Positions 1-64,000 of a stretch of 64,000 nucleotides of DNA are shown one piece after another. The DNA lies in NCBI GenBank assembly GCA_938027595.1, contig CALJAK010000008.1, forward strand, positions 1 through 64,000. Reading direction: 5' to 3'. The DNA comes from an uncultured Thermoproteales archaeon (GTDB lineage Archaea > Thermoproteota > Thermoprotei > Thermoproteales > Thermoproteaceae). The position numbers and the translations under genes were made by a program. Within the stretch, counting starts at the first letter, position 1. Every line of letters begins with the position of its first letter. The notes under the pieces were generated by a model, which saw nothing but the letters and a program-made list of their open reading frames with translations, was not told where the DNA came from and ran no database searches.

Positions 1-27
1 GTTGTAGTTTTATATTACTGTCATCTC

Positions 28-1416
28 GTGGCTGTGTTTGGCTCTAGGTCAATCGCATTGGCCTCCGGCGTTTTGGCGTTGGTGGCTTCGTTGGCTTTCG
101 CTTTGGCTGTCACTAGGAGACTGCCGGCGGGGGATTTGGCGCTGCTTTCTGTGGTGAACAACGGCTTGGCGATCGCCGCGGCGCTCGCCGGGTTCGCCAC
201 TGTGTGGTACCCCCGCGTTTTGGCGAGGGAGCCGGAGAAATACGGCGAACTTCTGACTGTCGGTCTGTTGGTGGGCGGTGTGGGGGCTGCGGCGGGGTTG
301 TGTTACGTGGTTCTCTTCTCTCCCTGGGTTTCCCCGAGCCCCCTGGCGTTGGTGTTGTACATCGCTATAGCTCTCGTGGGGGCGCTGCCGGCTGGGGCGT
401 ATCTCTCAGTCCATCGACAGCGGCTGGCCGCTGGGCTCAACTTAGCTTCCCAATTGACGAAAGCTGGGGGAGCTCTCGTCGTTAGGTCAACCCCCACCGC
501 GGAGTCCGCCCTAGCCATCTCTCTCCTCACCTCTCTGCCCACCGCGCTGGCGGTTAGAGCCAGGCCGAAGTTCCGGCTGGAGGCCGTTTTACAACTGGCG
601 CGGGGCGCCCCCTTCCAGGCGTTGGTTCTCCTCACTACGGCCGCCTGGTCTGCAGTAGTTTACGCCATCGCTGCCGCCGGCGGAGACACAGCGCTTTATT
701 ACAACATGTTGTTGTTCCAAATGTCTAAAGCGATTTACCCGGCTCTCGCCATCGTCCCCCTCATGTACGGCTCTATGCTCACAACCGGCGTGGAGAGGCG
801 GGCGTTGATAGATGGGGCGATATACACAGCCGTCCTCCTGGCGGCTGGGGGCGTCATGCTCAACGCGCCTCAAGCCATAATGGCTCTCCTGAGGCCGCAG
901 GAGTTGGACAACGCAGAGTTACACACCGCGATTAGGATAAACGCCATTTCGCTAGTGTCGTGGGGGCTGGCGCTACACGCCTGGACTACTCTCATGGCTG
1001 AGGAGAAAAAGACAATCATCACACCGAGAGATAAACCAGCTAAATCGCTGTATTTAGAACTAGCGGCATACCCAGCGTTCATCCCCGCCTATTACTACGC
1101 AGTGTTGCACTACGGCGTAGTGGGGCTAGCCGCAGCCGGAGCAACACAAGCACTATACACACTAGCGATTAGAGTGAAGTACTTGGAAATCAGGCGAAAG
1201 CTGCTCGCACAGTTATACCTCCCCACAGCCGTAGCGCTAGCAGCCACCGCGCTGCTCCCCCCGCTGCCCCACGCGTCGCAAATTCAAATACTCGACGCCC
1301 TCATAAACGCAGCGATACACACAGCGTACTACGCAACGCCGGCGTACATCGCTATAATAATTCTATCGCCCCCCTACAGAGAAATAATCAAGATAACGAC
1401 AAGAAGAAAACGATAG
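28..1416 (+). CDS. Flippase-like polytopic membrane protein (Wzx/MATE-type)
   Basis: A 462-residue protein made almost entirely of hydrophobic segments, about 12 of them, with short basic loops and a basic C-terminal tail. Size, segment number and spacing resemble polysaccharide/lipid flippases of the Wzx/MOP superfamily, which move lipid-linked sugars across the membrane. This is a resemblance in architecture, and I see no diagnostic motif. The start is a GTG at 28, close to the window edge, so upstream context is missing. A TATA-like stretch just upstream (around 9-16) fits a leaderless start. Its 3' end overlaps the convergent gene at 1388-2617 by 29 bp. GC content is high up to about 1300 and falls near the end. 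It could also be another kind of multidrug or lipid transporter. Confidence 0.6.
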   Translation: MAVFGSRSIALASGVLALVASLAFALAVTRRLPAGDLALLSVVNNGLAIAAALAGFATVWYPRVLAREPEKYGELLTVGLLVGGVGAAAGLCYVVLFSPWVSPSPLALVLYIAIALVGALPAGAYLSVHRQRLAAGLNLASQLTKAGGALVVRSTPTAESALAISLLTSLPTALAVRARPKFRLEAVLQLARGAPFQALVLLTTAAWSAVVYAIAAAGGDTALYYNMLLFQMSKAIYPALAIVPLMYGSMLTTGVERRALIDGAIYTAVLLAAGGVMLNAPQAIMALLRPQELDNAELHTAIRINAISLVSWGLALHAWTTLMAEEKKTIITPRDKPAKSLYLELAAYPAFIPAYYYAVLHYGVVGLAAAGATQALYTLAIRVKYLEIRRKLLAQLYLPTAVALAATALLPPLPHASQIQILDALINAAIHTAYYATPAYIAIIILSPPYREIIKITTRRKR

Positions 1417-2617
1417 CTAAAACTAAGAAGATAGCTGACGTAAGTGTCATAACACAGCTAATTTCGGGAATAAGAGCTCTCCATCCACGAGGTCGTATCA
1501 ATGTTGATATATATTCTCTAAGAAGAAATATGAAAGCCCCAAGACAAAAGTAAAAAAGACGCAGAGAAACATTGTAATTAGAAATTGCCGAAATTATAAT
1601 ATTTGTACGCAAACTAATTACATGCATCTTTTCAGCTATCTGTCGCCATATCTCAACGAACTCTTTAACTGTATACATATAGTTACAATAACAATGATTA
1701 AACGCGACAAGGGCAAGGGTCGTAATAATGTACCCAAGCGCAATAATGAATATAATGGGCATGTTCAATATCGCTTGTCCATTGGCCGGGACGTTGTGTT
1801 GTTGAGTAAGTTGCGTAGTCGATCTAGTTATTATTCTCCTTATCTTATCTTTTCGTATAGATTGTCTAAATCCCTCTCTAGTGATAATTACATAGTTCTT
1901 AGTAACATCGACAACTTCCCCATCGATTATATTACCGTTGTCAAATTCAATGTATACAATTGGCTTATTACGATCTGTTAAATTGGGGAGTACTGGGTCT
2001 GGAGCGTCTCTTCTCCCTACTTCGTAAGTTATATGTACGATCGAGGCAAAGATAGACACGATAGAAAAAGATAGAAGGAATAATGTCGTAATTACAGGTA
2101 CTTGAAAATATATGAATTGAGTTAACAGCAAAGCAAATGTAAAAACCACCATTGTCATTATGATGAATCCTATCTGTCTTATATCGACATTGACTGTTCG
2201 TATAAGACTGTCACTGATGATATTATAATACAAAAGGAATAATAACATTACTATAGGAAACCAATATACTACTATAGGAAACCGATATAATATAAGACCT
2301 TCTAAGATACTAAACAAAGCAAAGACGACTATAGCAGGTCCCGCAATAAAGTATAATACAAACATGAAACCCATACTAGCATACTCATGTCTTGCAGGCG
2401 GCTCAAATCTCCATTGATGAAAGTAGATTATCCCAAGAAATAATGCCAAGGCAGCAAAGAATGCGATCATTATTCCGCCTATTTGCGCTAAGCTTCCCAG
2501 TGTATCACGCAACGTGTCTACCCAGTTCGCATCATATCTACACTCCAATTCTGGTTTGCAGAATAATAGAAGTAAGAACATGATAATAAAAAAAGAATTA
2601 ATGCGAATGTAAACCAC
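1388..2617 (-). CDS. AT-rich polytopic membrane protein with an Sm-like soluble insert
   Basis: A 409-residue protein with no family I recognise. It has an N-terminal membrane segment, about six further hydrophobic segments to residue ~205, a soluble block at about residues 215-265, and two to three more segments near the C terminus. The soluble block contains VYIEFDNGNIIDGEVVDV followed by a run of beta-type residues and a basic end, which reads like an Sm/LSm small beta-barrel. The gene is far more AT-rich than its neighbours, suggesting recent acquisition. GTG at 2617 gives the longest frame; an ATG at 2581 is an alternative start. It converges on and overlaps the previous gene. The Sm-like assignment is an inference from residue pattern only. 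Confidence 0.6.
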   Translation of the reverse strand: MVYIRINSFFIIMFLLLLFCKPELECRYDANWVDTLRDTLGSLAQIGGIMIAFFAALALFLGIIYFHQWRFEPPARHEYASMGFMFVLYFIAGPAIVVFALFSILEGLILYRFPIVVYWFPIVMLLFLLYYNIISDSLIRTVNVDIRQIGFIIMTMVVFTFALLLTQFIYFQVPVITTLFLLSFSIVSIFASIVHITYEVGRRDAPDPVLPNLTDRNKPIVYIEFDNGNIIDGEVVDVTKNYVIITREGFRQSIRKDKIRRIITRSTTQLTQQHNVPANGQAILNMPIIFIIALGYIITTLALVAFNHCYCNYMYTVKEFVEIWRQIAEKMHVISLRTNIIISAISNYNVSLRLFYFCLGAFIFLLREYISTLIRPRGWRALIPEISCVMTLTSAIFLVLAIVFFLSLS

Positions 2618-2639
2618 AACGCGGAGTCCCGTCTTGTTG

Positions 2640-3560
2640 ACTCCGCACTATTACTCACGTGTTATCTCTAGACGTGATATAAAACTGTTAAATATTGTGA
2701 TATCTCTGTGTTGTATAACGTGAATAGGTTGACGTCTCTGGTTTGGGGTTGTCCGCTGCGTTGGTCGGTTGTGTTGTCGTGGGTTCTGAGTCGGCGTGTG
2801 GCCTTGAGCGAGTTCTTACCTTCGTAGTCGCGTTGTTTGTTTGACAGAGGCGCGGTGGGTTGGCCGTGAGTCCAGATCGCGTCTGTGTCTAACGCTGTGG
2901 CTTTATGCACTCGTCCTACGCCGGTGAGCAGTCTTTTTCTGTTTCCGGGTCTGCTCTGTAGTCCGATTTTGTGTGGGCCCAGGTTTTTGCCTATTCTGTG
3001 CTTTCAGAATTTCTGTTTAGTTGTCGTCCCGCCTTGGCTGACCGAAGCGTTCTGGTTCCACTGTGTATCACGTCTGTTTGTTACCGCCGACGGCGCAGTT
3101 GTGGGGACTGTTTTTCGTTGTCTCGTGATTTGCGGCTGGCGCGTCTCGTGGGTGTGTTGTTGGTGTGTGTCGTTGTGTTTTCGAGGGCGGGGGGTCTGTC
3201 TGTGGGGCTCTACGGCTCTTTGCGTTGTGAAGATGTCGCTGGGTTTGGCGATTTGGTTCATAGGTTGTTGTGTGGGGGGAGTGCGCGCCCGGCTTTTTGG
3301 CAATCTTGACGTGGGTGGTGTTTGCGTCCATGTCACCTCTACAACTCTTGGCGGCGTAGAGTCTCTCAATCGACGTGTGTGGACTGCGAGAGGCTGCGCT
3401 GGGGCTTACGGCGTCTGCCCACGTGGATATGTTAGGTAGTGGGGTCACAGCTTTGCGTGTTGTGCCCATCGCCCGCCGGCGCGGGGCTTTCGTAGTCCGC
3501 CGAGTGCGGGCTAGCGGTCGCCGGGGCGGCGGGTGGGTTGACTGGCGTAATGCTCTAGCC
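2640..3560. other. G/T-skewed, probably decayed region without a convincing gene
   Basis: About 900 bases in which the + strand is strikingly rich in G and T and poor in A. The long open frames on + translate to improbable Cys/Val/Trp-rich protein, and those on - to Thr/Pro/Arg/Gln-rich protein. One - frame stays open from 3369 to 2668 with a single TGA at about 3004-3006. Another - frame just upstream (about 3560-3700) reads plausibly (PTPKEIAAKESREKHSP, then FAIFTIHDILKPRLEHY). I recognise no product. The likeliest reading is an old pseudogene or mobile-element remnant on the - strand. A large non-coding RNA cannot be excluded. Confidence 0.35.
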
Positions 3561-3899
3561 GCGGCTTGAGGATGTCGTGTATAGTGAATATCGCGAAGTG
3601 GGGGCTGTGCTTCTCGCGGCTCTCTTTGGCGGCGATTTCTTTTGGGGTGGGTCCTTGGGATTTGCCCTCCTCCCGCTTTTCCACTTTGAGCCGTGTTGAT
3701 CTGAAGATACAAGTCGGGAGACGTCGCGTTGTCTAGGGGCGTCTCTGGTTGGGCGAACATGGCGTCTCCGGAGTTCTACATGTGCTGGCGCACGTGCCGC
3801 GACACATGAGCCGCTAAGCTCCGCCTTCCGTGGAGTGGGCTGCGGTAGGCAGCGAGTGACTGCCACAGTTTTCACAAAATCTCTACGCGTAATTTCCAT
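3560..3899 (-). pseudogene. Remnant of a Tat-exported protein (signal peptide start)
   Basis: On the - strand an ATG at 3899 opens MEITRRDFVKTVAV, a good twin-arginine (Tat) signal n-region of the RRDFxK type. Such signals are common on molybdopterin oxidoreductases and other redox proteins exported folded. The expected hydrophobic core and mature domain do not follow. The frame instead becomes Arg/Pro/Ser-rich and ends at 3555, and plausible peptide continues in another frame. I therefore read this as the start of a gene whose body has decayed. An inverted repeat lies 42-73 bp upstream of the ATG, where an operator would be expected. The identity of the lost protein is unknown. Confidence 0.45.
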
Positions 3900-3940
3900 A
3901 GAGAAAAGGCAATTTGTGGAAAAAAATATGCTACTATTAG

Positions 3941-3972
3941 AGTTGTACAAAAAATAGTTTGATTGTACAACT
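3941..3972. repeat. Perfect 10-bp inverted repeat (AGTTGTACAA ... TTGTACAACT)
   Basis: Two arms, 3941-3950 and 3963-3972, are exact reverse complements with a 12-bp A/T-rich spacer. Each arm also contains the self-complementary octamer TTGTACAA. It sits in the only intergenic space between the Tat-signal remnant (start 3899, -) and the 3' end of the MFS-CBS gene (3986), so a role as operator of the remnant gene, or as a transcription terminator of the MFS-CBS gene, are both possible. Confidence 0.7.
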
Positions 3973-3985
3973 ATGTGTAGCGAGT

Positions 3986-6052
3986 TTAGCCGATGGCTTT
4001 CAGTACGTCTCTCACTGACAGTACAGCGATTACTCTCCCGTCGTCGACTACGGGTAAGTGTCTGATGTTGTGTTTAACCATCAGTTCAGCGGCTTCCTTT
4101 AGCGTGGAGTCTTTCCTGACTGTAATTACGTCTGTCTTCATGTACTGCGCCACGGGTTTCGCCAAGTCGTCGCCCGTCGCCATGATTCTCATTACGTCTG
4201 TCTCGGATATTACGCCCACTAATTTCCCTCCCTCTACTACCGGTAGGAAGCCGATGTTGTTTTTAGCCATTATGTCTATTGCTTCTCTCAACGTTGTATT
4301 CGGCGTTATGGTTAATAATTCTTTGGGAGCGGCGTCGTATGCAGTGAAGCGTAGGGAGGCTTTCTTCTTCAACACGCCTCTCAACGCCAACGCTTCGTTT
4401 ACTAACTCGCGGGCTTCTACTATGCCCACTGGCTTGCCGCCTTCGCATATGGGCACTGCTCTCACGTTGTATTTCTCTAAAACCACAAACACTTCGGTTA
4501 CTGGTCTGTCTTTCTCTATGCAGGGTAGTCTCTCTGCGTATTTCTCTGCCGGCGTGTCTGGACTCGCGCCGGAGGCTATTGCCCTCAACGCGCTGCGTGT
4601 GCCGAAGATGCCCAAAACGCTGCCGGTGAGTACTGCGTATTTCAACCCGGCGGACGTTAGTTGTCTGGCTACTTCTCTAATGGGTGTGGTAGCTGGCAGA
4701 GTGATAGTCTTCTTTGCGAACTTCTCTGCGGCGAATTCTGCCCAAATCCTAACGCCCAGAGTTTCGGGTCCCTTCAGTAAGTACCAACTAGCCATTATCA
4801 TGGGTACTACCGTGGCGTACATCAACGTGGATAGGTATATGTCGCGAGTGACGGAGTATATGGCGGTGATTACAAACGGCGTTAGTCCGCCGGTTACGCC
4901 GTAGCCGAGGTTGTAACTCAAAGCCACTGCCGACAGTCTAATTCTGGCTGGGAATAGTTCTAGTAAAAACGCCGACATTGCCCCGCTGTAGCCAATGCCG
5001 TTGAAGAGCGTCATGCTCCAGAACAATAACCACAACGCGGTCATGTCTTTGGTTGGCCCCACTTGGTCAATTAGCCAGAAGACTATGGGGAACCAGAGGG
5101 CGTTGCCGTATATGCCGAACAACAATACGGGTTTTCTGCCTATTTTGTCAGAAATGTAGCCAAACAAGGGGTATACCCACAGCGATGCGTATGTGGCGGT
5201 GGCGAGTAGTGCGCTTGCCGTAGCGGCGTCTACGTAACCCCGGAAGTTTGGACCTATGTAGAAAGTGTTGAATAATTGGTTTGTGTACCAGATGGGTCCG
5301 TGCGCGCCCACAACGCCGATCCAACCCATCAACACGAGTACTATGTATTTGCGGCTGAATACTTCTCTTACCGGCGCCGAAGTGACGCGACGCACTGCCT
5401 TAAGCATGGAGAAGACTGGAGTTTCTTTATACGCCAGGTACATTACCAACACAACTATGAAATCCGTCAAAGCGACGATTATGAAAGTATAGCGCCAGCC
5501 CCACTCGGCGAATGCTTGAGGCCCCACGATGCTAGATATTGCCCATATCAAAGCCCCCACACTCGCCATGGCCGCCGCGGGTGTCGTGAAGAGGAAGCCA
5601 GTGTAGAAACCGCGTCTGTGCTCCGGCACGAATTCGCCTAGGTATGTAATAGCTGCGCCGTAGCCCCCGCCGAGGGCGAGCCCTTGTATAATTCTCAACA
5701 CGAAAACGCCGATGGAGGCTAATATCCCAATTTGGTCGTAGCCCGGCAGTAGGCCTATCCCCAGAGTGCTACCCATCATCATAGATATAGCCGCCATGAA
5801 CGCAACTTTCCTACCGAATTGGTCGCCTATTTTGCCAAAGAGTATAGCGCCCAGAGGTCTGAAGAGGAAGCCCACTGCCAAAGCGGCGAAAGCCGCCAAG
5901 AGAGACGCAATGGGGTCAGCAGCTGGGAAGAAAACTCTCGCCAGTATGCCAGCCAACAGGGCGTAGGTGTAGAAATCCATCCACTCTAGAAACGCTCCAG
6001 ACCACGAAACCGCCGATACGGACAATATCTGTCTAAAACTTACGTTACTCAT
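3986..6052 (-). CDS. MFS transporter of the metabolite:H+ symporter type fused to four CBS motifs
   Basis: A 688-residue fusion. Residues ~1-440 are a 12-segment major facilitator protein. The loop-2/3 signature is GKIGDQFGRKVAF, and a second DKIGRKP loop sits halfway. The closest known group is the metabolite:H+ symporters that take up carboxylates, proline or betaine. Residues ~450-688 contain four CBS motifs, i.e. two Bateman modules, which in other proteins bind adenine nucleotides and regulate the attached domain. The stop of acetyl-CoA synthetase overlaps this start by 8 bp, so the two are co-transcribed. Uptake of acetate or another short carboxylate, gated by AMP/ATP through the CBS part, is a reasonable inference but not shown. 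Confidence 0.85.
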   Translation of the reverse strand: MSNVSFRQILSVSAVSWSGAFLEWMDFYTYALLAGILARVFFPAADPIASLLAAFAALAVGFLFRPLGAILFGKIGDQFGRKVAFMAAISMMMGSTLGIGLLPGYDQIGILASIGVFVLRIIQGLALGGGYGAAITYLGEFVPEHRRGFYTGFLFTTPAAAMASVGALIWAISSIVGPQAFAEWGWRYTFIIVALTDFIVVLVMYLAYKETPVFSMLKAVRRVTSAPVREVFSRKYIVLVLMGWIGVVGAHGPIWYTNQLFNTFYIGPNFRGYVDAATASALLATATYASLWVYPLFGYISDKIGRKPVLLFGIYGNALWFPIVFWLIDQVGPTKDMTALWLLFWSMTLFNGIGYSGAMSAFLLELFPARIRLSAVALSYNLGYGVTGGLTPFVITAIYSVTRDIYLSTLMYATVVPMIMASWYLLKGPETLGVRIWAEFAAEKFAKKTITLPATTPIREVARQLTSAGLKYAVLTGSVLGIFGTRSALRAIASGASPDTPAEKYAERLPCIEKDRPVTEVFVVLEKYNVRAVPICEGGKPVGIVEARELVNEALALRGVLKKKASLRFTAYDAAPKELLTITPNTTLREAIDIMAKNNIGFLPVVEGGKLVGVISETDVMRIMATGDDLAKPVAQYMKTDVITVRKDSTLKEAAELMVKHNIRHLPVVDDGRVIAVLSVRDVLKAIG

Positions 6053-8042
6053 GGCCCCTCACCTCGGCGCGTAGTTCTTCATACGCTTTCTTCGCCTCCT
6101 CGACGGAAGCCTCGTCTTCTAACGTAGTGACGTCGCCTAGGGGGGCGTTTGTGGCCACTGCTCTCAAGAGGCGGCGCATGATTTTGCCAGACCTAGTCTT
6201 CGGTAGCTTTGTGACGAAGAATATCTGCGCTGGCTCTGCCACTGGACCTATCGTGGCGCGGACGTGTGCCCTCAGCTCTTTCCTGAGTTCATCGCCTGGC
6301 TGATATCCCTGTTTCAAAGTCACAAACGCAATGGGCACCTCGCCCTTGATCGGATCTGGCACGCCCACCACGGCTGATTCAGCCACCGCCTTGTGGCTAA
6401 TCAACGCCGATTCTAACTCGTAAGTGCCGAGGCGGTGTCCCGCCACTTTGATAACTTCATCCGCTCTGCCCAACACCCATATGTAACCGTCTTGGTCTTT
6501 TATGGCGTAATCCCCGGCGTAGAAGACGTTGGGGAATTTAGACCAGTACGTCTTGACGTAGCGCTCTGGGTCTCCCCAGATGGTGTGCATCATGCCGGGC
6601 CACGGCCTCTTTATCACTAAATACCCCTTGACGCCCGGCGGCGCCGGCGTGCCGTCTTCAGTAAACACGTCAACTTCGAAACCCGGCAGCGGGGGTCCGT
6701 TAGTGCCCGGTTTCATTGGCGCTAGGTAGAGGCCGGGGGCGTGGCTTATCACTATGCCGCCCGTCTCAGTCATCCACCAAGTGGAGGCTGAAGCTGTCTT
6801 CTCTCCCCCGAGGACGCGGTACATCCACCGCCACGCTTCTGGGTTTATGGGTTCTCCCACGGAGTGGATTATCCTAAGCGTAGAGAGGTCGTGTCTCCTC
6901 GGCCACTCTTCGCCGTATCTCATGAACATTCTAATAGCCGTGGGCGATGTGTAGAGTATAGTGACGCCGTACCGCTCCACGATAGACCACCACCTGTCTG
7001 GCTGTGGGTAGTCCGGAGCGCCTTCGTACATCACTTCTGTAGCTCCCACCATAAGTGGCCCCAACACAACGTAAGTGTGGCCCGTAACCCAACCAATGTC
7101 GGCGGTGCACCAGTATATGTCTTCGTCTCTAACGTCAAATACCCACTTCATAGTGGCGTACGCGTGTACAGCCCACCCGCCGGTGTCGTGCACTATGCCC
7201 TTAGGCTTGCCAGTAGTGCCGGAGGTGTACAAAATGAAAGAGGGGTGTTCACTCTCCACGGGCTCGGGCTCCACGTAGGCGTTGATCGGCACCCCCCGCA
7301 TTGCTTTGTGCCACCAGTAATCCCGCCCTTCTGTCATCGGCGTGTCCTTAAGCCCCAGTCTGGAGTACACAATGACGTTTTCCACGGGGACTTTCTCCAG
7401 TGCCATGTCTACAATTTCCTTTAGCTTAACTACCCTGCCCCTCCTCCAGAAGCCGTCCGCCGTGACCACTATCTTTGCCCTGGCGTCGTTAATTCTATCC
7501 GCCAGCGCTTCTGCAGAGAAGCCGGAGAACACTACGCTAGTTATAGCGCCGATGCGCCACGCAGCTAGCATGACGATGGGCAGCTCGGGTATCATGGGTA
7601 GGTAGAGAGTAATCCTATCGCCCTTCTTCACGCCGAAGTTGCTCTTCAGCATGTAAGCAACGCGATTCACCTCGCGGTACAAGTCGTAGTAAGTCAACCT
7701 CCTCCTCTCCGTGGGGTTTCCATCTTCGTCCACCGGCTCCCCCTCCCACTCTATCGCTACTTTGTTCTTACGCCAAGTCTTGACGTGTCTATCCACCGCT
7801 AGGTAGGACAAGTTCAGCCTACCGCCGATGTACCACTTATAAAACGGCGGGTTTGAATCGTCTAACACTTTCTCAAACGGCTTAAACCACTCAATTTCTC
7901 TAGCCACGTTAGCCCAAAACGTTTCGAAATCTTGCAGCGTCTGGCGGTGGAACTTCGCGTAATCCACCGGCGAAATATAGCGATGTTGCCACTTTTCATT
8001 CATTACATAGGTGTCGAACGGCAGTTCTGTCTCTCTCTGCAT
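6045..8042 (-). CDS. acsA: Acetyl-CoA synthetase (AMP-forming)
   Basis: The 665-residue protein is full length for acetyl-CoA synthetase, which makes acetyl-CoA from acetate, ATP and CoA via acetyl-adenylate. It has the ATP-binding loop YTSGTTGKPKG near residue 275 and the WWMTETGG substrate/adenylate motif near 425. The mobile C-terminal domain carries PKTRSGKIMRR, with the catalytic lysine near residue 615 that is a usual acetylation target. The ATG at 8042 lies about 23 bp from a TATA box on the same strand, so the mRNA is probably leaderless. The MFS-CBS transporter follows with an 8-bp overlap. Acetate or propionate as substrate cannot be told apart here. Confidence 0.95.
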   Translation of the reverse strand: MQRETELPFDTYVMNEKWQHRYISPVDYAKFHRQTLQDFETFWANVAREIEWFKPFEKVLDDSNPPFYKWYIGGRLNLSYLAVDRHVKTWRKNKVAIEWEGEPVDEDGNPTERRRLTYYDLYREVNRVAYMLKSNFGVKKGDRITLYLPMIPELPIVMLAAWRIGAITSVVFSGFSAEALADRINDARAKIVVTADGFWRRGRVVKLKEIVDMALEKVPVENVIVYSRLGLKDTPMTEGRDYWWHKAMRGVPINAYVEPEPVESEHPSFILYTSGTTGKPKGIVHDTGGWAVHAYATMKWVFDVRDEDIYWCTADIGWVTGHTYVVLGPLMVGATEVMYEGAPDYPQPDRWWSIVERYGVTILYTSPTAIRMFMRYGEEWPRRHDLSTLRIIHSVGEPINPEAWRWMYRVLGGEKTASASTWWMTETGGIVISHAPGLYLAPMKPGTNGPPLPGFEVDVFTEDGTPAPPGVKGYLVIKRPWPGMMHTIWGDPERYVKTYWSKFPNVFYAGDYAIKDQDGYIWVLGRADEVIKVAGHRLGTYELESALISHKAVAESAVVGVPDPIKGEVPIAFVTLKQGYQPGDELRKELRAHVRATIGPVAEPAQIFFVTKLPKTRSGKIMRRLLRAVATNAPLGDVTTLEDEASVEEAKKAYEELRAEVRGHE

Positions 8043-8060
8043 AAGGCACTACAAAACTAC

Positions 8061-8070
8061 TTTTATAAAT
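8061..8070 (-). promoter_or_regulatory. TATA box of acsA
   Basis: On the - strand ATTTATAAAA, centred 23 bp before the acsA ATG at 8042, fits an archaeal TATA box for a leaderless transcript. Confidence 0.6.
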
Positions 8071-8126
8071 ATTTCTATAATTATAGATAATTATCAAGAG
8101 TGATTTTTCTATAATTTAATTTATGT

Positions 8127-9023
8127 TTAGGTTGACATTGCCCTCATGGTGTCGTTCAAAAGAGCAAACGCCGTCTCTAACCGCCCGGCTCCCTTTCCCT
8201 TCACTAGTATTGTGTTTACTTCTGTAGTTATCTCAACGGCGTTCATTGTGTAATCCACGTGGAGTGGGTCCTCTGGCGGTAATCTTGCGGGTTTGACGTA
8301 CGCCCTTCCCCCCTCCAGAACCGCTATGTAGCGGGTGATGGGGCCCAGGGGGGTGACTGGTTGTCGTTCTACTTGACTCAAAGAGAGTGGGATGCCTAGG
8401 GTGTTTGCGATTATCACTAACTTAGCTGCCGGGTCTACCCCCTCTAAATCTAACGTGGGGTCGGGCTCTAGGATGCCTTTCTCTCTGGCTTCTTCCACCG
8501 CCGTGTTGAAGGAAACCCCATCTCTGTACACTCTCGTCAATATGTAGTTCGTGCTGCCGTTGAGTATGCCCCTCACTGTCTTTACCTCTTGTGGATGTAG
8601 CCCCCTTAGCAAATCCACTAGGGGAGTGCCCGCCATCACTGTGGCTTTGTAGTAGATGTTTCTATATTCGCCGAAGTTTAGAACAAGCGGCGCTTTGTTC
8701 GCAGTCACGATGGCTAATCCTCTCGCTTTTCTGTACACCGACGCCGCCGGCTCTCCGTTTTGGTAATTCGGCGGGGAGACATCCACCAAGACTCTGCAGC
8801 GGTCTAGCGCTTCGTCTATGTGGACAGGTCGCCCAACGCCGGCTTTAGAGACGGCGCCTCTCGCCGTGTTTAACAACGCGGCAATTTCGCTGGGGGTGAA
8901 GCCCTCTTCTTTCATTACTCCCCCTCCGCTGTCGAACACGGCGCAGAGTCTATAACTCGTCCTCTGGTACAACAACTGTGCGTATGTCCTCCCAACCCCG
9001 CCGAAGCCGAAGAGTAAAATCAT
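8127..9023 (-). CDS. hom: Homoserine dehydrogenase
   Basis: It reduces aspartate semialdehyde to homoserine with NAD(P)H, the branch point to threonine and methionine. The protein starts MILLFGFGGVGRTYAQLLY, a Rossmann GxGxxG nucleotide-binding loop at the N terminus. The catalytic region has GTPLVDLLRG, GILNGSTNYIL and DPTLDLEGVDPAAKL, the usual hom motifs. At 298 residues it is the short form without an ACT regulatory domain. The frame is open upstream to 9173, but ATG 9023 is preferred because it puts the Rossmann loop at the N terminus and overlaps the asd stop by 4 bp (ATGA). It is the last gene of thrC-lysC-asd-hom. Confidence 0.93.
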   Translation of the reverse strand: MILLFGFGGVGRTYAQLLYQRTSYRLCAVFDSGGGVMKEEGFTPSEIAALLNTARGAVSKAGVGRPVHIDEALDRCRVLVDVSPPNYQNGEPAASVYRKARGLAIVTANKAPLVLNFGEYRNIYYKATVMAGTPLVDLLRGLHPQEVKTVRGILNGSTNYILTRVYRDGVSFNTAVEEAREKGILEPDPTLDLEGVDPAAKLVIIANTLGIPLSLSQVERQPVTPLGPITRYIAVLEGGRAYVKPARLPPEDPLHVDYTMNAVEITTEVNTILVKGKGAGRLETAFALLNDTMRAMST

Positions 9024-10036
9024 GGCCACATCTTCGCCATCAATTCGGCTGTGAGTATTGAATTGCCGGCGGCGCCCCGTATGGTGTTGTGCCCCAGCGC
9101 CACAAACGCCAACCGCCTCGGCGCTAGCTTCCGCAGTCTGCCTACCACCACCGCCATACCGCCGCCGGCCCACCGGTCTAGCCGGGGCTGCGGTCTGTCG
9201 GGCTCTCTCCTCACCACTACGGGTCTCTCGGGGGCTGTGGGTAGTTTCAACTCTTGTGGGAGCCCCCTGAAATTCTCCAACGCCTCAGCTACGGACTCCA
9301 ATTCGAAATCTCGCTCTGTCTCCACGTAGACAACTTCCGTGTGTCCATCTAACACCGGGACTCTAGTAGTAGTGGCGGAGATGTCTACGTCTCGCTTTAG
9401 AATTTTCCTAGTCTCCGCCACCACTTTCTCCTCCTCGCCCCTGATGTGGGGCACCAGGTTGTCTACTATCGCCATGGAGGGCACGCCGGAGTACCCAGCG
9501 CCGCTCACTGCTTGCATCGTGGTGACGTACAGTTTGGCTATCCCCCAGTGATCTAGTATGGGCTTCAACGGCAGGTTGAGTATGGTAGTGGTGCAGTTCG
9601 GTTTCTTCACCACGGCGCCTCTCCACCCCCTACGCCGCCTCTGCTCCTCCACTAGTCTCAAGTCTTCTGGATTTATCTCTGGCACCACCAGCGGCACGTC
9701 TGGGTCTAGCCTCATGTTGCTAGAGTTAGACACCACCGTCAGCCCCCTCGCCGCAAGCTCCGGCTCCACTCTGGAAGCCACTTCGCTGGGGAGCGCCGAG
9801 AAGACCACATCTACCTTGGGTACACTCTCCACGTCTAACTTCTCCACCTTTGCTTCAGCCAACTGCGGCGGTGGTGGACTTTCTAGAATCCAAACCGACG
9901 CCAGAGTTTTGCCGGCGCTTTTCTCAGACGCGGCGAGGCCCACTACCTCGAACCAGGGGTGTCTCGCCAGCGCCTCTACGTACCGCTGCCCCACTAAGCC
10001 AGTGGCGCCCAAGACGTAAGTTCTCAGTTTGTCCAT
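9020..10036 (-). CDS. asd: Aspartate-semialdehyde dehydrogenase
   Basis: It reduces aspartyl phosphate to aspartate semialdehyde. The 338-residue protein opens with YVLGATGLVGQRYVEAL, the NADP-binding GATGxVG loop. The catalytic cysteine is in KKPNCTTT near residue 148, and the substrate-binding SGAGYSG motif lies at about residue 175. A conserved GHTEVV block and the C-terminal ALGHNTIRGAAGNSI segment are typical of the archaeal/fungal-type enzyme. It overlaps hom by 4 bp downstream and sits 4 bp after lysC, so these genes are one transcript. Confidence 0.95.
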   Translation of the reverse strand: MDKLRTYVLGATGLVGQRYVEALARHPWFEVVGLAASEKSAGKTLASVWILESPPPPQLAEAKVEKLDVESVPKVDVVFSALPSEVASRVEPELAARGLTVVSNSSNMRLDPDVPLVVPEINPEDLRLVEEQRRRRGWRGAVVKKPNCTTTILNLPLKPILDHWGIAKLYVTTMQAVSGAGYSGVPSMAIVDNLVPHIRGEEEKVVAETRKILKRDVDISATTTRVPVLDGHTEVVYVETERDFELESVAEALENFRGLPQELKLPTAPERPVVVRREPDRPQPRLDRWAGGGMAVVVGRLRKLAPRRLAFVALGHNTIRGAAGNSILTAELMAKMWP

Positions 10037-10040
10037 GTCT

Positions 10041-11021
10041 CTAACTGGTGCCTTTTTTAAAGTAGGGCTTCACTATGTACTCATGTACCTGCGGCGGGGG
10101 TATGTCTAGCTTGGCTGAGTAGCGGCTGAGAGTTACGGCCCCCAGCTTGGTCAACTCCTCTACCGCTAGCCCCACTACGCAACTCCCACGGCCGCATTTC
10201 GTCACGATTTTGAAGGGGGGTGGTGGATGTATCGGGGCGATTAGCGTGCCTCTACTGTGGTAATTCCTCACCTCCACAGCCATGCCGCTCTCTAACGCTG
10301 GTGTGAAAGTCTTGGGGTGGAAGTTCTTCGCGCCGACGTTGGCGGCTTCTATGGCTTCATATATAGACATCATGGAGAGTAGGTATGCCTCTGGCACTTC
10401 TCTAGGGTCAGCCGTCATTACGCCGGGGGCGTCTGTCACCAGCGTCACTTTCCTAGCGCCCACCTCCCTGCCTATGTATGTGGCGGTGTAGTCACTGCCG
10501 CCCCGCCCCAGAGTGGTGAAGCGCCCCTCGCCGTCTCTGCCAATGAAGCCCGTCACTACCGCCACGCCGCCTCGAGTCATTTCGTCTCTGCCCTCCAGCC
10601 GGAGGGGTCTGGCGCTGCCGTAGGTGTTGTCTGTCACAATGGGCGCTATGTAGAGCCCGGCGTCGATAGACATTTTCCGCAGTACTGCGTGTAGCATCGT
10701 GGCGGACAGCCTCTCGCCGAAGGAGGCGAAGTGGTCTCTAACCCAGGGGCCCCTGGCCGACAGAGATGACTCCAACTCCTTCAAGAGGGGGACTACGCTG
10801 TTCTCTACCGAGAGTGCTCTAGCTATAGACAAGTGGCGGTGGTATATCTCCTCTAGCAGTAGGTAGCTGCGGGTGCGCTCTAGCTCTATCAACATGTCCG
10901 TGACGCCCTTCACTGCCGACACTACTACAATCACGTCGCCCATCCCGGCGACGAACTGCGCCGCTTTGAGAAAATCGCCCGGCGTCCTCAACAACGACCC
11001 GCCGATCTTTACCACTTTCAT
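10041..11021 (-). CDS. lysC: Aspartate kinase
   Basis: It phosphorylates aspartate, the first step to threonine, methionine and (in other lineages) lysine. The 326-residue protein begins MKVVKIGGSLLR, the amino acid kinase signature. It has SFGERLSA near residue 120, GFIGRDGEGRFTTLGRGGSDYTA near 180-200 and TDAPGVMTADPREV near 220. It is shorter than classical aspartokinases (about 450 residues). The C-terminal part after residue ~270 could hold at most one reduced ACT domain, so feedback control by end product may be weak or absent. Its ATG overlaps the thrC stop by 4 bp. Confidence 0.93.
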   Translation of the reverse strand: MKVVKIGGSLLRTPGDFLKAAQFVAGMGDVIVVVSAVKGVTDMLIELERTRSYLLLEEIYHRHLSIARALSVENSVVPLLKELESSLSARGPWVRDHFASFGERLSATMLHAVLRKMSIDAGLYIAPIVTDNTYGSARPLRLEGRDEMTRGGVAVVTGFIGRDGEGRFTTLGRGGSDYTATYIGREVGARKVTLVTDAPGVMTADPREVPEAYLLSMMSIYEAIEAANVGAKNFHPKTFTPALESGMAVEVRNYHSRGTLIAPIHPPPPFKIVTKCGRGSCVVGLAVEELTKLGAVTLSRYSAKLDIPPPQVHEYIVKPYFKKGTS

Positions 11022-12133
11022 TTTTCCAACATGTGGACTAACTCTTCGCTGTTTCTAATTTCTCTAGTGGAGATCTCCACGGCGTCTGGGTCTTTCAACG
11101 CGTGTCCAGTGACTACCGCCACCACAGTGCCCGACAGATTTAGCTTCAGCAACGCAGCTATTGACGCAGCGCCCGCCGGCTCGGCGCCGATGCCGTCTCT
11201 CGCGGCTAGCAAACGCTGAGCTTTCAAAATCTCCCCGTCTGTCACTTGCGTGAAGAACCCGTCCGACTGCTGCACCGCCGCTACGGCTTTGCGCCAATTT
11301 ATCGGTTTGCCTATCTTTATGGCGGTGGCTACTGTGTGGGGGTTGTCTAGGAAGAGGGGCTCTTCGAGGCCGAGTTGCCAAGCTTTGGCAATGGGGGCCG
11401 CCCCCTCTGCCTGCACCCCCACCATCTTGGGCAGCCTCCTGCAGAGCCCTAGTTGGTGGAGTTCTCTAAAGCCTTTCCAAATGGCTGAGATATTGCCGGC
11501 GTTGCCCACCGGCACCACTACGTAGTCTGGGCAGCCCAGTTCTTCAAATATTTCGAAAGCTATGGTTTTCTGCCCCTCGAGACGCCAGGGGTTGAAACTG
11601 TTGAGGGGGTAGGCGTATTTAGTGCCGTAAGTGAGGACGTACTCAAGCGCCCGGTCGAAAAAGCCGTCTATGGTCACGATCTCGGCGCCGTGGAGAGCTG
11701 CTTGCATGAGTTTGCCCCTAGCCACGTTGCCCCTGGGGAGCACTACGTAGCACGTCATCCCAGCCCGCGCCGCGTAGGCGGCTGCGGAGGCGGCTGTGTT
11801 GCCCGTGGAGGCCACTACCACTTTGTCGGCGCCGCTGTTTTTAGCCACCGTGATCCCCAGCGCCATCCCCCTGTCTTTGAAACTACCCGTGGGGTTTGCC
11901 CCCTCGAACTTTATGTATATCCCCCTGCCCAACTGCGACTCCACTAGCGGCGTGCCGCCCTCTCCCAGAGTGACTCCCTGCCTCACTGGCAGCATTGTGC
12001 CGTAGCGCCAGACTCCCCTGCCGGAGGGTGCCCAGTATATTGGTGAAATTATTTCGAGAAGCCCCCCGCACTTGGGACATCTATATAGTCTGAAGTTTGG
12101 CGTGTATACAGCGCCGCAATTTATGCAGCGCAT
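11018..12133 (-). CDS. thrC: Threonine synthase
   Basis: It converts O-phosphohomoserine to threonine with pyridoxal phosphate. The 371-residue protein starts with a zinc ribbon (MRCINCG and YRCPKCGG), as in many archaeal threonine synthases. The PLP lysine is in PTGSFKDRGM near residue 83, and the phosphate-binding SGNTAA-type loop is VASTGNTAAS. It is the first gene of the operon. ATG 12133 places the zinc ribbon at the N terminus. The TATA box on this strand (12171-12180) would put transcription start near 12150. A leaderless ATG at 12153 is out of frame by one base and would need one more G in the run at 12142-12145. Confidence 0.93.
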   Translation of the reverse strand: MRCINCGAVYTPNFRLYRCPKCGGLLEIISPIYWAPSGRGVWRYGTMLPVRQGVTLGEGGTPLVESQLGRGIYIKFEGANPTGSFKDRGMALGITVAKNSGADKVVVASTGNTAASAAAYAARAGMTCYVVLPRGNVARGKLMQAALHGAEIVTIDGFFDRALEYVLTYGTKYAYPLNSFNPWRLEGQKTIAFEIFEELGCPDYVVVPVGNAGNISAIWKGFRELHQLGLCRRLPKMVGVQAEGAAPIAKAWQLGLEEPLFLDNPHTVATAIKIGKPINWRKAVAAVQQSDGFFTQVTDGEILKAQRLLAARDGIGAEPAGAASIAALLKLNLSGTVVAVVTGHALKDPDAVEISTREIRNSEELVHMLEK

Positions 12134-12170
12134 TGAACTGTCCCCGAATCCATGGGGGGCACATCACTCA

Positions 12171-12211
12171 GATATATAAACATTGCGTAGGTTCTGCGAA
12201 AAGTTTATATA
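12171..12211. promoter_or_regulatory. Divergent promoter pair between thrC and the arg operon
   Basis: Two TATA boxes face away from each other. TTTATATATC on the - strand (12171-12180) drives thrC, and TTTATATA on the + strand (12204-12211) is centred about 24 bp before ATG 12231 of the argX-like gene. They are only about 30 bp apart, so the threonine and arginine operons could be controlled together from this spot. Confidence 0.65.
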
Positions 12212-12230
12212 TAGATTGGTTTTTGGCTAT

Positions 12231-12895
12231 ATGGAACAGGGGCCAGAGATGGGGCGATTTACATCGTCACAGACAACCCCACAATTTCTGAGAAATACAT
12301 TGTAGACGCGCTTGCGGCTAGGGGCCGCAGTGCTTCCATCCTAAACGTCTCTGAAGCCGTAGTGCGCCAAATCCCCGGCTTGACGTTGTTGAGGACTAGG
12401 AATCCCTACTTGGCTATTGTCTACGGCTCCATGTCGGCGGTGGTTTTGAACCAACCGCACGCCATCTTGTCTGCCCTCAACCGCCTCTCTTGGATGCAGA
12501 AGTTCGGTCCGCCCTACGCCGTGGTGTCTAGCGACCACACTGTGGAGAAGGTGGAGTTGGAGAGGCCTTGGGTCACTATGACTGCGTGGCGTCTCGGTCT
12601 CGACGGCGTTGTGACTAGCGTCGAGGGGGCGAAGAGCGTGGTGGAGCACAGACTGTACATGAGGAACCCCCTGGCTAAAGTGTCTGTGTTAGTGCCCAAG
12701 CCGCGGGAGACTGTCTACGCCTTTGCCACTGTCAAAACTGCCGACGGGGTGGTGGGCGAGTTACTGCGGTATCTAGGTCTCCACTACGCCGGTGTGACTC
12801 TAGGCCGCTATGGGGGCGAGATGCGAGTGATTGACGTAGATCCCGTCCCCCCCTTGAGTAGAGAAGAGGCGGAGTTGGTAGTGGAGTTGTTGTGA
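12231..12895 (+). CDS. Divergent LysX/ArgX-like ligase, reduced ATP-grasp, with a one-base frame break near its start
   Basis: By position this is the ligase that attaches an amino acid to the LysW carrier. The body (12254-12895, 213 codons) matches LysX at its N terminus (IYIVTDNPTISEKYIVDALAARG), centrally (SVVEHRLYMRN against the family's IIEHRELMGN) and loosely at the end (VIDVDPVPPL). It is only about 221 residues instead of about 280. The stretch with the ATP-binding lysine and glycine-rich loop (PPIGSWGR in Sulfolobus) is missing or unrecognisable. The leaderless ATG 12231 runs into a stop at 12303; one additional G in the GGGG at 12251-12254 would join it to the body. GTG 12362 would remove the conserved N terminus. 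Activity is doubtful. Confidence 0.6.
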
Positions 12896-13944
12896 TGAGA
12901 GTCTGTATTGTGGGGGCTTCTGGATTCACCGGCGGCGAGTTGCTGCGCATTTTGCTGCAGCATCCACACGCCGAGGTTGTCTGCGCTACTTCTAGAAAAT
13001 TCAAGGGGGAGTATGTATATAGAGTACACCCGAACTTGAGGGGCGTCACTCAGTTGAAGTTCGTGGAGCCCAACCTCGACGTGGTTCTCAAGGCGGACGT
13101 GGTTTTCCTCGCTCTGCCGCACGGCGAGTCTGTCAAGTGGGTGCCGCAGCTGCACCAGTCTGGGGTGGCTGTCTTTGACCTCAGCGCCGACTTCCGGCTG
13201 AAGGATCCAGAGGCGTACGTAGAGTGGTACAAGTGGCCACATCCCCATCCCTATCCAGACCTCTTGGCGAAAGCTGTCTATGGACAACCAGAGCTCCATA
13301 GAGAGGAGCTCGTGGGGGCTAAGCTAGTGGCGGTGCCTGGCTGTATGGCTACGGCTTCTATACTCATGTTGGCGCCGCTGGCTAAACACCTAGGCGGCGT
13401 GCCCCCAGTGATTGACGCCAAGATTGGCTCTAGTGGGGCCGGCGCCGAGGGGTCGGTGGTGGATTTACACAGCTACAGGACGTACGTGGTGAGGCCCTAC
13501 GAGCCTGTCCACCACCGCCACATTGCCGAGATTGAGCAAGAGTTGTCTCGCCTCGCCGGCAGGCGGGTGTCTGTGGCTTTCACGCCGCACGCGGTGGATT
13601 TGGTGAGGGGCATCTTCGCCACTGGACATGTGTACCTAGACAAATTGCCCACCGAGGCGGAGATGTGGAGGTATTTCAAGTCCACCTTCGGCGACTCTAA
13701 GTTTGTCCGTATTGTGAAAGACAAGCTGGGGATGGCTAGGTACCCCAACGTCAAGTACGTGTTGGGGTCTAACTACGTAGATGTGGGGTTTGAGCTAGAC
13801 GCCAGGTTGGGTAGAGTAGTGACTTTCTCAGCTATCGACAACTTAGTCCGGGGGGCCTCTGGGCAGGCGGTGCAGGCTTTCAACATCGCCATGGGGTTCC
13901 CCGAAGACGCTGGGCTTAGACACATCCCGCCGCTGCCCATATGA
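12895..13944 (+). CDS. argC: N-acyl-gamma-glutamyl/aminoadipyl-phosphate reductase (ArgC/LysY)
   Basis: The 349-residue NADPH-dependent reductase turns the acyl phosphate on the carrier-bound intermediate into the semialdehyde. It starts [20 protein letters not shown] with the GASGFTG nucleotide loop. The catalytic cysteine is in [10 protein letters not shown] near residue 148, and the family motifs HRHIAEIEQ and FTPHAVD follow. Next to lysW it should act on the LysW-bound substrate (LysY/ArgC type). ATG 12895 overlaps the preceding stop (TGATG); a GTG one codon upstream is less likely. Whether it serves lysine, arginine or both cannot be read from sequence, but argG and argH downstream favour arginine. 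Confidence 0.92.
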
Positions 13945-14720
13945 TTGTGGTCAAGTTGGGGGGGTCTGTCTTCTGTAGAGACCCCCAGCGGGCTGCGGCT
14001 GGCTTGGCTGGCGTCCGCGACGCGGTGGTGGTTCACGGCGGTGGGTGTTATGTAAATCAATTACTGAAAGAGATGGGTGTGGAGCCCAGGTTTTTGACTC
14101 ACCCCGGCGGTTTGGTGAGTCGCTACACAGACTGGGAGACGCTGAGGGCGTTCGTCATGGCTATGTCTTGGATTAACAAATACATCGTGGCGTATCTAAA
14201 CGCCTCCGGCACCCCAGCTGTGGGTCTCACGGGCGCCGACGGCGCTGTGGTTAGAGCTAGACGCAAAGAGAGAGTGTTGGTGATAGACGAGCGGGGGCGC
14301 CAGCGGGTGGTAGACGGCGGATATGTGGGGCGCATTACGGAAGTGGATGTGAAAGCACTTTCCCCACCGCCGGTGAAGGTGGTGGCGCCAATCGCCATGT
14401 CCGACAGGGGGGAGTTGTTAAACGTCGATGGGGATCAGTTGGCTTTCGAAATTGCCGCCAGAGCTGGAGCCAAGTGGTTAGTGATATTGAGCGACGTGGA
14501 TGGCTTGTTGATCGACGGGCGGGTGGTGCCGAGGTTGACGCCGGAGGAGGCTGAAGCTTTAGCCAAGTCGGAGGAGGTGAGGGGCGGCATGAAGCGGAAG
14601 CTTTTGATGGCGGCTGAGGCTGCCAGAGCCGGCGTGGAGGTGGTGATATACAACGGGCTTGTGGAAAACGCCGTGGAGGCTGCGTTGAGCGGCGCGGGGA
14701 CTCACGTTAGAAAAGTTTAA
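13941..14720 (+). CDS. argB: LysW-aminoadipate/glutamate kinase (ArgB/LysZ)
   Basis: A 259-residue amino acid kinase that phosphorylates the carboxyl group of the carrier-bound glutamate or aminoadipate. It begins [11 protein letters not shown] and has [14 protein letters not shown] near residue 30-45, VGLTGADG near 95, [10 protein letters not shown] near 160 and ILSDVDGLL near 185, all typical of ArgB/LysZ. The ATGA overlap with argC shows co-translation. A run of seven G codes the KLGGS loop and is in frame here. The pairing with LysW suggests the LysZ-type reaction. Confidence 0.92.
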
Positions 14721-14742
14721 ATAACCCCCCATGGTTTAGCGT

Positions 14743-14925
14743 ATGGCGGCGAAATTGATTGTCCAATGTGGCGTCTGCGGCACTGAGTTCGAACTGCCAG
14801 ACGACGTGATGGATGGCGAAATTACGTCTTGCCCCACCTGCGGCGCTAGGTACATTGTGAGAGTGAGGGGGAACTCCGTGTCGCTGGAGGAATTCAAAGG
14901 CGACGTGGAGGACTATGGTCAGTAA
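14743..14925 (+). CDS. lysW: LysW amino-group carrier protein with an unusual C terminus (EDYGQ)
   Basis: A 60-residue acidic zinc-ribbon protein, with cysteines 9, 12, 30 and 33 as two CxxC pairs. In known LysW proteins the conserved C terminus is EDWGE, and the last glutamate's side-chain carboxyl is joined to the amino group of glutamate or aminoadipate. Here the reading frame ends GAC TAT GGT CAG TAA, giving EDYGQ. The acceptor position is thus a glutamine amide, which could not be phosphorylated directly. The Trp is also replaced by Tyr. The gene follows argB by 22 bp. Either the gene is losing function together with its ligase, or it uses a variant chemistry. Confidence 0.88.
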   Translation: MAAKLIVQCGVCGTEFELPDDVMDGEITSCPTCGARYIVRVRGNSVSLEEFKGDVEDYGQ

Positions 14926-16116
14926 GTCGGGGCGAGAGTAGTCCTGGCGTACTCCGGCGGTTTGGACACCACCGTCGCGGTTAAGTGGCTCACGGAGAGG
15001 GGTTACGAGGTTTACACAGTCACCGTAGACGTTGGGCAGGAGGAGGACTTTTCCGAAGTGGAGGAGAGGGCGTACAAAGCCGGCGCGGTGAAACATTTCT
15101 ATATAGATGCCAAGCGTCAATTCGCCGAGGAGTATATAGCTCGCTCCATCTTCATGAACGGCATGTATGAGGGCAAGTACCCACTGGGCACCGCTTTGGC
15201 TAGACCACTCATAGTGGAGAAAGCGATTGAGGTGGCGAGGCGGGTGGGGGCCGAGGCGGTGGCTCACGGCTCTACTAGCAAAGGCAACGACCAAGTGCGT
15301 TTTGACGTGACTGCCAAAGCGCTGGCGCCGGACCTCGCCATAGTAACCCCAGCGAGAGTTTGGGGCATGTCTAGAGTTGAGGAGGTGGAGTACGCCAAAT
15401 CTCGCGGGTTGCCCATTGGAGACGTCCACAAGAAGTACAGCATTGACGACAACCTCTGGTCGCGCTCTATCGAGGGGGGGCCGTTGGACGACCCCGCCGT
15501 GGAGCCTCCAGAAGACGCCTTTAGGTGGACTGTCTCGCCGGAGAGAGCTCCCGACAGCCCCACTTATCTAGAGATAGAGTTCGAGCGGGGGCTCCCCAAG
15601 TCAGTCAACGGGGAGAGGCTGCAGTTGGTTGAGTTAGTGACGTCGTTGAATCGCGTGGGTGGACTCAACGGCGTGGGGCGGATTGACCACATAGAGAACC
15701 GCTTGGTTGGCTTCAAGAGTAGGGAGGTGTACGAAGCGCCGGCGGCGGTGATTCTATACAACGCCCATGTGGATTTGGAGAAGTACGTCCTCACGCCGAG
15801 GGAGTTGCGGTTTAAACACCACGTCCTCGACCCCCAGTGGGCTGACTTGGTGTATGGAGGTCTCTACGTAGAGCCTCTTAGGGAAGCCATAGAGAAAGCC
15901 GCTTTGGAGATGGAGAAGTGGGTCACCGGCGTGGTGAGGCTGAAGTTGTACAAAGGCGGCGTTTGGGTAGTGGGGAGGGAGTCTCCCTACGGCGGCTACA
16001 GTAGAGAGTTGGCTGACTACGGGGGTGGTTGGTACCCCACAGACGCGGAAGCCCGCGGCTTCATTGAAATGTGGAGCCTGCACTCCATCACTGCGAGGCG
16101 GAGGCGCGGTCTATAA
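14915..16116 (+). CDS. argG: Argininosuccinate synthase, one base out of frame at its start
   Basis: It joins citrulline and aspartate using ATP. The protein carries the AYSGGLDTTV pyrophosphate loop at its N terminus, AHGSTSKGNDQVRF near residue 115 and the full C-terminal domain, about 395 residues, normal for ArgG. No ATG, GTG or TTG lies in frame upstream of the SGGLDTT loop. The TTG at 14962 would delete it. ATG 14915, inside the lysW end, is where a coupled start is expected, but it reads into TAG 14939. One extra G in the GGGG at 14929-14932 would join it perfectly. The rest of the gene is intact, so the gene is probably real and either the sequence or the start is unusual. Confidence 0.88.
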
Positions 16117-16160
16117 AGATTCCCTGGCGGTCTATAAAGGTTTTATATTGAATGTTTTTC
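16117..16160 (+). promoter_or_regulatory. Internal promoter before the zinc-ribbon gene, with a repeated CTATAAAG
   Basis: CTATAAAG occurs twice, 22 bp apart (16111-16118 and 16133-16140), followed by TTTTATAT (16141-16148) centred about 24 bp before ATG 16168. This suggests a separate promoter for the zinc ribbon and argH. Confidence 0.45.
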
Positions 16161-16167
16161 TAGTGCG

Positions 16168-16314
16168 ATGGGGCATCGAGTCTGTCCCAACTGCCGGAAG
16201 CCAGTGAGACCTGTGGAGTGTAGTAGGCGTAATCAATCTCGGCGTTACCTCTTGGTGACTTACTGCTGCCCCAAGTGTGGACAAGAGCTTCTCACAGAGC
16301 GGTTGGAGACATGA
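16168..16314 (+). CDS. Small zinc-ribbon protein (48 aa)
   Basis: An ATG at 16168 opens a 48-residue frame ending at 16314. It contains CPNC (C6, C9), a lone C18 and CCPKC (C33, C34, C37), a typical treble-clef or rubredoxin-like zinc knuckle pair, with many arginines. Its TGA overlaps the argH ATG by 4 bp (ATGA) and a TATA box lies at the right distance upstream, so it is very probably translated. No catalytic domain is present. A structural zinc protein, a nucleic-acid binder or a partner of argininosuccinate lyase are all possible. I do not recognise a named family. Confidence 0.75.
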   Translation: MGHRVCPNCRKPVRPVECSRRNQSRRYLLVTYCCPKCGQELLTERLET

Positions 16315-17585
16315 GTCTCTACCGGTCTTGGATTGGGGGCGGCGCGTTGGTGGGGTACATATCTAGCATAAACGACGACGTGGAGATACTCGAGGCGGTA
16401 GTGGAAGTGTTGAAGAGCCACGTGACTCACCTGGCCGAAGTGGGGGCCGTGCCGAGAGAAGCGGCGGAGGCCATAGCGAATGCGCTGGCTGAGGTAGACG
16501 CAAGCGTCTTGAGGCAGGAGTTTGAAGACGTCCACGAAGCTGTAGAGAAGTACGTAATAGACAAACTGGGCGAGGAGGTGGGGGGTTGGCTGGGGCTGTG
16601 GCGCTCTCGCAACGACCACGTGGCAGCCGCCGTGAGACTAACGGCGTTGAAGAAAGTGGAGAGTTTGAAGCGGGATTTAGCCACGCTGCGGTGTGTCTTG
16701 GCTAAGAGAGCTCTGGAGTACGCAAAATGCGCCATGCCTAGCTTCACGCACTTCCAACCGGCGCAGGTGGTCACTTTCGGGCACTACCTACTGGCGGTGG
16801 ACGAGTTGGTGGCGGAGTTTCTCCACTCGCTGGCTGGAGTCGAGAAGTTGTTGAGCCGCTCTCCGCTGGGGGCGGGGCCGGCCGGCGGCGTCAAGACACC
16901 CATAGACAGGAGGCGCTTGGCGGAGCTGGCGGGGTTTAGTGAAGTAGTGGAAAACTCGCTGTACGCCTCCGGCGGTCGGTTTTTCGCTCTGGCACTGGCG
17001 TCGGCTGTAGTTTCTTTTCTAGTGGAACTCTCCAGGGCGGTCGACGATTTCGTTAGGTGGGGCAGCCCGCAGTTGGGTTATTTGAAAGCGCCAGACAGTC
17101 ACGTGTCTACCAGTAGCATCATGCCGCACAAGAGGAACTTAGTCACTCTAGAAGTGGCTAGAGCTAGGTTTGTGGAAGCCGTGGGGCACTTAACCGCCAT
17201 GTACGGCGTGGTGGCGAAAGTGGGGCTTGGCTACAGTCTAGACCTCCAGGAGGCCACTCGTCACTTGTGGGTAGTGTTGAAAACCGCTTCGGAGGGGGTG
17301 AGAGTGTTGGCGGACTTCGTGGGGGGGTTGGAGTTCGACTGCGCCAAGGCGAGGGGAGACGCCGAGAGGTATTTCACCACTTCTTCTGACACTGCCGAGG
17401 CCCTCTCACTGTCGGGGGTCCCCTTCCGCCTGGCGTATTTCCAATTGGCTAGAGAAATTAGGGAGGGCAGGGCGGCTCTACTGTCTGTAGATGAGGCCCT
17501 CAAGCGAATTACGTTGGGCTCGGCGAGCCCGGAGGAGGTGGAGGCCGCCGCGCGGAGGCGGCTCTGCAGTGAGCCACGGCTGTAG
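16311..17585 (+). CDS. argH: Argininosuccinate lyase
   Basis: It splits argininosuccinate to arginine and fumarate. ATG 16311 gives 424 residues; the frame is open to 16275 but the ATGA overlap with the zinc-ribbon gene decides the start. Motifs of the fumarase/aspartase superfamily are present: RSRNDHVAAAVRL near residue 97, THFQPAQ near 150 and the catalytic loop STSSIMPHKRN near 270. The last member of the arginine operon, it is normally sized. The usual Pro after PHKRN is Leu here, which is a minor change. Confidence 0.93.
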   Translation: MSLYRSWIGGGALVGYISSINDDVEILEAVVEVLKSHVTHLAEVGAVPREAAEAIANALAEVDASVLRQEFEDVHEAVEKYVIDKLGEEVGGWLGLWRSRNDHVAAAVRLTALKKVESLKRDLATLRCVLAKRALEYAKCAMPSFTHFQPAQVVTFGHYLLAVDELVAEFLHSLAGVEKLLSRSPLGAGPAGGVKTPIDRRRLAELAGFSEVVENSLYASGGRFFALALASAVVSFLVELSRAVDDFVRWGSPQLGYLKAPDSHVSTSSIMPHKRNLVTLEVARARFVEAVGHLTAMYGVVAKVGLGYSLDLQEATRHLWVVLKTASEGVRVLADFVGGLEFDCAKARGDAERYFTTSSDTAEALSLSGVPFRLAYFQLAREIREGRAALLSVDEALKRITLGSASPEEVEAAARRRLCSEPRL

Positions 17586-17586
17586 A

Positions 17587-17594
17587 TTTATATA
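17587..17594 (+). promoter_or_regulatory. TATA box of the polyamine-type ABC operon
   Basis: TTTATATA centred about 24 bp before GTG 17614, overlapping the argH stop region. It supports a leaderless GTG start for the ATPase gene. Confidence 0.55.
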
Positions 17595-17613
17595 CTGAAC
17601 ATATCGCCACCAC

Positions 17614-18597
17614 GTGGGACTTTCCGTAGCGCTTAGAGACGTGGTGGTGCATTACGGGGGGTCTCCAATCCTCAAGAACATTTCTCTCTCCATAGAAGCT
17701 GGGGAGGGGTTGGTGGTGCTGGGCCCCTCTGGCTGTGGCAAATCAACTCTACTGCGAACCATCGCCGGGTTGGTCACCCCGGCGGGTGGCAGAGTCTACA
17801 TCGGCGGTGTGGACGTGACTAACACGCCTCCAGACAAGCGGGGCGTGTCTATGGTGTTTCAAGACCTCGCGCTTTTTCCACACCTCGACGTTTTTGAAAA
17901 CGTGGCGTTTGGACTCAGACTGCGGCGGCTTGCGGAGGCGGAAATCCGCCGGCGGGTAGTTGAGGCGCTGGAGTTAGTGCGGCTCGACTCACGTGTTTTC
18001 CTCCACCGGCGGGTTGGCCAGTTGTCTGGCGGACAGCAGCAGCGGGTGGCGCTGGCGAGAGCTCTAGTCGTAGAGCCGGAGGTCTTGCTACTCGACGAGC
18101 CCTTCAGCCACATTGACTTAGACATAAAGAACCAGCTGCTGGAGGAGTTGAAGATGCTGCACAACAGGCTGGGGTTCACTATGGTGTACGTCACTCACGA
18201 CAGATTCGAAGCAGTGGAAGTGGGAGACAAGATCGCGTTAATGAGAGATGGGGAGATTGTCCAAGTGGGGAGACCCATGGAGATTTACCGCATGCCGAAG
18301 AATCGCTTCGTGGCTGAATTCTTCGGCGAGGCTAACGTCATCTCCGGCGAGGCGGTCGGGCTGGCGGGCGGCCACGTGGTGGTACGGCCAGAAGACGTAG
18401 TGTTGGGCGGCGACACCACTTACAGACTGAAGGGGACTGTGGTAGACATAACCTTCCTCTGGCACTATCTAAAGGTAGAGATCGAGTCAGGCGGTTACAT
18501 ATACAAGGCATATGTGGATTTAGACACTCCAATCTCTCTGGGGGACGTGGTGGAGTTTGGTTGGAGCGCTAGAGATATGTATGTAATAAATGATTAG
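17614..18597 (+). CDS. ABC transporter ATPase, PotA/CysA-like
   Basis: A 327-residue ATPase. Walker A GPSGCGKST lies near residue 37, the signature LSGGQQQRVALARAL near 137, Walker B LLLDEPF near 158 and the H-loop YVTHD near 193. The C-terminal ~90 residues form a TOBE-type domain (NVISGEA, VVRPEDVVLG) as in PotA, CysA and FbpC importers of polyamines, sulfate/molybdate or iron. The GTG start sits at the expected distance from a TATA box. It overlaps the first permease by 8 bp. The substrate cannot be fixed from the ATPase; the permeases below are of the spermidine/putrescine type. Confidence 0.88.
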   Translation: MGLSVALRDVVVHYGGSPILKNISLSIEAGEGLVVLGPSGCGKSTLLRTIAGLVTPAGGRVYIGGVDVTNTPPDKRGVSMVFQDLALFPHLDVFENVAFGLRLRRLAEAEIRRRVVEALELVRLDSRVFLHRRVGQLSGGQQQRVALARALVVEPEVLLLDEPFSHIDLDIKNQLLEELKMLHNRLGFTMVYVTHDRFEAVEVGDKIALMRDGEIVQVGRPMEIYRMPKNRFVAEFFGEANVISGEAVGLAGGHVVVRPEDVVLGGDTTYRLKGTVVDITFLWHYLKVEIESGGYIYKAYVDLDTPISLGDVVEFGWSARDMYVIND

Positions 18598-19315
18598 GAA
18601 GATAGCTCTCTCCACCCTAGCGGCGGTAGTTCTATTGTTCTACCTACCCTTCGCTGCGTTTTTGCACTTCACCACCGGCGGCGAGCTGCGGCTCCCAACG
18701 GCGGGCGTGGTGGTTACCACGCTCCTCCTGGCGGTGGCCACGGCGGCGTTGGCTATAGCTCTGGCTTACCCAGCGGCGTATTACCTAGCCCGGCGGGGGT
18801 CGGAACTGGAGTTCGCCCTACTAGTGGCCCCCCTGTGGGTCGGGACGTTGCTGAAGGCGTACTCACTACTGGTGGTTTTCGTACTTGTGGAGAGGTATTT
18901 CGGTCTGTCTCTCTGGGGTACTCCAGCCGGCGTGTTAGTCGGCATGGTGTATGAGTACTTCCCCTACGCACTTCTCACTCTCTACGCCGCCGTGGAGAAA
19001 TTAACCGAGGGGCCCATAAACGCCGCGCGGGTGCTGGGCGCTTCAAAAATGCAGACTTTCCTCCGGGTGGAGCTGCCCCTCACGACGCCGGGCGTAGTGG
19101 CTGCCTTCGTCTTGATATTTCTCTTCGCGTTGGGCGACGTAATCATGCCAGCCGTCTTGGGAGCTGGCAAAGTGTACACTTTCGGCAGCTACGTCTGGGA
19201 CCTCTACTTCAAAGCGAGAGACATACTCAGCGGCGGCGTCATGTCCACCGCGTTGGCTGGTTTGTCTCTCTTAGCTACATACGTAGTGTTTAGGACAGTG
19301 AGGTACAGCTTATGA
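18590..19315 (+). CDS. ABC transporter permease, PotB-like
   Basis: A 241-residue permease with about six membrane helices, one of the two subunits of a spermidine/putrescine-type importer. The cytoplasmic EAA loop that docks on the ATPase reads INAARVLGASKMQTFLRVELPLTTPG near residues 142-167, a very good match to the family consensus. The start overlaps the ATPase end by 8 bp and the stop overlaps the next permease by 4 bp. No solute-binding protein gene follows, so the system must use one encoded elsewhere. Confidence 0.85.
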   Translation: MIRKIALSTLAAVVLLFYLPFAAFLHFTTGGELRLPTAGVVVTTLLLAVATAALAIALAYPAAYYLARRGSELEFALLVAPLWVGTLLKAYSLLVVFVLVERYFGLSLWGTPAGVLVGMVYEYFPYALLTLYAAVEKLTEGPINAARVLGASKMQTFLRVELPLTTPGVVAAFVLIFLFALGDVIMPAVLGAGKVYTFGSYVWDLYFKARDILSGGVMSTALAGLSLLATYVVFRTVRYSL

Positions 19316-20070
19316 CGCTGCGCGTCTACACTTGGCTCCTCATAGCTCTCTTCTACGCCCCCATCGGCGTTGTGGTAGCGCTCTCTTTCAACGACAGTAA
19401 ACTACCCTACGTCTGGGGGGGCTTCACCGCCAGGTGGTACCAGGCGTTGGTGCAGTGGGAACAGGCGTGGGGCGCTCTACTCAATAGCTTCGCCATAGCC
19501 ATAGCCGTGGCGCTGGTGGCCACAGCGCTGGGGCTCTTCATGGCTTACGCCTTGAGGAAAGTGACTCACTTAGCCATTTCGCAAGTGGCGGTAGTGATGC
19601 CGGAGGTGTCGGAAGCGCTTGCGTTCGCCGCGGCGCTGTGGTTAGTGTACACCTACACTGGAGTCAATCTCTTCGGCCCCGTGGGGGTCTTCCTAGCGCA
19701 CTTGGCCTACGCCATACCCATGGCGCACGTGCTGCTGGCGCCCTACGTCACATACGTCAGCAGAACTGTAGTAGAGGCGGCTAGGATACTGGGGGCTTCT
19801 GAAGTGAAGGCAGTGGTTTACATAGTGACACCCATGTTAATGCCGGCTTTGACTGCGGCTTTTCTAATCGTCTTCGCCAACTCTTTCGATACATATATAA
19901 AAACCGCTTTCGCCACTGAGCCTGGCTTCGTCACTGCGCCTATCTTGTTATGGAACTACGCCGCCAGAGGCCGGGGAGACCCCACTCTCTATGCGTTAGC
20001 CACCGTGATGTTGATCCCCTCCATCGCCGCCGCCGTTATATACTTTAGAGCCATAAAGCGATATAGCTAA
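19312..20070 (+). CDS. ABC transporter permease, PotC-like
   Basis: A 252-residue permease, the second membrane subunit of the importer. An N-terminal helix is followed by VVALSFNDSK, a PotC-type opening, and about five further helices. The EAA loop is VEAARILGASEVKAVVYIVTP near residue 160. It overlaps the first permease by 4 bp (ATGA). The last 75 bp overlap the convergent acyl-CoA synthetase gene. No binding-protein gene lies in the window. Confidence 0.85.
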   Translation: MTLRVYTWLLIALFYAPIGVVVALSFNDSKLPYVWGGFTARWYQALVQWEQAWGALLNSFAIAIAVALVATALGLFMAYALRKVTHLAISQVAVVMPEVSEALAFAAALWLVYTYTGVNLFGPVGVFLAHLAYAIPMAHVLLAPYVTYVSRTVVEAARILGASEVKAVVYIVTPMLMPALTAAFLIVFANSFDTYIKTAFATEPGFVTAPILLWNYAARGRGDPTLYALATVMLIPSIAAAVIYFRAIKRYS

Positions 20071-21393
20071 CAAAACCCGCGCGGCTCTCCTCGGCGTGTC
20101 TACAACTACAAGCCTCTCCCCCAGTCTCCTCTCCACTGCCTTGACTTGCGGAGAGAAGCCGAGACTCACCGCCACAATTGGCTTCTTCCACTTCTCGAAA
20201 GCCGGCAGTATGTAGTCCACTACTCTCTCGCTGATGGCTGGGGGGTGTATAAACGCCGCCACCACAGCCGCGTCGACGTACCTAAGCCCCACTTCCAACG
20301 CCACCGCGAAGTGACTATCCTCCCCACTTCCCGTCAAGTCAATGGGGTTCCACACAGTGGACACCGGCGGCAGGCGGCGACGTAACTCCTCCTGCGCCTC
20401 TCGAGGCAGCTCGGGCACTCGCAGCCCCACTTCGTTCAGAGCGTCTACGATCTGCACCGCAAGTCCGCCAGACGGAGAGATGACCAGCACATCTCTCACG
20501 CGGCCGCTGTATGTCGCAAGCGCTTTCGCCACGTCGAAAAGCTCTACAATGTCGTGAGCCTCCACGGCGCCTGCTTGTCTAAAGAAACCCCGGTAGATTT
20601 CGTAACTGCCAGCCATGGCGGCGGTGTGAGACAACACAGCCCGCCCCGAGTCCACCCCGCGGCCGGCTTTGTACACCACCACCGGCTTGCCGAGGGTCCT
20701 CACCGCCTTTAAGAAACCGACGGCGTCTTCTCTGCGTCTAAACCCCTCTAGATACATGGCGAACGCCCTCACTTCCCCCAACCCAGCCAAATACTGCAGT
20801 ATCTCCCACTCAGTGACGTCTAGCCTATTGCCGAAATTCACGGCGATACCCACGCCAATGCCCACGCCGGCGGCCCAATCCAAAGCGGCAGTCATAACCG
20901 CACCGCTTTGACTCAAAAGCGCAAGTGGACCGGGGGGAGGCCTCGCCAGCTTACTGCGCGGTAGGAACATGGTGTCTAACCCATTGTAGGCGTTGTATAC
21001 ACCGATGCAGTTCGGCCCCAGTATCCTCACGCCATGTCGCCTAGCCACCTCCGCCAACCGCCTCTCGAGGTCGTCTCTCCCCACCTCCGCAAAACCACCC
21101 GACACTACAATAGCCGCCTTGACTCCCAGCCTGCCGGCTTCTTCAATCACCTCCAGCACGGCGTGGGCAGGTATAGCCACCACTAACAAGTCTGGCGTTT
21201 TGGGCAGTTGGGAAACTCTGGCGTAGAACCGCACTTCCCTACCCCCCACTTCCGCTCTGTCGTATTTGGGGTTGACTGGGTACACCTCTCCCCCAAAGTT
21301 AGACAACTGCAGCAAGATCTGGCCACCCACCGACTGGGGGTTGGGGGAGGCGCCTACTACAGCCACCGACTTGGGGAAAAAGAACTCTCTCAC
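19996..21393 (-). CDS. NDP-forming acyl-CoA synthetase, alpha-subunit type
   Basis: A 465-residue protein built like the alpha subunit of archaeal ADP-forming acetyl/acyl-CoA synthetase. It has an N-terminal CoA-binding Rossmann domain (SVAVVGASPNPQSVGGQ) and two succinyl-CoA synthetase-like domains. The phosphorylated histidine is expected in VLSHTAAMAGSY near residue 255. These enzymes couple acyl-CoA cleavage to ATP formation during growth on peptides. The beta (ATP-grasp) subunit is not in the window. The C terminus runs 75 bp into the convergent permease gene and is low-complexity (Gly/Asp/His). Its start overlaps the upstream gene by 4 bp. Confidence 0.85.
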   Translation of the reverse strand: MREFFFPKSVAVVGASPNPQSVGGQILLQLSNFGGEVYPVNPKYDRAEVGGREVRFYARVSQLPKTPDLLVVAIPAHAVLEVIEEAGRLGVKAAIVVSGGFAEVGRDDLERRLAEVARRHGVRILGPNCIGVYNAYNGLDTMFLPRSKLARPPPGPLALLSQSGAVMTAALDWAAGVGIGVGIAVNFGNRLDVTEWEILQYLAGLGEVRAFAMYLEGFRRREDAVGFLKAVRTLGKPVVVYKAGRGVDSGRAVLSHTAAMAGSYEIYRGFFRQAGAVEAHDIVELFDVAKALATYSGRVRDVLVISPSGGLAVQIVDALNEVGLRVPELPREAQEELRRRLPPVSTVWNPIDLTGSGEDSHFAVALEVGLRYVDAAVVAAFIHPPAISERVVDYILPAFEKWKKPIVAVSLGFSPQVKAVERRLGERLVVVDTPRRAARVLLAISLYGSKVYNGGGDGGDQHHGG

Positions 21394-22613
21394 TTCCCCA
21401 GTGCTTTGGCTATGTCTCCCGGGTTGTAGCCAACGATGGTAGTGAAAGTGCCGTTGGGATACACCACCACCACCATGGGGGTGCCCACGTTTTGTCCAAC
21501 TAAGGCGGTGGCTAGCTGCCTAGCTGAGTTTGTGTCTAGTGGACACTCCTCCGCCGGCAGCTCGGCGGTTGCGTTTGCGTCGCCGCCGAGGAATTTTGTA
21601 TATATCTCTCTAAGTTTGGGTATGAATTCACCCGGCGATTTTCTATAGAGACACCTCAACCGTTGGTGGTCTCTCAAAGCTTCTTGGTGCACTACCAAAT
21701 CTACCAACACCAACTTGTGCCCCTCGAAGAGTGTGTAATTGTAGTGAAACAACATGGCGCAGTAGAGACACTGCAAGTCGAAAAACACCACCGCCGCTGG
21801 CCACCCCCCGCCGAAATTCATGCCGATTTTAGACGCCACACGCAACACGTCTAGCCCCCCACCCGGCGTGGCAGACACGTTTTTAGAAAGTTCGTCAATG
21901 ACTTGCCGCACTTCTGGCGTTATGTCTTGCACTCTAGCCAAGACAAACGTCAAAGTGCCGGCTGTCTGCCCGCCGTAGGACACGCTAACTCTAAACTTGT
22001 AGACAGTCCCGTCGTCTAGGACTTGCTTCTCGTAGTTAAACACTGCGTTGAAACCCACCATGATTGGCATCGTGGTGGTGTTTGTGTATACAGTGGCCCG
22101 CCCGTAGGGCGTCTCCGCCGCCCCAGCTTTAGACCAGTGTTTTGGCGAAGTGGGCCCAGGCAAACCCTCCACTACCAACACAACCTCGTCGAAAGTCTTC
22201 ACTGTGGGTATGTTGAGAGCTGTGGGGCTACACTGTCTGTCGGCCAGTGTGACTCTCTCGCCCGCGATAGTCACAGTCTGCGTGGAGTTTATGCATAGCT
22301 CCATCAGAGTGACGTAGTACGTGGCTCTCCGCACCTCGCCCTGGGGCCCCGTCGACAAGACGTTCACTAAATTCTCTCTTAGGTAGAGATACGTGGCGCT
22401 GTTGTCTATAGACGTGCCGTAGACAACGCCGTCTCTCAGCGGTATGTACATAGTGGAGAAAGTCTGGCCAGCTAGAGACGTGTCGTAGATGTACATCTTG
22501 GCCGCGGTTTGTTGCTCCGCTGGCTTAGTTGGCCACCAGAGCAACACCACCGCCGTTAGTATAACCACCACAACCACAGCTAAAGCGATCCCAATCGCCA
22601 CGTTTCTATTCAT
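21390..22613 (-). CDS. Membrane-anchored thioredoxin-fold protein (DsbA/DsbG-like)
   Basis: A 407-residue protein with an N-terminal anchor helix (IALAVVVVVILTAVVLLWW) and an extracytoplasmic region. The C-terminal ~170 residues look like a DsbA/DsbG-type thioredoxin fold: VVFFDLQCLYCAMLF with a CxxC pair, then an all-alpha insert, then VGTPMVVVVYPNGT, the usual cis-Pro strand, near residue 375. The middle domain (residues ~50-230) is not recognised. It may oxidise, isomerise or reduce disulfides outside the cell. It is co-transcribed with the acyl-CoA synthetase (ATGA overlap), which does not explain its role. Confidence 0.7.
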   Translation of the reverse strand: MNRNVAIGIALAVVVVVILTAVVLLWWPTKPAEQQTAAKMYIYDTSLAGQTFSTMYIPLRDGVVYGTSIDNSATYLYLRENLVNVLSTGPQGEVRRATYYVTLMELCINSTQTVTIAGERVTLADRQCSPTALNIPTVKTFDEVVLVVEGLPGPTSPKHWSKAGAAETPYGRATVYTNTTTMPIMVGFNAVFNYEKQVLDDGTVYKFRVSVSYGGQTAGTLTFVLARVQDITPEVRQVIDELSKNVSATPGGGLDVLRVASKIGMNFGGGWPAAVVFFDLQCLYCAMLFHYNYTLFEGHKLVLVDLVVHQEALRDHQRLRCLYRKSPGEFIPKLREIYTKFLGGDANATAELPAEECPLDTNSARQLATALVGQNVGTPMVVVVYPNGTFTTIVGYNPGDIAKALGK

Positions 22614-22632
22614 GGGGGTGGATGTGTGACGT

Positions 22633-23007
22633 TTAAAAAAGTTTCAATAAATCTCTTATGGAAATAACGCCGTAGAGATCGCCGTTTTTCTCGAGCACAA
22701 TTACGTGCCTCACGTTGTGTACTCTCATCTTCTCCGCGGCGTCTCTCACTGGTTGGTCTCTATACACGGCGATTAGGGGGTACGTGGTGGCCACTTTGTC
22801 TACAGTCACTGTGAGTGGGGCTTTCCCAGCTATAGTGCGCACTACGTCTCGCTCTGACAGCACGCCAATCGGCTTCTTGGGGTTGTCTGGATCCACCACG
22901 ATAAGAACCCCAACGTCATGTCTAGCCATCTTCTCGATGGCTCTCTCCAACGTCTCGTTGGGAGTTGTAGTCAATGGAGGTGTGGACGCCAATTGTCCAC
23001 AATCCAT
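22633..23007 (-). CDS. Two-CBS-domain protein
   Basis: A 124-residue stand-alone Bateman module. CBS1 covers residues ~10-65 (ERAIEKMARHDVGVLIVVD, GVLSERDVVRTI) and CBS2 residues ~75-124 (VRDAAEKMRVHNVRHVIV, GVISIRDLLK). Such modules usually bind AMP, ATP or S-adenosyl compounds and regulate a partner. It lies 19 bp after the VWA gene on the same strand and 19 bp before the thioredoxin-fold gene, so the partner is probably in this operon. Confidence 0.85.
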   Translation of the reverse strand: MDCGQLASTPPLTTTPNETLERAIEKMARHDVGVLIVVDPDNPKKPIGVLSERDVVRTIAGKAPLTVTVDKVATTYPLIAVYRDQPVRDAAEKMRVHNVRHVIVLEKNGDLYGVISIRDLLKLF

Positions 23008-23026
23008 GTGTCTAACTACTCTCTAT

Positions 23027-24298
23027 TTAAAGGTTTTTCAACGCGTTTTTTAGAGTGTCTGGATTCGCCGCGTTTATCTTCACAGTGGGTATTTGTTTTT
23101 CAATCGTGTCGTTTGTGCCGCCGATGAGAATCGCTCTGACTGCTCTGAAGGCCCTACGGGCTGTCTCTAAGACTTCGGAATTCACCATGTCGTCTTCCCC
23201 GTCTGAGATTATCACTAGTTTGTAATTCTGGAGCCCCATCTGCCGCGAGTCTCTGACGGCTGTAGATATCGCAGACGTTATGTCTGTCCCCCCCAGAGGC
23301 AGCACTTTGAGCAATTGCTTGATCACCTCTTTCACGTTGGTGACTGGGGGGTACACCATTTGGTCGAAGAATCTCATCACCACGCGGCGGCTTCTCTTCA
23401 TCAACGCCACAGCCAACGCGGCGGCCCAAGTTATCTTCTGCGTCATATCCACGGCGATCCCGTCGTAGATCGTGTAAAACATAGAGCCAGACTTGTCTAC
23501 TAGTAGGTATAGTTTTTCTCTCGTGTCGAGAGAAGTGTCGTATATAGAGAGAGATTTGGTAGCTAGCTTGTAGCTAAAGAGTTCTCTAGACTGTATGTAG
23601 ATAGCTCGGCTGAAGTTGGTAACTCTCTGGAGGTCTGAAAACGTCCCCAGTCTAGAGACTCCAGATATTAACCCACGGCGTTCTCTATACTGCGGTTGAT
23701 CCACCTCCGACGCTTGCGAAATCAACTCTACTAACGACTGTAGTATTTTAGCCAACCTAGCGCGGTAGGGGTCAATATCTACGTCAAATAACAACTCAGC
23801 CGCCTCCTTGCCCACGTCATTGCCTAGAGTCTTCGCCACGGTTTTTCTCAACTTTTCTATGTTCTTGACGCTCCCCATGTAAAACCTAATGAGACTGTTG
23901 ATTTCGTGCCGCAGTTGTTGATTCTCTCTCAAGTCCTCTCCCCTCCCCCACTCCGCCACTCCTCTCTCTAGTCTAGTCAGTAAGCTATTGTACGCTCTCA
24001 ATAACTTCACAGCCGCCGACCTAGACAAGAAGTAATTATAACGGCTAATTCTAGAAATTTCTTGATATATGTCCGAAGTGGTGTAAGTCTTTAGAAAATG
24101 TCTCCACAGAGAGTCTCCAGTCTCTTCTCTAAAGATGGGCGTTCTGTAGTGTATGTAAAACGCGTCGGCAATCACTTCGTTAGAGATTCTGTTTAGCCTA
24201 AGCGGTATCCCAAGCCGCTGGAAGTACTTCACGATTTCATACACTCTCAGCCTGGTAAGTTCGTCGCCGTAGTCTACGTTGAGGAGTGCGCCAGTCAC
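23027..24298 (-). CDS. VWA-domain protein (CoxE-like)
   Basis: A 423-residue protein. The C-terminal von Willebrand A domain begins near residue 265 with LLVDKSGSMF, the MIDAS metal site DxSxS, and contains LGGTDITSAI and VIISDGEDDM. The first ~250 residues are helical and charged. Proteins of this build pair with MoxR ATPases and help insert cofactors or assemble complexes. The ATGA overlap with the moxR gene upstream supports the pairing. The client is unknown; CoxE-type clients include molybdenum hydroxylases, none of which is encoded here. Confidence 0.85.
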   Translation of the reverse strand: MTGALLNVDYGDELTRLRVYEIVKYFQRLGIPLRLNRISNEVIADAFYIHYRTPIFREETGDSLWRHFLKTYTTSDIYQEISRISRYNYFLSRSAAVKLLRAYNSLLTRLERGVAEWGRGEDLRENQQLRHEINSLIRFYMGSVKNIEKLRKTVAKTLGNDVGKEAAELLFDVDIDPYRARLAKILQSLVELISQASEVDQPQYRERRGLISGVSRLGTFSDLQRVTNFSRAIYIQSRELFSYKLATKSLSIYDTSLDTREKLYLLVDKSGSMFYTIYDGIAVDMTQKITWAAALAVALMKRSRRVVMRFFDQMVYPPVTNVKEVIKQLLKVLPLGGTDITSAISTAVRDSRQMGLQNYKLVIISDGEDDMVNSEVLETARRAFRAVRAILIGGTNDTIEKQIPTVKINAANPDTLKNALKNL

Positions 24299-25401
24299 AG
24301 TTGACTCTTCAACATCTCTAGCGTAGAGCGCAATTCCTCTAACTCAACGTAGAAGAAGCGGTATGTGACTGCGTCAGCTATTTCTCTCTCCAAAATGTTG
24401 TAAGCTTCTCTCAACCGCTCTCTGGCGATATTGACGGCGTTGTTGGCCACTAGGGCTTTGATTTCGTTCACTAAGTCGTACAGCGTGGACAAATTGCCAG
24501 GCATGTGTGTGGCGAGGAAAGACTCGTACTCCGCCAAGTCTTCTCTATCTCTCACTAGGTACTTGAGAGTTTTGAGTACCCCAGCCCTCAGCGTTGGGGA
24601 GTCCACGCTCGCCGGCTCTATGCCCGCTACCGTTAAGTACGCCATTACGTAGAGAGGTATCTTCACTCTAGTGCGGTTCGAGATTTCTATGTGGTCTAGG
24701 TAGGAAGCCACCACGGGCGCAATGTGTTTAACCAAGCCATCTATGTTTTCATAGACGTAGCTCTGTATGTATTCGTTCAACTTCTTCACGTCGTCCATAG
24801 ACATGGCGGGAGTCAGTTGGTCATACCGCTGCCTCAGCCTCAAGCCGGTTTTTATCAACTCCTCCGTCTCGTCTGGCTGGGCGTATTTAGTGAATACCCG
24901 CAGGGGGAACCGGTCGTATAGTGCTTGGAGTTCCTCCTCGTCGGGAATGCGGTTAGTGGCGCCGAAGACAATCCAAGTCTTCACTGGTATTATGCTACCG
25001 CCGTCGTACACCACCCGTTCGTTTAGAATAGTCAACATAGTGTTCAAAATGGCGCTTGAGGCGTTGAAAATCTCGTCTAGTAGGGCGAGGTCGGCTTCCA
25101 CTATGGAGTTGGCGTATATCCTCTTGACGTTTCCCCTGAGTAACTCCACCACGTCTATTGGGCCAATTACTTCCTCTATCTCAGTGAATTTAGTCAAGAG
25201 GCGGTAGAACCACTTGGCTTTCAGTAGTTTAGAGGTGGAAGACACTAACATAGTCTTGGCGGTGCCTGGGGGGCCTATCAGGATGAAGTTCTCTCTCGCC
25301 AAGACGGCGGTGAGACTTGCATCTATCTCGTCGGCGAATTTGTAGAATAGCGAATTCAACGTCCTCCGGACGGTAGCCACTTGATTGACGAGTTTATCCA
25401 C
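24295..25401 (-). CDS. MoxR-family AAA ATPase
   Basis: A 368-residue AAA+ ATPase. Walker A GPPGTAKT lies near residue 40, Walker B with sensor residues LALLDEIFNASSAILNTML near 90-108, then the MoxR-type ERVVYDGG and FGATNRIPDEEELQALYDRFPLR, the arginine-finger region. It acts with the VWA protein that follows as a chaperone-like remodelling pair, comparable in build to RavA-ViaA. It is first in an operon of five - strand genes and is divergent from nurA, 109 bp away. Confidence 0.9.
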   Translation of the reverse strand: MDKLVNQVATVRRTLNSLFYKFADEIDASLTAVLARENFILIGPPGTAKTMLVSSTSKLLKAKWFYRLLTKFTEIEEVIGPIDVVELLRGNVKRIYANSIVEADLALLDEIFNASSAILNTMLTILNERVVYDGGSIIPVKTWIVFGATNRIPDEEELQALYDRFPLRVFTKYAQPDETEELIKTGLRLRQRYDQLTPAMSMDDVKKLNEYIQSYVYENIDGLVKHIAPVVASYLDHIEISNRTRVKIPLYVMAYLTVAGIEPASVDSPTLRAGVLKTLKYLVRDREDLAEYESFLATHMPGNLSTLYDLVNEIKALVANNAVNIARERLREAYNILEREIADAVTYRFFYVELEELRSTLEMLKSQL

Positions 25402-25482
25402 GTGTAGATTTGGTTTTGACTTTAATAGTTTTACAACATCAAAACTTCTTACCTACTCTCTGTCTCTAGCACTATGCCCCAA

Positions 25483-25490
25483 CTATATAA
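25483..25490 (+). promoter_or_regulatory. TATA box of the nurA-herA-mre11-rad50 operon
   Basis: CTATATAA centred about 24 bp before GTG 25511. It decides between the several possible nurA starts in the long open frame that begins at 25385. Confidence 0.65.
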
Positions 25491-25510
25491 ATTCAGTAGA
25501 TAAAAATGGC

Positions 25511-26776
25511 GTGGATGAGTTTTTCGACTTGTTCATAGCTGAAGTTAGGAAAAAACTCCCCAAGTATTTAAAGAGTTGGGACAGTGAAGTTCAACAACTC
25601 ACAGTGCCAAATCGACCGATAAAACCGAGGGGGGGACAGGCGAAAGCCGGCGGAGTCGACGGCGGGGTTGGCGTTGTTAACCTCGCCAACGGGCACCAAG
25701 TGTTGTTAGCCAGAGCGGCGGCTGTGGGGCCCAACTTCGTAGAGCGGGAGTTCGTAGTGGACGTAGCCACCGTCGACTCTAACTCGCTCAAGTGGACTTA
25801 CTTAATTACGGTAGAGGCGCTGGCTGGCTACAGAGCAGTGACACGCAGCGGTGTGGATATCTTGTTCATGGACGGCTCTCTATACGCCAAGACTATGCGG
25901 TTGGTGCATAACCTCATTTTGACTAGAGAATTTCAGAATTTGTACTACGTCCCCGAGTTCGCCGCCGCTCTCCACGCTTTGGCAAAATTGATTGAAGTGG
26001 CGCAGGAGAGGGGCGTGAAGCTTGTGTTTGTGTCTAAAGACAACAACTTCAAGCTATTGAAAGAACACCTCCTCTTTGAGAAACTCTACGAGAGGCATAG
26101 AGACCCCCTCTTCCACAGGGGGACTTTGTGGCACTCCATACTTTGGATACGGAAGTTTAGAAAAGAGTTGTTGGAGTTTTACAAACGCCACAAGTGGGAT
26201 TACCAAACTTCACAAACTCTCGAATTGGTGATAAGGCAGTCAGTTACAGACAGCCAATTGTTGAAGCGGTGGCTCCCCCCGGGTCACTACACCGTGCCGA
26301 TGGTAGTGGGGGGCTGCGACGCCTATCTGAACTACAAAAACCTCAACTCAGTGGAGAAACTAGCGGCGGCTGCGGCGGACAGACTGGAAGACGCCTCTAT
26401 CTTCCGCCTCCGCGAGAGTCGCCAGACGGTGGTGGAGGTGGTGAGAGACGCACTCCGGGGGTTGCCCAAGGTGTACTTCTTCTACGTGAAGTTGGGTGAC
26501 GACAATCCACTGTTGGTGGAGATGCCGGCTGTGGGCACTAAGATGTTTGACAACACTCCCCTCAAGGCTTTCTATCCCTCAGCTGACGTAGACGACGTGA
26601 CGTCGGCACTGCGGCAGTACTACAAAAATTCAATTCACTACAACACGTGGCTTTGGTACGCCCACTCTATCGCTTCGCTGAAGTCTAGCCAACTAAAGGA
26701 GTACTCTGTCTACATTAGCAAATTTCTAAACGGCGTGGGGGTGGCTAGGCGGGTGAAGATGTGGTCTGGGTTATGA
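25511..26776 (+). CDS. nurA: DNA double-strand break repair nuclease NurA
   Basis: NurA degrades the 5' strand at DNA ends together with the HerA helicase. The 421-residue protein has the NurA metal motif VDILFMDGSLYAK near residue 118, a conserved FVSKDNNFKLLKE near 175 and the C-terminal AFYPSADVDDV-type block near 350. GTG 25511 is chosen because a TATA box lies about 24 bp upstream. The longer frame from 25385 would overlap the divergent moxR gene and adds no conserved sequence. The stop overlaps the herA ATG (ATGA). Confidence 0.88.
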   Translation: MDEFFDLFIAEVRKKLPKYLKSWDSEVQQLTVPNRPIKPRGGQAKAGGVDGGVGVVNLANGHQVLLARAAAVGPNFVEREFVVDVATVDSNSLKWTYLITVEALAGYRAVTRSGVDILFMDGSLYAKTMRLVHNLILTREFQNLYYVPEFAAALHALAKLIEVAQERGVKLVFVSKDNNFKLLKEHLLFEKLYERHRDPLFHRGTLWHSILWIRKFRKELLEFYKRHKWDYQTSQTLELVIRQSVTDSQLLKRWLPPGHYTVPMVVGGCDAYLNYKNLNSVEKLAAAAADRLEDASIFRLRESRQTVVEVVRDALRGLPKVYFFYVKLGDDNPLLVEMPAVGTKMFDNTPLKAFYPSADVDDVTSALRQYYKNSIHYNTWLWYAHSIASLKSSQLKEYSVYISKFLNGVGVARRVKMWSGL

Positions 26777-28623
26777 GAGTGGGTTACGTAGTTGGGTCCT
26801 CCACGCCGCTTGAGTTCTTAGCTACGTTAGATCCGGACATTCCAGTGTCTATATATGAATATGTGGCTGTGGAACACACCGACGTCGATTTGACCCCCGT
26901 CAGGCTATTGGGGCAGGTGGTTAAACTCTACAGAGACCCCTACTCAGTGAAGCGAGACCTCCCGCTGTATAGCGTAATGTCCGACGTTTCTAACAACGTG
27001 ATTGAAGTGGCTGTGGCTAGAGTGAAAATCTTGGGTTATTTAGACAACGGCGTGTTGAGACAACCGAAACTACCGCCGAAGATTGGAGCTACTGTGTACT
27101 TCGCAGACGACGGCGAAGTTGCCGAGTTGTTTAAAGTAAGTGAGGGACTCTGCGTCGGCAAGTCGGTCGCCAGGGGTGTGGACATATGTCTAAACCTCAA
27201 CGGCATACAGAGACACATGGCCATAATTGCAGCCACTGGCAGCGGCAAGACTTGGCTCTCCGTCGTCTTGATTGAAGAATTGTTGAAGAAGGGGGGGAAG
27301 ATAGTGGTGATTGACCCCCATGGGGAGTATACCCCCATTAGAGACAGCATCCACAGACTGGGGTCTTACCAAGCCAAGGTGGTGATTGTATCGAAGCGAT
27401 ACAGCGGCGACGTGATGTATAGAGTGGGAGTGTTAGATAGCGACGCTGAGGCTTTGGCAAACGCCGCCGGGGTTCCCCCCGGCGCCAAGAAGATTAGAGA
27501 CGTCATACGCCTCAGTTGGCTCGTGGCTAGGAAGTTCCACAGAGCGACCGGCAAGCCGGTGGGTCTCAAGTTTATGTATACTCTATTGAAGAAAACCGCC
27601 GGGGGCAATTTGCAGAAGTTCCTCAAGCAACTGTCGCAGAAATATGGCGTGGATTTAGCGTCAGGCGAGACTTCTAGCGAGGAGTTGAGCGAGTTGGCTG
27701 GAGATAGATACACAATTTTCAGGTCTTTGATGTACATAAAGCGCTTGATGCGGCTGGGAGTCTTCGCCGCGAGGTCCACCAGCTTGGCGAAAGTGTTGGC
27801 TGACGTGTCTATAGTGAACCTAGCTGGAGTTAACGAAGAGATACAAGACTACATCGTGGCGAGGCTCCTCGACAGAATTTTCCAAGCTAGAGTGCGGGAA
27901 GTGAGGTCGCTGAAGGGGGAGAAACTGCCCTGGCCGTTGGTGGTAGTGGTGGAGGAGGCGCATAGATTTGCCCCACCCAAGACGCAGAGGCGCACTCGGT
28001 CTTACGAAGCGCTCGCCCGCGTTGCGTCTGAGGGGAGGAAATTCGGCGTGTTTCTAGTAGTGATAAGCCAGAGACCCAGCCGCGTGGATCAAGACATACT
28101 TAGCCAGTGCCAGAGCCAGATAATCATGCGGGTGATAAATCAAAAAGATCAAATAGCCATAAGAGACAGTAGCGAACTGCTGGCGCAAGAGTTTTTAGAA
28201 AACCTCCCAGGTCTCGACGTGGGGGAGGCGGTGGTGTTGGGGCCCGTAATTAACTTACCCACGGTGATCAAAGTGCGAGATAGAGTATTGGACTACGGCG
28301 GGTCGGACATAGACCTCGCAGAGGCGTGGCAAGCCGGCAGGCAGGTGGACTTAACCACCTTAGTATACACCAAGTGGCGCCAGTTTTTCAACTCAACGCC
28401 GCCGCCTAGCATTCCCCTATCGGCGTCTAAGTTGCGAGTAGTGGAGAAAAAACCGTCGACTAACGGCGTAGTGGAAGTAGTGTTGGCCGACGGGAGTGGA
28501 CACGTGACGGTCACTATCGCCAACGACGGCGTGACGTGCAGCGCTTGCGGCGCAATGAAGCCCTGTCCCCACGTCTACAAAGCGCTGGAGGAAGTGATTA
28601 GAGCCAAGGTGGTGGTGGCATGA
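26773..28623 (+). CDS. herA: HerA DNA translocase/helicase with a C-terminal SWIM-like zinc finger
   Basis: HerA is a hexameric bipolar DNA motor that works with NurA and Mre11-Rad50. The 616-residue protein has the N-terminal HAS barrel, Walker A AATGSGKTW near residue 155, Walker B VVVVEEAHRFAPP near 392 and the ISQRPSRVDQDILSQC arginine-finger region near 435. Unlike ordinary HerA (about 500 residues) it ends with an extra ~60 residues containing CSACGAMKPCPH, a SWIM-like zinc-binding pattern, possibly for DNA or protein contacts. ATG 26773 is used because of the ATGA overlap with nurA. The stop overlaps mre11 (ATGA). Confidence 0.92.
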   Translation: MRVGYVVGSSTPLEFLATLDPDIPVSIYEYVAVEHTDVDLTPVRLLGQVVKLYRDPYSVKRDLPLYSVMSDVSNNVIEVAVARVKILGYLDNGVLRQPKLPPKIGATVYFADDGEVAELFKVSEGLCVGKSVARGVDICLNLNGIQRHMAIIAATGSGKTWLSVVLIEELLKKGGKIVVIDPHGEYTPIRDSIHRLGSYQAKVVIVSKRYSGDVMYRVGVLDSDAEALANAAGVPPGAKKIRDVIRLSWLVARKFHRATGKPVGLKFMYTLLKKTAGGNLQKFLKQLSQKYGVDLASGETSSEELSELAGDRYTIFRSLMYIKRLMRLGVFAARSTSLAKVLADVSIVNLAGVNEEIQDYIVARLLDRIFQARVREVRSLKGEKLPWPLVVVVEEAHRFAPPKTQRRTRSYEALARVASEGRKFGVFLVVISQRPSRVDQDILSQCQSQIIMRVINQKDQIAIRDSSELLAQEFLENLPGLDVGEAVVLGPVINLPTVIKVRDRVLDYGGSDIDLAEAWQAGRQVDLTTLVYTKWRQFFNSTPPPSIPLSASKLRVVEKKPSTNGVVEVVLADGSGHVTVTIANDGVTCSACGAMKPCPHVYKALEEVIRAKVVVA

Positions 28624-29756
28624 AAATTCTCCACTTGTCAGATGTACATTTGGGCAGAGCTCAATACCGCCTGCCGGAGCGTGAGGAGGATTACGCGAGG
28701 GCGTTTGAAGAGGCGCTGCGGTTGGGCAAATCTGCAGACGTGGTGTTGACTACTGGCGATTTGTTTGACTCCCGGCGGCCGCAGTGGAGGACAATCGTGC
28801 GGTTGGTTGAAGCTCTGGAGAGTCACGGGCTGGAGATGTACGTCATTGGGGGTAATCACGACTTTAGTTATGTGAGGCACAGGGGAGAGGGGTCGGCGTA
28901 TTTGGCAGACACTGTGTTTGGACTGTTGGCGAAGTTGAAGTCTCTCCGGCTGCTCTGTTGGGACTCGGCGGACGTTGGGGGTGTCTATATCTATGGCGCA
29001 TGCGCCACCCCCCGGGAGTACCTCGCCGAGTATCGGGAGAGGTTGAGGAAAATGCCGCAGGGCGCGGTTTTGGCTATACATCAAAACGTGGCGGGGTTGG
29101 AGTCTAGATATGCAGTTGAGGAGGATGAGTACACCATGCCCCCCGACGTCTATAGAGAACTTCCCTATTTACACATAGCCGCTGGCCATGTGCATGAACA
29201 CTACGCTAGGCATCGAGTGGGGGCGTTGTGGGCTGGCTCTCTGGAGATTTGGGACGTTGGGGAGTTCGAGACTTGGGAATACGTCGGCGCTTGGCGTAAG
29301 ACAAGCGAAATTGCGGCGAAGGGCGCCGTGTTGTTAGATGTAGCTGGGAGGGCGGTTTCGCACAAATCTATGCCAGTCAAGCCGGCTAGGCCCATGTATC
29401 GCCTCAGAGCGCACGTGAGAGATGGCAAGGAGCTTGAGGCGTCCGTGGAGGAGGCGGTTAGGTTGTTTGACAGAGCTGGCGCGGTGGTGGTGTTCGAGGT
29501 ATTTGGCGAGGTGGAGAAGCGCCCGCGGCAGTTGGCTGAGCGTTTCTCCAGAGCGCTGTATGTAAATTTTGTAGATAAGACAGCCGCCAGGGAGTTGACG
29601 ACTGCGGTGAGTGGCCCGGCGTGGGGGGAAGTGATGCGCCTCATGCGGGAGCAGTTGGGTGAACATGCGGAAGTGGTTTTGAGAGTTATGGACCTCGTGA
29701 GGGAGGGTCAGAGAGAGGCGGCGTTGAGAGTTATGTACAAAGCTCTATATGATTAG
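28620..29756 (+). CDS. mre11: DNA double-strand break repair nuclease Mre11
   Basis: A manganese-dependent nuclease that processes broken ends with Rad50. The 378-residue protein has the five calcineurin-type phosphoesterase motifs: ILHLSDVHLGR (residues 3-13), TGDLFDS near 46, VIGGNHDF near 77, AIHQNVAG near 152 and AAGHVHEHY near 184. A C-terminal part from about 260 should carry the Rad50-binding region. It overlaps herA upstream by 4 bp and rad50 downstream by 8 bp. Confidence 0.93.
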   Translation: MKILHLSDVHLGRAQYRLPEREEDYARAFEEALRLGKSADVVLTTGDLFDSRRPQWRTIVRLVEALESHGLEMYVIGGNHDFSYVRHRGEGSAYLADTVFGLLAKLKSLRLLCWDSADVGGVYIYGACATPREYLAEYRERLRKMPQGAVLAIHQNVAGLESRYAVEEDEYTMPPDVYRELPYLHIAAGHVHEHYARHRVGALWAGSLEIWDVGEFETWEYVGAWRKTSEIAAKGAVLLDVAGRAVSHKSMPVKPARPMYRLRAHVRDGKELEASVEEAVRLFDRAGAVVVFEVFGEVEKRPRQLAERFSRALYVNFVDKTAARELTTAVSGPAWGEVMRLMREQLGEHAEVVLRVMDLVREGQREAALRVMYKALYD

Positions 29757-31857
29757 GCGGTTGGAGTTGAAGAATTTCAAAACTCACGGCCGTAGAGTAG
29801 TGGAGTTTCGAGAGGGTGTGAATTTCATCTATGGACCCAACGGCTCTGGCAAAACGTCAATCATGGAGGCGGTGGCTGTGGCGTTGTTTGGCTCGGGTTG
29901 GGTGCGTAGGTATGGCTCTACTTGGGGAGCGTACGTCAAGCGGGGAGAGACGTCGGGCGAGGTTAGGCTGGAGTTGGCTCACAGAGGCGAGACTGTGGTT
30001 GTGGTTAGGAAATTTTCAGTTAGGGGTGGGTCCGAGGCTTATCTAGAGATAGGCGGCAGGAGAGTGGCCACTGGCGACGAGGATGTCACTAGAGAGTTGG
30101 TGGCTAGGTTGGGCTTCTCGGTGGAGGAGTTTAGGCACTTGCTGTACGTCCGGCAGGGGGAGTTGAGAGCCATCATCCAGAAGCCTGAATACCTAGATAG
30201 AGTGCTCCGGCTCGACGAGTTTGACAAGACTATGGAGGTAGTTAGAGACGTCAAGAGAGAGTTGGAGAAAGCGAAGGCGCGGATGGGGGGGAGGTTGGAA
30301 GAGCTGGAGAGGCGGCTGGGGGAGTTGGTTAGGGCTGTGGAGGAGTTGAAGCGGCGGTTGGGGGAGGCCGAGAGGCGGTTGGCGGAGGTTGAGGTGGACG
30401 CCGCCAAGTATCTAGAGGTCGAGAGGCGATACAGAGAGGTGGAGGTGCGGCACGCTTCGGCTAGGGAAGAATTGGAGAACTTGGGGGAGAGGTATAGAGA
30501 ACAAGTGGAGAGTTTGATACAGTTCGAGGAGGAGATTGAAAAAGCCAATAGAGAGCTTGAGGCCATACGGGCGGCTAAGCTAGAGCTCCAAACGCTGCCG
30601 CATGTGGGGGACGTGGAGGGGGAGTACTTCAACCTCAAGAGAGATGTGGAGGAGGCTGGCAAAATTCCGCCGGAGGTTAGGCAGTTTGACCCCAAGACGC
30701 TGGAGGTGGCTCGGTCTACGTACGTGGAGGCTGTGGAGAGGCGGGAGTCAGTGAAGTCTCGGCTAGATTTCTTGAGAGATGTGGTTAACGTAGTTCGCAA
30801 GTCCGGCGGTGGGAAGTGTCCAGTTTGTGGCGCTCCGCTGTCGCCAGACGCGATCCGGCACCGCGTGGAGGAAGTGAGCCAGTTGGAGAGCCAGTTGGAG
30901 TTGGCGTCGAGAGAGGTAGAGAGGTGGCGGAGGGAGTTGGAGAAGTTGGAGAGTTTGGAGAAACTACGCCAGAGGTATAGTCGTTATCTCTCTATAGACT
31001 TGGGGGAGGCGGTTAGGCGGTTGGCTGAGCTTGAAGCTCAGTACAGACAGAAGCGGGAGGTAGAGCAGAGGCGGGCGCACCTCACGGCGTTGGTGAGTCG
31101 AGAGTGGGAGGTAACCACGCGGCTGCGGCACTACGCCGAGAAGAAGAGCGAGATTGAGAAGAAGATTGCCGAGTTGGAGGAGAGAATGCGGCAAGTGGAG
31201 CGGGAGGCTAAAGCCGCGGCGTTGCGTTTAGCTGAATTGGAGCCTCTCTATAGACAACTCAAACCGCGGTATGAGGAGTATCTAAAAGCACAGACTCTCG
31301 TCGGCGAGTTGAAGAACATGTTGAGAGAGAGGGAGAGGGAGGGGGAGACACTCCGCGGCGAGGTGGAGAAGTTGAAGAGAGAAGTGGAGAGACTGGAGGG
31401 GGCCGTGGAGACCGCCGACAGGATTCACGACGTGTTGAAGAGAGTGAAACCACTAGCGCGGCAGATATTTCTAAATTTCATCAATAGAGAATTGGCGGCG
31501 GTCTTCCTAAAGTTGAGACACAAGCCAGACTTCAAGTTAGCTCGGTTGATTGAATCTGACGGCAGGTACACCGTAGAGGTGGACACCCCAGCCGGCTCCA
31601 TCGACTTCCCACTACTTTCGCTAGGTGAGCAGAATTTAGTGGCACTCTCGCTGAGAGTGGCGTTGACTCAAGCTCTCCTCGGCTCGGCGCCGTTGCTCAT
31701 GTTAGACGAGCCTACTGAACACTTAGACGAGAAACACAGGCGGGGTATTGTGGAGTTAGTGAGAGAACTCTCCGCCTCTGTGCCGATGGTGGTAGTCACC
31801 TCCCACTTGGGCGAGTTTGAGGAGGTGGCTGACTGGTCTGTGGATTTGCCCTACTGA
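29749..31857 (+). CDS. rad50: DNA double-strand break repair ATPase Rad50
   Basis: An SMC-like ATPase that bridges and opens DNA ends with Mre11. The 702-residue protein has Walker A YGPNGSGKTS near residue 28, a long coiled coil, a zinc hook GGKCPVCGAP near residue 355 and a second coiled coil. The signature LSLGEQNLVALSLRVAL lies near 622 and Walker B LLMLDEPTEHLD near 645. It is shorter than most archaeal Rad50 (about 850-900 residues), which means a shorter coiled coil of roughly 180-190 residues on each side of the hook. Its last 7 bp overlap the convergent aRF1 gene. Confidence 0.95.
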   Translation: MIRRLELKNFKTHGRRVVEFREGVNFIYGPNGSGKTSIMEAVAVALFGSGWVRRYGSTWGAYVKRGETSGEVRLELAHRGETVVVVRKFSVRGGSEAYLEIGGRRVATGDEDVTRELVARLGFSVEEFRHLLYVRQGELRAIIQKPEYLDRVLRLDEFDKTMEVVRDVKRELEKAKARMGGRLEELERRLGELVRAVEELKRRLGEAERRLAEVEVDAAKYLEVERRYREVEVRHASAREELENLGERYREQVESLIQFEEEIEKANRELEAIRAAKLELQTLPHVGDVEGEYFNLKRDVEEAGKIPPEVRQFDPKTLEVARSTYVEAVERRESVKSRLDFLRDVVNVVRKSGGGKCPVCGAPLSPDAIRHRVEEVSQLESQLELASREVERWRRELEKLESLEKLRQRYSRYLSIDLGEAVRRLAELEAQYRQKREVEQRRAHLTALVSREWEVTTRLRHYAEKKSEIEKKIAELEERMRQVEREAKAAALRLAELEPLYRQLKPRYEEYLKAQTLVGELKNMLREREREGETLRGEVEKLKREVERLEGAVETADRIHDVLKRVKPLARQIFLNFINRELAAVFLKLRHKPDFKLARLIESDGRYTVEVDTPAGSIDFPLLSLGEQNLVALSLRVALTQALLGSAPLLMLDEPTEHLDEKHRRGIVELVRELSASVPMVVVTSHLGEFEEVADWSVDLPY

Positions 31858-32987
31858 CGTTCCAACAGCCAGGCGGGGGTGGACAATATAGCCACGTACC
31901 CCCCAAACGCCTGGAGGAGAGTTTTGCTCTCCTCTACGCCTTTGGGCACTACTTCAGCCTTGACGCCCTTCTCCTCAGCTAACATAACGACTTCGAGCAC
32001 TGCCTCCTCCCCCACTTCCTCAGCTACAACTACAGTCTGCGCCATTCCGCTTTTCAACGCCGCTATGGTTTTCTCTCTGCCGTATACTATGTATTCGCTC
32101 TTCTTAACGGCGTAGTACATCACTCTCTCCATGACCTCCTTGGCTTGGACGTATTCACTCTCTTTCAACTGCTCTTGGGCATTTTTAATCGCCTCCACTA
32201 CCCCATATTCGTTTGCACAACACGCCGGCACCACCGCCAACACTTTGTCTCGGAGGCGGTAATCCAACCCACCCCCCTCTAAGAAATCTTCCTTAGTGGG
32301 GCCCGGCCCAGCCACAATAATCCCCTTGAGGGTGGGTATCTGCAGAAATATCTTGTTCACCTCCTCCGCCGTGATTTTGTAGAAAGTTTCAGCTAACTGC
32401 TCTGTCTGTCGCTTAAAGCGATTTGCCGACTGACCACCGGCGTGGTGTTTACCCGGCACAAAGAACTCCACTGTCTTCACAAGTTCCCACCGGTTGCCCC
32501 TCAAGAGGGCGATAGCCGCCTCGCCGCGTTCGATTACCACAATGCCGTACGTAACGCCGCTGTGTAGTTGGTCCTCCAGAATTTCGGTGTGGAACATCGA
32601 GTCGCAGATGTATTTAAAAGTGTGTATGGGCTGCGGCGGTATGGCTACGTAGTAAACCCACTCGAAATTACCCTGGCTAACCATGTGGAAACCGGCGAAA
32701 ACAGCCATGCCGTTTTCCGGCGCTTTGGCTTCCCCCTTTAAGTTATTCACAATACGCTCTAGCGTGTCTTGCACGTGAGTTTTGGTAGTCTTGTCTTTTA
32801 TGTTAGCGGCAGTTGCCCACTCAGAACGCAATAGACCCAACACGTCTGGCATTGGCCTGTTGGAGTTTATGTAGAGAGAGATGAGAGTAGTGGCGTAACC
32901 CCTGAATTTTTTCAACATATTTACAAATGCTCTCATCTCCACTGCCGACTTTAACTTATACACGCCGTTCGGCAATCTAACGCTCAT
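31851..32987 (-). CDS. prf1: Peptide chain release factor aRF1 with NIKD in place of NIKS
   Basis: It recognises all three stop codons and triggers peptide release. The 378-residue protein has the three aRF1/eRF1 domains. The peptidyl-transferase loop HHAGGQSANRFKRQ with GGQ is near residue 182, and the stop-codon motif YICDSMF, the YxCxxxF element, is near 130. The NIKS motif, however, reads ANIKDKTTK near residue 62, with Asp in place of Ser. The lysine that contacts the stop codon is kept. The gene is monocistronic and convergent with rad50 (7 bp overlap). Confidence 0.95.
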   Translation of the reverse strand: MSVRLPNGVYKLKSAVEMRAFVNMLKKFRGYATTLISLYINSNRPMPDVLGLLRSEWATAANIKDKTTKTHVQDTLERIVNNLKGEAKAPENGMAVFAGFHMVSQGNFEWVYYVAIPPQPIHTFKYICDSMFHTEILEDQLHSGVTYGIVVIERGEAAIALLRGNRWELVKTVEFFVPGKHHAGGQSANRFKRQTEQLAETFYKITAEEVNKIFLQIPTLKGIIVAGPGPTKEDFLEGGGLDYRLRDKVLAVVPACCANEYGVVEAIKNAQEQLKESEYVQAKEVMERVMYYAVKKSEYIVYGREKTIAALKSGMAQTVVVAEEVGEEAVLEVVMLAEEKGVKAEVVPKGVEESKTLLQAFGGYVAILSTPAWLLERQ

Positions 32988-33041
32988 ACCACCGTTGGAC
33001 TACTCATATTAATTTTTAACTGCGAAGCGCTATTTCGTAAT

Positions 33042-33050
33042 GTATATATA
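33042..33050 (+). promoter_or_regulatory. TATA box of rps10
   Basis: GTATATATA centred about 24 bp before GTG 33070. It lies inside the longest open frame (ATG 33040), so the first ten codons of that frame are probably promoter, not protein. Confidence 0.6.
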
Positions 33051-33069
33051 CTCAAGTTTTGGGAGGTAC

Positions 33070-33390
33070 GTGTCTCTAGCCGCTAGGAGGAGAGTGAGGA
33101 TTAGGCTCTACGGGACGAACCCCAGTGATTTAGATCAAGTGGCTAGAGAAATTGTTGACTTAGCCAAGAAGATGGGTGTGGAGGTGCGGGGGCCCGTGCC
33201 CCTACCCACGCGGCGGCTTACGGTGACTGTTAGACGTGCGCCCTCTGGCCAGGGTTACCACACTTATGACCACTGGGAGATGCGTATATCTAAACGCCTC
33301 ATTGACGTCGAGGCTTCTGAGAGAGTGTTGAGGCGCCTAATGACTATTAGAGTTCCAGACACCGTTAAGATTGAGCTACAGTTGATTTAA
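33070..33390 (+). CDS. rps10: 30S ribosomal protein S10
   Basis: A 106-residue small-subunit protein. The S10 core is clear: RRVRIRLYGTNPSDLDQVAREI at the start, GPVPLPTRRLTVTVRRAPSG in the middle and ISKRLIDVEASERVLRRLM at the end, the conserved S10 loop and helices. GTG 33070 is chosen from TATA spacing and from normal S10 length; ATG 33040 would add residues coded by the promoter. The 30-codon frame at 33390 starts on the last base of its stop codon (TAATG). Confidence 0.93.
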   Translation: MSLAARRRVRIRLYGTNPSDLDQVAREIVDLAKKMGVEVRGPVPLPTRRLTVTVRRAPSGQGYHTYDHWEMRISKRLIDVEASERVLRRLMTIRVPDTVKIELQLI

Positions 33391-33482
33391 TGCAAATCTC
33401 TATCTATACATATGTGACTATTTTGGCTGCCGCTCTCTTGCTGTCGACAGTGGCGGCGCTACTCTTCGTGTTGTTGCGCTAG
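33390..33482 (+). CDS. Possible 30-residue single-span membrane peptide coupled to S10
   Basis: ATG 33390 shares its A with the rps10 stop (TAATG) and opens 30 codons to TAG 33482. After a short polar start (MQISIYTYVT) the peptide is a single hydrophobic helix rich in Ala/Leu ending in Arg. The overlap is of the type used for translational coupling, which is the main evidence. It also overlaps the 3' end of the - strand winged-helix gene by 24 bp. I know no family; a chance frame is possible. Confidence 0.4.
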   Translation: MQISIYTYVTILAAALLLSTVAALLFVLLR

Positions 33483-33707
33483 AGCGACGTAGACAAGTCT
33501 GTCTTGTGTATATCTCACTATTTTCTTTTCTCTCTCCAACACGTAGAGGTGCCACTGTAGCCTTCCCCAACTTATGCCAGTCATTTGCGCCAACTGCCCG
33601 ACAGTCACGGAGTCAAATTTTTTAATTATCTCTAGGAGTTTCACTCTCTCTGGATGTGTGTAAGTGTTGGCAGATTTCGGTCTCGCCGTGTGTCGCTTTG
33701 TGTCCAA
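33459..33707 (-). CDS. Winged-helix DNA-binding protein (82 aa)
   Basis: A compact winged-helix domain: THPERVKLLEIIKKF (helix 1), VTVGQLAQMTGISWGRLQWHLYVLEREKKI (helix-turn-helix and recognition helix) and VRYTQDRLVYVAL (wing). It resembles the ArsR/MarR-like one-domain regulators of archaea. TTG 33707 is suggested because the Taw3 stop lies 3 bp upstream; the open frame to 33827 would run deep into taw3 and codes nothing conserved there. Likely targets are unknown. The basic N-terminal tail (KRHTARPKS) may contact DNA. Confidence 0.65.
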   Translation of the reverse strand: MDTKRHTARPKSANTYTHPERVKLLEIIKKFDSVTVGQLAQMTGISWGRLQWHLYVLEREKKIVRYTQDRLVYVALAQQHEE

Positions 33708-33709
33708 TA

Positions 33710-34360
33710 TTAAAAATCTTCCGTAGTGCTTATGCAGCGAGCCGCCTCTCTGACAGCTCTCCCCAACTCTTGGGGGGTGGGCGCCTCTATGCCGAAGAGT
33801 TGAGCCTCCAACCTCGCCGCTAGCCAATAAAGCCGCACTTTAGCCAACGCCAGCGTTTTATTCGCGGCGTCTACCGCCGCCTCTATGGATGTCTCTCCCC
33901 ACGGGTGCTTCAGTGGTATGTCTAGCCTCTCCTCGCCGAGCATTTCGACAATTACGCCACCTCTGCCCATGGCGATTATGCCGCTGTGTTTGTGCCCAGT
34001 CTCTCTAGCGATTTGCACTAATTGACGGGCGGTTTTCAAATCGGCGGCGGCTACGTGGAGTATTGCCCCCCTCACCATGAGCCAGGCGTGCCGCAAACCC
34101 GCCGCGGCTGAAGCCACCTGCCGCGGAGACACTGGGTGGTGCCACTTAGCCACCGGGCGGAAGCCCCGCCCCTTGCTGTAGCTGGGCCACGGCACTTCGG
34201 CAAGCATAATGCGGCCGCTACAGCTAGACGTCGTGTAGAGCGACGGGTGGCTATTCAACAGTCTGAGTAGGGGCAGTATGTCGCCGTCTACCCGCCCCTG
34301 TGAGGCCTCTCGCTCTAGCCTATCTAGAAAAGTCTTCTTGCGGTTGTGGAATTCTCTCAC
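33710..34360 (-). CDS. taw3: tRNA(Phe) wybutosine methyltransferase Taw3
   Basis: It methylates the tricyclic 7-deaza base at position 37 of tRNA-Phe during wybutosine/wyosine synthesis, using SAM. The 216-residue protein matches TYW3/Taw3: the FxxRKxxFLxxLEREA opening, SLYTTSSCSGRIML near residue 40, KWHHPVSP near 72, HVAAADLKTARQLVQIARETGHKHSGI near 103-130 and VEMLGEERLDIPL near 140. The N terminus overlaps the aldolase stop by 4 bp. It is functionally linked to the tRNA-Phe gene at 61 kb. Confidence 0.88.
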   Translation of the reverse strand: MREFHNRKKTFLDRLEREASQGRVDGDILPLLRLLNSHPSLYTTSSCSGRIMLAEVPWPSYSKGRGFRPVAKWHHPVSPRQVASAAAGLRHAWLMVRGAILHVAAADLKTARQLVQIARETGHKHSGIIAMGRGGVIVEMLGEERLDIPLKHPWGETSIEAAVDAANKTLALAKVRLYWLAARLEAQLFGIEAPTPQELGRAVREAARCISTTEDF

Positions 34361-35247
34361 AACTCTCTCAAGAGCCGCTCTAGCTCCCTCCGGTCTTTGT
34401 CGTCTACCGGCGGCAGTGGCTCTCTAGGCGGCCCCATGTCGATATTGTGCACAATCTGCGTAGCTAACTTGTAAAGCGTGGGCCACTTACCGCCGAGCTT
34501 GCCCACCAAGCCGCAGCCCCCCATAAACCGCCAGAGGGGCATCAACTTATTGTGTAGAGCGATGGCCTCCTGGATTTTTCCCCCTCTCACTAGTAGATAT
34601 TGGTCTAGTGTGACGCGGCCGAGGAAGTTGGGACCCGCCAAGACGCCGCCGTGTGCCCCCATGAGGAGAGAGGGGACGAACAACATGTCCAACCCCTGCA
34701 GCACCGAGAGGCGGCGGCCTAGTAGATGTATGAGGTCTAGGTGGTATCTAAAGTCGCCGCTGCTGTCTTTCACCGCCACCACCTGGCTGTACTCCTGCGC
34801 CGCTAACTCAAACACCTCCACCGGCACGTTGTAGCCAGTAGCCAGCGGAATTGTGTAGAGTATCGTCGGCATGTCCACCTTGTCCAACACTCTCTTGTAG
34901 AAGGCGTACACGGCGGCCCAGTCGGGCTGGACGTAGTAAGGCGGCGTGACGAGCAACGCGTCTACCCCCACGTCTTTATACTTCTTAGCAATTTCGATTG
35001 TAGAAATGTGATCGCCAGTACCCGTGCCGCCCACCACCATTGCCTTGCCCCCAGCCACTTCCTTAGCCACCTCCATCACTTTCACCCGCTCTTCGACAGA
35101 CAATTTAGTCACCTCCCCCGTAGACGATGTTGGGAAAACGCCGTGGTACCCCAGAGACACCACGTGGGAGAGGAGTTGTCTAAGCCCGTCGTAATTTATG
35201 CCGTCTTTAGCAAACGGCATTACTGTCGCCACAATCACACCCTCCAT
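34357..35247 (-). CDS. DapA/N-acetylneuraminate lyase family aldolase
   Basis: A 296-residue class I (Schiff-base) aldolase. It begins EGVIVATVMPFAKDGINYDGL and has the GVFPTSSTGEVTKLS phosphate/carboxylate loop near residue 37, the proton-relay tyrosine in ILYTIPLATGYNVP near 132 and the Schiff-base lysine in VAVKDSSGD near 160. Family members include dihydrodipicolinate synthase and 2-keto-3-deoxygluconate aldolase. The family GTTGE motif reads STGEV here. Because lysine in this group is usually made through LysW, a sugar-acid aldolase is more likely than DapA, but this is not decided by the sequence. Confidence 0.85.
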   Translation of the reverse strand: MEGVIVATVMPFAKDGINYDGLRQLLSHVVSLGYHGVFPTSSTGEVTKLSVEERVKVMEVAKEVAGGKAMVVGGTGTGDHISTIEIAKKYKDVGVDALLVTPPYYVQPDWAAVYAFYKRVLDKVDMPTILYTIPLATGYNVPVEVFELAAQEYSQVVAVKDSSGDFRYHLDLIHLLGRRLSVLQGLDMLFVPSLLMGAHGGVLAGPNFLGRVTLDQYLLVRGGKIQEAIALHNKLMPLWRFMGGCGLVGKLGGKWPTLYKLATQIVHNIDMGPPREPLPPVDDKDRRELERLLREL

Positions 35248-35277
35248 GACACTAGCTGCAAAGGTCCTTAATATAGT

Positions 35278-35999
35278 TTAAGGTATTAACCTCACGCCGG
35301 CGGAGGCGGCAGCGATAGCCAACGCCGTGAATAAAACGCTGCTGGCTAACACCCGCCTGCCCATTTTCCTAATGTCTGAAATTGTGGACACTTTGGCGTT
35401 ATGTCTGTAGTTCTGTATCAACAGCCAGGTGGGTTCCACAAGCGCTATGAGGTATGGGGGGTGCGAAATTGAGATGTAACTAACCAGCGGCGTCCAGAAG
35501 AGGAGCGGCGCGCTGGGGTCCACGCTGCGGAACGCCAATCTGCTCTCCACGTATAGAGCAAAAGTGACGAAGTAAACTATGTAGAGACTGTAGAACAACA
35601 TCTCGACGTGTGTGGGCGTCCCCAGGAGGTAGCGCATGGGCAACGCCAACGAGGAGTACAACGCCAAGCCAGCCACGTAGCCCACGGGGGTTCTGATCCG
35701 CCCCCCGGCTGCGATTGAAAAAACGACGGCGGTTAGAGTAATTAAGTACGCCAAGAGGGGGAGTGGCATGGCGGAGACGGCGGGTATGTACGGCAGCGCG
35801 TTTAGAATCAACAAGTAGTAGTTAAATCGGCGTTTGGAAGCTTCTTCAAACATTGGGCTGAAGGTGAATAGGTGGATTATGTAGGCTGCAATGGCTAGAA
35901 ACACTCGCCAAAGCTCGCGTGGGGTAGGCCAAGGGCGAGAGCCGCCGCTAAGTTAATGGTTAAAACGCCCACTATAGTCCACTCCCGGGGCAAACGCAT
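35278..35999 (-). CDS. Polytopic membrane protein downstream of ccm genes, frame broken once near the start
   Basis: Hydrophobic protein with about seven segments and no family I recognise. The intact frame begins at GTG 35904 (208 residues). Upstream, ATG 35999 follows a TATA box by 22 bp and opens a good membrane segment (WTIVGVLTINLAAALAL). That frame ends at a TAG near 35895, whereas the downstream frame reads back as PTPRELWRVFLAIAAYIIHL. Insertion of one base in 35921-35936 would unite both into about 240 residues. It may belong functionally with the neighbouring cytochrome c maturation genes; that is inference from position. Confidence 0.65.
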
Positions 36000-36016
36000 G
36001 TGATTTTTGTGTTTTG

Positions 36017-36025
36017 TATATATTA
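36017..36025 (-). promoter_or_regulatory. TATA box of the 35.3-36.0 kb membrane protein gene
   Basis: TAATATATA on the - strand, centred 22 bp before ATG 35999. Its position argues that the true start is 35999 and not GTG 35904. Confidence 0.55.
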
Positions 36026-36574
36026 ACGACGTTGATCCAACAACGCAGTTGTCAAAACGCCCACTGCAATCGCCGCCGTTAGTCCAGCCACTGTGATTAA
36101 AACTGAGTTGCCCTCAGCCATGGCCACCGCCGGCGGTAGAGCTAGAGCCAGCGCCATCGCCGTGCCGGCCGGCGGCGGCAAACCGCCATATGTCGCGAAA
36201 AGAGCCGCCAGCGAGCTCGTGGAGGAGAACAAGAGAGCTGCAGCTGCAGCGTCCGCGACGGAGGCAGCGGGTACGAACAACGACGCCGCTGTGGTAACTG
36301 TCGTGGAGATAAGCCCGACTACAATCAGTTTTGCTAGGTATATCTCTGTGTAACTACAGTAGTACGTCAAACCCTCCAACACGCCTCTGTCCCAATCTCT
36401 CACTATGTAGAAATAAGTGGCGAGTTGTGTAACCAAAAGCGCAATTAGATAAACGGAGAGCCGCCCGGCGTAAGACGCGAGCGCCCCCGCCGCGATTGCA
36501 GAAATCGAGATATACGCCAACTCTTCCACTCGCCTAGAGGCAGTTTTCAAATCTGCTTTAACTATTTCCCACAT
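36023..36574 (-). CDS. ccmB: CcmB-like permease of the cytochrome c maturation ABC complex
   Basis: A 183-residue membrane protein with about six helices. It begins WEIVKADLKTASRRVEEL, a cytoplasmic start resembling CcmB (KElr-type segment before helix 1). With CcmA it would form the ABC part of System I that releases haem-loaded CcmE. Sequence similarity to CcmB is weak, so the call rests mainly on its place directly after ccmA (17-bp overlap) in a ccmC-ccmE-ccmA order. It is shorter than bacterial CcmB (about 220 residues). Confidence 0.65.
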   Translation of the reverse strand: MWEIVKADLKTASRRVEELAYISISAIAAGALASYAGRLSVYLIALLVTQLATYFYIVRDWDRGVLEGLTYYCSYTEIYLAKLIVVGLISTTVTTAASLFVPAASVADAAAAALLFSSTSSLAALFATYGGLPPPAGTAMALALALPPAVAMAEGNSVLITVAGLTAAIAVGVLTTALLDQRR

Positions 36575-37127
36575 TTACCTCCTCTACTCTGAGCTCTCTG
36601 CCAATCCCGAGAGGCGCTGGGGAGGTAAGCAAGACGTCTCTCTGCTTCAACAAATCCGCCAACTCCCCCCTGGCCTCGTCGTCGAGTCCAGTGGTAGGCT
36701 CGTCAATGATCAAATTGGGGGGGTTCGGGAGGAGTGCTCTCGCTATATCCACACGGCGCCTCCAGCCGAAGCTAAGCGTTTTCACTGGTTTGTCTAACAC
36801 TTTACACACGCCGAGGGGACAACTCTCTAACCTCCCGCCGGACAGTTTGGCGAAGAGTCGTAAGTTTTCTCTCACTGTGAGCTCCGGGTAGAGAGTGGGG
36901 TTGTGGAAGACAACGCCCAGCGTTTTCGCCGGCACTCGCGGCTTCGCGCCGTCTATATAAACAACGCCTCTCGTGGGTTCCAACACGCCGGCGATTATCT
37001 TGACGAGAGTAGTTTTGCCAGAGCCGTTCGGCCCCACTAACGTAACGACGCCACTTATGGACAAGTTAACTCCCCTGAGGATCCAAGTGGCTCCCAGCCT
37101 CTTCCAGACGTCTATTACCTCAATCAC
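36558..37127 (-). CDS. ccmA: CcmA-like ABC ATPase
   Basis: A 189-residue ATPase: Walker A LVGPNGSGKTTLVK near residue 30, the Q-loop LGVVFHNPTLY near 72, signature KTLSFGWRRRVDIARAL near 117 and Walker B NLIIDEPTTGLDDEA near 140. The compact size and the position between ccmE and ccmB indicate CcmA of cytochrome c maturation System I. GTG 37127 overlaps the ccmE stop (GTGA) and is preferred over the GTG at 37157. The signature lacks the usual LSxGQ glutamine (LSFGW), as in several CcmA proteins. Confidence 0.78.
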   Translation of the reverse strand: MIEVIDVWKRLGATWILRGVNLSISGVVTLVGPNGSGKTTLVKIIAGVLEPTRGVVYIDGAKPRVPAKTLGVVFHNPTLYPELTVRENLRLFAKLSGGRLESCPLGVCKVLDKPVKTLSFGWRRRVDIARALLPNPPNLIIDEPTTGLDDEARGELADLLKQRDVLLTSPAPLGIGRELRVEEVNVGNS

Positions 37128-37495
37128 TTCGTGGGGGCGTAGTAAGCGGAGTGACAACCCTTCAGTATGGTGGTGACGTTTAGCCTCCTCGCCGCCGGGT
37201 CGTAGTAGCCCTCAAGCACTACTTCTCTATCGAATTGGAAGTTTGCCCCGGCCACTCTAACCACCTCCAAGTAGGGAACTACAGCTCTTATAGTGAAGCC
37301 GTCTCTGCCGGCTAGCAGGAGGTACAAACTGTCCCCCTCTACGCCGTAGTTGAGCAAAACGCCAGACACTCGCACTTTGCCGCCGGGGTGGTTTTTGAGG
37401 TCAGACACGTCCTTGGGAACGCCGGCGTAGAGAGACATCACTCCAGCGGTTATGAACAACGCCGCGAGCGCCAACGCGAGAACTAGCCTATTCAT
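37124..37495 (-). CDS. ccmE: Haem chaperone CcmE, CxxxY type
   Basis: CcmE holds haem covalently outside the membrane and hands it to apocytochromes c. The 123-residue protein has one N-terminal anchor helix followed by an OB-fold (GKVRVSGVLLNYGVEGD, then VVLEGYYDP). The haem-binding motif, HxxxY in E. coli, is GCHSAYY near residue 115, i.e. CxxxY, the variant known from archaea and some bacteria. It overlaps ccmC by 8 bp and ccmA by 4 bp. Confidence 0.88.
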   Translation of the reverse strand: MNRLVLALALAALFITAGVMSLYAGVPKDVSDLKNHPGGKVRVSGVLLNYGVEGDSLYLLLAGRDGFTIRAVVPYLEVVRVAGANFQFDREVVLEGYYDPAARRLNVTTILKGCHSAYYAPTK

Positions 37496-38396
37496 GTCGC
37501 CTCGCCACGACAGCCGCCGTTAAGAAATACAACGCAGCGTTTACATACGCGCTGTAGTGCCGCACTAACTCCACGCCGTCTTTACTCACTAAGATGTAGT
37601 GTTTAGGCAGCGTAGCCACGCCGTTTATTTCGACGGGTGTGAGAACGCTCTGGGGGGGTATGTTCAACACTCTGCCGTCCTCCAGCACTATGGAGTTGTT
37701 AGTGACGTCGATTACTCGCACTGGATTCTGCAGCCAGGGGTAGAGCATGGCCGAGACCACCACGGCTGCCGTTAGGTAGAGCCAGAGAGTTGGCTTGGGC
37801 GCCCTTGTGAAAATCAATACAGTGAAGAGAGCTACCACTAAGACAGTCCTAAGCCCCATGTACGCGCGGAGAGTCCCCCCGAAAGTAGCGCCTGGCTTGG
37901 GGTGGAAAGCTTCAACCAACACCGGCGCAAGTAGAGAAATCACTACCAACACATAACCGGCGATGAGGTACGATTGACTCAGTTTGACCGACCTGTCAGG
38001 ATCTTCCACACCCCGCCTTATTGCTGGATACAGCGAGAAAACCACCGCCACGGTTAGTATGGACATCTGCCGGGGGTCTAAAGCCAGCGGAGTGCCCCAA
38101 CTCTCGGCGGCCCATATAGTGCCGCTAATGAACGCGTACCAAGCCAAAGCTGCTGTGATGTATGCAGAGGAGTCCATGACTTTGACCGCCGACTGCCTCC
38201 GAATGCTCACAAGCGCTGAGGCGAACGCCAGAGACGCAGTGACGTACATAGCCACGCCCGCCGGCACATGTACGTATATATTGAGGTAAGCCGTGGGGGC
38301 CCCCAACTCAGCCGCCAGTGGGAACGGCCCCCAATTCACTAGATATATTGCAGACAGAACATCCAAAATAACAATAGCCAACACAACCAACTGCAC
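37488..38396 (-). CDS. ccmC: Haem-handling membrane protein CcmC
   Basis: A 302-residue protein of the CcmC/CcsA haem-handling family that loads haem onto CcmE. About six to eight helices are visible. A His follows YLNIYVHVPAG near residue 43, a likely haem ligand. The tryptophan-rich WWD region is TIWAAESWGTPLALDPRQMS near residue 95-114. The C-terminal ~90 residues form an extra outside domain (RVIDVTNNSIVLEDGRVLNI). GTG 38396 follows an AT-rich promoter by about 22 bp. It heads the ccmC-E-A-B operon. Confidence 0.85.
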   Translation of the reverse strand: MQLVVLAIVILDVLSAIYLVNWGPFPLAAELGAPTAYLNIYVHVPAGVAMYVTASLAFASALVSIRRQSAVKVMDSSAYITAALAWYAFISGTIWAAESWGTPLALDPRQMSILTVAVVFSLYPAIRRGVEDPDRSVKLSQSYLIAGYVLVVISLLAPVLVEAFHPKPGATFGGTLRAYMGLRTVLVVALFTVLIFTRAPKPTLWLYLTAAVVVSAMLYPWLQNPVRVIDVTNNSIVLEDGRVLNIPPQSVLTPVEINGVATLPKHYILVSKDGVELVRHYSAYVNAALYFLTAAVVARRHE

Positions 38397-38426
38397 ATGC
38401 CAAGAGCTAGCTTAATTAATAAACCT

Positions 38427-38888
38427 TTAGGCGAAGTTAGCAACTTTCTTCAGAGCTTTCTTAAAGAGTTTATAGACGGCGGTTTTAGAAACGCCGTATT
38501 TGCGAGCTAGAGACGCCAAATTGTGCCCCCTGGACATTTGTATCAAAACGTCGCTTTGCCTAGGCGTTAGAAACACGTCGCGGTGTTCTAAAACCTCCAC
38601 GCGGAGTATCTGAAGTCCACTCGCCGCGATTATCCTCCTCACGTTTTTCGTATTGCTAACTATGAGTTTGATTTTTCCACGTCCAACCGTGGGCGTCCCA
38701 ACTACGTGTCCAACGGCGAGGAGTTTGTACAAGACGCAATTTTCGCATTTAGCCGACACAATCTCCACCCCCCGCGGCGTGTGGAGCAAGTGATACACTC
38801 TGCCGTTGTTTATTTTAAAACCGAGATGACCATCGGCGTCGGGAGGGACTAAATCACATGTGCGAGCGGAAATTTTCAAAAATTGCAT
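38427..38888 (-). CDS. Bat-like HTH transcription regulator with N-terminal cysteines
   Basis: A 153-residue protein. The C-terminal ~45 residues are a helix-turn-helix of the bacterio-opsin-activator (HTH_10/sigma-4-like) type: FLTPRQSDVLIQMSRG followed by SLARKYGVSKTAVYKLFKKALKKV. The N-terminal ~100 residues contain Cys11, Cys48 and Cys51 (KCENC), which could bind haem, iron-sulfur or sense redox state. ATG 38888 is preferred over the upstream ATG 38927 because an AT-rich TATA-like stretch lies 26 bp before it. It sits between ccm genes and the divergent ctaB, so it is a candidate regulator of respiratory genes. Confidence 0.75.
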   Translation of the reverse strand: MQFLKISARTCDLVPPDADGHLGFKINNGRVYHLLHTPRGVEIVSAKCENCVLYKLLAVGHVVGTPTVGRGKIKLIVSNTKNVRRIIAASGLQILRVEVLEHRDVFLTPRQSDVLIQMSRGHNLASLARKYGVSKTAVYKLFKKALKKVANFA

Positions 38889-38909
38889 AAAAACAATGGC
38901 GATGTGTGT

Positions 38910-38946
38910 TAAAAAATTATTTCTCATGTTTACATCAAGATTTTTA
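38910..38946. promoter_or_regulatory. Divergent promoters of the HTH regulator and ctaB
   Basis: AAAAAATTAT (38911-38920) read on the - strand is a TATA-like box for ATG 38888. TTTTTAAA (about 38939-38946) on the + strand lies about 21 bp before GTG 38963 of ctaB. Confidence 0.5.
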
Positions 38947-38962
38947 AATTCTGTGTGTTACA

Positions 38963-39811
38963 GTGTTCGTGAATCCCTATGTAATTTTGTTAAAGCCTAG
39001 AGTGATTTGGTTGTTGATACTATCCGCAGTCGCTGGGTACATATACTCGGCACCTTCTGTCAACCTACACACGCTCGCGGCGCTTTTAGTTGTGGCTTTC
39101 TTATCCACCGGCGGCTCTGCTGCGTTTAACCACTACTGGGAGAGGGATATAGATGCGTTGATGTCTCGGACGGCCGGCAGACCGCTCCCGCGGGGTTTGG
39201 TGAAGCCCAGCGCCGCTCTCGTCTTTTCTCTAGCGTTTTCAACACTGGGCGTGGCTCTGGCGTTCCTCTGGCTCAACCTCCTCGCCGCCGTGTTCGTGAC
39301 GTTGGGGTGGGTTTTCTACTCTCTCGTCTACACAGTGTTGTTGAAGAGGCGCACTTGGCTCAACGTACTTGCGGGGGGCTTCGCGGGGAATTTCACATTT
39401 CTAGGGGGCTACGCCCTGGGCATGGGGACTGTGGATTTATTAGCCGTCTTGATATCTTTCGCGATATACCTCTGGATACCTTCCCACATATGGGCTCTGG
39501 CTTATAAGCATAGAGATGATTACATAAAAGCAAACGTCCCCATGTTGTCCACAGTTGTGTCTCCACACACTGCAGTGAGCATAATATCGCTAATGAATAT
39601 CGCAAGTGCAATTTACGTCGTGGGGCTATACCTAGCTCTCTCTGGTTTAAACTACCCGTTTATACTCGTGGCGGCTGGAGCCGCAGCCGCGGTGTACACG
39701 AGCGTACTCGCGCTTGTGGAAAAAAACGACGTAGTTATGTGGAGAATGTACAAAGCATCCAGCCCCGTTTTAACTCTATTCCTACTGGCGTTAATCCTCG
39801 CCAAACTCTAG
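38963..39811 (+). CDS. ctaB: Haem O synthase (protohaem IX farnesyltransferase)
   Basis: It attaches a prenyl group to haem b, giving haem O, precursor of the haems of haem-copper oxidases. The 282-residue UbiA-family protein has about eight helices. Its first aspartate-rich motif is [20 protein letters not shown] (residues 52-71) and the second [15 protein letters not shown] near residue 180. GTG 38963 starts right after the promoter. It ends in a 4-bp overlap with the convergent membrane-protein gene. It belongs with ctaA and the oxidase genes nearby. Confidence 0.93.
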
Positions 39812-40758
39812 GGAGGTTTCAGCGGGATAGCTCTCTGTCTAGCCAATTTCCAAACGACGTAGATGACCATCGCCGTAGTTAACACGCCCGCCGCAGTCGG
39901 GGAATTGAGCAGCCTCAAGACGTACGCCGCGATAGCGATTGTGAACAACTCCAAGCCGTATTTGGGCATTTCTCTGTACATAACCGACGGTAGGAAATAC
40001 GGCACGCACAACGCAGCCATCACAACAGCGAAAGCCATATACATAAAATGGTGGTGGAAAACCGCCAGCGCTGTGGACCACCTAAAGATAAACGCGCCGG
40101 CGCTGTATACGTCGTTTAACTTCGGCGGTGCCACAAGCGTAAGAACTACAGACGGGAGAATGAACGACCACAAAACGCCGTGTTTGAACAAAACGAAAGC
40201 AACGACGTACGCAAATGCGACGTATAGAGATGTGGCTAGAGAAAACCGTCTCTTAGCTCGAGAATTGTCTATGCGGTAGAGTAACGCGTATACAGACGCC
40301 AGGGGGAGGGAAGCCACTGCCTCCAAATGGCTTACAGACGTGGGGAGGAGGAGAACGCCGGCCATGTGTATTAAATTCGGAACTGTATTCCCCCTACCCA
40401 ACCCCCTTAGATACAGCGATGTGTACAACAGAGAGAATGGGAGATACGCCAAATACCCAACCCAATGCGAGACGACAACGGCAGATGTGAAAAACGCAGT
40501 GAGTAGCCAAGTGAACAATCTCTTCGGCACGGCGTTTATGAACCCCGGCAGTTGGATATACATGACGGAGAAGTAAAAAGCCAAAAGCCCCGTAGTCATG
40601 AAGTACATGTGTAGATTGTAAACGTTGGACAACGCGCTGTATACACCCAAGAGGAAAAACACCGCAGATGTGTACAACGCAATGCGCGATGCTCTAATTA
40701 CATCCACAACAGCTTTGAAAAATAGAAATTTGTCCGATTCCCCCACTCCAAGCCACAC
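39808..40758 (-). CDS. Polytopic membrane protein with many histidines, function unknown
   Basis: A 316-residue membrane protein with about ten hydrophobic segments. Histidines sit at or in several of them ([41 protein letters not shown]). This looks like a haem- or copper-containing membrane protein distantly reminiscent of NnrS or haem-copper oxidase architecture, but no diagnostic motif is clear. GTG 40758 gives the longest frame; a TATA-like CTATAACT lies about 20 bp upstream at the end of the preceding gene. Its place among respiratory genes suggests a role in electron transfer or haem/copper handling. Confidence 0.6.
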
Positions 40759-40777
40759 AAACCGAGTAGTTCTGTAG

Positions 40778-41002
40778 TTATAGCTCTATCGCAAACCCCC
40801 TCTTCACTCTCTCTTTGATTTTCTCCACTAAAGCGTCTGCGAAATCGCTAGGCGTTCCGTAGTGTCCATCTACTACGCGTAATTTCATCAAGTGATCTAA
40901 ATGCGAATACATGTGGCAAGAAAAACAATCTCTACAATCATCTCCGAAATAAACACATCGCTTATCTACAATCGCCAACGGTCTTTTTAATATTTCCACC
41001 AC
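40778..41002 (-). CDS. Small Cys/His-rich protein (74 aa)
   Basis: A 74-residue soluble protein with CVYFGDDCRDCFSCHMYSH at residues ~16-34: four cysteines and two histidines in 20 residues, suitable for a zinc or iron-sulfur site. The rest is helical and charged. The CxxCH pattern (CFSCH) is also the haem c attachment motif, but the protein lacks a signal peptide, so haem attachment outside the cell is unlikely. GTG 41002 follows a TATA box by about 27 bp. No family is recognised. Confidence 0.6.
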   Translation of the reverse strand: MVEILKRPLAIVDKRCVYFGDDCRDCFSCHMYSHLDHLMKLRVVDGHYGTPSDFADALVEKIKERVKRGFAIEL

Positions 41003-41025
41003 TCTGTCTGAAGCTCTCGTAGCTA

Positions 41026-41033
41026 GATATACG
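41026..41033 (-). promoter_or_regulatory. TATA box of the 74-aa Cys-rich gene
   Basis: CGTATATC on the - strand, centred about 27 bp before GTG 41002. Confidence 0.45.
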
Positions 41034-41202
41034 CCGAATCCGTCAAACCCCCGTTTTCAAAACGCTGTTAACTTCCTATATAGAGTGGAAAACGGTATGT
41101 TTGTCAAGAAATTAGTTTGTCTCACGCCATACTTTATAAGCATACAGAATAAATCGAACTCCTCTCGAGAGAGGAAAAAATGGCGTGGGATAAATTTCAC
41201 TC

Positions 41203-41530
41203 TCACGAAGATTTTGCAGCCGCCATTTTTAACATTTCCACCAACGCCGGCACTAACTCCGTGGCGTAATTCGGCTTCGTCTTATACCCCTCTAGTTGTG
41301 CAAACGTAGTGGGCGCTAGTTCTCTATCTCCCTCCGTCAAGTAACACGACTGACTTCCCCCCACCGTCAAAAAGGGGCCTCCTAGCTACCAGAGACGGAG
41401 ATGTGGTAGAGCAAACACTCTCCGCCATTTCGCCGGGAATTTCACAAACCCACGCGGGGTAGCTGTTAAATGCTTTGCCTTGACTAATCTTAACGCCGTA
41501 CAACACGGCGTCTGGGGGTTGTCACAGTGA
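41203..41530 (-). pseudogene. Decayed cytochrome c gene (paralogue of the gene at 49.3 kb)
   Basis: This 550-bp gap between genes (41003-41554) holds no intact gene. On the - strand, the frame ending at TGA 41203-41205 reads ELVPALVEMLKMAAAK, nearly identical to EYVPALVELFKMAASK at the end of the cytochrome c encoded at 49288-49821. The similarity extends upstream (a GYKTK block against the TYKSL block). Further up the frame is lost and a haem motif CxxCH is not visible, so the 5' part is shuffled or deleted. The boundary at 41530 is approximate. The rest of the gap (41040-41200) shows nothing recognisable. Confidence 0.6.
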
Positions 41531-41554
41531 AAGGTGATTGTGTAAAACTCCATG

Positions 41555-41977
41555 TTAATGTATGTGAATTTCTAGCGTAGATGAATCTGCGGCGAAGTGT
41601 ATCTCCTCGCCGTCGTTTAGCTTCAGTTTGATTTTGATCGTGCCTTCCACAGTGCCGTATATCATGAGGTGGTACGTGAAGTGTTTGAAAGATAGAGAGC
41701 TGAAGGGCGACACGCACACCTCGTCTACGGGCACCATGGCGACTAACGTCCCGTTGACGATAGTCTTGTGTATTTCCAACACCGCTGTGCGCGGCTTCTC
41801 CAACTCGGCGTTGATTATGCATTTTGTAAACGGCGTTGGGTTTACGAAAGTGAAGAAAACCATGCCTACGTCTGGCGCCGTCATTACGTAAGTTGAGTCT
41901 TTCACGTAGGGTTTGGCTAGGGTTAAATACGCCAAGAGAACAACTGCAGTTATGGCTAGAGCTATGTACAACTTCAT
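41555..41977 (-). CDS. PCuAC-type copper chaperone
   Basis: A 140-residue protein with an N-terminal anchor or signal helix (IALAITAVVLLAYLTLA) and a cupredoxin-like domain of the PCu(A)C family. The copper site in this family is H(M)-x10-M-x21-H-x-M. Here EIHK near residue 73, VAMVPV near 83 and YHLMIYG near 107 give the His, Met, His and Met in order. These proteins hand Cu(I) to the CuA site of oxidases together with Sco. ATG 41977 overlaps the previous stop (ATGA). It is the last gene of the nos-like operon. Confidence 0.8.
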   Translation of the reverse strand: MKLYIALAITAVVLLAYLTLAKPYVKDSTYVMTAPDVGMVFFTFVNPTPFTKCIINAELEKPRTAVLEIHKTIVNGTLVAMVPVDEVCVSPFSSLSFKHFTYHLMIYGTVEGTIKIKLKLNDGEEIHFAADSSTLEIHIH

Positions 41978-42318
41978 GTTTTGAAAAGCGCGTACGCCAT
42001 AGTTACCAACGCCAGTAGGCCTAGGAAGTGGTCTATCGGTATGTCTGTATGCGGCAGGAGCCACGTGGCGTTTAGATACATCGACAGGGAGAGAGACAAC
42101 TCTCTAGTTAAGAGTAAGACGAAAGCGATTAGGAGCCATAGAAATCGGGAACTCCTCACCCGCGCGTATCCAGAAATGGCTATGTACAACAACGCCGCTG
42201 CGATTATCACAGTAACTGTATGCAACAAGACGTGTCCTGGGGACAAACCAGCGGCGTGGTTGTGCCCCACTGCGAGAAACGCCACCGCCACTGGGATTAG
42301 GAAGAGGAGGAATCTCAT
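41974..42318 (-). CDS. Small four-helix membrane protein with histidines (nos-like operon)
   Basis: A 114-residue membrane protein with four hydrophobic segments. Histidines lie in helix-facing positions (AVGHNHAAG, SPGHVLLHTV, LPHTDIPIDHFLG), which might bind haem or copper. It is tied by ATGA overlaps to nosY upstream and the PCuAC gene downstream. The longer frame to 42606 is rejected because ATG 42318 overlaps the nosY stop. I do not recognise the family; a cytochrome b-like or copper-transfer role is a guess from context. Confidence 0.65.
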   Translation of the reverse strand: MRFLLFLIPVAVAFLAVGHNHAAGLSPGHVLLHTVTVIIAAALLYIAISGYARVRSSRFLWLLIAFVLLLTRELSLSLSMYLNATWLLPHTDIPIDHFLGLLALVTMAYALFKT

Positions 42319-43073
42319 AAATCCACTTTCCTCACGCCGTCGTAAATGGCGAGAGCCAACGCCGTTACCCACGCCGTGTAGACAGCGGCGAGAGTAGCGA
42401 AGAACCAACCCAACCCCATGTGTATTGCGAACTCCCCCAGCGGCCCCAGAGTGAGGAGGTGGCTGTCCACCATGGCTGTAGCTGTGAGAGCCACTAGTTT
42501 GATGGGGTTGGAGATTTGGAGAGCGAATATCGCTTCGCTGGGCAGCGGCGTGATGAGATTCACAAACGCCACCACCACGTCGTATACTAGAGCCAGCCCG
42601 ACCCAAGCCACTACTGAGTAGAGAAAAGCGCTCTCTCTGCTTCTAGCGGCGAGACCTATGTACGTCCCCAACAGCGATGTCACAAACGCCACTGCGGCCG
42701 TTGCGAATGCGGCGGCTGGCACTTGTCTCAGAAGTAGATACGGCAACGCGGCGGTCAGCGAATAAACCAACGCCAACGTTAAGTTAGCCACAGTCCTAGC
42801 GGCGAAATACCTCGCCCTCCCCCAGCCGGAGACATACGCCTCAATCAACCCCTCTCTATCGCCCACAGTAGAAGCAATGGAGGTAGTTATGGCGATGAGA
42901 GAAGCCACTGCCGTTAGGAAATTCACGGCGGTTACCACAGCCGCAAACCCAGCGCCCAGCGACGCCAACGCCACCGAAGTCGCCCACCCTAGGGACAACA
43001 TAGCTAAATAAGGCGACGTGTACCCATCCCGCTTGGCTGTGAAAACTAACAGCCTATAGATAGCCCACCACAT
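42315..43073 (-). CDS. nosY: ABC-2 permease, NosY-like
   Basis: A 252-residue permease with about six helices, of the ABC-2/NosY build, starting WWAIYRLLVFTAKRDG with the usual cytoplasmic amphipathic start. NosDFY complexes deliver copper or sulfur for building copper centres outside the membrane. ATG 43073 is chosen; the longer frame to 43178 would run through the ATPase gene. It follows the NosF-like ATPase with a 20-bp overlap. Confidence 0.75.
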   Translation of the reverse strand: MWWAIYRLLVFTAKRDGYTSPYLAMLSLGWATSVALASLGAGFAAVVTAVNFLTAVASLIAITTSIASTVGDREGLIEAYVSGWGRARYFAARTVANLTLALVYSLTAALPYLLLRQVPAAAFATAAVAFVTSLLGTYIGLAARSRESAFLYSVVAWVGLALVYDVVVAFVNLITPLPSEAIFALQISNPIKLVALTATAMVDSHLLTLGPLGEFAIHMGLGWFFATLAAVYTAWVTALALAIYDGVRKVDL

Positions 43074-43710
43074 ACTGCACCTCACCACTTTTGGTGCAAA
43101 GCTCCCCCCCACAGGGCTCCACGTATAGAGCTCTAACGGCGTCCCAACCGGCGGTGGAGGAGACTCGGCCCCCCTCAATGTACATCAGCGTGGGTTTCAA
43201 CACGAGAAACGGCGCCGGGTCGTGCGTAGCCACCACGAAAGGTCTGCCGGCCAGCGATTTCACTAACTCCAGTCTGTATTTAGTCTCTAGGTAAGACAGC
43301 GGTTCGTCCAACAGAATTACTCTGTCTACCGAAACAGCCACAGTCAAGAAGACTCTGGCAGCCATGCCGGAAGAGAGCTCCGCCCCCCTCTTGTCTAAGA
43401 AGTCCTCTACGCCGAACCGCGGTTTTATCGCCGTCTGGAAGACTTGCGAAAGGTGTTGTAAATACTCCCCCACGGAGGTAGTGGGGGGCAGCTTGGGAGC
43501 GGGGGGCACGTAGTAGAATCGACTGGATTCCGCCACAACGCCGTCTATCTTAACATACCCCCTACAGACGTACACGCCGGCCATGCAGCGGAGCGTAGTG
43601 GATTTGCCGCTGCCGTTGGGGCCTAGGAAAACAGCGCCGCCGCTCCACTTGGCTCTGAAGTCTAGAGCGAACGCGCCGAATCGTTTCTCTAGCGACGCCT
43701 CAATTTCCAT
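43054..43710 (-). CDS. nosF: ABC ATPase, NosF-like
   Basis: A 218-residue ATPase: Walker A FLGPNGSGKSTTLR near residue 29, signature region ELSSGMAARVFLTVAVS near 115 and Walker B RVILLDEPLSYLETK near 133. The H-loop is ATHDP near 163. Order and overlaps (22 bp with nosD, 20 bp with nosY) identify it as the motor of a NosDFY complex. ATG 43710 is taken as start since it matches the first beta strand of such domains. Confidence 0.8.
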   Translation of the reverse strand: MEIEASLEKRFGAFALDFRAKWSGGAVFLGPNGSGKSTTLRCMAGVYVCRGYVKIDGVVAESSRFYYVPPAPKLPPTTSVGEYLQHLSQVFQTAIKPRFGVEDFLDKRGAELSSGMAARVFLTVAVSVDRVILLDEPLSYLETKYRLELVKSLAGRPFVVATHDPAPFLVLKPTLMYIEGGRVSSTAGWDAVRALYVEPCGGELCTKSGEVQYVVGYL

Positions 43711-44849
43711 AACGCCACGGGCGCAATTGCTAAAACCAAGAGCCAACTCGGCTGACGGTCGTCGGGTTTCGGGCTTGGGTCTGTCACTATGGGTCTCCCC
43801 GCTAGCGAATCTATCAAAACTCTCGCGGGAGACGGCGCTAGGAAAGCCAAATCTCCCTCCGTGGCTGTCATTAAGTCTGAAAATGCACTGGAGTAAACAT
43901 ACGGCGCTGCGGAGGCGTGTCCCCCCCAGACGTTGTTGAAAAACAAAACAGTAGCTGTGGTCTCGCCAACGCCGCGGTGCAGCGCAGTCACTACGTTATC
44001 TCTAATGACGTTGTTAATTAACCGGATCCCCCCGCCATCTCTACCCCAGAGCGTAATTCCGAAGTAATTCCTCTCCACTGTGCAGTTCTCCACATCCACC
44101 CTACCGCCCCCCCAATAGAGGATAAATATGCCGTGTACGTTGTCGCGAGAGAGACAGCTCTCCACCCGGCCCTCCACCTCGGCGAGGAGGAGTCCGTACC
44201 CCTCGGCCCACTGTCTGTTGTTCACCAACGCAGCGTTTCTCATGTGAACCGCCTTGGTGTACATCAAGGCGGCTCCCACGTAACTATCGCGGGCGTGAAG
44301 TCTCTCAATGTGAACCCCATTGTTGAACATCAAATGGAGGCCGTATCTACAGCCCCACGCCTCCACGTCGCTGAGCCGGACGTCTCTGGAGTACTCCACG
44401 TAGAGACAGTCGTGGAAGTAACTCAACGAGACACCCCGCGCTTCGACGCCGCTGGAGTTGAACACGTAAAGCCCCACGCCTCTCTTGAAGATGGGCAAAT
44501 CTCCAAACCCCACGGCGCGCAGCCCCCTGATGGACACCCCCGTAGAGTTGAAGATCAACACGCCAGAGCTACAGCGCATTTCCAACCCTTCGATAGTCAC
44601 GTTATTCCCCACGACGATTACACAACCGGCGGTGGGCTTCAGCCGATACGCCGTCATGGCAGTCGGCAGCTCTATAGTCACCACTCCGCCGTCTATTTTC
44701 GCGTTTTTCAACACCACGTCGCTGGCGTTGACGACGAGGCGGCTGGCCGCAACGCCTTCGTACAAACCCGGTTTGTCTATGACGAGGGGAGCGGCGAGGG
44801 TTTCAACAGTCAGAATACCAATTAGGAGGAGTAGACCACGCAGGTCCAT
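43689..44849 (-). CDS. nosD: NosD-like periplasmic beta-helix protein
   Basis: A 386-residue exported protein: a signal peptide (GLLLLIGILTVETLAAPLVI), right-handed parallel beta-helix repeats of the CASH/NosD type (GVLIFNSTGVSIRGLRAVG, NSSGVEARGVSLSYFHDCLY, NGVHIERLHARDSYVG), and a C-terminal membrane anchor with an Arg-rich end (WLLVLAIAPVALWKLRRR). NosD works with NosF and NosY in maturing copper centres such as CuZ of N2O reductase. No nosZ lies in the window. The gene starts within the 3' end of the first NosL-like gene (47-bp overlap). Confidence 0.85.
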   Translation of the reverse strand: MDLRGLLLLIGILTVETLAAPLVIDKPGLYEGVAASRLVVNASDVVLKNAKIDGGVVTIELPTAMTAYRLKPTAGCVIVVGNNVTIEGLEMRCSSGVLIFNSTGVSIRGLRAVGFGDLPIFKRGVGLYVFNSSGVEARGVSLSYFHDCLYVEYSRDVRLSDVEAWGCRYGLHLMFNNGVHIERLHARDSYVGAALMYTKAVHMRNAALVNNRQWAEGYGLLLAEVEGRVESCLSRDNVHGIFILYWGGGRVDVENCTVERNYFGITLWGRDGGGIRLINNVIRDNVVTALHRGVGETTATVLFFNNVWGGHASAAPYVYSSAFSDLMTATEGDLAFLAPSPARVLIDSLAGRPIVTDPSPKPDDRQPSWLLVLAIAPVALWKLRRR

Positions 44850-45402
44850 AGTGGAATTTGTCCCTCACGCATTTATAGTTAACCACTCTCACCAACTGCC
44901 CGGAGATCTTCGGCGGGTTGTATAAAGTAACGCCCTCCAGCGTTTTAACTCTCCAAGAGCCAGACGTCTCGCCCCGCTTGTAACGCTCTACGTTTTCGGG
45001 AGCTACCGCCAACAAGCCAGTGCCCATAGCCGTAAATTCAGTAGTGACGAGGAGGCTGGCTCTCTCCACGTCTATCCACCTCCCCTCTACTCTATCCACG
45101 GCGCATGCCAACAAAACTTCGCCGCCTGCCGTCTCCACTTCCCTGTGCCAAGTGGCCAGACAGCCGATGTCGTCGAAGAAATACCACCTCTCCACGCCTC
45201 TAACTCTCGCTCTCATAACTGCAGCAGACGGCGGGTAGTCCACAACCATTTTACAAACGGGGCACTCCTCTCGTCCGTACACCAACGGCGGTTCTTCGCA
45301 ACGCTCCCCACCTCTAAAGAGTATGGAAAACAAAAACGCCGCTCCAACCGCCACGCCGGCGGCCGTTAGAGCGGATAGAAAAAACTTCCTCCTTGTGTAC
45401 AC
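44803..45402 (-). CDS. nosL: NosL-like copper chaperone with Tat-type signal
   Basis: A 199-residue protein. The N terminus TRRKFFLSALTAAGVAVGAA is a twin-arginine signal or anchor. The mature part has EECPVCKMVVDYPPSAAV near residue 42, the CxxCxM copper-binding motif of NosL, and FFDDIGCLATW near 75, also conserved in NosL. It would bind Cu(I) outside the membrane and supply it to a copper enzyme. It ends with NWYSDC after a Tyr/Trp-rich tail. It lies 13 bp after the second NosL-like gene. Confidence 0.8.
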   Translation of the reverse strand: MYTRRKFFLSALTAAGVAVGAAFLFSILFRGGERCEEPPLVYGREECPVCKMVVDYPPSAAVMRARVRGVERWYFFDDIGCLATWHREVETAGGEVLLACAVDRVEGRWIDVERASLLVTTEFTAMGTGLLAVAPENVERYKRGETSGSWRVKTLEGVTLYNPPKISGQLVRVVNYKCVRDKFHYGPAWSTPPNWYSDC

Positions 45403-45415
45403 AACCCCAAGCCCC

Positions 45416-46105
45416 TCAACCCCCGTGACCGTGACCTCCGTGACCGTGACCTCCAGCGCCTCTACACCAATTAGGCCGCGGCATGCCTGTCTTTTGCATT
45501 ACCTCTCTGTACAACTGGAGCATTTGGTCGAAGGTATACACAGTGGCGTTGTGTTTCTTAGCTTCGTCTAAGTTAGAAAAAGCGAAGACGCAATCGCCCA
45601 TGGGAGTCTTCATGTTTTGCATAATTACATAGTAGGCTTTCCTGGCGTCTATGTACAACTCCACTCCACGTTTGTGAGCTCCGTAGTCTGGCACAAGCAC
45701 TTGTCTAACTCCGCCCAAAACTTCTCTAAACTCATCTGCAGTGATGTTCAGTCTTCTCAACATGGGCCACATCTCCACTGGCCTGAGTTGCATTCTGAAA
45801 ATACAACCAATGTCGTCCGTCACGCCAGTGACTCCCTTTTCGAAAACTACTCTCGCCGAGACACCCATGTGGACAGCCTCCTCTACGCGCATACCGCAGA
45901 ATATACACCGTATTTCAAAAGTGCCGTTTTTAACTAACCGCTCCAACGTGCCCATAGGCTTCGGCGCAGTTTTCTCCACCGTCACAGTCTGCGTAACAGT
46001 CTCAATTTGCGTAACTGTCTTTACGGGAGCTGTGGCTGTGCCTACTAAATAACCAACTGCGCCGACTAAAATCGCCACAATGAGTGGGATTAACCACTGT
46101 TTCAT
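45416..46105 (-). CDS. NosL-like protein with a His-rich tail
   Basis: A 229-residue protein with an N-terminal anchor helix (WLIPLIVAILVGAVGYLVG). A NosL-type domain holds RCIFCGMRVEEAVHMGV near residue 61, the CxxCxM copper motif, and TDDIGCIFRMQ near 88. The C terminus GAGGHGHGGHGHGG is a histidine-glycine tail suited to binding Cu or Ni. It is the first gene of the nosL-nosL-nosD-nosF-nosY-ORF-PCuAC operon and is divergent from ctaA. ATG 46105 is preferred to the upstream frame start at 46198. Confidence 0.8.
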   Translation of the reverse strand: MKQWLIPLIVAILVGAVGYLVGTATAPVKTVTQIETVTQTVTVEKTAPKPMGTLERLVKNGTFEIRCIFCGMRVEEAVHMGVSARVVFEKGVTGVTDDIGCIFRMQLRPVEMWPMLRRLNITADEFREVLGGVRQVLVPDYGAHKRGVELYIDARKAYYVIMQNMKTPMGDCVFAFSNLDEAKKHNATVYTFDQMLQLYREVMQKTGMPRPNWCRGAGGHGHGGHGHGG

Positions 46106-46212
46106 ACGCGGGAGATTGCGCAAGTTCTTATTGTTTATGGTACAAAACGGCGGTTTGTACACGGTCTTGTGTTCTAGAGTGCGCGTTGGTTTGAACAACG
46201 TTATTGCAAAAG

Positions 46213-46220
46213 TTATATAT
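46213..46220 (+). promoter_or_regulatory. TATA box of ctaA
   Basis: TTATATAT centred about 24 bp before ATG 46240. The TTG at 46204 that opens the longest frame lies upstream of this box, so it cannot be the start. Confidence 0.65.
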
Positions 46221-46239
46221 CTTTACTGTATTGCCAATT

Positions 46240-47094
46240 ATGCTTCCAACAATGGCGAAAGTTGCTTTTGTCACATCGCTTTTGGTGAGTTTTACAGGCG
46301 GCTTGGCGGCTGGACTCGGCCACGGGTTTGATTTAGGCACCGAGTGGCCCGGGTCGCCGGGGGATTTAGTCGCCGCAGCGCTGCGGGGCAGCCTAGAGCC
46401 TGTGCACAGGTTTTTAACTGTAGCCGCCGGCGTTTTATACGCCTTAGTGTTCGCGTTGGTGTATAAGAAAAACAGAGCTAATGTCCACATTGCGGCGGCT
46501 GCTCTCATTTTCTTAACACTCACGGCTCTCACTGGCATAATTGTGCTTTTGACTCTAGGCGGCGAGGTGCCTAAGCCTCTGTCGTACACCATTTACCCCA
46601 TCAACAACGGTCTGGCTCTAGCCACTACGTTAACTATGGCGTTGTTAGCCGCCAAACTGTCTCCAAACGTTGGAGGAAGCGACAAGCGGGCGATTCTATA
46701 CAGGGGGGCCGCTTTTTGGGGCGCCGTGGCTTCCATATCTGGAGCTTACATATTGGGATATCACAAGATAGAACTTACTCCAATACAATACAGCCTAATA
46801 CCAACCCCCTCGTTGGATCAAGCGGTTTGGATAATTCACCTCCTCTCCGCAGCTCTAGCAGTGGCGTTGGCAACAATTGCGTTGGCTTCAGCCAAGAGGC
46901 TCACCGCTTGGCACATCCTCTTAGCAACAGCTCTATTGATTCAACCAGCCACTGGAATTCTGATGTACTTCGGCGCTTCTGTAGACCCCTGGGCACCCGG
47001 ACCTCAGTCGGGTTTCCACGCGGCATTCGCCCACTTGTTCGTAGTGAGTGCATTTGTGATATATATGAAGAATAAATGGACGTCGTTTACTTAA
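46240..47094 (+). CDS. ctaA: Haem A synthase-like protein (CtaA/Cox15)
   Basis: It oxidises haem O to haem A for the oxidase. The 284-residue protein has about eight helices in two four-helix halves. The first half has SLEPVHRFLTVAAGV near residue 50, the typical ExxHR haem-ligand motif. The second half has WIIHLLSAALA and FHAAFAHLFVVSAF with histidines placed as haem ligands. ATG 46240 fits the TATA box. The end overlaps ccmF by 19 bp. The substrate haem may be the archaeal As type, and sequence does not decide that. Confidence 0.85.
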   Translation: MLPTMAKVAFVTSLLVSFTGGLAAGLGHGFDLGTEWPGSPGDLVAAALRGSLEPVHRFLTVAAGVLYALVFALVYKKNRANVHIAAAALIFLTLTALTGIIVLLTLGGEVPKPLSYTIYPINNGLALATTLTMALLAAKLSPNVGGSDKRAILYRGAAFWGAVASISGAYILGYHKIELTPIQYSLIPTPSLDQAVWIIHLLSAALAVALATIALASAKRLTAWHILLATALLIQPATGILMYFGASVDPWAPGPQSGFHAAFAHLFVVSAFVIYMKNKWTSFT

Positions 47095-49229
47095 CGCTCC
47101 TAGCGGCTGCAATTGCGCTCAACGCAGCGAGTGCGTTTTACAAACGCTTGTGGCTAGCTGGTTTTCTATCGTTGTCGACGCTAGTGGTTTACCACTACTT
47201 CTCTTTCTTCTCGGGGAATTTCCGACTGGCGTTGGTGTACATAAACGCCGCGGTGGGGCAGTCTGCGCTGGAGAGAGCCACAGCCGCCGTGGCTTCCATC
47301 CCGGGCGCCGTCTATTTAATTGCTCTACCCGCTTCAGCGCTGGGGGGGCGGGCGGGTCGTCTAGCGGCAGCGCTCCTCTTGACATACGTCGCGGTTGAAC
47401 GTCCTTACGTCACGGTCGACGATGTAATTCCCGGCTACGTCCCGCAGTCTGGAATGGGGTTGAACCCACTTTTGAGGAGCATATGGGCCGTGCCGCATCC
47501 CCTCGCAGTTTTGTTAGGCTACGGGCTCTTCATAGCGGCCGTCAACGACAGACGGCTCTTCGTGTGGGGGTGGCTCTTCACTTCTCTAGGCCTCCTCCTC
47601 GGCGCTGTGTGGAGTTACCAAACTTTCGGTTGGTCTGGATACTGGGCTTGGGACCCCGTGGAGAACGCACTTCTGGCCGTGTGGTTAGTGGCCACCGCCG
47701 CCATGCATTTGGGAAACCGCGGGGGTAGGTTGGCCACCGTGGGGGCGGTGTTGGGCGCCGTGGGGTTGAACCAAGGCGGATACTCGGCGCTTCACAGTTT
47801 CGTGGGCAGCACGCCGGCGCCGCAAGTTATGTTAATCGCGTCTCTAGTTCTGTTGTCTTATGGCATGTACAAAGCTATAGACGGCGTGAGAGACGTGGGG
47901 TTGGCGATTTCGGCTTTGGGCATGGCGTCTCTGGGGGTAGTTATATACATGGCTGGAGTAGCTCCGGCGTTGTACTCCATAGCCACCTCCACGCCGATGC
48001 AACCCCCCGCTGGCGATTTCTTCACGGCGTATTTCCTCTACCCCATAGCTGCGGCTGTCCTCGCCGGCTTCTTCCTCGCTTCTATATACTACGGCGCTAG
48101 GCTGAAGACAGCCGTTTTGTTATTTGCAGCCATACTGGCGGCTTCCGTAGTTCTCTCGTGGTTTGTGAAACCGGCTTTCGAAAGCCCCGCCGCCACTAAC
48201 TTCTTCATATACGCCACCGCCGCTGGAGCGCTCGCTGCGTCTTACTGGGTCGCCAGAAGTAAACACAGCTTGTTGCACAAAACAATCCACATAACTGCGT
48301 TTATGCTGCTGGTTTTGGTCGCAATCAGCGGGCCCTTCTCCTACGGCCAGAAGTACTACAAACTGTTAGCTGTAGACAACTTAGACGCGGTGTACTTCAC
48401 GTTGTTGAATTGGCCTTACGCCCAGCGGATTTCGCTGGGGGGTTTAGAGACGTACGTAGACAACAGAATAGTCGAGATCCCCCCCACTGTTCAATTGATA
48501 CATCCGCCTAACTACACCGCTTACGTGAAGAAATTCGGCGGTAAATTCGACTTAGGGGGACTCAACTACACTATTATAAAAGCGGGAGTGCCGTACGTCG
48601 TGGTGTGGAGCGGCGGGCGGGAGGTGGGCCGCGTGGGCGGCGTGCCGATAGTGGAAGTGGAGAAAAACGGCACGGCGGTAGTTTTCCCAGCGCCTTTGGA
48701 TTTAGTAAACGCCCTCGCCAAAGAGCCGAAGTTAGTCGAGAAGTTCTTGAAGTGTCGTAACCAAAGCCGCCTCGTGCCCGGCGGCGTGATCACAACTGGC
48801 TTTCTCTACATAGACGGAGTTTCCGCTTCTTTTGCGACGCGTTACGACGCCTCCGGCTGGCTCAAGGGAGTGGGAGCCACAACGCTGGGGGTAGTGGACG
48901 TGTACAAACCGGCCGTTAGCCACAGCGCCATAGTGCTCCACCCCACCGCCGTGGGGGAAACAATGGAAACAATATGGGATTACGTCACTGCTAAATACGC
49001 CCTGTTGTTGCTCGAACAGTGCAACGCCCCGGCGGCTTATACAGTGTTGTCTACAGTCGGCGTGAGAAACCTCACCACCGCTGTGGAGTATCTACAACGA
49101 GAAAACGGCGTTTGGGTCGTGGCGTTTAAACCAACGCCAGCCATGCTGGAGTTGTGGATTACGTCAACAGTTTTATTATTACTGGTGACAATGGCGTGTA
49201 AAAAAATAAAAATTAAAAATTATAATTAA
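47076..49229 (+). CDS. ccmF: Cytochrome c assembly protein CcmF
   Basis: A 717-residue polytopic protein, the haem lyase of System I that joins haem to CxxCH sites. About 14 helices are visible. MGLNPLLRSIWAVPHPLAVL near residue 129 corresponds to the GxNPLLQdp..hPP element with a haem-ligand His. The WWD domain is WSYQTFGWSGYWAWDPVENA near residue 187. A large outside loop precedes the last helix. It is separated by about 9 kb from ccmCEAB and lies in the oxidase gene cluster instead. No CcmH is found in the window. Confidence 0.9.
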   Translation: MDVVYLTLLAAAIALNAASAFYKRLWLAGFLSLSTLVVYHYFSFFSGNFRLALVYINAAVGQSALERATAAVASIPGAVYLIALPASALGGRAGRLAAALLLTYVAVERPYVTVDDVIPGYVPQSGMGLNPLLRSIWAVPHPLAVLLGYGLFIAAVNDRRLFVWGWLFTSLGLLLGAVWSYQTFGWSGYWAWDPVENALLAVWLVATAAMHLGNRGGRLATVGAVLGAVGLNQGGYSALHSFVGSTPAPQVMLIASLVLLSYGMYKAIDGVRDVGLAISALGMASLGVVIYMAGVAPALYSIATSTPMQPPAGDFFTAYFLYPIAAAVLAGFFLASIYYGARLKTAVLLFAAILAASVVLSWFVKPAFESPAATNFFIYATAAGALAASYWVARSKHSLLHKTIHITAFMLLVLVAISGPFSYGQKYYKLLAVDNLDAVYFTLLNWPYAQRISLGGLETYVDNRIVEIPPTVQLIHPPNYTAYVKKFGGKFDLGGLNYTIIKAGVPYVVVWSGGREVGRVGGVPIVEVEKNGTAVVFPAPLDLVNALAKEPKLVEKFLKCRNQSRLVPGGVITTGFLYIDGVSASFATRYDASGWLKGVGATTLGVVDVYKPAVSHSAIVLHPTAVGETMETIWDYVTAKYALLLLEQCNAPAAYTVLSTVGVRNLTTAVEYLQRENGVWVVAFKPTPAMLELWITSTVLLLLVTMACKKIKIKNYN

Positions 49230-49257
49230 AAATTAAGAAATAAGAAAATAGATAAGG

Positions 49258-49265
49258 TTTTTATA
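49258..49265 (+). promoter_or_regulatory. TATA box of the cytochrome c-Rieske-cytochrome b operon
   Basis: TTTTTATA centred about 26 bp before ATG 49288. The preceding 50 bp are extremely A-rich. Confidence 0.55.
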
Positions 49266-49287
49266 CACAGAAAAACTTCACCTACTC

Positions 49288-49821
49288 ATGAAGTGGTTAA
49301 CGTTGGCAATAATAGCTGGAGTTGTGGTAATTGCCGCGGTTACGGCCGTCGCTATTTTCGGGTTGGGCGCCCCAGCTACTAAGCCAACTACTCCAACTAC
49401 GCCACCCACTACGCCACCCCCGACGACAGAAACACCGCCGCCGACGGCGACGGTGACTTATGACGAACAATTGGCTAAGAAGGGTCTTGAATACTTCAAG
49501 ACGTTGGGTTGTACTGCTTGTCATACTATAAAGTCGTTGAAAGTGACAGGTGGCGCGGTGGGTCCGGACTTGAGCAAGACGCTGTTTGACATTAATTCAC
49601 AATGGATCGGTAGGTACTACAAGGAGAAGGGCCTCACGAACCCCGCGGCCGACCCGCAGAAAGCTGCTGAGTTGTTGACTGCATATCTGAATGCTCCACC
49701 GCAATATTCAACTACTATGGCAGTGCAAGTACAAACATATAAGTCGCTCTATGGCGAGGATTGGGAGAAGGAATACGTGCCGGCGCTTGTGGAGTTGTTT
49801 AAAATGGCGGCGTCTAAATGA
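49288..49821 (+). CDS. Membrane-anchored mono-haem cytochrome c
   Basis: A 177-residue cytochrome c. An N-terminal anchor (LAIIAGVVVIAAVTAVAIFG) is followed by a Thr/Pro-rich spacer of about 30 residues and the haem domain, with CTACH at residues 75-79. A distal methionine is probably supplied by one of the C-terminal Met residues (TTMAVQV or FKMAAS). It is co-transcribed with Rieske and cytochrome b (ATGA overlap) and so likely carries electrons from that complex to the ba3 oxidase. A decayed paralogue lies at 41.2 kb. Confidence 0.9.
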   Translation: MKWLTLAIIAGVVVIAAVTAVAIFGLGAPATKPTTPTTPPTTPPPTTETPPPTATVTYDEQLAKKGLEYFKTLGCTACHTIKSLKVTGGAVGPDLSKTLFDINSQWIGRYYKEKGLTNPAADPQKAAELLTAYLNAPPQYSTTMAVQVQTYKSLYGEDWEKEYVPALVELFKMAASK

Positions 49822-50375
49822 CGGACGAAAAGAAGAGAGAAACCATCAAATTTTTCATTGGCGCATCTACAGCTTTGGGCATCGGCATGTTAGCCACTCC
49901 GCTAGTGGCTTCGCTAGTGGGTAACAGAGCTGCCATATTCGGCGAGGAGTCAACCTCCGGCGCTATACCAGTGGAGATTTGTAAATCTCCAGAAGCATGC
50001 CCTAGAGAGTTCGGCGTGTCGCTTGACGAGCTCAGAGGGGGGCCAGTGTTCAAACTCATCAAAGTCAACTCTATGGCTATCCCGGCGGTGTTTGGGTTAG
50101 TGAGAGCTACAGACGGCAGGGAGTACCCAACCGCCTATGTGGCTATATGTACACACTTCGGCTGCCCCCTCAACGTGTCTGGCGGTAAGTACCTCACTGG
50201 CTTCTTCTGCCCCTGCCACGGCAGCGTTTTCGCCATATGTAACAACCCAGCCGGCTGCGATCGTGGTAGGTTTCTAGAGATGTACGTCCAGGGCGGGCCC
50301 GCCGTCAGGTCGCTCAGATCTATAAAAGTAGAGGTGAAAGACGGCGTTGTGTATCCCTTGACTGCGTACATATGA
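49818..50375 (+). CDS. Rieske iron-sulfur protein
   Basis: A 185-residue protein with one N-terminal membrane segment (FFIGASTALGIGMLATPLV, preceded by KKRE and lacking a clear twin arginine). The [2Fe-2S] domain has CTHFGC near residue 111 and FCPCHGSVF near 131, giving the two Cys and two His ligands. An extra Cys pair (ICNNPAGC) between box II and the end and one more near residue 54 (ICKSPEAC) are unusual. It is tied by 4-bp overlaps to cytochrome c and cytochrome b. Confidence 0.93.
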   Translation: MTDEKKRETIKFFIGASTALGIGMLATPLVASLVGNRAAIFGEESTSGAIPVEICKSPEACPREFGVSLDELRGGPVFKLIKVNSMAIPAVFGLVRATDGREYPTAYVAICTHFGCPLNVSGGKYLTGFFCPCHGSVFAICNNPAGCDRGRFLEMYVQGGPAVRSLRSIKVEVKDGVVYPLTAYI

Positions 50376-51604
50376 AAATCTTCAGTAGACTCTGGGAGTT
50401 GTTTATTGAGCGTTTTCACCTCAAGGAGTTTCTAGAACACCCAGTCCCCCGCTACTCTAACATAAACCCCTTGTATTGGTTTGGCGACGTGGCGGCAGTT
50501 AGCTTCTTCCTCCTCGCTCTCACGGGCTTTTTCTTAGCTCTGTTTTACACCCCCGGCGTAAATGTAGTGACAATACCCGCCGCTTCGCTAGCCCCTTGGG
50601 ATTTGTTACACCCACCCGCCGCCGAGGCGGTTAGAGCCACTGAGAGTTACATAAGCGCTTATAGAATTGCTTACCTCACGCCGTTTGGTTTCATACTACG
50701 ACAGTTCCACCTCTGGGCCGCCTACATGATGATTATGGCTGTGTTAGTGCACTTCTTCGCCAAGTTTGTCCTCGGGTCTTACAAGAGGAGGGGAGGGGGG
50801 GCGCTCTGGCTGCTGGGAGTTTTGCTAGGCTTCCTCACTATTAACCAAGCTGTGTTGGGGTACATACTGCCTCTCCACCTCGACGGCATTTTGGCATTGA
50901 TGATTGGCTTAAACCTATTCCGTTATTTCGACTACTTGGGCATACCGGTGGGAAACGCAGTGATTGCGCTCTTGGGCTCTAACTACCCCACTGACCAAGT
51001 GATTCGAGTCATATACGTCGCTCACATTTTGATCGTGCCGGCGGTCATACTGTTGTTGCTCGGGCTTAAGATACAGGGCATTCTCTACGGAGGCGTATCG
51101 CCGCCGCCTATCAAAAATGCAGAAGTCAGAGAGAGAATGGTGAAAGACGTAGAGCCGTTTTACCCACACAGATTCGCCCTGATGGTGGGGCAAGTGTTTC
51201 TACAGATTTCGCTACTCATGCTGCTAGTGGCTTTCTTCCCCCAACCGCTCCTCGAGCCCTGGGCGCCGGGCGAACTCGTGCCGGCGGGCGTGAGACCGCC
51301 TTGGCCAGTCATGTGGTATTACACATACGTCAAAATGATCGACCCCTTCATTTCCGTCGGGATGCCAATACTCATGTTGATATTCGCCCTGGTCGTCCCG
51401 CTGTTAGACAGGAGCAGGGGGATAACAGTGGGGGAGAGGTGGGTCTGGGTAATCATTGCGCTTGTCTACATGGCGATAATTGGCTACGGCTCGGTGTTGG
51501 GTTTCATAATCGACATTCCGAAACAAGTGACGCCCTTTACTCAAATAACTGTGCCGCCGGACAGTGCAGTTCCCTACGTCACTACGCCCAGCCCAGTGGG
51601 GTAG
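50372..51604 (+). CDS. Cytochrome b of a quinol-oxidising bc-type complex
   Basis: A 410-residue fused-type cytochrome b. The haem-binding helices carry FGFILRQFHLWAAYMMIMAVLVHF (residues ~109-133), with His ligands, and the paired His residues of a second helix at LPLHLDG near 168 and VAHILIVPAV near 216. Six to eight helices are predicted. PEWY, the Qo-site motif, is not visible in that form; PPWPVMWYY near residue 308 occupies the place. With the Rieske protein and cytochrome c it would oxidise quinol and pass electrons to the oxidase. Confidence 0.9.
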   Translation: MKIFSRLWELFIERFHLKEFLEHPVPRYSNINPLYWFGDVAAVSFFLLALTGFFLALFYTPGVNVVTIPAASLAPWDLLHPPAAEAVRATESYISAYRIAYLTPFGFILRQFHLWAAYMMIMAVLVHFFAKFVLGSYKRRGGGALWLLGVLLGFLTINQAVLGYILPLHLDGILALMIGLNLFRYFDYLGIPVGNAVIALLGSNYPTDQVIRVIYVAHILIVPAVILLLLGLKIQGILYGGVSPPPIKNAEVRERMVKDVEPFYPHRFALMVGQVFLQISLLMLLVAFFPQPLLEPWAPGELVPAGVRPPWPVMWYYTYVKMIDPFISVGMPILMLIFALVVPLLDRSRGITVGERWVWVIIALVYMAIIGYGSVLGFIIDIPKQVTPFTQITVPPDSAVPYVTTPSPVG

Positions 51605-51605
51605 T

Positions 51606-51941
51606 ATGGAGCCGTTGACGCCCTCTGTTCTGGCTTGGCTCACCGCCGCCATCGCCGCGCCCACAGTGGCGCTGGTCTACGTCTACAACGGCTTAGACAG
51701 GAAGTGGTCTGCAGTTGTGGGGTTCGTGGGAGTGGCGGCGTTGTTGGCTCTCTTTGCGTACACTGCAAACGTGATTATGGCTCTCTACGGCGCAATGCAG
51801 TTCCCCCCCGACATGCAGCTTGTGGAATTGGGAGTGGCCTACCAGCGAGTGGCTGCGGGGCAGCTGGCGGCGGTGTCTCTGATAGTTGGGCTCTTGGCAG
51901 TGGGTTACTACATGGAGATCTCCAGGAGGGGCCATGAATAG
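51606..51941 (+). CDS. Small membrane subunit in the bc/oxidase gene cluster (111 aa)
   Basis: A 111-residue protein with three hydrophobic segments (AWLTAAIAAPTVALVYVY, SAVVGFVGVAALLALFAY, AAVSLIVGLLAVGYYME). It starts 1 bp after the cytochrome b stop, and its end overlaps the next gene by 8 bp, so it is part of the same transcript and probably a small subunit of the bc-type complex or oxidase. No family is recognised. Confidence 0.7.
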   Translation: MEPLTPSVLAWLTAAIAAPTVALVYVYNGLDRKWSAVVGFVGVAALLALFAYTANVIMALYGAMQFPPDMQLVELGVAYQRVAAGQLAAVSLIVGLLAVGYYMEISRRGHE

Positions 51942-52182
51942 GGCAGCTCTACTCATAGCCATAGGCGTCGCGCTTGCTGTAGGCATGGTGTTGTTGAACT
52001 ACGGGCTTACTTACGTACAGTGGGTGTACGACGCTTTTGCATACACACCGCGGGATCTGGCAGCTTTGAGAGAAGACCCCGTAGAGAGAGTTTGGATGCT
52101 CCAGAGCGCGGTGTGGACCGGCGTTTTTGCCTTATCTATAGTAGCTGTATTGGGTTATCTATATTACCTCTCTAAAGAGTAA
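51934..52182 (+). CDS. Small membrane protein in the bc/oxidase gene cluster (82 aa)
   Basis: An 82-residue protein with two hydrophobic segments (LLIAIGVALAVGMVLLNYGL and AVWTGVFALSIVAVLGYLYY) and a short charged loop between them. ATG 51934 overlaps the end of the preceding gene by 8 bp; the longer frame to 51886 is rejected. It is the last gene before the oxidase promoter. Function is unknown, probably an accessory subunit. Confidence 0.7.
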   Translation: MNRAALLIAIGVALAVGMVLLNYGLTYVQWVYDAFAYTPRDLAALREDPVERVWMLQSAVWTGVFALSIVAVLGYLYYLSKE

Positions 52183-52191
52183 ATTTCCGTA

Positions 52192-52245
52192 TTTTTTAAG
52201 ATTCTAACTATGTACAAATTTTTTAAGATTCTGACTATGTACAAA
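52192..52245. repeat. Tandem 27-bp direct repeat upstream of the ba3 oxidase operon
   Basis: Two adjacent 27-bp copies (52192-52218 and 52219-52245) differ at a single base (A52206 against G52233). Each contains AAGATTCT followed by ACTATGTACAAA. They lie 56-109 bp upstream of the oxidase TATA box and just after the 82-aa gene, a good place for a two-site activator. Confidence 0.85.
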
Positions 52246-52300
52246 TATACATACACGTGGTTATTTACAGTTTTCTATTTGAATTTGATATGAGAAAGAT

Positions 52301-52308
52301 TTTTATAC
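52301..52308 (+). promoter_or_regulatory. TATA box of the ba3 oxidase operon (cbaD)
   Basis: TTTTATAC centred about 24 bp before ATG 52329, downstream of the tandem 27-bp repeat. Confidence 0.6.
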
Positions 52309-52328
52309 AAGATAATTCTTGTTCTAGT

Positions 52329-52436
52329 ATGGAGGCTAAGGGAGCTTTGGTTACAATGTTGCTCTATGCGGCGATTTTTGCAATGTTATGGTTTGCCGTA
52401 TATGTAGTGACGTTAGGTAGAGGTTTAGTGGGATAG
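52329..52436 (+). CDS. cbaD: ba3-type oxidase subunit IIa (CbaD, 35 aa)
   Basis: ATG 52329 opens a 35-residue single-helix protein, MEAKGALVTMLLYAAIF then AMLWFAVYVVTLGRGLVG. It matches the 34-residue subunit IIa of Thermus thermophilus ba3 oxidase in length and pattern (charged start, KGAL, helix ending WxxVY...RG), from memory of that protein. It precedes the subunit II gene by 2 bp. The TATA box fits a leaderless start. It is too short for normal gene finding and easily overlooked. Confidence 0.85.
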   Translation: MEAKGALVTMLLYAAIFAMLWFAVYVVTLGRGLVG

Positions 52437-52438
52437 CC

Positions 52439-52927
52439 ATGAGTCACGGAAGTGCGATACACAAAGAAGAGAAGGTCTGGGCCGCCGTAGTGGCTGCGAT
52501 GGTTGCTGTATTTCTCGCTGCTTTGGCTTACGCGGCGTGGGTTACCGGTTTGCAAGTGCCTGGCAGCGATGTGGAGTTGGTAAACCCAAAAACTGTACTG
52601 CAAGAGCTAAAACCCGGCGTGAGAGAAGTGGCGCCTGGTAGGTATGAAGTTACTTTGGTAGGCAGAATGTTCAGCTGGATACCGGCGGAGATCACTCTAA
52701 AAGACCCAGTGGAGGTGAAGTTTAGGTTGACTTCAATTGACGTGATACACGGTTTCCAAATTGTAGGTACCAACGTAAACGTCATGGTGTTCCCAGGTTA
52801 CGTGGCTGAGATCACTTGGAGAGTGCCACAGAACTACGAGGGGAGGTATTTAATGGTCTGTAACGAATACTGTGGCATTGGTCACCAGAACATGTATGGA
52901 GCTATAAATATAGTTCGTACTAAATAA
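52439..52927 (+). CDS. cbaB: ba3-type cytochrome oxidase subunit II (CuA)
   Basis: A 162-residue subunit with a single N-terminal helix (VVAAMVAVFLAALAYAAWVT) and a cupredoxin domain. The binuclear CuA site is made by His in VIHGFQIVGTN near residue 103 and CNEYCGIGHQNMYG near 140, the ba3 form of the motif. It receives electrons from cytochrome c. The gene starts 2 bp after cbaD and ends 46 bp before the catalytic subunit. Confidence 0.95.
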   Translation: MSHGSAIHKEEKVWAAVVAAMVAVFLAALAYAAWVTGLQVPGSDVELVNPKTVLQELKPGVREVAPGRYEVTLVGRMFSWIPAEITLKDPVEVKFRLTSIDVIHGFQIVGTNVNVMVFPGYVAEITWRVPQNYEGRYLMVCNEYCGIGHQNMYGAINIVRTK

Positions 52928-52945
52928 TTTTAAAGAATAGAAAGA

Positions 52946-52953
52946 TTTATAAA
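52946..52953 (+). promoter_or_regulatory. TATA box before cbaA
   Basis: TTTATAAA centred about 25 bp before ATG 52974 suggests that the catalytic subunit also has its own leaderless promoter besides read-through from cbaB. Confidence 0.5.
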
Positions 52954-52973
52954 TTAAAATTCGTTTTTTATAC

Positions 52974-54635
52974 ATGCTTAGTCAAAAATTTCTAGTTGAA
53001 GACAAAGTGGCTAAGATTGCGCTTGCGTTCGCCGTGTTGTTGTTGTTGTTGGGCGGATTGTTTGGATTTCTACAAGTGTTGTCTAGAGCTCCCGGCATGC
53101 CGCAATTAGTGACTGCGGATTTGTACTACGCCGGATTGACGCTACACGGCGTGGCTTTGGCTGTGTTGTGGACTGCTTTCTTCATCGTAGCGCTGGCTGT
53201 GTTTGTGTTGACGAGAGAGTTGGGTCTCAACATGAACGGCCCGCTGTTGTTGGGTGGGGCTGTGTTGGCTATTTTGGGCAGTTTGATGGGAGCCGTGGCG
53301 ATACTCACTGGGCAGGCCTCGGTGTTGTACACTTTCTATCCCCCTCTAAACGCCTCGCCGTTGTTTTTCATAGGCGTAGCGATTGTAGTGATTGGCACTT
53401 GGTTAATTAGCGCAGCTATTATCGAAGTGATTTTGAGGTGGAGGAGGCAGAACCCGGGCAAAGAGATTCCGCTCGCCGCCTACGGAGTGCTCACTACCAT
53501 AATCATATGGCTCATGGCTACGCCGCCGGTGGCTTTGATAGTCCTCCTGTATTCCATACCCATGTCTCTATTCGGCGCTCCGGTTGACGTATTAGAGTGG
53601 AGGTTGTGGTTCTGGTATTTTGGACATCCGTTAGTTTACTTCTGGCTAGTGCCGACGATTACGATTTGGTACACGCTGCTGCCTAAAGTCCTCGGTACTG
53701 AAGTGTACAGCAAGACTATGGCTAAGGTGGTTTTCGTTCTCTTCATTCTCGCTTCGGTGCCGGTGGGTCTCCACCACCAATTTGTAGACCCCGGCGTGCA
53801 TCCAGTGTACAAATACCTCCACACTGTGTTGACTTATATGGTGGCAGTGCCCTCTTTCCTCACCGCTTTCAATGTAATTGCCACTTTGGAGAAAGCTGGG
53901 CGGATGCGTGGAGGCAAAGGGTTGTTCGGTTGGGTGACTGCACTGCCCTGGGGCAAAGACCCGGTGTTTACTGGAATTACTTTCGCCATAATTCTATTCG
54001 GCATCGCCGGCTTCTCTGGCGTGGTGAATGCTTCGTTTAACATCAACTACATGGTGCACAACACTTCTTGGGTCGTGGGGCACTTACACCTCACCGTGGG
54101 TGGCGGAATCACTCTCACGTTTATAGCAACTACTTTCCTATTGATGCCGTTGTTGTTCGGGAGGGATTACATAGCTAAGAAACTACTCATCGCCATACCC
54201 ACTCTGTGGTTTGTGGGTCAGTTGATCTTTTCATTTGCTTACCATCTATCAGGTATTTACGGCGTGCCGAGGCGTACTTTTCTGGGCGAAGCTCCCTACC
54301 TCCAGACGCCAGATGCGTTTACCTACGTAGCTCAATGGGCGCCGTTGATGCAAATAGGGGCAGTCGGCGGCGTGATTTTCGCCATCGCCGGCGCTTTGTT
54401 TGTATTGCTCACATTCGCTTCCATTGCGAAAGGCCCGAGAATACAACCGAGCGGGGGAGAGCTCAAGATATCGCCAGAAGTGGGACCCGCCACGTTTCTA
54501 GACAGAGTTGGACTAATTGTGCTCATCGCTCTAGTGATTATAGTAATCTCCTACTCACTGCCGGTGTTGGAGATATACGGCAGAGGACTCTCGCCAGCGC
54601 CTCCCTATTGGCCCAGCGGCGCCGCTGCGGGTTAA
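52974..54635 (+). CDS. cbaA: ba3-type haem-copper oxidase subunit I
   Basis: The catalytic subunit reduces O2 to water and pumps protons. The 553-residue protein has about 13 helices. LTLHGVALAVLW near residue 51 gives one low-spin haem ligand. WYFGHPLVYFWLVP near 220 has the CuB His and the cross-linked Tyr. GLHHQFVDPG near 266 carries the next two CuB histidines and WVVGHLHLTVGG near 365 the two haem ligands. The HPxVYFW form with Tyr and absence of the A-family glutamate place it in the B (ba3) family. Confidence 0.96.
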   Translation: MLSQKFLVEDKVAKIALAFAVLLLLLGGLFGFLQVLSRAPGMPQLVTADLYYAGLTLHGVALAVLWTAFFIVALAVFVLTRELGLNMNGPLLLGGAVLAILGSLMGAVAILTGQASVLYTFYPPLNASPLFFIGVAIVVIGTWLISAAIIEVILRWRRQNPGKEIPLAAYGVLTTIIIWLMATPPVALIVLLYSIPMSLFGAPVDVLEWRLWFWYFGHPLVYFWLVPTITIWYTLLPKVLGTEVYSKTMAKVVFVLFILASVPVGLHHQFVDPGVHPVYKYLHTVLTYMVAVPSFLTAFNVIATLEKAGRMRGGKGLFGWVTALPWGKDPVFTGITFAIILFGIAGFSGVVNASFNINYMVHNTSWVVGHLHLTVGGGITLTFIATTFLLMPLLFGRDYIAKKLLIAIPTLWFVGQLIFSFAYHLSGIYGVPRRTFLGEAPYLQTPDAFTYVAQWAPLMQIGAVGGVIFAIAGALFVLLTFASIAKGPRIQPSGGELKISPEVGPATFLDRVGLIVLIALVIIVISYSLPVLEIYGRGLSPAPPYWPSGAAAG

Positions 54636-54644
54636 AAAACCTCA

Positions 54645-55265
54645 ATGCGTTTTTTCCCCCTCCTCCTTTTTCTAGTTGTGGCGATCCCCCTCATAGTGGC
54701 TCTCGTCATGCAGTTTGGGAACACCACGGCGGAGGAACACTCCGGCATTTTCGAGAGAATAGTGCCAGTCTGCTACCCCCCGGGGCGGGAGCCGCCGGCG
54801 TATGACTTCCGGCTTGTGAATCAATACGGCAGGTGGGTGCAGCTCTCTGACTTGTGGAACGAGACTGTTTTGATGACTTTTACATATACATACTGCCCCG
54901 ACGTGTGTCCCATGATGCATTACGTACTCAACAAATCTCTACCTCAGATAAAGCCCCACATCAAGTGGATACTCGACATATCTCTCGACCCGGAGAGAGA
55001 CACGGTGGAGAGGATTTTTCACTATTCACGCGGCAATGGGTACAACTGGACGTTTCTCACTGGCTCGGCGTCTGAGTTGGAGGCAGTGTGGCAGAGTTAC
55101 CGAGTAACTCGCTACGTCACGACACTCAATGGAAAGTTTTATATAGCTCACGACATGGTTTGGATAGTGGTGAGAGACGGCGTAATTCTCGGAGTTGTGA
55201 GAGGGCTCCCCGCCCCTGAGACGTTGGCGCATTACATAACGAAAATTGTCGAGAGACGATGTTAG
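54645..55265 (+). CDS. sco: Sco1/SenC copper chaperone
   Basis: A 206-residue anchored thioredoxin-fold protein (helix FFPLLLFLVVAIPLIVALVM) that helps build the CuA centre. The copper/thiol motif is YTYCPDVCPMMHY near residue 80, and the conserved metal-binding His lies in IAHDMVWIV near residue 166. It follows cbaA by 9 bp. Together with PCuAC (41.6 kb) and the NosL-like proteins it supplies the copper pathway for the oxidase. Confidence 0.92.
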   Translation: MRFFPLLLFLVVAIPLIVALVMQFGNTTAEEHSGIFERIVPVCYPPGREPPAYDFRLVNQYGRWVQLSDLWNETVLMTFTYTYCPDVCPMMHYVLNKSLPQIKPHIKWILDISLDPERDTVERIFHYSRGNGYNWTFLTGSASELEAVWQSYRVTRYVTTLNGKFYIAHDMVWIVVRDGVILGVVRGLPAPETLAHYITKIVERRC

Positions 55266-55624
55266 AGTCCATAATCTCCGCCATAGCCCGCTGTCCAGGT
55301 CCCTACTTCCGTCAGTTGTCGAAAGAACTCTCCATGCCCATTGGGACGTTAGATTACTACATCACCCGCCTCCTCCGCGAGAGAGCTGTATACAAACTGG
55401 GCTCTAGACCACGTTATTTCCTCGGAAACACACCTCTTGAAGAAGCCATAGCCATATACATACTCAGGGAGGGGGCCAGAGGCGTTGCGGAATTTCCAGA
55501 AGTCAAATGCGGCAAGTCTCTATGCCCCACAATAAAGTCAAACATGGCCACGGCGTTAGACAAATACCCATGCTTGAGGAGAGACGTCGTGGAAAACTAC
55601 ATAATCCTCATGTCTCTAATATAA
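55259..55624 (+). CDS. Winged-helix regulator with C-terminal cysteines
   Basis: A 121-residue protein beginning with a winged-helix: ESIISAIARCPGPYFRQLSK, ELSMPIGTLDYYITRLLRERAV, then the wing VYKLGSRPRYFLG. The C-terminal half holds VKCGKSLCPT and KYPCLRRD. With Cys12 these cysteines could sense redox state or bind metal. It overlaps sco by 7 bp, so it is made with the oxidase operon and may regulate it. Relation to a specific MarR/ArsR subgroup is not decided. Confidence 0.75.
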   Translation: MLESIISAIARCPGPYFRQLSKELSMPIGTLDYYITRLLRERAVYKLGSRPRYFLGNTPLEEAIAIYILREGARGVAEFPEVKCGKSLCPTIKSNMATALDKYPCLRRDVVENYIILMSLI

Positions 55625-55773
55625 AACTACACCCACTAGAACGCTTTCGGTATATATTTCCCAATTGTTATTCCAAAAATCTTATAAACTGCTAGTAGAA
55701 TTGGGGGGAGGAAATTCAAAGGGAGAGGTTAACGTAGTTAACTTATACATATGTATCTCCACAATGTTTTACC

Positions 55774-56199
55774 ATGACGGTTAACTATTTTCTCTTCGGC
55801 GTGTTAATTCGCCAATTGATATCTATCGCAACCCTCTCTGTATTTCTCATATTTTCGCTCACTGCTCTGGGCTATTCAATAGCCACTACCAGACAAAACT
55901 TCCGCTCTAGGCGTTGGGTTTTTCCTATGGCTCTATGAATCCACACAATACTCGCCATAGTTATCTCCATGGGTACGTCGGCCGACGCCAGTTTCGCAAT
56001 ATATGTTCTAAACCCAGTGGAGTCTGCTAGATTTCTCAGTCTATACATAGTCGACCCCACGCTTTCTTTTATGAACCCAACTACAGCAATGGATTTAACT
56101 CTCTCGCTGGGTGGTTTAATTCTCTACGTGCCAATTGTAGTGTTGACTACGCCAATTGCAGTTTTATTGTTGATCCTGAGGTTCTTGAATTGTGCGTAA
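55774..56199 (+). pseudogene. Membrane protein gene interrupted by an in-frame TGA
   Basis: ATG 55774 opens a membrane protein (MTVNYFLFGVLIRQLISIAT) that meets TGA at 55936-55938 after 54 codons. The same frame continues for 87 codons with two more hydrophobic segments (LTLSLGGLILYVPIVVLTTP) to TAA 56199. Without the stop it would be 141 residues with three to four helices. A C-to-T change at a CGA codon would explain the stop. No family is recognised. Being next to nar remnants suggests it is part of a decaying respiratory gene set. The 150 bp before it (55625-55773) hold no gene. Confidence 0.6.
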
Positions 56200-56245
56200 C
56201 GCTTTAGTTAAGTATCTATAGGGACTTCCGCATCTCTCGAGACAT

Positions 56246-56813
56246 TTTTCAAATTTTTCAAACCATGGGGCTATAAAACGGCGGTGGAACTCCCGCCGTA
56301 TCCTCCCGTCGACGGCGGAACGAGACGGCGTTTCGAGAGATTGGATTTCTGCAGTTGTCAGATTGCCTGTCTATAAATTTGTGAAGAAATGGCGCATCGC
56401 CTTCCCGCTACATCCAGAATATAGAACTCTACCCATGGTGTTTTACATACCGCCGTTGAGCCCCGTGGTGACTACGTTAGAGAAGTACTACGGCGGCGTC
56501 ACTGAAGACGTTTTGCCAAGAGTGAGTCAGGATACCCATACGATATTTAGCCAACATGTTCACGGCTGGCGACACCGCCGCGGTTGAAAACGCTTTGAAG
56601 AAACTCATTGCGGTGAGGCTCTACCAGCGGTCTAGGAATGTAGTCGGCGTAGAGGGGAAAACTGCGTTGGAAGAAGTGGGGCTCGCTGAGGGAGACGCCG
56701 AGGAAATGTACAGACTTCTCGCCATAGCTAAGTTAGAGGATAGATACGTCGTGTCTACAACACGCCGCATGGAACGACCGTATGTAAAGAGAGGCGTGGC
56801 GGGGTACCCATAA
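56246..56813 (+). pseudogene. narH: Remnant of nitrate reductase beta subunit (NarH), 3' part
   Basis: Fragments in shifting frames read like the C-terminal quarter of NarH, the iron-sulfur subunit: AFPLHPEYRTLPMVFYIPPL and SPVVTTLEKYYGG in one frame, then RIPIRYLANMFTAGDTAAVE followed by NALKKLIAVRLY in the next. A frame change (one extra or two missing bases) lies near 56520-56530. The four cysteine clusters of NarH are absent, so the 5' three quarters are deleted. An additional short piece in a third frame (KPWGYKTAVELPPYPPVDGG) precedes it. No narG remains in the window. The frame ends at TAA 56811-56813. Confidence 0.75.
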
Positions 56814-57707
56814 CGCGGTTAACTATCCCCGGGTTAACGCTAGCGATTGCCATTGCGCTAACTGTGTTGGGCGTCGTCACTGCGCAAATCCCCACTGCTG
56901 TAGTGAAATACATAGAGGGGAATTTGCCCACGGACCCCACGTCTCCGCCTAACTGCAGTAGACGTAGCTCTGACGAGTCAGAGTTTGGTGTATCTACTAC
57001 CCGCCGTTGTAGAAACTCGAACGTTGTCTGTGTCTGCAGTACACAACTACACACACATTGCGTTTAAACTATCGTGGAGCGATCCGACGCAAGACGTAGA
57101 AACGCCGGGCGGTCTCGACACGTTCCCCGACGCAGTGGCGATACAGTTCCCGGTATCGATGGCGCAATTGCCGTACATCTGTATGGGCACTGTGGACAAC
57201 CCCGTCAACGTAATCTATTGGAAAGCCGGCAGCGGCGTGGAGAACTTAGTGGCTGGAGCTGGCTACGGGTTGTCTCCCCAACAGAGAGAAGCCCTGGGCT
57301 TACAAGCTACGCCAACTGCGACTTTGGAGCGTCTGCCCCCCGAGGCGCAGGTAGTGATTGCGTATAGCGCATACAAAGGCGGAAAGTGGGAAGTAATTAT
57401 CGTGAGGCCCCTTGGGTCCACACACCCGTTAATGTCGTCGCTGGCGAGAGGCTTCAGCGCTGCGTTTGCCGTATGGGACGGCTCTAAGGGAGAGCGAGGA
57501 GGTTTGAAATCCACAAGCAGTTGGACACAATTCCAGTTAGAAATTCCGAGAGCTCCCCCGACGACCCCGCCCACTACGCCGCCGCCGACAGTCGAGACTG
57601 TTACGAGGATTGTGGAAACTACGCCGACGTGGGCGTGGGTTATCATTGGAGTACTTATCGCAATTATTGCGCTATTGGCTGGGTTGGCGGCTAGAGGGCG
57701 GCGTTGA
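56810..57707 (+). pseudogene. Remnant of a haem-b (EbdH/NarC-like) membrane-bound nitrate reductase subunit
   Basis: The 3' frame (56985-57707) reads as an ethylbenzene-dehydrogenase-like haem-b subunit: YTHIAFKLSWSDPTQDVETP, DAVAIQFPV, then a Thr/Pro-rich spacer and a C-terminal anchor helix. Upstream in another frame lies a signal peptide (LTLAIAIALTVLGVVTAQIP) and TDPTSPP, the usual first strand. The two frames meet near 56950. The codon at the expected start (56810) is ATA where ATGA overlap with NarH would be expected. Start loss plus frame break show decay. The subunit would have passed electrons to NarH. Confidence 0.7.
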
Positions 57708-57712
57708 AATTA

Positions 57713-58384
57713 ATGTTTTTTCTCCTCCTTCTCTTCCTGGAGTTTTTATTCAACCGCACGCTTAACCGATTTTGGATTTTTGTACCTCACAACCCAGCGA
57801 CTTACGTCACGTTTTTGACAATTCAGTGGGTTGGGGTAATACCCATGTTGGCCATATACATCGCTTCTTTTCTAATTGTCGGCAGTTGGGGTAGGCGGTA
57901 TCTACCTCTGGGCGTGGCCATGGCTATTTTGACATCGTTAGATTTAACTTGGTACTACTTGGGGTGGAGAGTCAGACTGCTTTTCGCACTACCGCTTATC
58001 TCTAGCGTTGTTTTTAGAGATGCCTTAGTTTTCTCCGTGTATTATCTAATTGTGGGATTCGCCGATGTGTATCTCGGCGGCGTTGGCAAAATGTCGCCAT
58101 ATTTTGAATTAGCTTGGGCTTTGTTGCCTCTGGCGGGTGGTTGGAGGTTTAACAAATGGGCTGTGGCAACCGCCGTTGTGGTTTTTGCAATTGTGTCAGT
58201 TCCCCACATGGGGCTCGTGGTTAATCTCAGTCTGGGGCTTAAGTGGATATATTTACTCCCATTGGCGGTCTACTTGGCGTTGTCTTCGAAAAGCAAATAC
58301 CCCCCTCTTCGCTCTTTTGGTAGAGCCGCAGTTGTCTATACATTATTTAGCTCTCGCAGTGGCGGCTGGGCGGCAGATTTCTAA
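57713..58384 (+). CDS. Polytopic membrane protein downstream of nar remnants
   Basis: A 223-residue protein with about seven helices and few charged residues (IQWVGVIPMLAIYIASFLIV, LLFALPLISSVVFRDAL). It has no family I recognise. It immediately follows the haem-b remnant and may have served the lost nitrate reductase as a membrane or quinol-contact protein. It is intact, so it could still be used. ATG 57713 is chosen; a TTG at 57704 overlapping the previous stop is possible. Confidence 0.55.
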   Translation: MFFLLLLFLEFLFNRTLNRFWIFVPHNPATYVTFLTIQWVGVIPMLAIYIASFLIVGSWGRRYLPLGVAMAILTSLDLTWYYLGWRVRLLFALPLISSVVFRDALVFSVYYLIVGFADVYLGGVGKMSPYFELAWALLPLAGGWRFNKWAVATAVVVFAIVSVPHMGLVVNLSLGLKWIYLLPLAVYLALSSKSKYPPLRSFGRAAVVYTLFSSRSGGWAADF

Positions 58385-58408
58385 ATATATATAACAATCG
58401 GTAAATCT

Positions 58409-59773
58409 ATGGAAGATTTACTCAATAAAGCTATAGATTACGGCTTGCGTCTCGGCGCTCAGTACGTAGAAGCCCGTTGGCAAATTGACGCGGGGCGGGT
58501 TGTCGGCTTGCGGAATGGGCAGTTTGAGTTTTCCCATGGCTATAAGTGGGGCGGCGTGGCTGTGCGAGTTATCGCCGGGGGTGGGTTGGGTTTCTCTGCG
58601 ACTTCTAAGTTAGAGAACGTGATGGAGACTGTGGAGAGGGCGTATAAACTAGCCGCCGCTGGGGGTCGTTTTAGGAAACGCCCCGTGGCGCTCGACGGTG
58701 GGAAACCAGCGAAGTTGAAATACACAATTCCCGATTTCGTGGTGGAGCCTCTAGAGTTGTTGAGAGAGTTGGATTCCCACGTGGATGGGGGTGTGACTAT
58801 GAGGCGGTTTGTGTCTTCTGTGTGGACTACGGAGAAGTTTATAATCACTAGCGACGGGGGGTATGTCTATAGCAAAATTCCGCGGGTTTACGTCTTTGCC
58901 TTGTTTATTAAACATGCCCCCGGCGGTAGTCTACAGAGAGATCTCTTCGCCGGCGGCGTTTCTCTGGAGGCTTTGAGAAACTTCGAGAAGACTGTAGAAG
59001 AGGAATCGAAAAAACTCTCCGTTCTACTGGAGAGAGCTAAGCCCATTGCGCCCGGCAGATACGACGTGGTGTTTTCGCCGGAGATGACTGGCATTTTAGT
59101 ACATGAATCCGTGGGGCACCCCCTCGAGCTTGACAGAATCATGGGTAGGGAGGGGGCCGAAGCTGGGGAGTCTTACATAAAGCCGGGCGATCTCTACGTG
59201 AAGATAGGTAGCGATCTTGTGAACATAGTGGACGACCCCACTGTGTTTGACACTTACGGCTTTTATTTAGTAGATGACGAAGCCGTGGCGGCGCGTCCGA
59301 AACAATTGATCAAGGGGGGGTGGGTTGTGGAACACATTATGAATAGACAATACGCAGCGTTGATAAACAAACGCAGCAACGGCGGCGCTAGAGCTTCTGC
59401 ATTCGACAGAGAACCCATCCCAAGGATGTCTAACACGTTCTTGACGCCCGGCGATTGGGACCCGGAGGAAATCGTTAGAGACACAAAGAGGGGCGTGTAC
59501 ATAGCTTCCTACACCGAGTGGAACATAGACGACGTGAGGTACTCAGGTCGATACGGCATATTTGAAGGTTATTTGATCGAAAACGGCGAATTGAAGCAGC
59601 CCATTAGGGGTTTTCTAGAAGTAGACACGCCGGAGTTGTGGAGTAACGTAGACGCCGTGGGCAAAGATTTCAAACTATACGTCGGCACGTGCGGCAAGGG
59701 GAACCCAATGCAGGGCGTGCCTGTAACTATGGGCGGCCCCACGTTTAGGAGCAAATCGCTGAGATTAACATGA
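58409..59773 (+). CDS. tldD: TldD metalloprotease
   Basis: A 454-residue subunit of the TldD/TldE zinc peptidase that digests small or modified peptides. The active-site HExxxH motif is HESVGHPLELD near residue 232, followed by GREGAEAGESYI. The C-terminal region has NTFLTPGDWDPEEI and ARGS-type loop YEGYLIENGE. It overlaps tldE by 4 bp (ATGA). An AT-rich TATA-like stretch (58386-58393) lies about 19 bp upstream of ATG 58409. Unrelated in function to the respiratory genes before it. Confidence 0.93.
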   Translation: MEDLLNKAIDYGLRLGAQYVEARWQIDAGRVVGLRNGQFEFSHGYKWGGVAVRVIAGGGLGFSATSKLENVMETVERAYKLAAAGGRFRKRPVALDGGKPAKLKYTIPDFVVEPLELLRELDSHVDGGVTMRRFVSSVWTTEKFIITSDGGYVYSKIPRVYVFALFIKHAPGGSLQRDLFAGGVSLEALRNFEKTVEEESKKLSVLLERAKPIAPGRYDVVFSPEMTGILVHESVGHPLELDRIMGREGAEAGESYIKPGDLYVKIGSDLVNIVDDPTVFDTYGFYLVDDEAVAARPKQLIKGGWVVEHIMNRQYAALINKRSNGGARASAFDREPIPRMSNTFLTPGDWDPEEIVRDTKRGVYIASYTEWNIDDVRYSGRYGIFEGYLIENGELKQPIRGFLEVDTPELWSNVDAVGKDFKLYVGTCGKGNPMQGVPVTMGGPTFRSKSLRLT

Positions 59774-61029
59774 AGTTGTCTAAAGTAGACGAGGCGGCGG
59801 TTGTGAACGTAAAACGAATTAACTACATGTTGAGATTCGCCAACGACGAAGTCACAGTGTTTAAGAATTGGGTAGAGGAAAACGCCCACATATACCTAAC
59901 GCGGGGTAAGAGGACTGCCGCGGTGACTACGTCCGGGGGGTTAGATTTAGAAATGGTAGAGCGGGAGATAGAGAAGCTTTCAGAACTTCCAGAAGACCCA
60001 CTCTACGTGCCCGTTGGGGGCCCGCCGTTGTTTAACTACATGGAGGAAGAGAAGAATTTCGAGAAGCTTGTGGATATTGTGAAAACAGCTATCGACGCCG
60101 CGGGGGCGAGAAGTGCAGGCGTAGCGCGGTTGGTTTACCAAGTGGTGAATTACGAAGACACAACTGGCAGAAGTGGACACTACGCCGTGAATAAAATGTA
60201 CATGACTATGAGGTCGTTCGCCGGGGATTTGGCAGTTACATCCGCCATGGCTGGTAGAGATTTCGTAAATTCTAAACGCATTGGCGAAGTCAATTCGCAA
60301 TTGTTGAATTTAGCCAGGGGGCTGCCGAAAAAGCGCGTGGAGCCGCGTAGAGCTACCGTAGTGTTATCTCCGCTTGTCGCCGGGCATTTAATGGGCGAGG
60401 TGGTTTCCCATTGGACAAACGCCATGGAGGTGATCTCGGGCAGTTCTCGCTACGCTGTGGAAGATCTAGGGAAAGAAGTGGCGTCTCCCCAGTTGTCTAT
60501 AGTGGAGAAAACTTACGACCCAGCTTCATACGGCTATGTGCCTTTCGATTTCGAAGGCGTAACCCCAAGGCGCGTGGAGATATTCCAGAGGGGGGTATTG
60601 AGAGAATTCATACACAACCGCCGCACTGCGGCAAAATTCGGCGTGGAGTCCACTGGCCACGCGATAGACGGCTGGGTCAGACCAGCGCCGAGCCACGTAG
60701 AGATAGCCCCGGGAGACGCTCCCCACGACGTGGAGGCAGTCATGAGCGAAGCCAAATCCGGCTACTACATACACAACAATTGGTACACTAGATACCAAAA
60801 CATCAAAACCGGCCAGTTCTCCACAGTGGGCAGAGACTTGGCTTTCGAAATCGTCGACGGAAAACCGGCGGCAGTGGTGAAATTCATTAGAATCGCCGAC
60901 ACGCTTGAAAATCTGTTGAGACACATATCGGCGTTGTCTAAAGCCGTGGAACAAGTGTATTGGTGGGACATGCCGACGCCGGCCACCGCCCCCTACGTAG
61001 TGATAGAGTCGGTGGGGATAACTACATAA
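59770..61029 (+). CDS. pmbA: TldE (PmbA) peptidase subunit
   Basis: The 419-residue partner of TldD, homologous to it but without the zinc HExxxH motif; the corresponding position reads VAGHLMGEVVSHW near residue 206. TldD and TldE form a heterodimer whose catalytic zinc is on TldD. The gene follows tldD with ATGA overlap. It ends 31 bp before the tRNA-Phe gene. Confidence 0.9.
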   Translation: MKLSKVDEAAVVNVKRINYMLRFANDEVTVFKNWVEENAHIYLTRGKRTAAVTTSGGLDLEMVEREIEKLSELPEDPLYVPVGGPPLFNYMEEEKNFEKLVDIVKTAIDAAGARSAGVARLVYQVVNYEDTTGRSGHYAVNKMYMTMRSFAGDLAVTSAMAGRDFVNSKRIGEVNSQLLNLARGLPKKRVEPRRATVVLSPLVAGHLMGEVVSHWTNAMEVISGSSRYAVEDLGKEVASPQLSIVEKTYDPASYGYVPFDFEGVTPRRVEIFQRGVLREFIHNRRTAAKFGVESTGHAIDGWVRPAPSHVEIAPGDAPHDVEAVMSEAKSGYYIHNNWYTRYQNIKTGQFSTVGRDLAFEIVDGKPAAVVKFIRIADTLENLLRHISALSKAVEQVYWWDMPTPATAPYVVIESVGITT

Positions 61030-61031
61030 AA

Positions 61032-61039
61032 CTTTAAAA
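61032..61039 (+). promoter_or_regulatory. TATA box of tRNA-Phe
   Basis: CTTTAAAA centred about 25 bp before the first base of the tRNA (61061). Confidence 0.55.
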
Positions 61040-61060
61040 ACATACAAACAAATCAATTCA

Positions 61061-61149
61061 GCGGCCGTAGCTCAGCGGGAGCGTGGCGCAACCCCGAAAG
61101 CGCCCGGCTGAAGACCGGGCGGTCCCGGGTTCAAGTCCCGGCGGCCGCA
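61061..61149 (+). tRNA. tRNA-Phe (GAA) with a 17-nt intron in the D arm
   Basis: The gene folds to a 72-nt tRNA after removal of 61082-61098. The acceptor stem is GCGGCCG/CGGCCGC, the anticodon stem CCCGG-CTGAAGA-CCGGG with anticodon GAA, and the T arm CCGGG-TTCAAGT-CCCGG. The terminal A ends at 61149; CCA is not encoded. Without the excision the D arm cannot close; with it, GCTC-AGCGGGA-GAGC forms. The splice sites fit a bulge-helix-bulge: central helix CGGG (61076-61079) with CCCG (61093-61096), cuts AG^C and AA^A. The intron is near position 22/23. Wybutosine enzyme Taw3 (33.7 kb) modifies this tRNA. Confidence 0.92.
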
Positions 61150-62422
61150 TAATAACGTCTATATTACTCTCGTCGTTCATAACGCCCTTTTTTGGGACTG
61201 CGTTGAGCATAGCTCTGCCCCAGTTGGCTAGGGAATTCACTGCGTCGGCTGCAGCCGCTTTGGGGTTGTTAGTTGTTTCAAATGCGGCCATAGCTATTTC
61301 AGTCCTGCCGATGGGCCAATTAGCCGACGTGAGGGGACACAGCGGAGTGTATAGAACAGGTCTATTAATTGCTCTGGCTGGATTCACCGCCGCGGTTTTT
61401 GCGTCTTCTCTAATATGGCTTTACGCAGCTTTGGCAACCGCGGGCGTGGGACAAGCCATGATATTCGCCAGTAACAACGCCTTATTAGTCCAACTGACTC
61501 CGCCCAAACGGCGGGCGTCTGTAATTGGGTTGAACTCCGCCGCGGTGTACCTAGGCTTAGTCTCGGGCCCACTGGCAGGAGGCGTGTTGACGGAAGTGAA
61601 TTGGAGGCTTGTATTTACGCCCGCCATTGCGATGTTGACTGCTTCTTACCTCCTCTCCCGAGGCGTAGAGACAAAAGGGACGGCGGGAGGCGTAGACGTC
61701 TTGGGGTCTCTACTGTGGGGCGTCACAGTAGTTGTCTTGATACTTGGAGTGAGAACGCCGGCGTTGATTACACTGGGATTAGTGACGTTGTGTCTAACGT
61801 TTTTAATAGAGGTGAAAAAACCGCAGCCGCTTGTAAACCCCTCGGCGTTTAGAAACCCTATCTTCACAGCGTCGGTAATAGCTTCGTTTCTCAATTATTT
61901 ATCCACAGCTTCTCTAACCCCAGCGTTGAGTTTATTACTTCAAGAACTGTACTCAATGCCGTCTAAAATAGTCGGTTGGGTATTGTCCACACCGGCGTTA
62001 GCCATGGCTATACTGGCGCCAATTGCGGGGAGAGTTTGCGACAGAGTTCCCCCATTGTACGTAGCTTCGGGGGGCTCCGCCGTCTTAGCCGGGGGGCTTC
62101 TACTCTGTATATACAGCTTAGAATCCTTGCAGATTATCCCCCGCTGCTCTTGATAGGCGTTGGCTTCGCTTTTTTCATAGTCCCCAATACGACGTTGGTG
62201 TTGACTACTGCGCCTTCTAGAGGTTTCGGATCTGCCATAGTTGCCGAATCTAGAGTGTTGGGTCAATCTATGAGTAACGCATTAGCGGCGTATTTCCTAT
62301 CGACAGGCGAGTTAACCTCAGGCGTGATTAACTTACTCTATACACTTGCGCTATTTGCAGCCATATCGATTTTCCTATCGGCCCTCCGCCTCATCCCATC
62401 AAACCCCAGTCGGGGACTTTGA
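61150..62422 (+). pseudogene. MFS drug/solute transporter, truncated at the tRNA and frameshifted
   Basis: A major facilitator protein of the DHA (14-helix-like) type: ALSIALPQLAREF, the MGQLADVRGHSG loop between helices 2 and 3, and later helices in two frames. The first frame ends at TGA 62151; helices 11-12 (YPPLLLIGVGFAFFIVP) continue one frame over to 62422. One extra base near 62112-62118 would join them. Homology begins directly at the last base of tRNA-Phe, and no ATG, GTG or TTG precedes helix 1 except inside the tRNA. It therefore lacks its own start and promoter. Its 3' end overlaps nuoC by 32 bp. Confidence 0.75.
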
Positions 62423-62924
62423 AATCTTTACGTAGTGGATACTGCGGCTGGCCTGTCTTTTCGTCTATACAACAATCTGGGTCGAGGAGAAAACGTTTTC
62501 CCATGTGTGGATTCCCCTCAAACCATATTCCGAACATCTCGTGACATTCTCTCTCTTCGTAATCTGCCGAGGGGAATACGTCTGCAATTGAGTTGATTTT
62601 CGGGTTGTCTCTAGGTATTTCAGTCCTGACGTGGAGTAGTTGATTTTCTAACCCAGGCGTGAGGTAGGAGGCGAAGACGTACATGACTAGAAACTTCTTC
62701 TCCGTGGGGAAATCCATTGCGCTCAGCGAGAGGACGTGGTCGAACCCCAGAATTCTCGCCGTGGCTGCCACCTCCCGAATTTTCTCTGGCTTTACCATTA
62801 CGCACAGATGGCCCTCTGGAGTAACGCCGTGGTCTATAAAAACGTCGCCGAGAGTCGCTTTGATTTTCTGGAGTAGTGCATGTTCGCCCTGCGGTGGGCA
62901 CTTGGGTGGAGTCCTCGCAGTCAT
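62391..62924 (-). CDS. nuoC: NADH:quinone oxidoreductase subunit C
   Basis: A 177-residue subunit of the peripheral arm of complex I. Family motifs are present: VMVKPEKIREVAATARILGF, YEERECHEMFGIWFEGNP near residue 130 (the YxERExxDxFG signature with His for Asp) and RFLLDPD followed by YPLRKDFKVPD at the end. ATG 62924 overlaps the nuoB stop (ATGA); the frame is open to 63155 but that part codes nuoB. It ends in a 32-bp overlap with the MFS remnant. The other nuo genes, including nuoA and nuoD, are not here. Confidence 0.92.
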   Translation of the reverse strand: MTARTPPKCPPQGEHALLQKIKATLGDVFIDHGVTPEGHLCVMVKPEKIREVAATARILGFDHVLSLSAMDFPTEKKFLVMYVFASYLTPGLENQLLHVRTEIPRDNPKINSIADVFPSADYEERECHEMFGIWFEGNPHMGKRFLLDPDCCIDEKTGQPQYPLRKDFKVPDWGLMG

Positions 62925-63454
62925 GCCGACTTGGCTGGCTGCTTGGGCTGGGGTAGGTATGGAGTTAGATCTACTTTCACTGGCTCTATCCCCGGCCCCG
63001 GCTTCCCCTTTATCTTGTTGTGTAACATAATGAACGCCCGCACCACGGCCTCCGGCGTTGGGGGACAGCCAGCTATATACACCTCCACTGGCACTACGGT
63101 GTCCACTTGCACCACGTGGTATGAATTCCAAAAGAGTCCCCCCCTCACGGCGCATGCCCCCATGGCGATTACGTACTTAGGCTCCGGCATTTGTTCATAT
63201 ACCTGCCTAAGCACTTTAGCCATCTTCCTCGTGATTGTGCCCTCCACTAACAATACGTTGCACTGTCTCATTGTGTGGAATGGGAGGACACCCCACCTCT
63301 CGGCGTCGAAACCAGGTCCAGCGGTGTGCGCCACCTCAACTCCACAACAACTCGTGACTAAGTGCACCGGCCAGAGACTCCACCTAACTCCCCAATTGAA
63401 GACTTTCTCTAGTTTGGCTTTCTTTAGTAAAAACTCTCTGAGAGCTTGAGACAT
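62921..63454 (-). CDS. nuoB: NADH:quinone oxidoreductase subunit B (N2 iron-sulfur cluster)
   Basis: A 177-residue subunit carrying cluster N2, the last electron carrier before quinone. The cysteine ligands are in LVTSCCGVEVAHT near residue 35, AMGACAVRGG near 102 and YIAGCPPTPEAV near 130. ATG 63454 follows a TATA box by 23 bp; upstream codons to 63514 are promoter sequence. It heads the nuoB-nuoC pair, and the next gene upstream is a tRNA. Confidence 0.93.
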   Translation of the reverse strand: MSQALREFLLKKAKLEKVFNWGVRWSLWPVHLVTSCCGVEVAHTAGPGFDAERWGVLPFHTMRQCNVLLVEGTITRKMAKVLRQVYEQMPEPKYVIAMGACAVRGGLFWNSYHVVQVDTVVPVEVYIAGCPPTPEAVVRAFIMLHNKIKGKPGPGIEPVKVDLTPYLPQPKQPAKSA

Positions 63455-63472
63455 ATAGAGAGAGGAACTCCA

Positions 63473-63507
63473 GTTTATATACATTGCCCACGGCAAAATT
63501 TTTAAAG
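63473..63507. promoter_or_regulatory. Divergent promoters of nuoB and tRNA-Gly
   Basis: GTATATAAAC on the - strand (63473-63482) is centred 23 bp before the nuoB ATG 63454. TTTTTAAAG on the + strand (63499-63507) is centred 24 bp before tRNA base 63527. The boxes are only about 17 bp apart. Confidence 0.65.
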
Positions 63508-63526
63508 TTAGCACTGTAGAGATACG

Positions 63527-63631
63527 GCGGCGGTAGTCTAGCCTGGTTTAGGATGGCGGCCTTCCATGCTCCGAGGAGAGCCGTTGATCCCGGGTGGGTT
63601 AACCCCGGGAATTCGAATCCCGGCCGCCGCA
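63527..63631 (+). tRNA. tRNA-Gly (UCC) with two introns
   Basis: Acceptor stem GCGGCGG/CCGCCGC, anticodon loop CTTCCA-A with anticodon TCC, T loop TTCGAAT. Intron 1 (63567-63578, 12 nt) is at the canonical 37/38 site: CTTC (63561-63564) pairs with GAGG (63573-63576) to form the central helix. Intron 2 (63595-63611, 17 nt) splits the T arm at 53/54: CCCG (63589-63592) pairs with CGGG (63606-63609), with inner hairpin GGG-TTAA-CCC and cuts GG^T and AA^T. Removing both leaves 76 nt with all stems closed. CCA is not encoded. Confidence 0.92.
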
Positions 63632-63635
63632 CCAA

Positions 63636-63992
63636 TTATCTCTTCTCGAGCAATATGTCGAGAGATTTCCTCTCTAGCGAGCTGAGTGCTCGCCAAATAG
63701 CTACACAACCCGCCGCCTGGCTAGATTTACACTTCTCATACCTACCCACAGCCTCCTCGGCCTTTTTCTCATCCACAGGCTGTCTCCTCGCCAAGGCTCT
63801 CAACACGGCGAGCGTCTCGTTGACGCACTCCATCTGCGGCCCTTGCGTCGTCTCCACAGTGCCGTCTTTCCGGTGTGTAGACATGTACACTGTGCAAGTG
63901 CCGTCGTCGTATGATATCTCTAACTTCGTCGCTTGGCGCTCCCCCAAGGCGGGAGATATGTCGAAATTCGCCACGTGCCTCAAGAGCTTCAT
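63636..63992 (-). CDS. Conserved-looking small protein of unknown function (118 aa)
   Basis: A soluble 118-residue protein. The N-terminal half looks beta-rich (ATKLEISYDDGTCTVYMST) and the C-terminal half helical, with cysteines at about 37, 59, 91 and 99. The ATG at 63992 is a plausible start (MKLLRHVANF), but the window ends 8 bp further on, so promoter and upstream context are not visible. I recognise no family. It ends 4 bp after the tRNA-Gly gene on the opposite strand. Confidence 0.6.
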   Translation of the reverse strand: MKLLRHVANFDISPALGERQATKLEISYDDGTCTVYMSTHRKDGTVETTQGPQMECVNETLAVLRALARRQPVDEKKAEEAVGRYEKCKSSQAAGCVAIWRALSSLERKSLDILLEKR

Positions 63993-64000
63993 GCCGAGTG

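What the first reader, a model, noticed from the sequence alone, without database searches (positions are those of the whole stretch)
12231..12895. Shrunken LysX/ArgX ligase that seems to lack the ATP-grasp core
Position and two end-segments identify the gene as the ligase for LysW, but it is about 60 residues short. The region with the ATP lysine and glycine-rich loop is not recognisable, and the ELNDVPEF metal-binding segment is VIDVDPVPPL. Together with the altered LysW tail this suggests a coupled change of the ligation step, possibly a new variant pathway for arginine/ornithine in this lineage, since argC, argB, argG and argH look functional.
Basis: partly seen in the sequence, partly recalled or inferred. 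Interest (0 to 1): 0.8.

Follow-up and report, generated by a model that had tools for sequence, protein, structure and literature searches.

The report
Amino-acid-sensing frameshift switches in archaeal genes
The odd 'shrunken ligase' gene has no usable start codon in its own reading frame: like many amino-acid-making genes of these hot-spring archaea, it starts in the wrong frame and appears to be made only when the ribosome, starved of the very amino acid the pathway makes, slips back one base at a G-GGG site, which would be a new way for cells to sense amino acids.

Summary
The 212-codon body (12257-12892) is real and conserved. It is an ArgX/LysX-fold protein that lost the ATP-grasp core.

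The surprise is upstream. The body has no in-frame start. The leaderless ATG (12231, 27 nt after a TATA box) is in another frame, and the body is reached only by a -1 shift at G-GGG-NNN sites. NNN is CCA, AAA or CGA (Pro, Lys, Arg). The same design precedes argG (CGA) and thrC (ACA/ACG) in this window. Elsewhere it precedes lysX and homocitrate synthase (AAA), leuA (CTC), citramalate synthase (ATT), ilvB (Val+Leu, plus Ile in Thermoproteus), carA, pheA, aroD, transketolase, trpB, trpD and trpS. In 19 of 19 sites of one genome the codon encodes the pathway's product. Conservation spans Pyrobaculum and Thermoproteus; argG extends it to a second family.

Best explanation: scarcity of the cognate aminoacyl-tRNA stalls the ribosome, peptidyl-tRNA-Gly slips -1, and the enzyme is made. 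No experiment was done. A 2016 review knows no such example.

The parts
12204..12213 (+). TATA box of the argX-like gene; its first base is 27 nt before the ATG, so the ATG sits at the expected transcription start (leaderless)
   Evidence: sequence
12231..12305 (+). 0-frame leader ORF MEQGPEMGRFTSSQTTPQFLRNTL* of the argX-like gene
12239..12245 (+). slip site 1: G-GGG-CCA (Pro sensor codon)
12251..12257 (+). slip site 2: G-GGG-CGA (Arg sensor codon)
12257..12895 (+). body: 212-codon ArgX/LysX-fold protein without ATP-grasp core, in the -1 frame of the leader
12172..12180 (-). TATA box of the divergent thrC operon, 27 nt before its leader ATG
   Evidence: sequence
12121..12153 (-). 0-frame thrC leader ORF ATG GAT TCG GGG ACA GTT CAA TGC GCT GCA TAA
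12139..12145 (-). slip site G-GGG-ACA (Thr sensor codon); ACA or ACG in all 10 species examined
11018..12142 (-). thrC body in the -1 frame (here with an in-frame ATG at 12133; most other species have none)
14915..14941 (+). 0-frame argG leader ORF ATG GTC AGT AAG TCG GGG CGA GAG TAG, overlapping the end of lysW
14929..14935 (+). slip site G-GGG-CGA (Arg sensor codon); CGA in 17 of 17 Thermoproteaceae argG leaders examined
14932..16116 (+). argG body (argininosuccinate synthase) in the -1 frame, no canonical in-frame start
12892..14720 (+). argC and argB with ordinary ATG starts, downstream in the same operon
14743..14925 (+). lysW; C-terminus EDYGQ instead of EDYGE

Best explanation
The gene is one of a genome-wide set of amino-acid-gated -1 frameshift switches. 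Shown by sequence: a leaderless ATG opens a short 0-frame with one to three in-frame sites xxG-GGG-NNN, the enzyme lies in the -1 frame, mostly without its own start codon, and NNN encodes the amino acid(s) made by that pathway. Inferred: when the amino acid is plentiful, the ribosome reads NNN and soon hits a 0-frame stop, so no enzyme is made. When its aminoacyl-tRNA is scarce, the ribosome waits with an empty A site, peptidyl-tRNA-Gly slips back one base from GGG onto the overlapping GGG (perfect re-pairing), and translation continues into the enzyme. Tandem sites act as an OR gate (ilvB: Val/Leu/Ile; argX-like gene heading the shared Arg/Lys genes: Pro/Lys/Arg). The 212-aa product is a probably non-catalytic ArgX/LysX-fold protein, perhaps a partner of the real ligase or of LysW.
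For: Frame architecture and TATA spacing. Conservation: argG CGA 17/17, lysX AAA 10/10, homocitrate synthase AAA 10/10, thrC ACR 10/10, argX-like CGA 16/17 genomes. ilvB leaders with Val, Leu and Ile codons in three Thermoproteus genomes. A scan blind to function of a complete genome finds amino-acid genes with cognate codons, functions confirmed by HMM. 19/19 codons match the product; shuffling codons among genes never exceeds 13/19 in 200,000 trials. Other GGGG phases, +1 bodies and A/C/T runs give no such genes. In thrC the 0-frame codon changes only synonymously while the body residue changes. argG of a second family again has an Arg codon in a 0-frame leader with the body at -1. Single-tRNA hungry slippage is a known elementary event (PMC8211752).
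Against: No expression data. Sequence alone cannot show that slippage happens or that it responds to starvation. carA and this genome's thrC have an in-frame ATG a few codons after the site; Trp-codon sites create a GTG that could be an ordinary start. Leaders of trpB, trpD, pheA and citramalate synthase were seen in one genome only. One genus of the family has ordinary starts for argG and the argX-like gene. In the second family the P-site codons (GGA, AAC, GAA, ATA) slip less obviously. The Pro codon in the argX-like and carA leaders fits only if proline comes from ornithine or arginine.
Confidence: 0.87

Rival explanations
1. RNA polymerase slippage: the G4 run is transcribed with an extra G in a fraction of mRNAs, which restores the frame; expression is constitutive and low.
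For: One added G gives exactly the same protein; homopolymer slippage is a known recoding route (PMC5009743).
Against: Four G is a short run; it does not explain why the 0-frame codon after GGG encodes the pathway product in 19/19 sites, why tandem sites carry different products, or why the phase is always xxG-GGG.
Confidence: 0.06
2. Attenuation by leader peptide: the short 0-frame ORF is a uORF that stalls at its sensor codon, and the enzyme is started independently at a non-canonical codon in the body frame.
For: Same sensing logic as trp/ilv attenuators; short 0-frame ORFs with cognate codons; an in-frame ATG follows in carA and in this genome's thrC.
Against: Most bodies have no ATG/GTG/TTG near the conserved N-terminus; the invariant G-GGG before the codon has no role in this model; leaders show no unusual folding (z -1.7 to +1.9); the leaders are leaderless at the mRNA 5' end.
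Confidence: 0.06
3. Assembly errors or pseudogenes: one G was lost from homopolymers.
For: The window's genome is a 24-contig assembly, and homopolymer indels are common errors.
Against: The same leaders occur in many independent genomes, several of them complete (P. oguniense TE7, Pyrobaculum sp. WP30), and the bodies are intact core enzymes.
Confidence: 0.01

Closest known systems
Bacterial amino-acid attenuation leader peptides (trp, his, thr, ilv operons)
   Same: Cognate codons in a short translated leader sense charged tRNA; the ilv-type combination of Val, Leu and Ile codons recurs.
   Different: Output here is a reading-frame change of the ribosome itself, with one to three codons instead of runs and no terminator/antiterminator structure found.
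Bacterial release factor 2 (prfB) autoregulatory +1 frameshift
   Same: Frameshift early in the gene acts as sensor and effector: a short 0-frame product when the sensed factor is plentiful, the full protein when it is scarce (PMC5009743).
   Different: +1, at a stop codon, one gene and one factor; here -1, sense codons, many genes and most sensed molecules are amino acids.
Hungry-codon -1 frameshifting (Gallant; HIV env with arginine deficiency; human mitochondria)
   Same: P-site tRNA slips when the A-site codon lacks its aminoacyl-tRNA (PMC8211752).
   Different: Known as stress or experimental effects; the 2016 review knows no example that makes a protein for starvation conditions (PMC5009743).
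LysX/ArgX ATP-grasp ligases
   Same: The 212-aa body shares the fold (3vpb, TM 0.86).
   Different: It lacks the ATP-binding Lys and Gly-rich loop, the DWRTN..ARGG block and the ELN metal site; the genome has full-length homologues elsewhere.

Membership tests
Programmed -1 ribosomal frameshifting | Product frame overlaps the initiating frame at -1 | tested here: met
Programmed -1 ribosomal frameshifting | Conserved slippery site allowing tRNA re-pairing | tested here: met
   xxG-GGG in Thermoproteaceae; less clear in the second family
Programmed -1 ribosomal frameshifting | Trans-frame protein is made in the cell | not testable with these tools
   needs proteomics or ribosome profiling
Amino-acid-sensing translational regulation | Sensor codon matches the pathway product | tested here: met
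   19/19 in G009, shuffle test
Amino-acid-sensing translational regulation | Expression responds to starvation of the cognate amino acid | not testable with these tools
   no expression data
Attenuation leader peptide | Mutually exclusive RNA hairpins or terminator after the leader | tested here: not met
   no unusual folding in 11 leaders at 37 C; conserved alternative structures were not searched
LysX/ArgX ligase | ATP-grasp fold similarity | tested here: met
LysX/ArgX ligase | ATP-site Lys/Gly-rich loop and metal-binding residues | tested here: not met
   absent in the alignments; not filed as a ligase

The most novel reading that the evidence does not exclude
Thermoproteales control amino-acid biosynthesis through a whole network of amino-acid-specific 'hungry codon' -1 frameshift switches, including multi-input switches (Val/Leu/Ile; Pro/Lys/Arg; Phe/Tyr/Trp) and a tRNA synthetase, using the reading frame itself as the sensor.
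Probability: 0.85. Interest if true: 0.97.

Novelty: categorically new. Interest (0 to 1): 0.94.

Why it matters
It would be the first natural system known to me in which hungry-codon frameshifting serves as a physiological amino-acid sensor, a recoding network controlling many genes by one rule, and an answer to how these archaea regulate amino-acid synthesis. It predicts start sites and N-termini of core enzymes that annotation pipelines probably mis-call, and it suggests programmable switches: change one codon, change the amino acid sensed.

Tried and rejected
Family HMMs on the body gave no hit. Altered ligation chemistry was rejected because full-length homologues exist. Sequencing error was rejected by conservation. 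Control scans with A, C and T homopolymers, other GGGG phases and +1 bodies gave no amino-acid genes beyond an overlapping register of the ilvB site. Unfiltered G-GGG hits without TATA are mostly antisense noise. Hits with GGG-TTG (methyltransferase, GTP cyclohydrolase III), GGG-CTG (MoaD/E) and GGG-TGG (ABC permease) fit no pathway and are probably chance GTG/ATG starts. Homocitrate synthase in Sulfolobales and Pyrodictiaceae has ordinary starts. Regulatory RNA structure in the leaders: none evident.

Full report
What the finding describes. The segment 12231-12895 is 665 nt and therefore not one frame. The conserved protein is the 212-codon stretch 12257-12892, ending TGA at 12893-12895. The ATG at 12231 is in another frame (24 codons, stop 12303-12305). 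The body has no ATG, GTG or TTG from the upstream stop at 12212 to its conserved start. Pfam and NCBIfam give no hit, but 37 of 41 genomes searched encode it.

The protein itself. A 30-sequence profile matches LysX/ArgX homologues from the same genomes at E 8.5e-17 and, by sequence, S. tokodaii ArgX 3vpb at E 1.3e-6. AlphaFold gives pLDDT 95.6, and Foldseek ranks ArgX (3vpb) first with E 6.8e-14 and TM 0.86. The KPxxGSWGR loop, the DWRTN..ARGG block and the ELN metal site are missing. It is a shortened ArgX-fold protein that should not bind ATP. The genome also holds full-length LysX (G000:C17:10420-11235, 324.7 bits, over the cut-off 275.6) and a second full-length homologue beside carB (G000:C6:19662-20444, 205.8 bits), so the 'missing ligase' idea falls. 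The body's role is not known; I think it most likely a non-catalytic partner of ligase or LysW (inference only).

The real anomaly: the start. In Pyrobaculum the leader reads ATG GAT CTG GGG CCA GAG GGG AAA GTG GGG CGA, with the body in the -1 frame and a TATA box 26-27 nt before the ATG. In Thermoproteus it reads ATG GAA TTT TCG GGG AAA GCG GGG CCA GCG GGG CGA. Each GGG is preceded by G in the 0 frame, so a peptidyl-tRNA-Gly on GGG can re-pair one base upstream on GGG, and the body frame is open through all three sites. The codons after GGG are Pro, Lys and Arg, in a different order in the two genera. This window's copy lost the Lys site.

Same design at other genes. In this window argG is reached from ATG GTC AGT AAG TCG GGG CGA GAG TAG (14915-14941), and thrC from ATG GAT TCG GGG ACA GTT CAA TGC GCT GCA TAA (12153-12121, minus strand). 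Across species: argG CGA 17/17; lysX ATG GGG AAA 10/10; homocitrate synthase AAA 10/10; thrC ACA or ACG 10/10, six of them with an additional GGG-ATT (Ile). Thermoproteus ilvB leaders (L232-L234) read ATG GAT TCG GGG GTC AGT TCG GGG CTC GAG GGG ATC or close variants: Val, Leu, Ile. A scan of a whole Pyrobaculum genome (G009), blind to function, for leaderless ATG + xxG-GGG + coding -1 frame found leuA (CTC), citramalate synthase (ATT), ilvB (GTA, CTC), a trpB-like gene and trpD (TGG), tryptophanyl-tRNA synthetase (TGG), prephenate dehydratase (TTT), aroD/chorismate mutase (TAT), transketolase N-subunit (TAT, TGG), carA (CGA), lysX and homocitrate synthase (AAA). Functions were confirmed by NCBIfam. 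A cysteine-synthase-like PLP enzyme has TGT (Cys), tentative. In the held half of the window's own genome, transketolase has TAT+TTT, carA CGA+CCA, leuA CTC, aroD TAT and TrpRS TGG.

Statistics. Taking one leader per gene (G009), 19 of 19 site codons encode a product of the gene's pathway. From the amino acids that follow xxG-GGG inside G009 coding sequence the chance is about 1e-22; without the Trp genes and the argX-like gene it is 13 of 13 and about 1e-15. Shuffling the codons among the genes never gave more than 13 of 19 (or 11 of 13) in 200,000 trials. The gene set was fixed after seeing the leaders, so the composition-based figures are indicative; the shuffle test depends less on that. 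Counting Pro for the argX-like gene is an assumption (proline from ornithine or arginine), so the subset test omits that gene. Controls: GGGG in other phases, +1 bodies and A/C/T runs yield no amino-acid genes other than an overlapping register of the ilvB G5 site. In thrC the 0-frame codon varies only synonymously (ACA/ACG) while the overlapping body codon changes residue. CGA is the rarest Arg codon (3.1%), CCA the rarest Pro codon and ATT the rarest Ile codon; CTC is common, so rarity is not required. The codon before GGG is mostly TCG in the tallied leaders, meaning unknown.

Reach. argG in ten genomes of a second family has a leaderless ATG/GTG whose frame is again -1 to the body, with an Arg codon (CGA or CGG) in the first six 0-frame codons, but with other P-site codons: GGA in four (G-GGA-CGA), AAC in four (A-AAC-CGG), GAA and ATA in one each. 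This supports the Arg codon, not the G run, as the constant element; slippage there is less obvious. One genus of the first family has ordinary starts for argG and the argX-like gene, and homocitrate synthase of Sulfolobales and Pyrodictiaceae has ordinary starts.

Mechanism. Shown: the frame architecture, the conservation and the codon identity. Inferred: the ribosome initiates at the leaderless ATG; with the amino acid plentiful it reads the sensor codon and stops in the 0 frame; with it scarce, the empty A site lets peptidyl-tRNA-Gly slip -1, so the enzyme is made. Single-tRNA P-site slippage with a vacant A site, independent of a stimulatory RNA element, is the known 'hungry' mode (PMC8211752), and the leaders show no special structure. 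Transcriptional slippage and leader-peptide attenuation are kept as rivals but explain the codon rule or the missing starts poorly.

Known or new. The 2016 recoding review says that no examples are known of such frameshifting making proteins for starvation conditions (PMC5009743). The 2021 archaeal review lists a single -1 case in Archaea (PMC8211752). The GeneTack survey names no Pyrobaculum or Thermoproteus case in its main text (PMC3711429). Literature searches for Pyrobaculum/Thermoproteus frameshifting found nothing of this kind; most subscription papers and all preprints were not searchable. I rate the system as categorically new, built from a known elementary event.

Noticed in passing
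window 14920-14922: The only LysW of this genome ends in Gln (EDYGQ, CAG) where all other Pyrobaculum seen end in Glu (EDYGE); the terminal Glu side chain is the attachment point in known LysW, so Lys/Arg synthesis may be broken here or the base may be an error. The change also alters the second codon of the overlapping argG leader.
   Followed up: partly
window 12231-12257: This genome's argX-like leader has lost the GGG-AAA (Lys) site that nearly all relatives have (a 6-nt in-frame deletion).
   Followed up: yes
G000:C6:19662-24521 (minus): carA, carB and the second LysX/ArgX homologue lie in one direction behind a leader with GGG-CGA and GGG-CCA, so the likely ArgX may be under an Arg/Pro switch.
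   Followed up: partly
L107:4710-5722: A cysteine-synthase-like PLP enzyme has a leaderless ATG TTG GGG TGT leader: a possible Cys switch.
   Followed up: partly
argG leaders of G019-G029 (L045, L058, L060-L067): A second archaeal family has no canonical argG start; the leader frame is -1 to the body and always holds CGA or CGG, but the P-site codon differs (GGA, AAC, GAA, ATA).
   Followed up: partly
G001:C1:1204728-1205279: A genome matching P. oguniense TE7 in contig length carries a second, stop-containing copy of the argX-like gene near thrC, probably a decayed duplicate.
   Followed up: no
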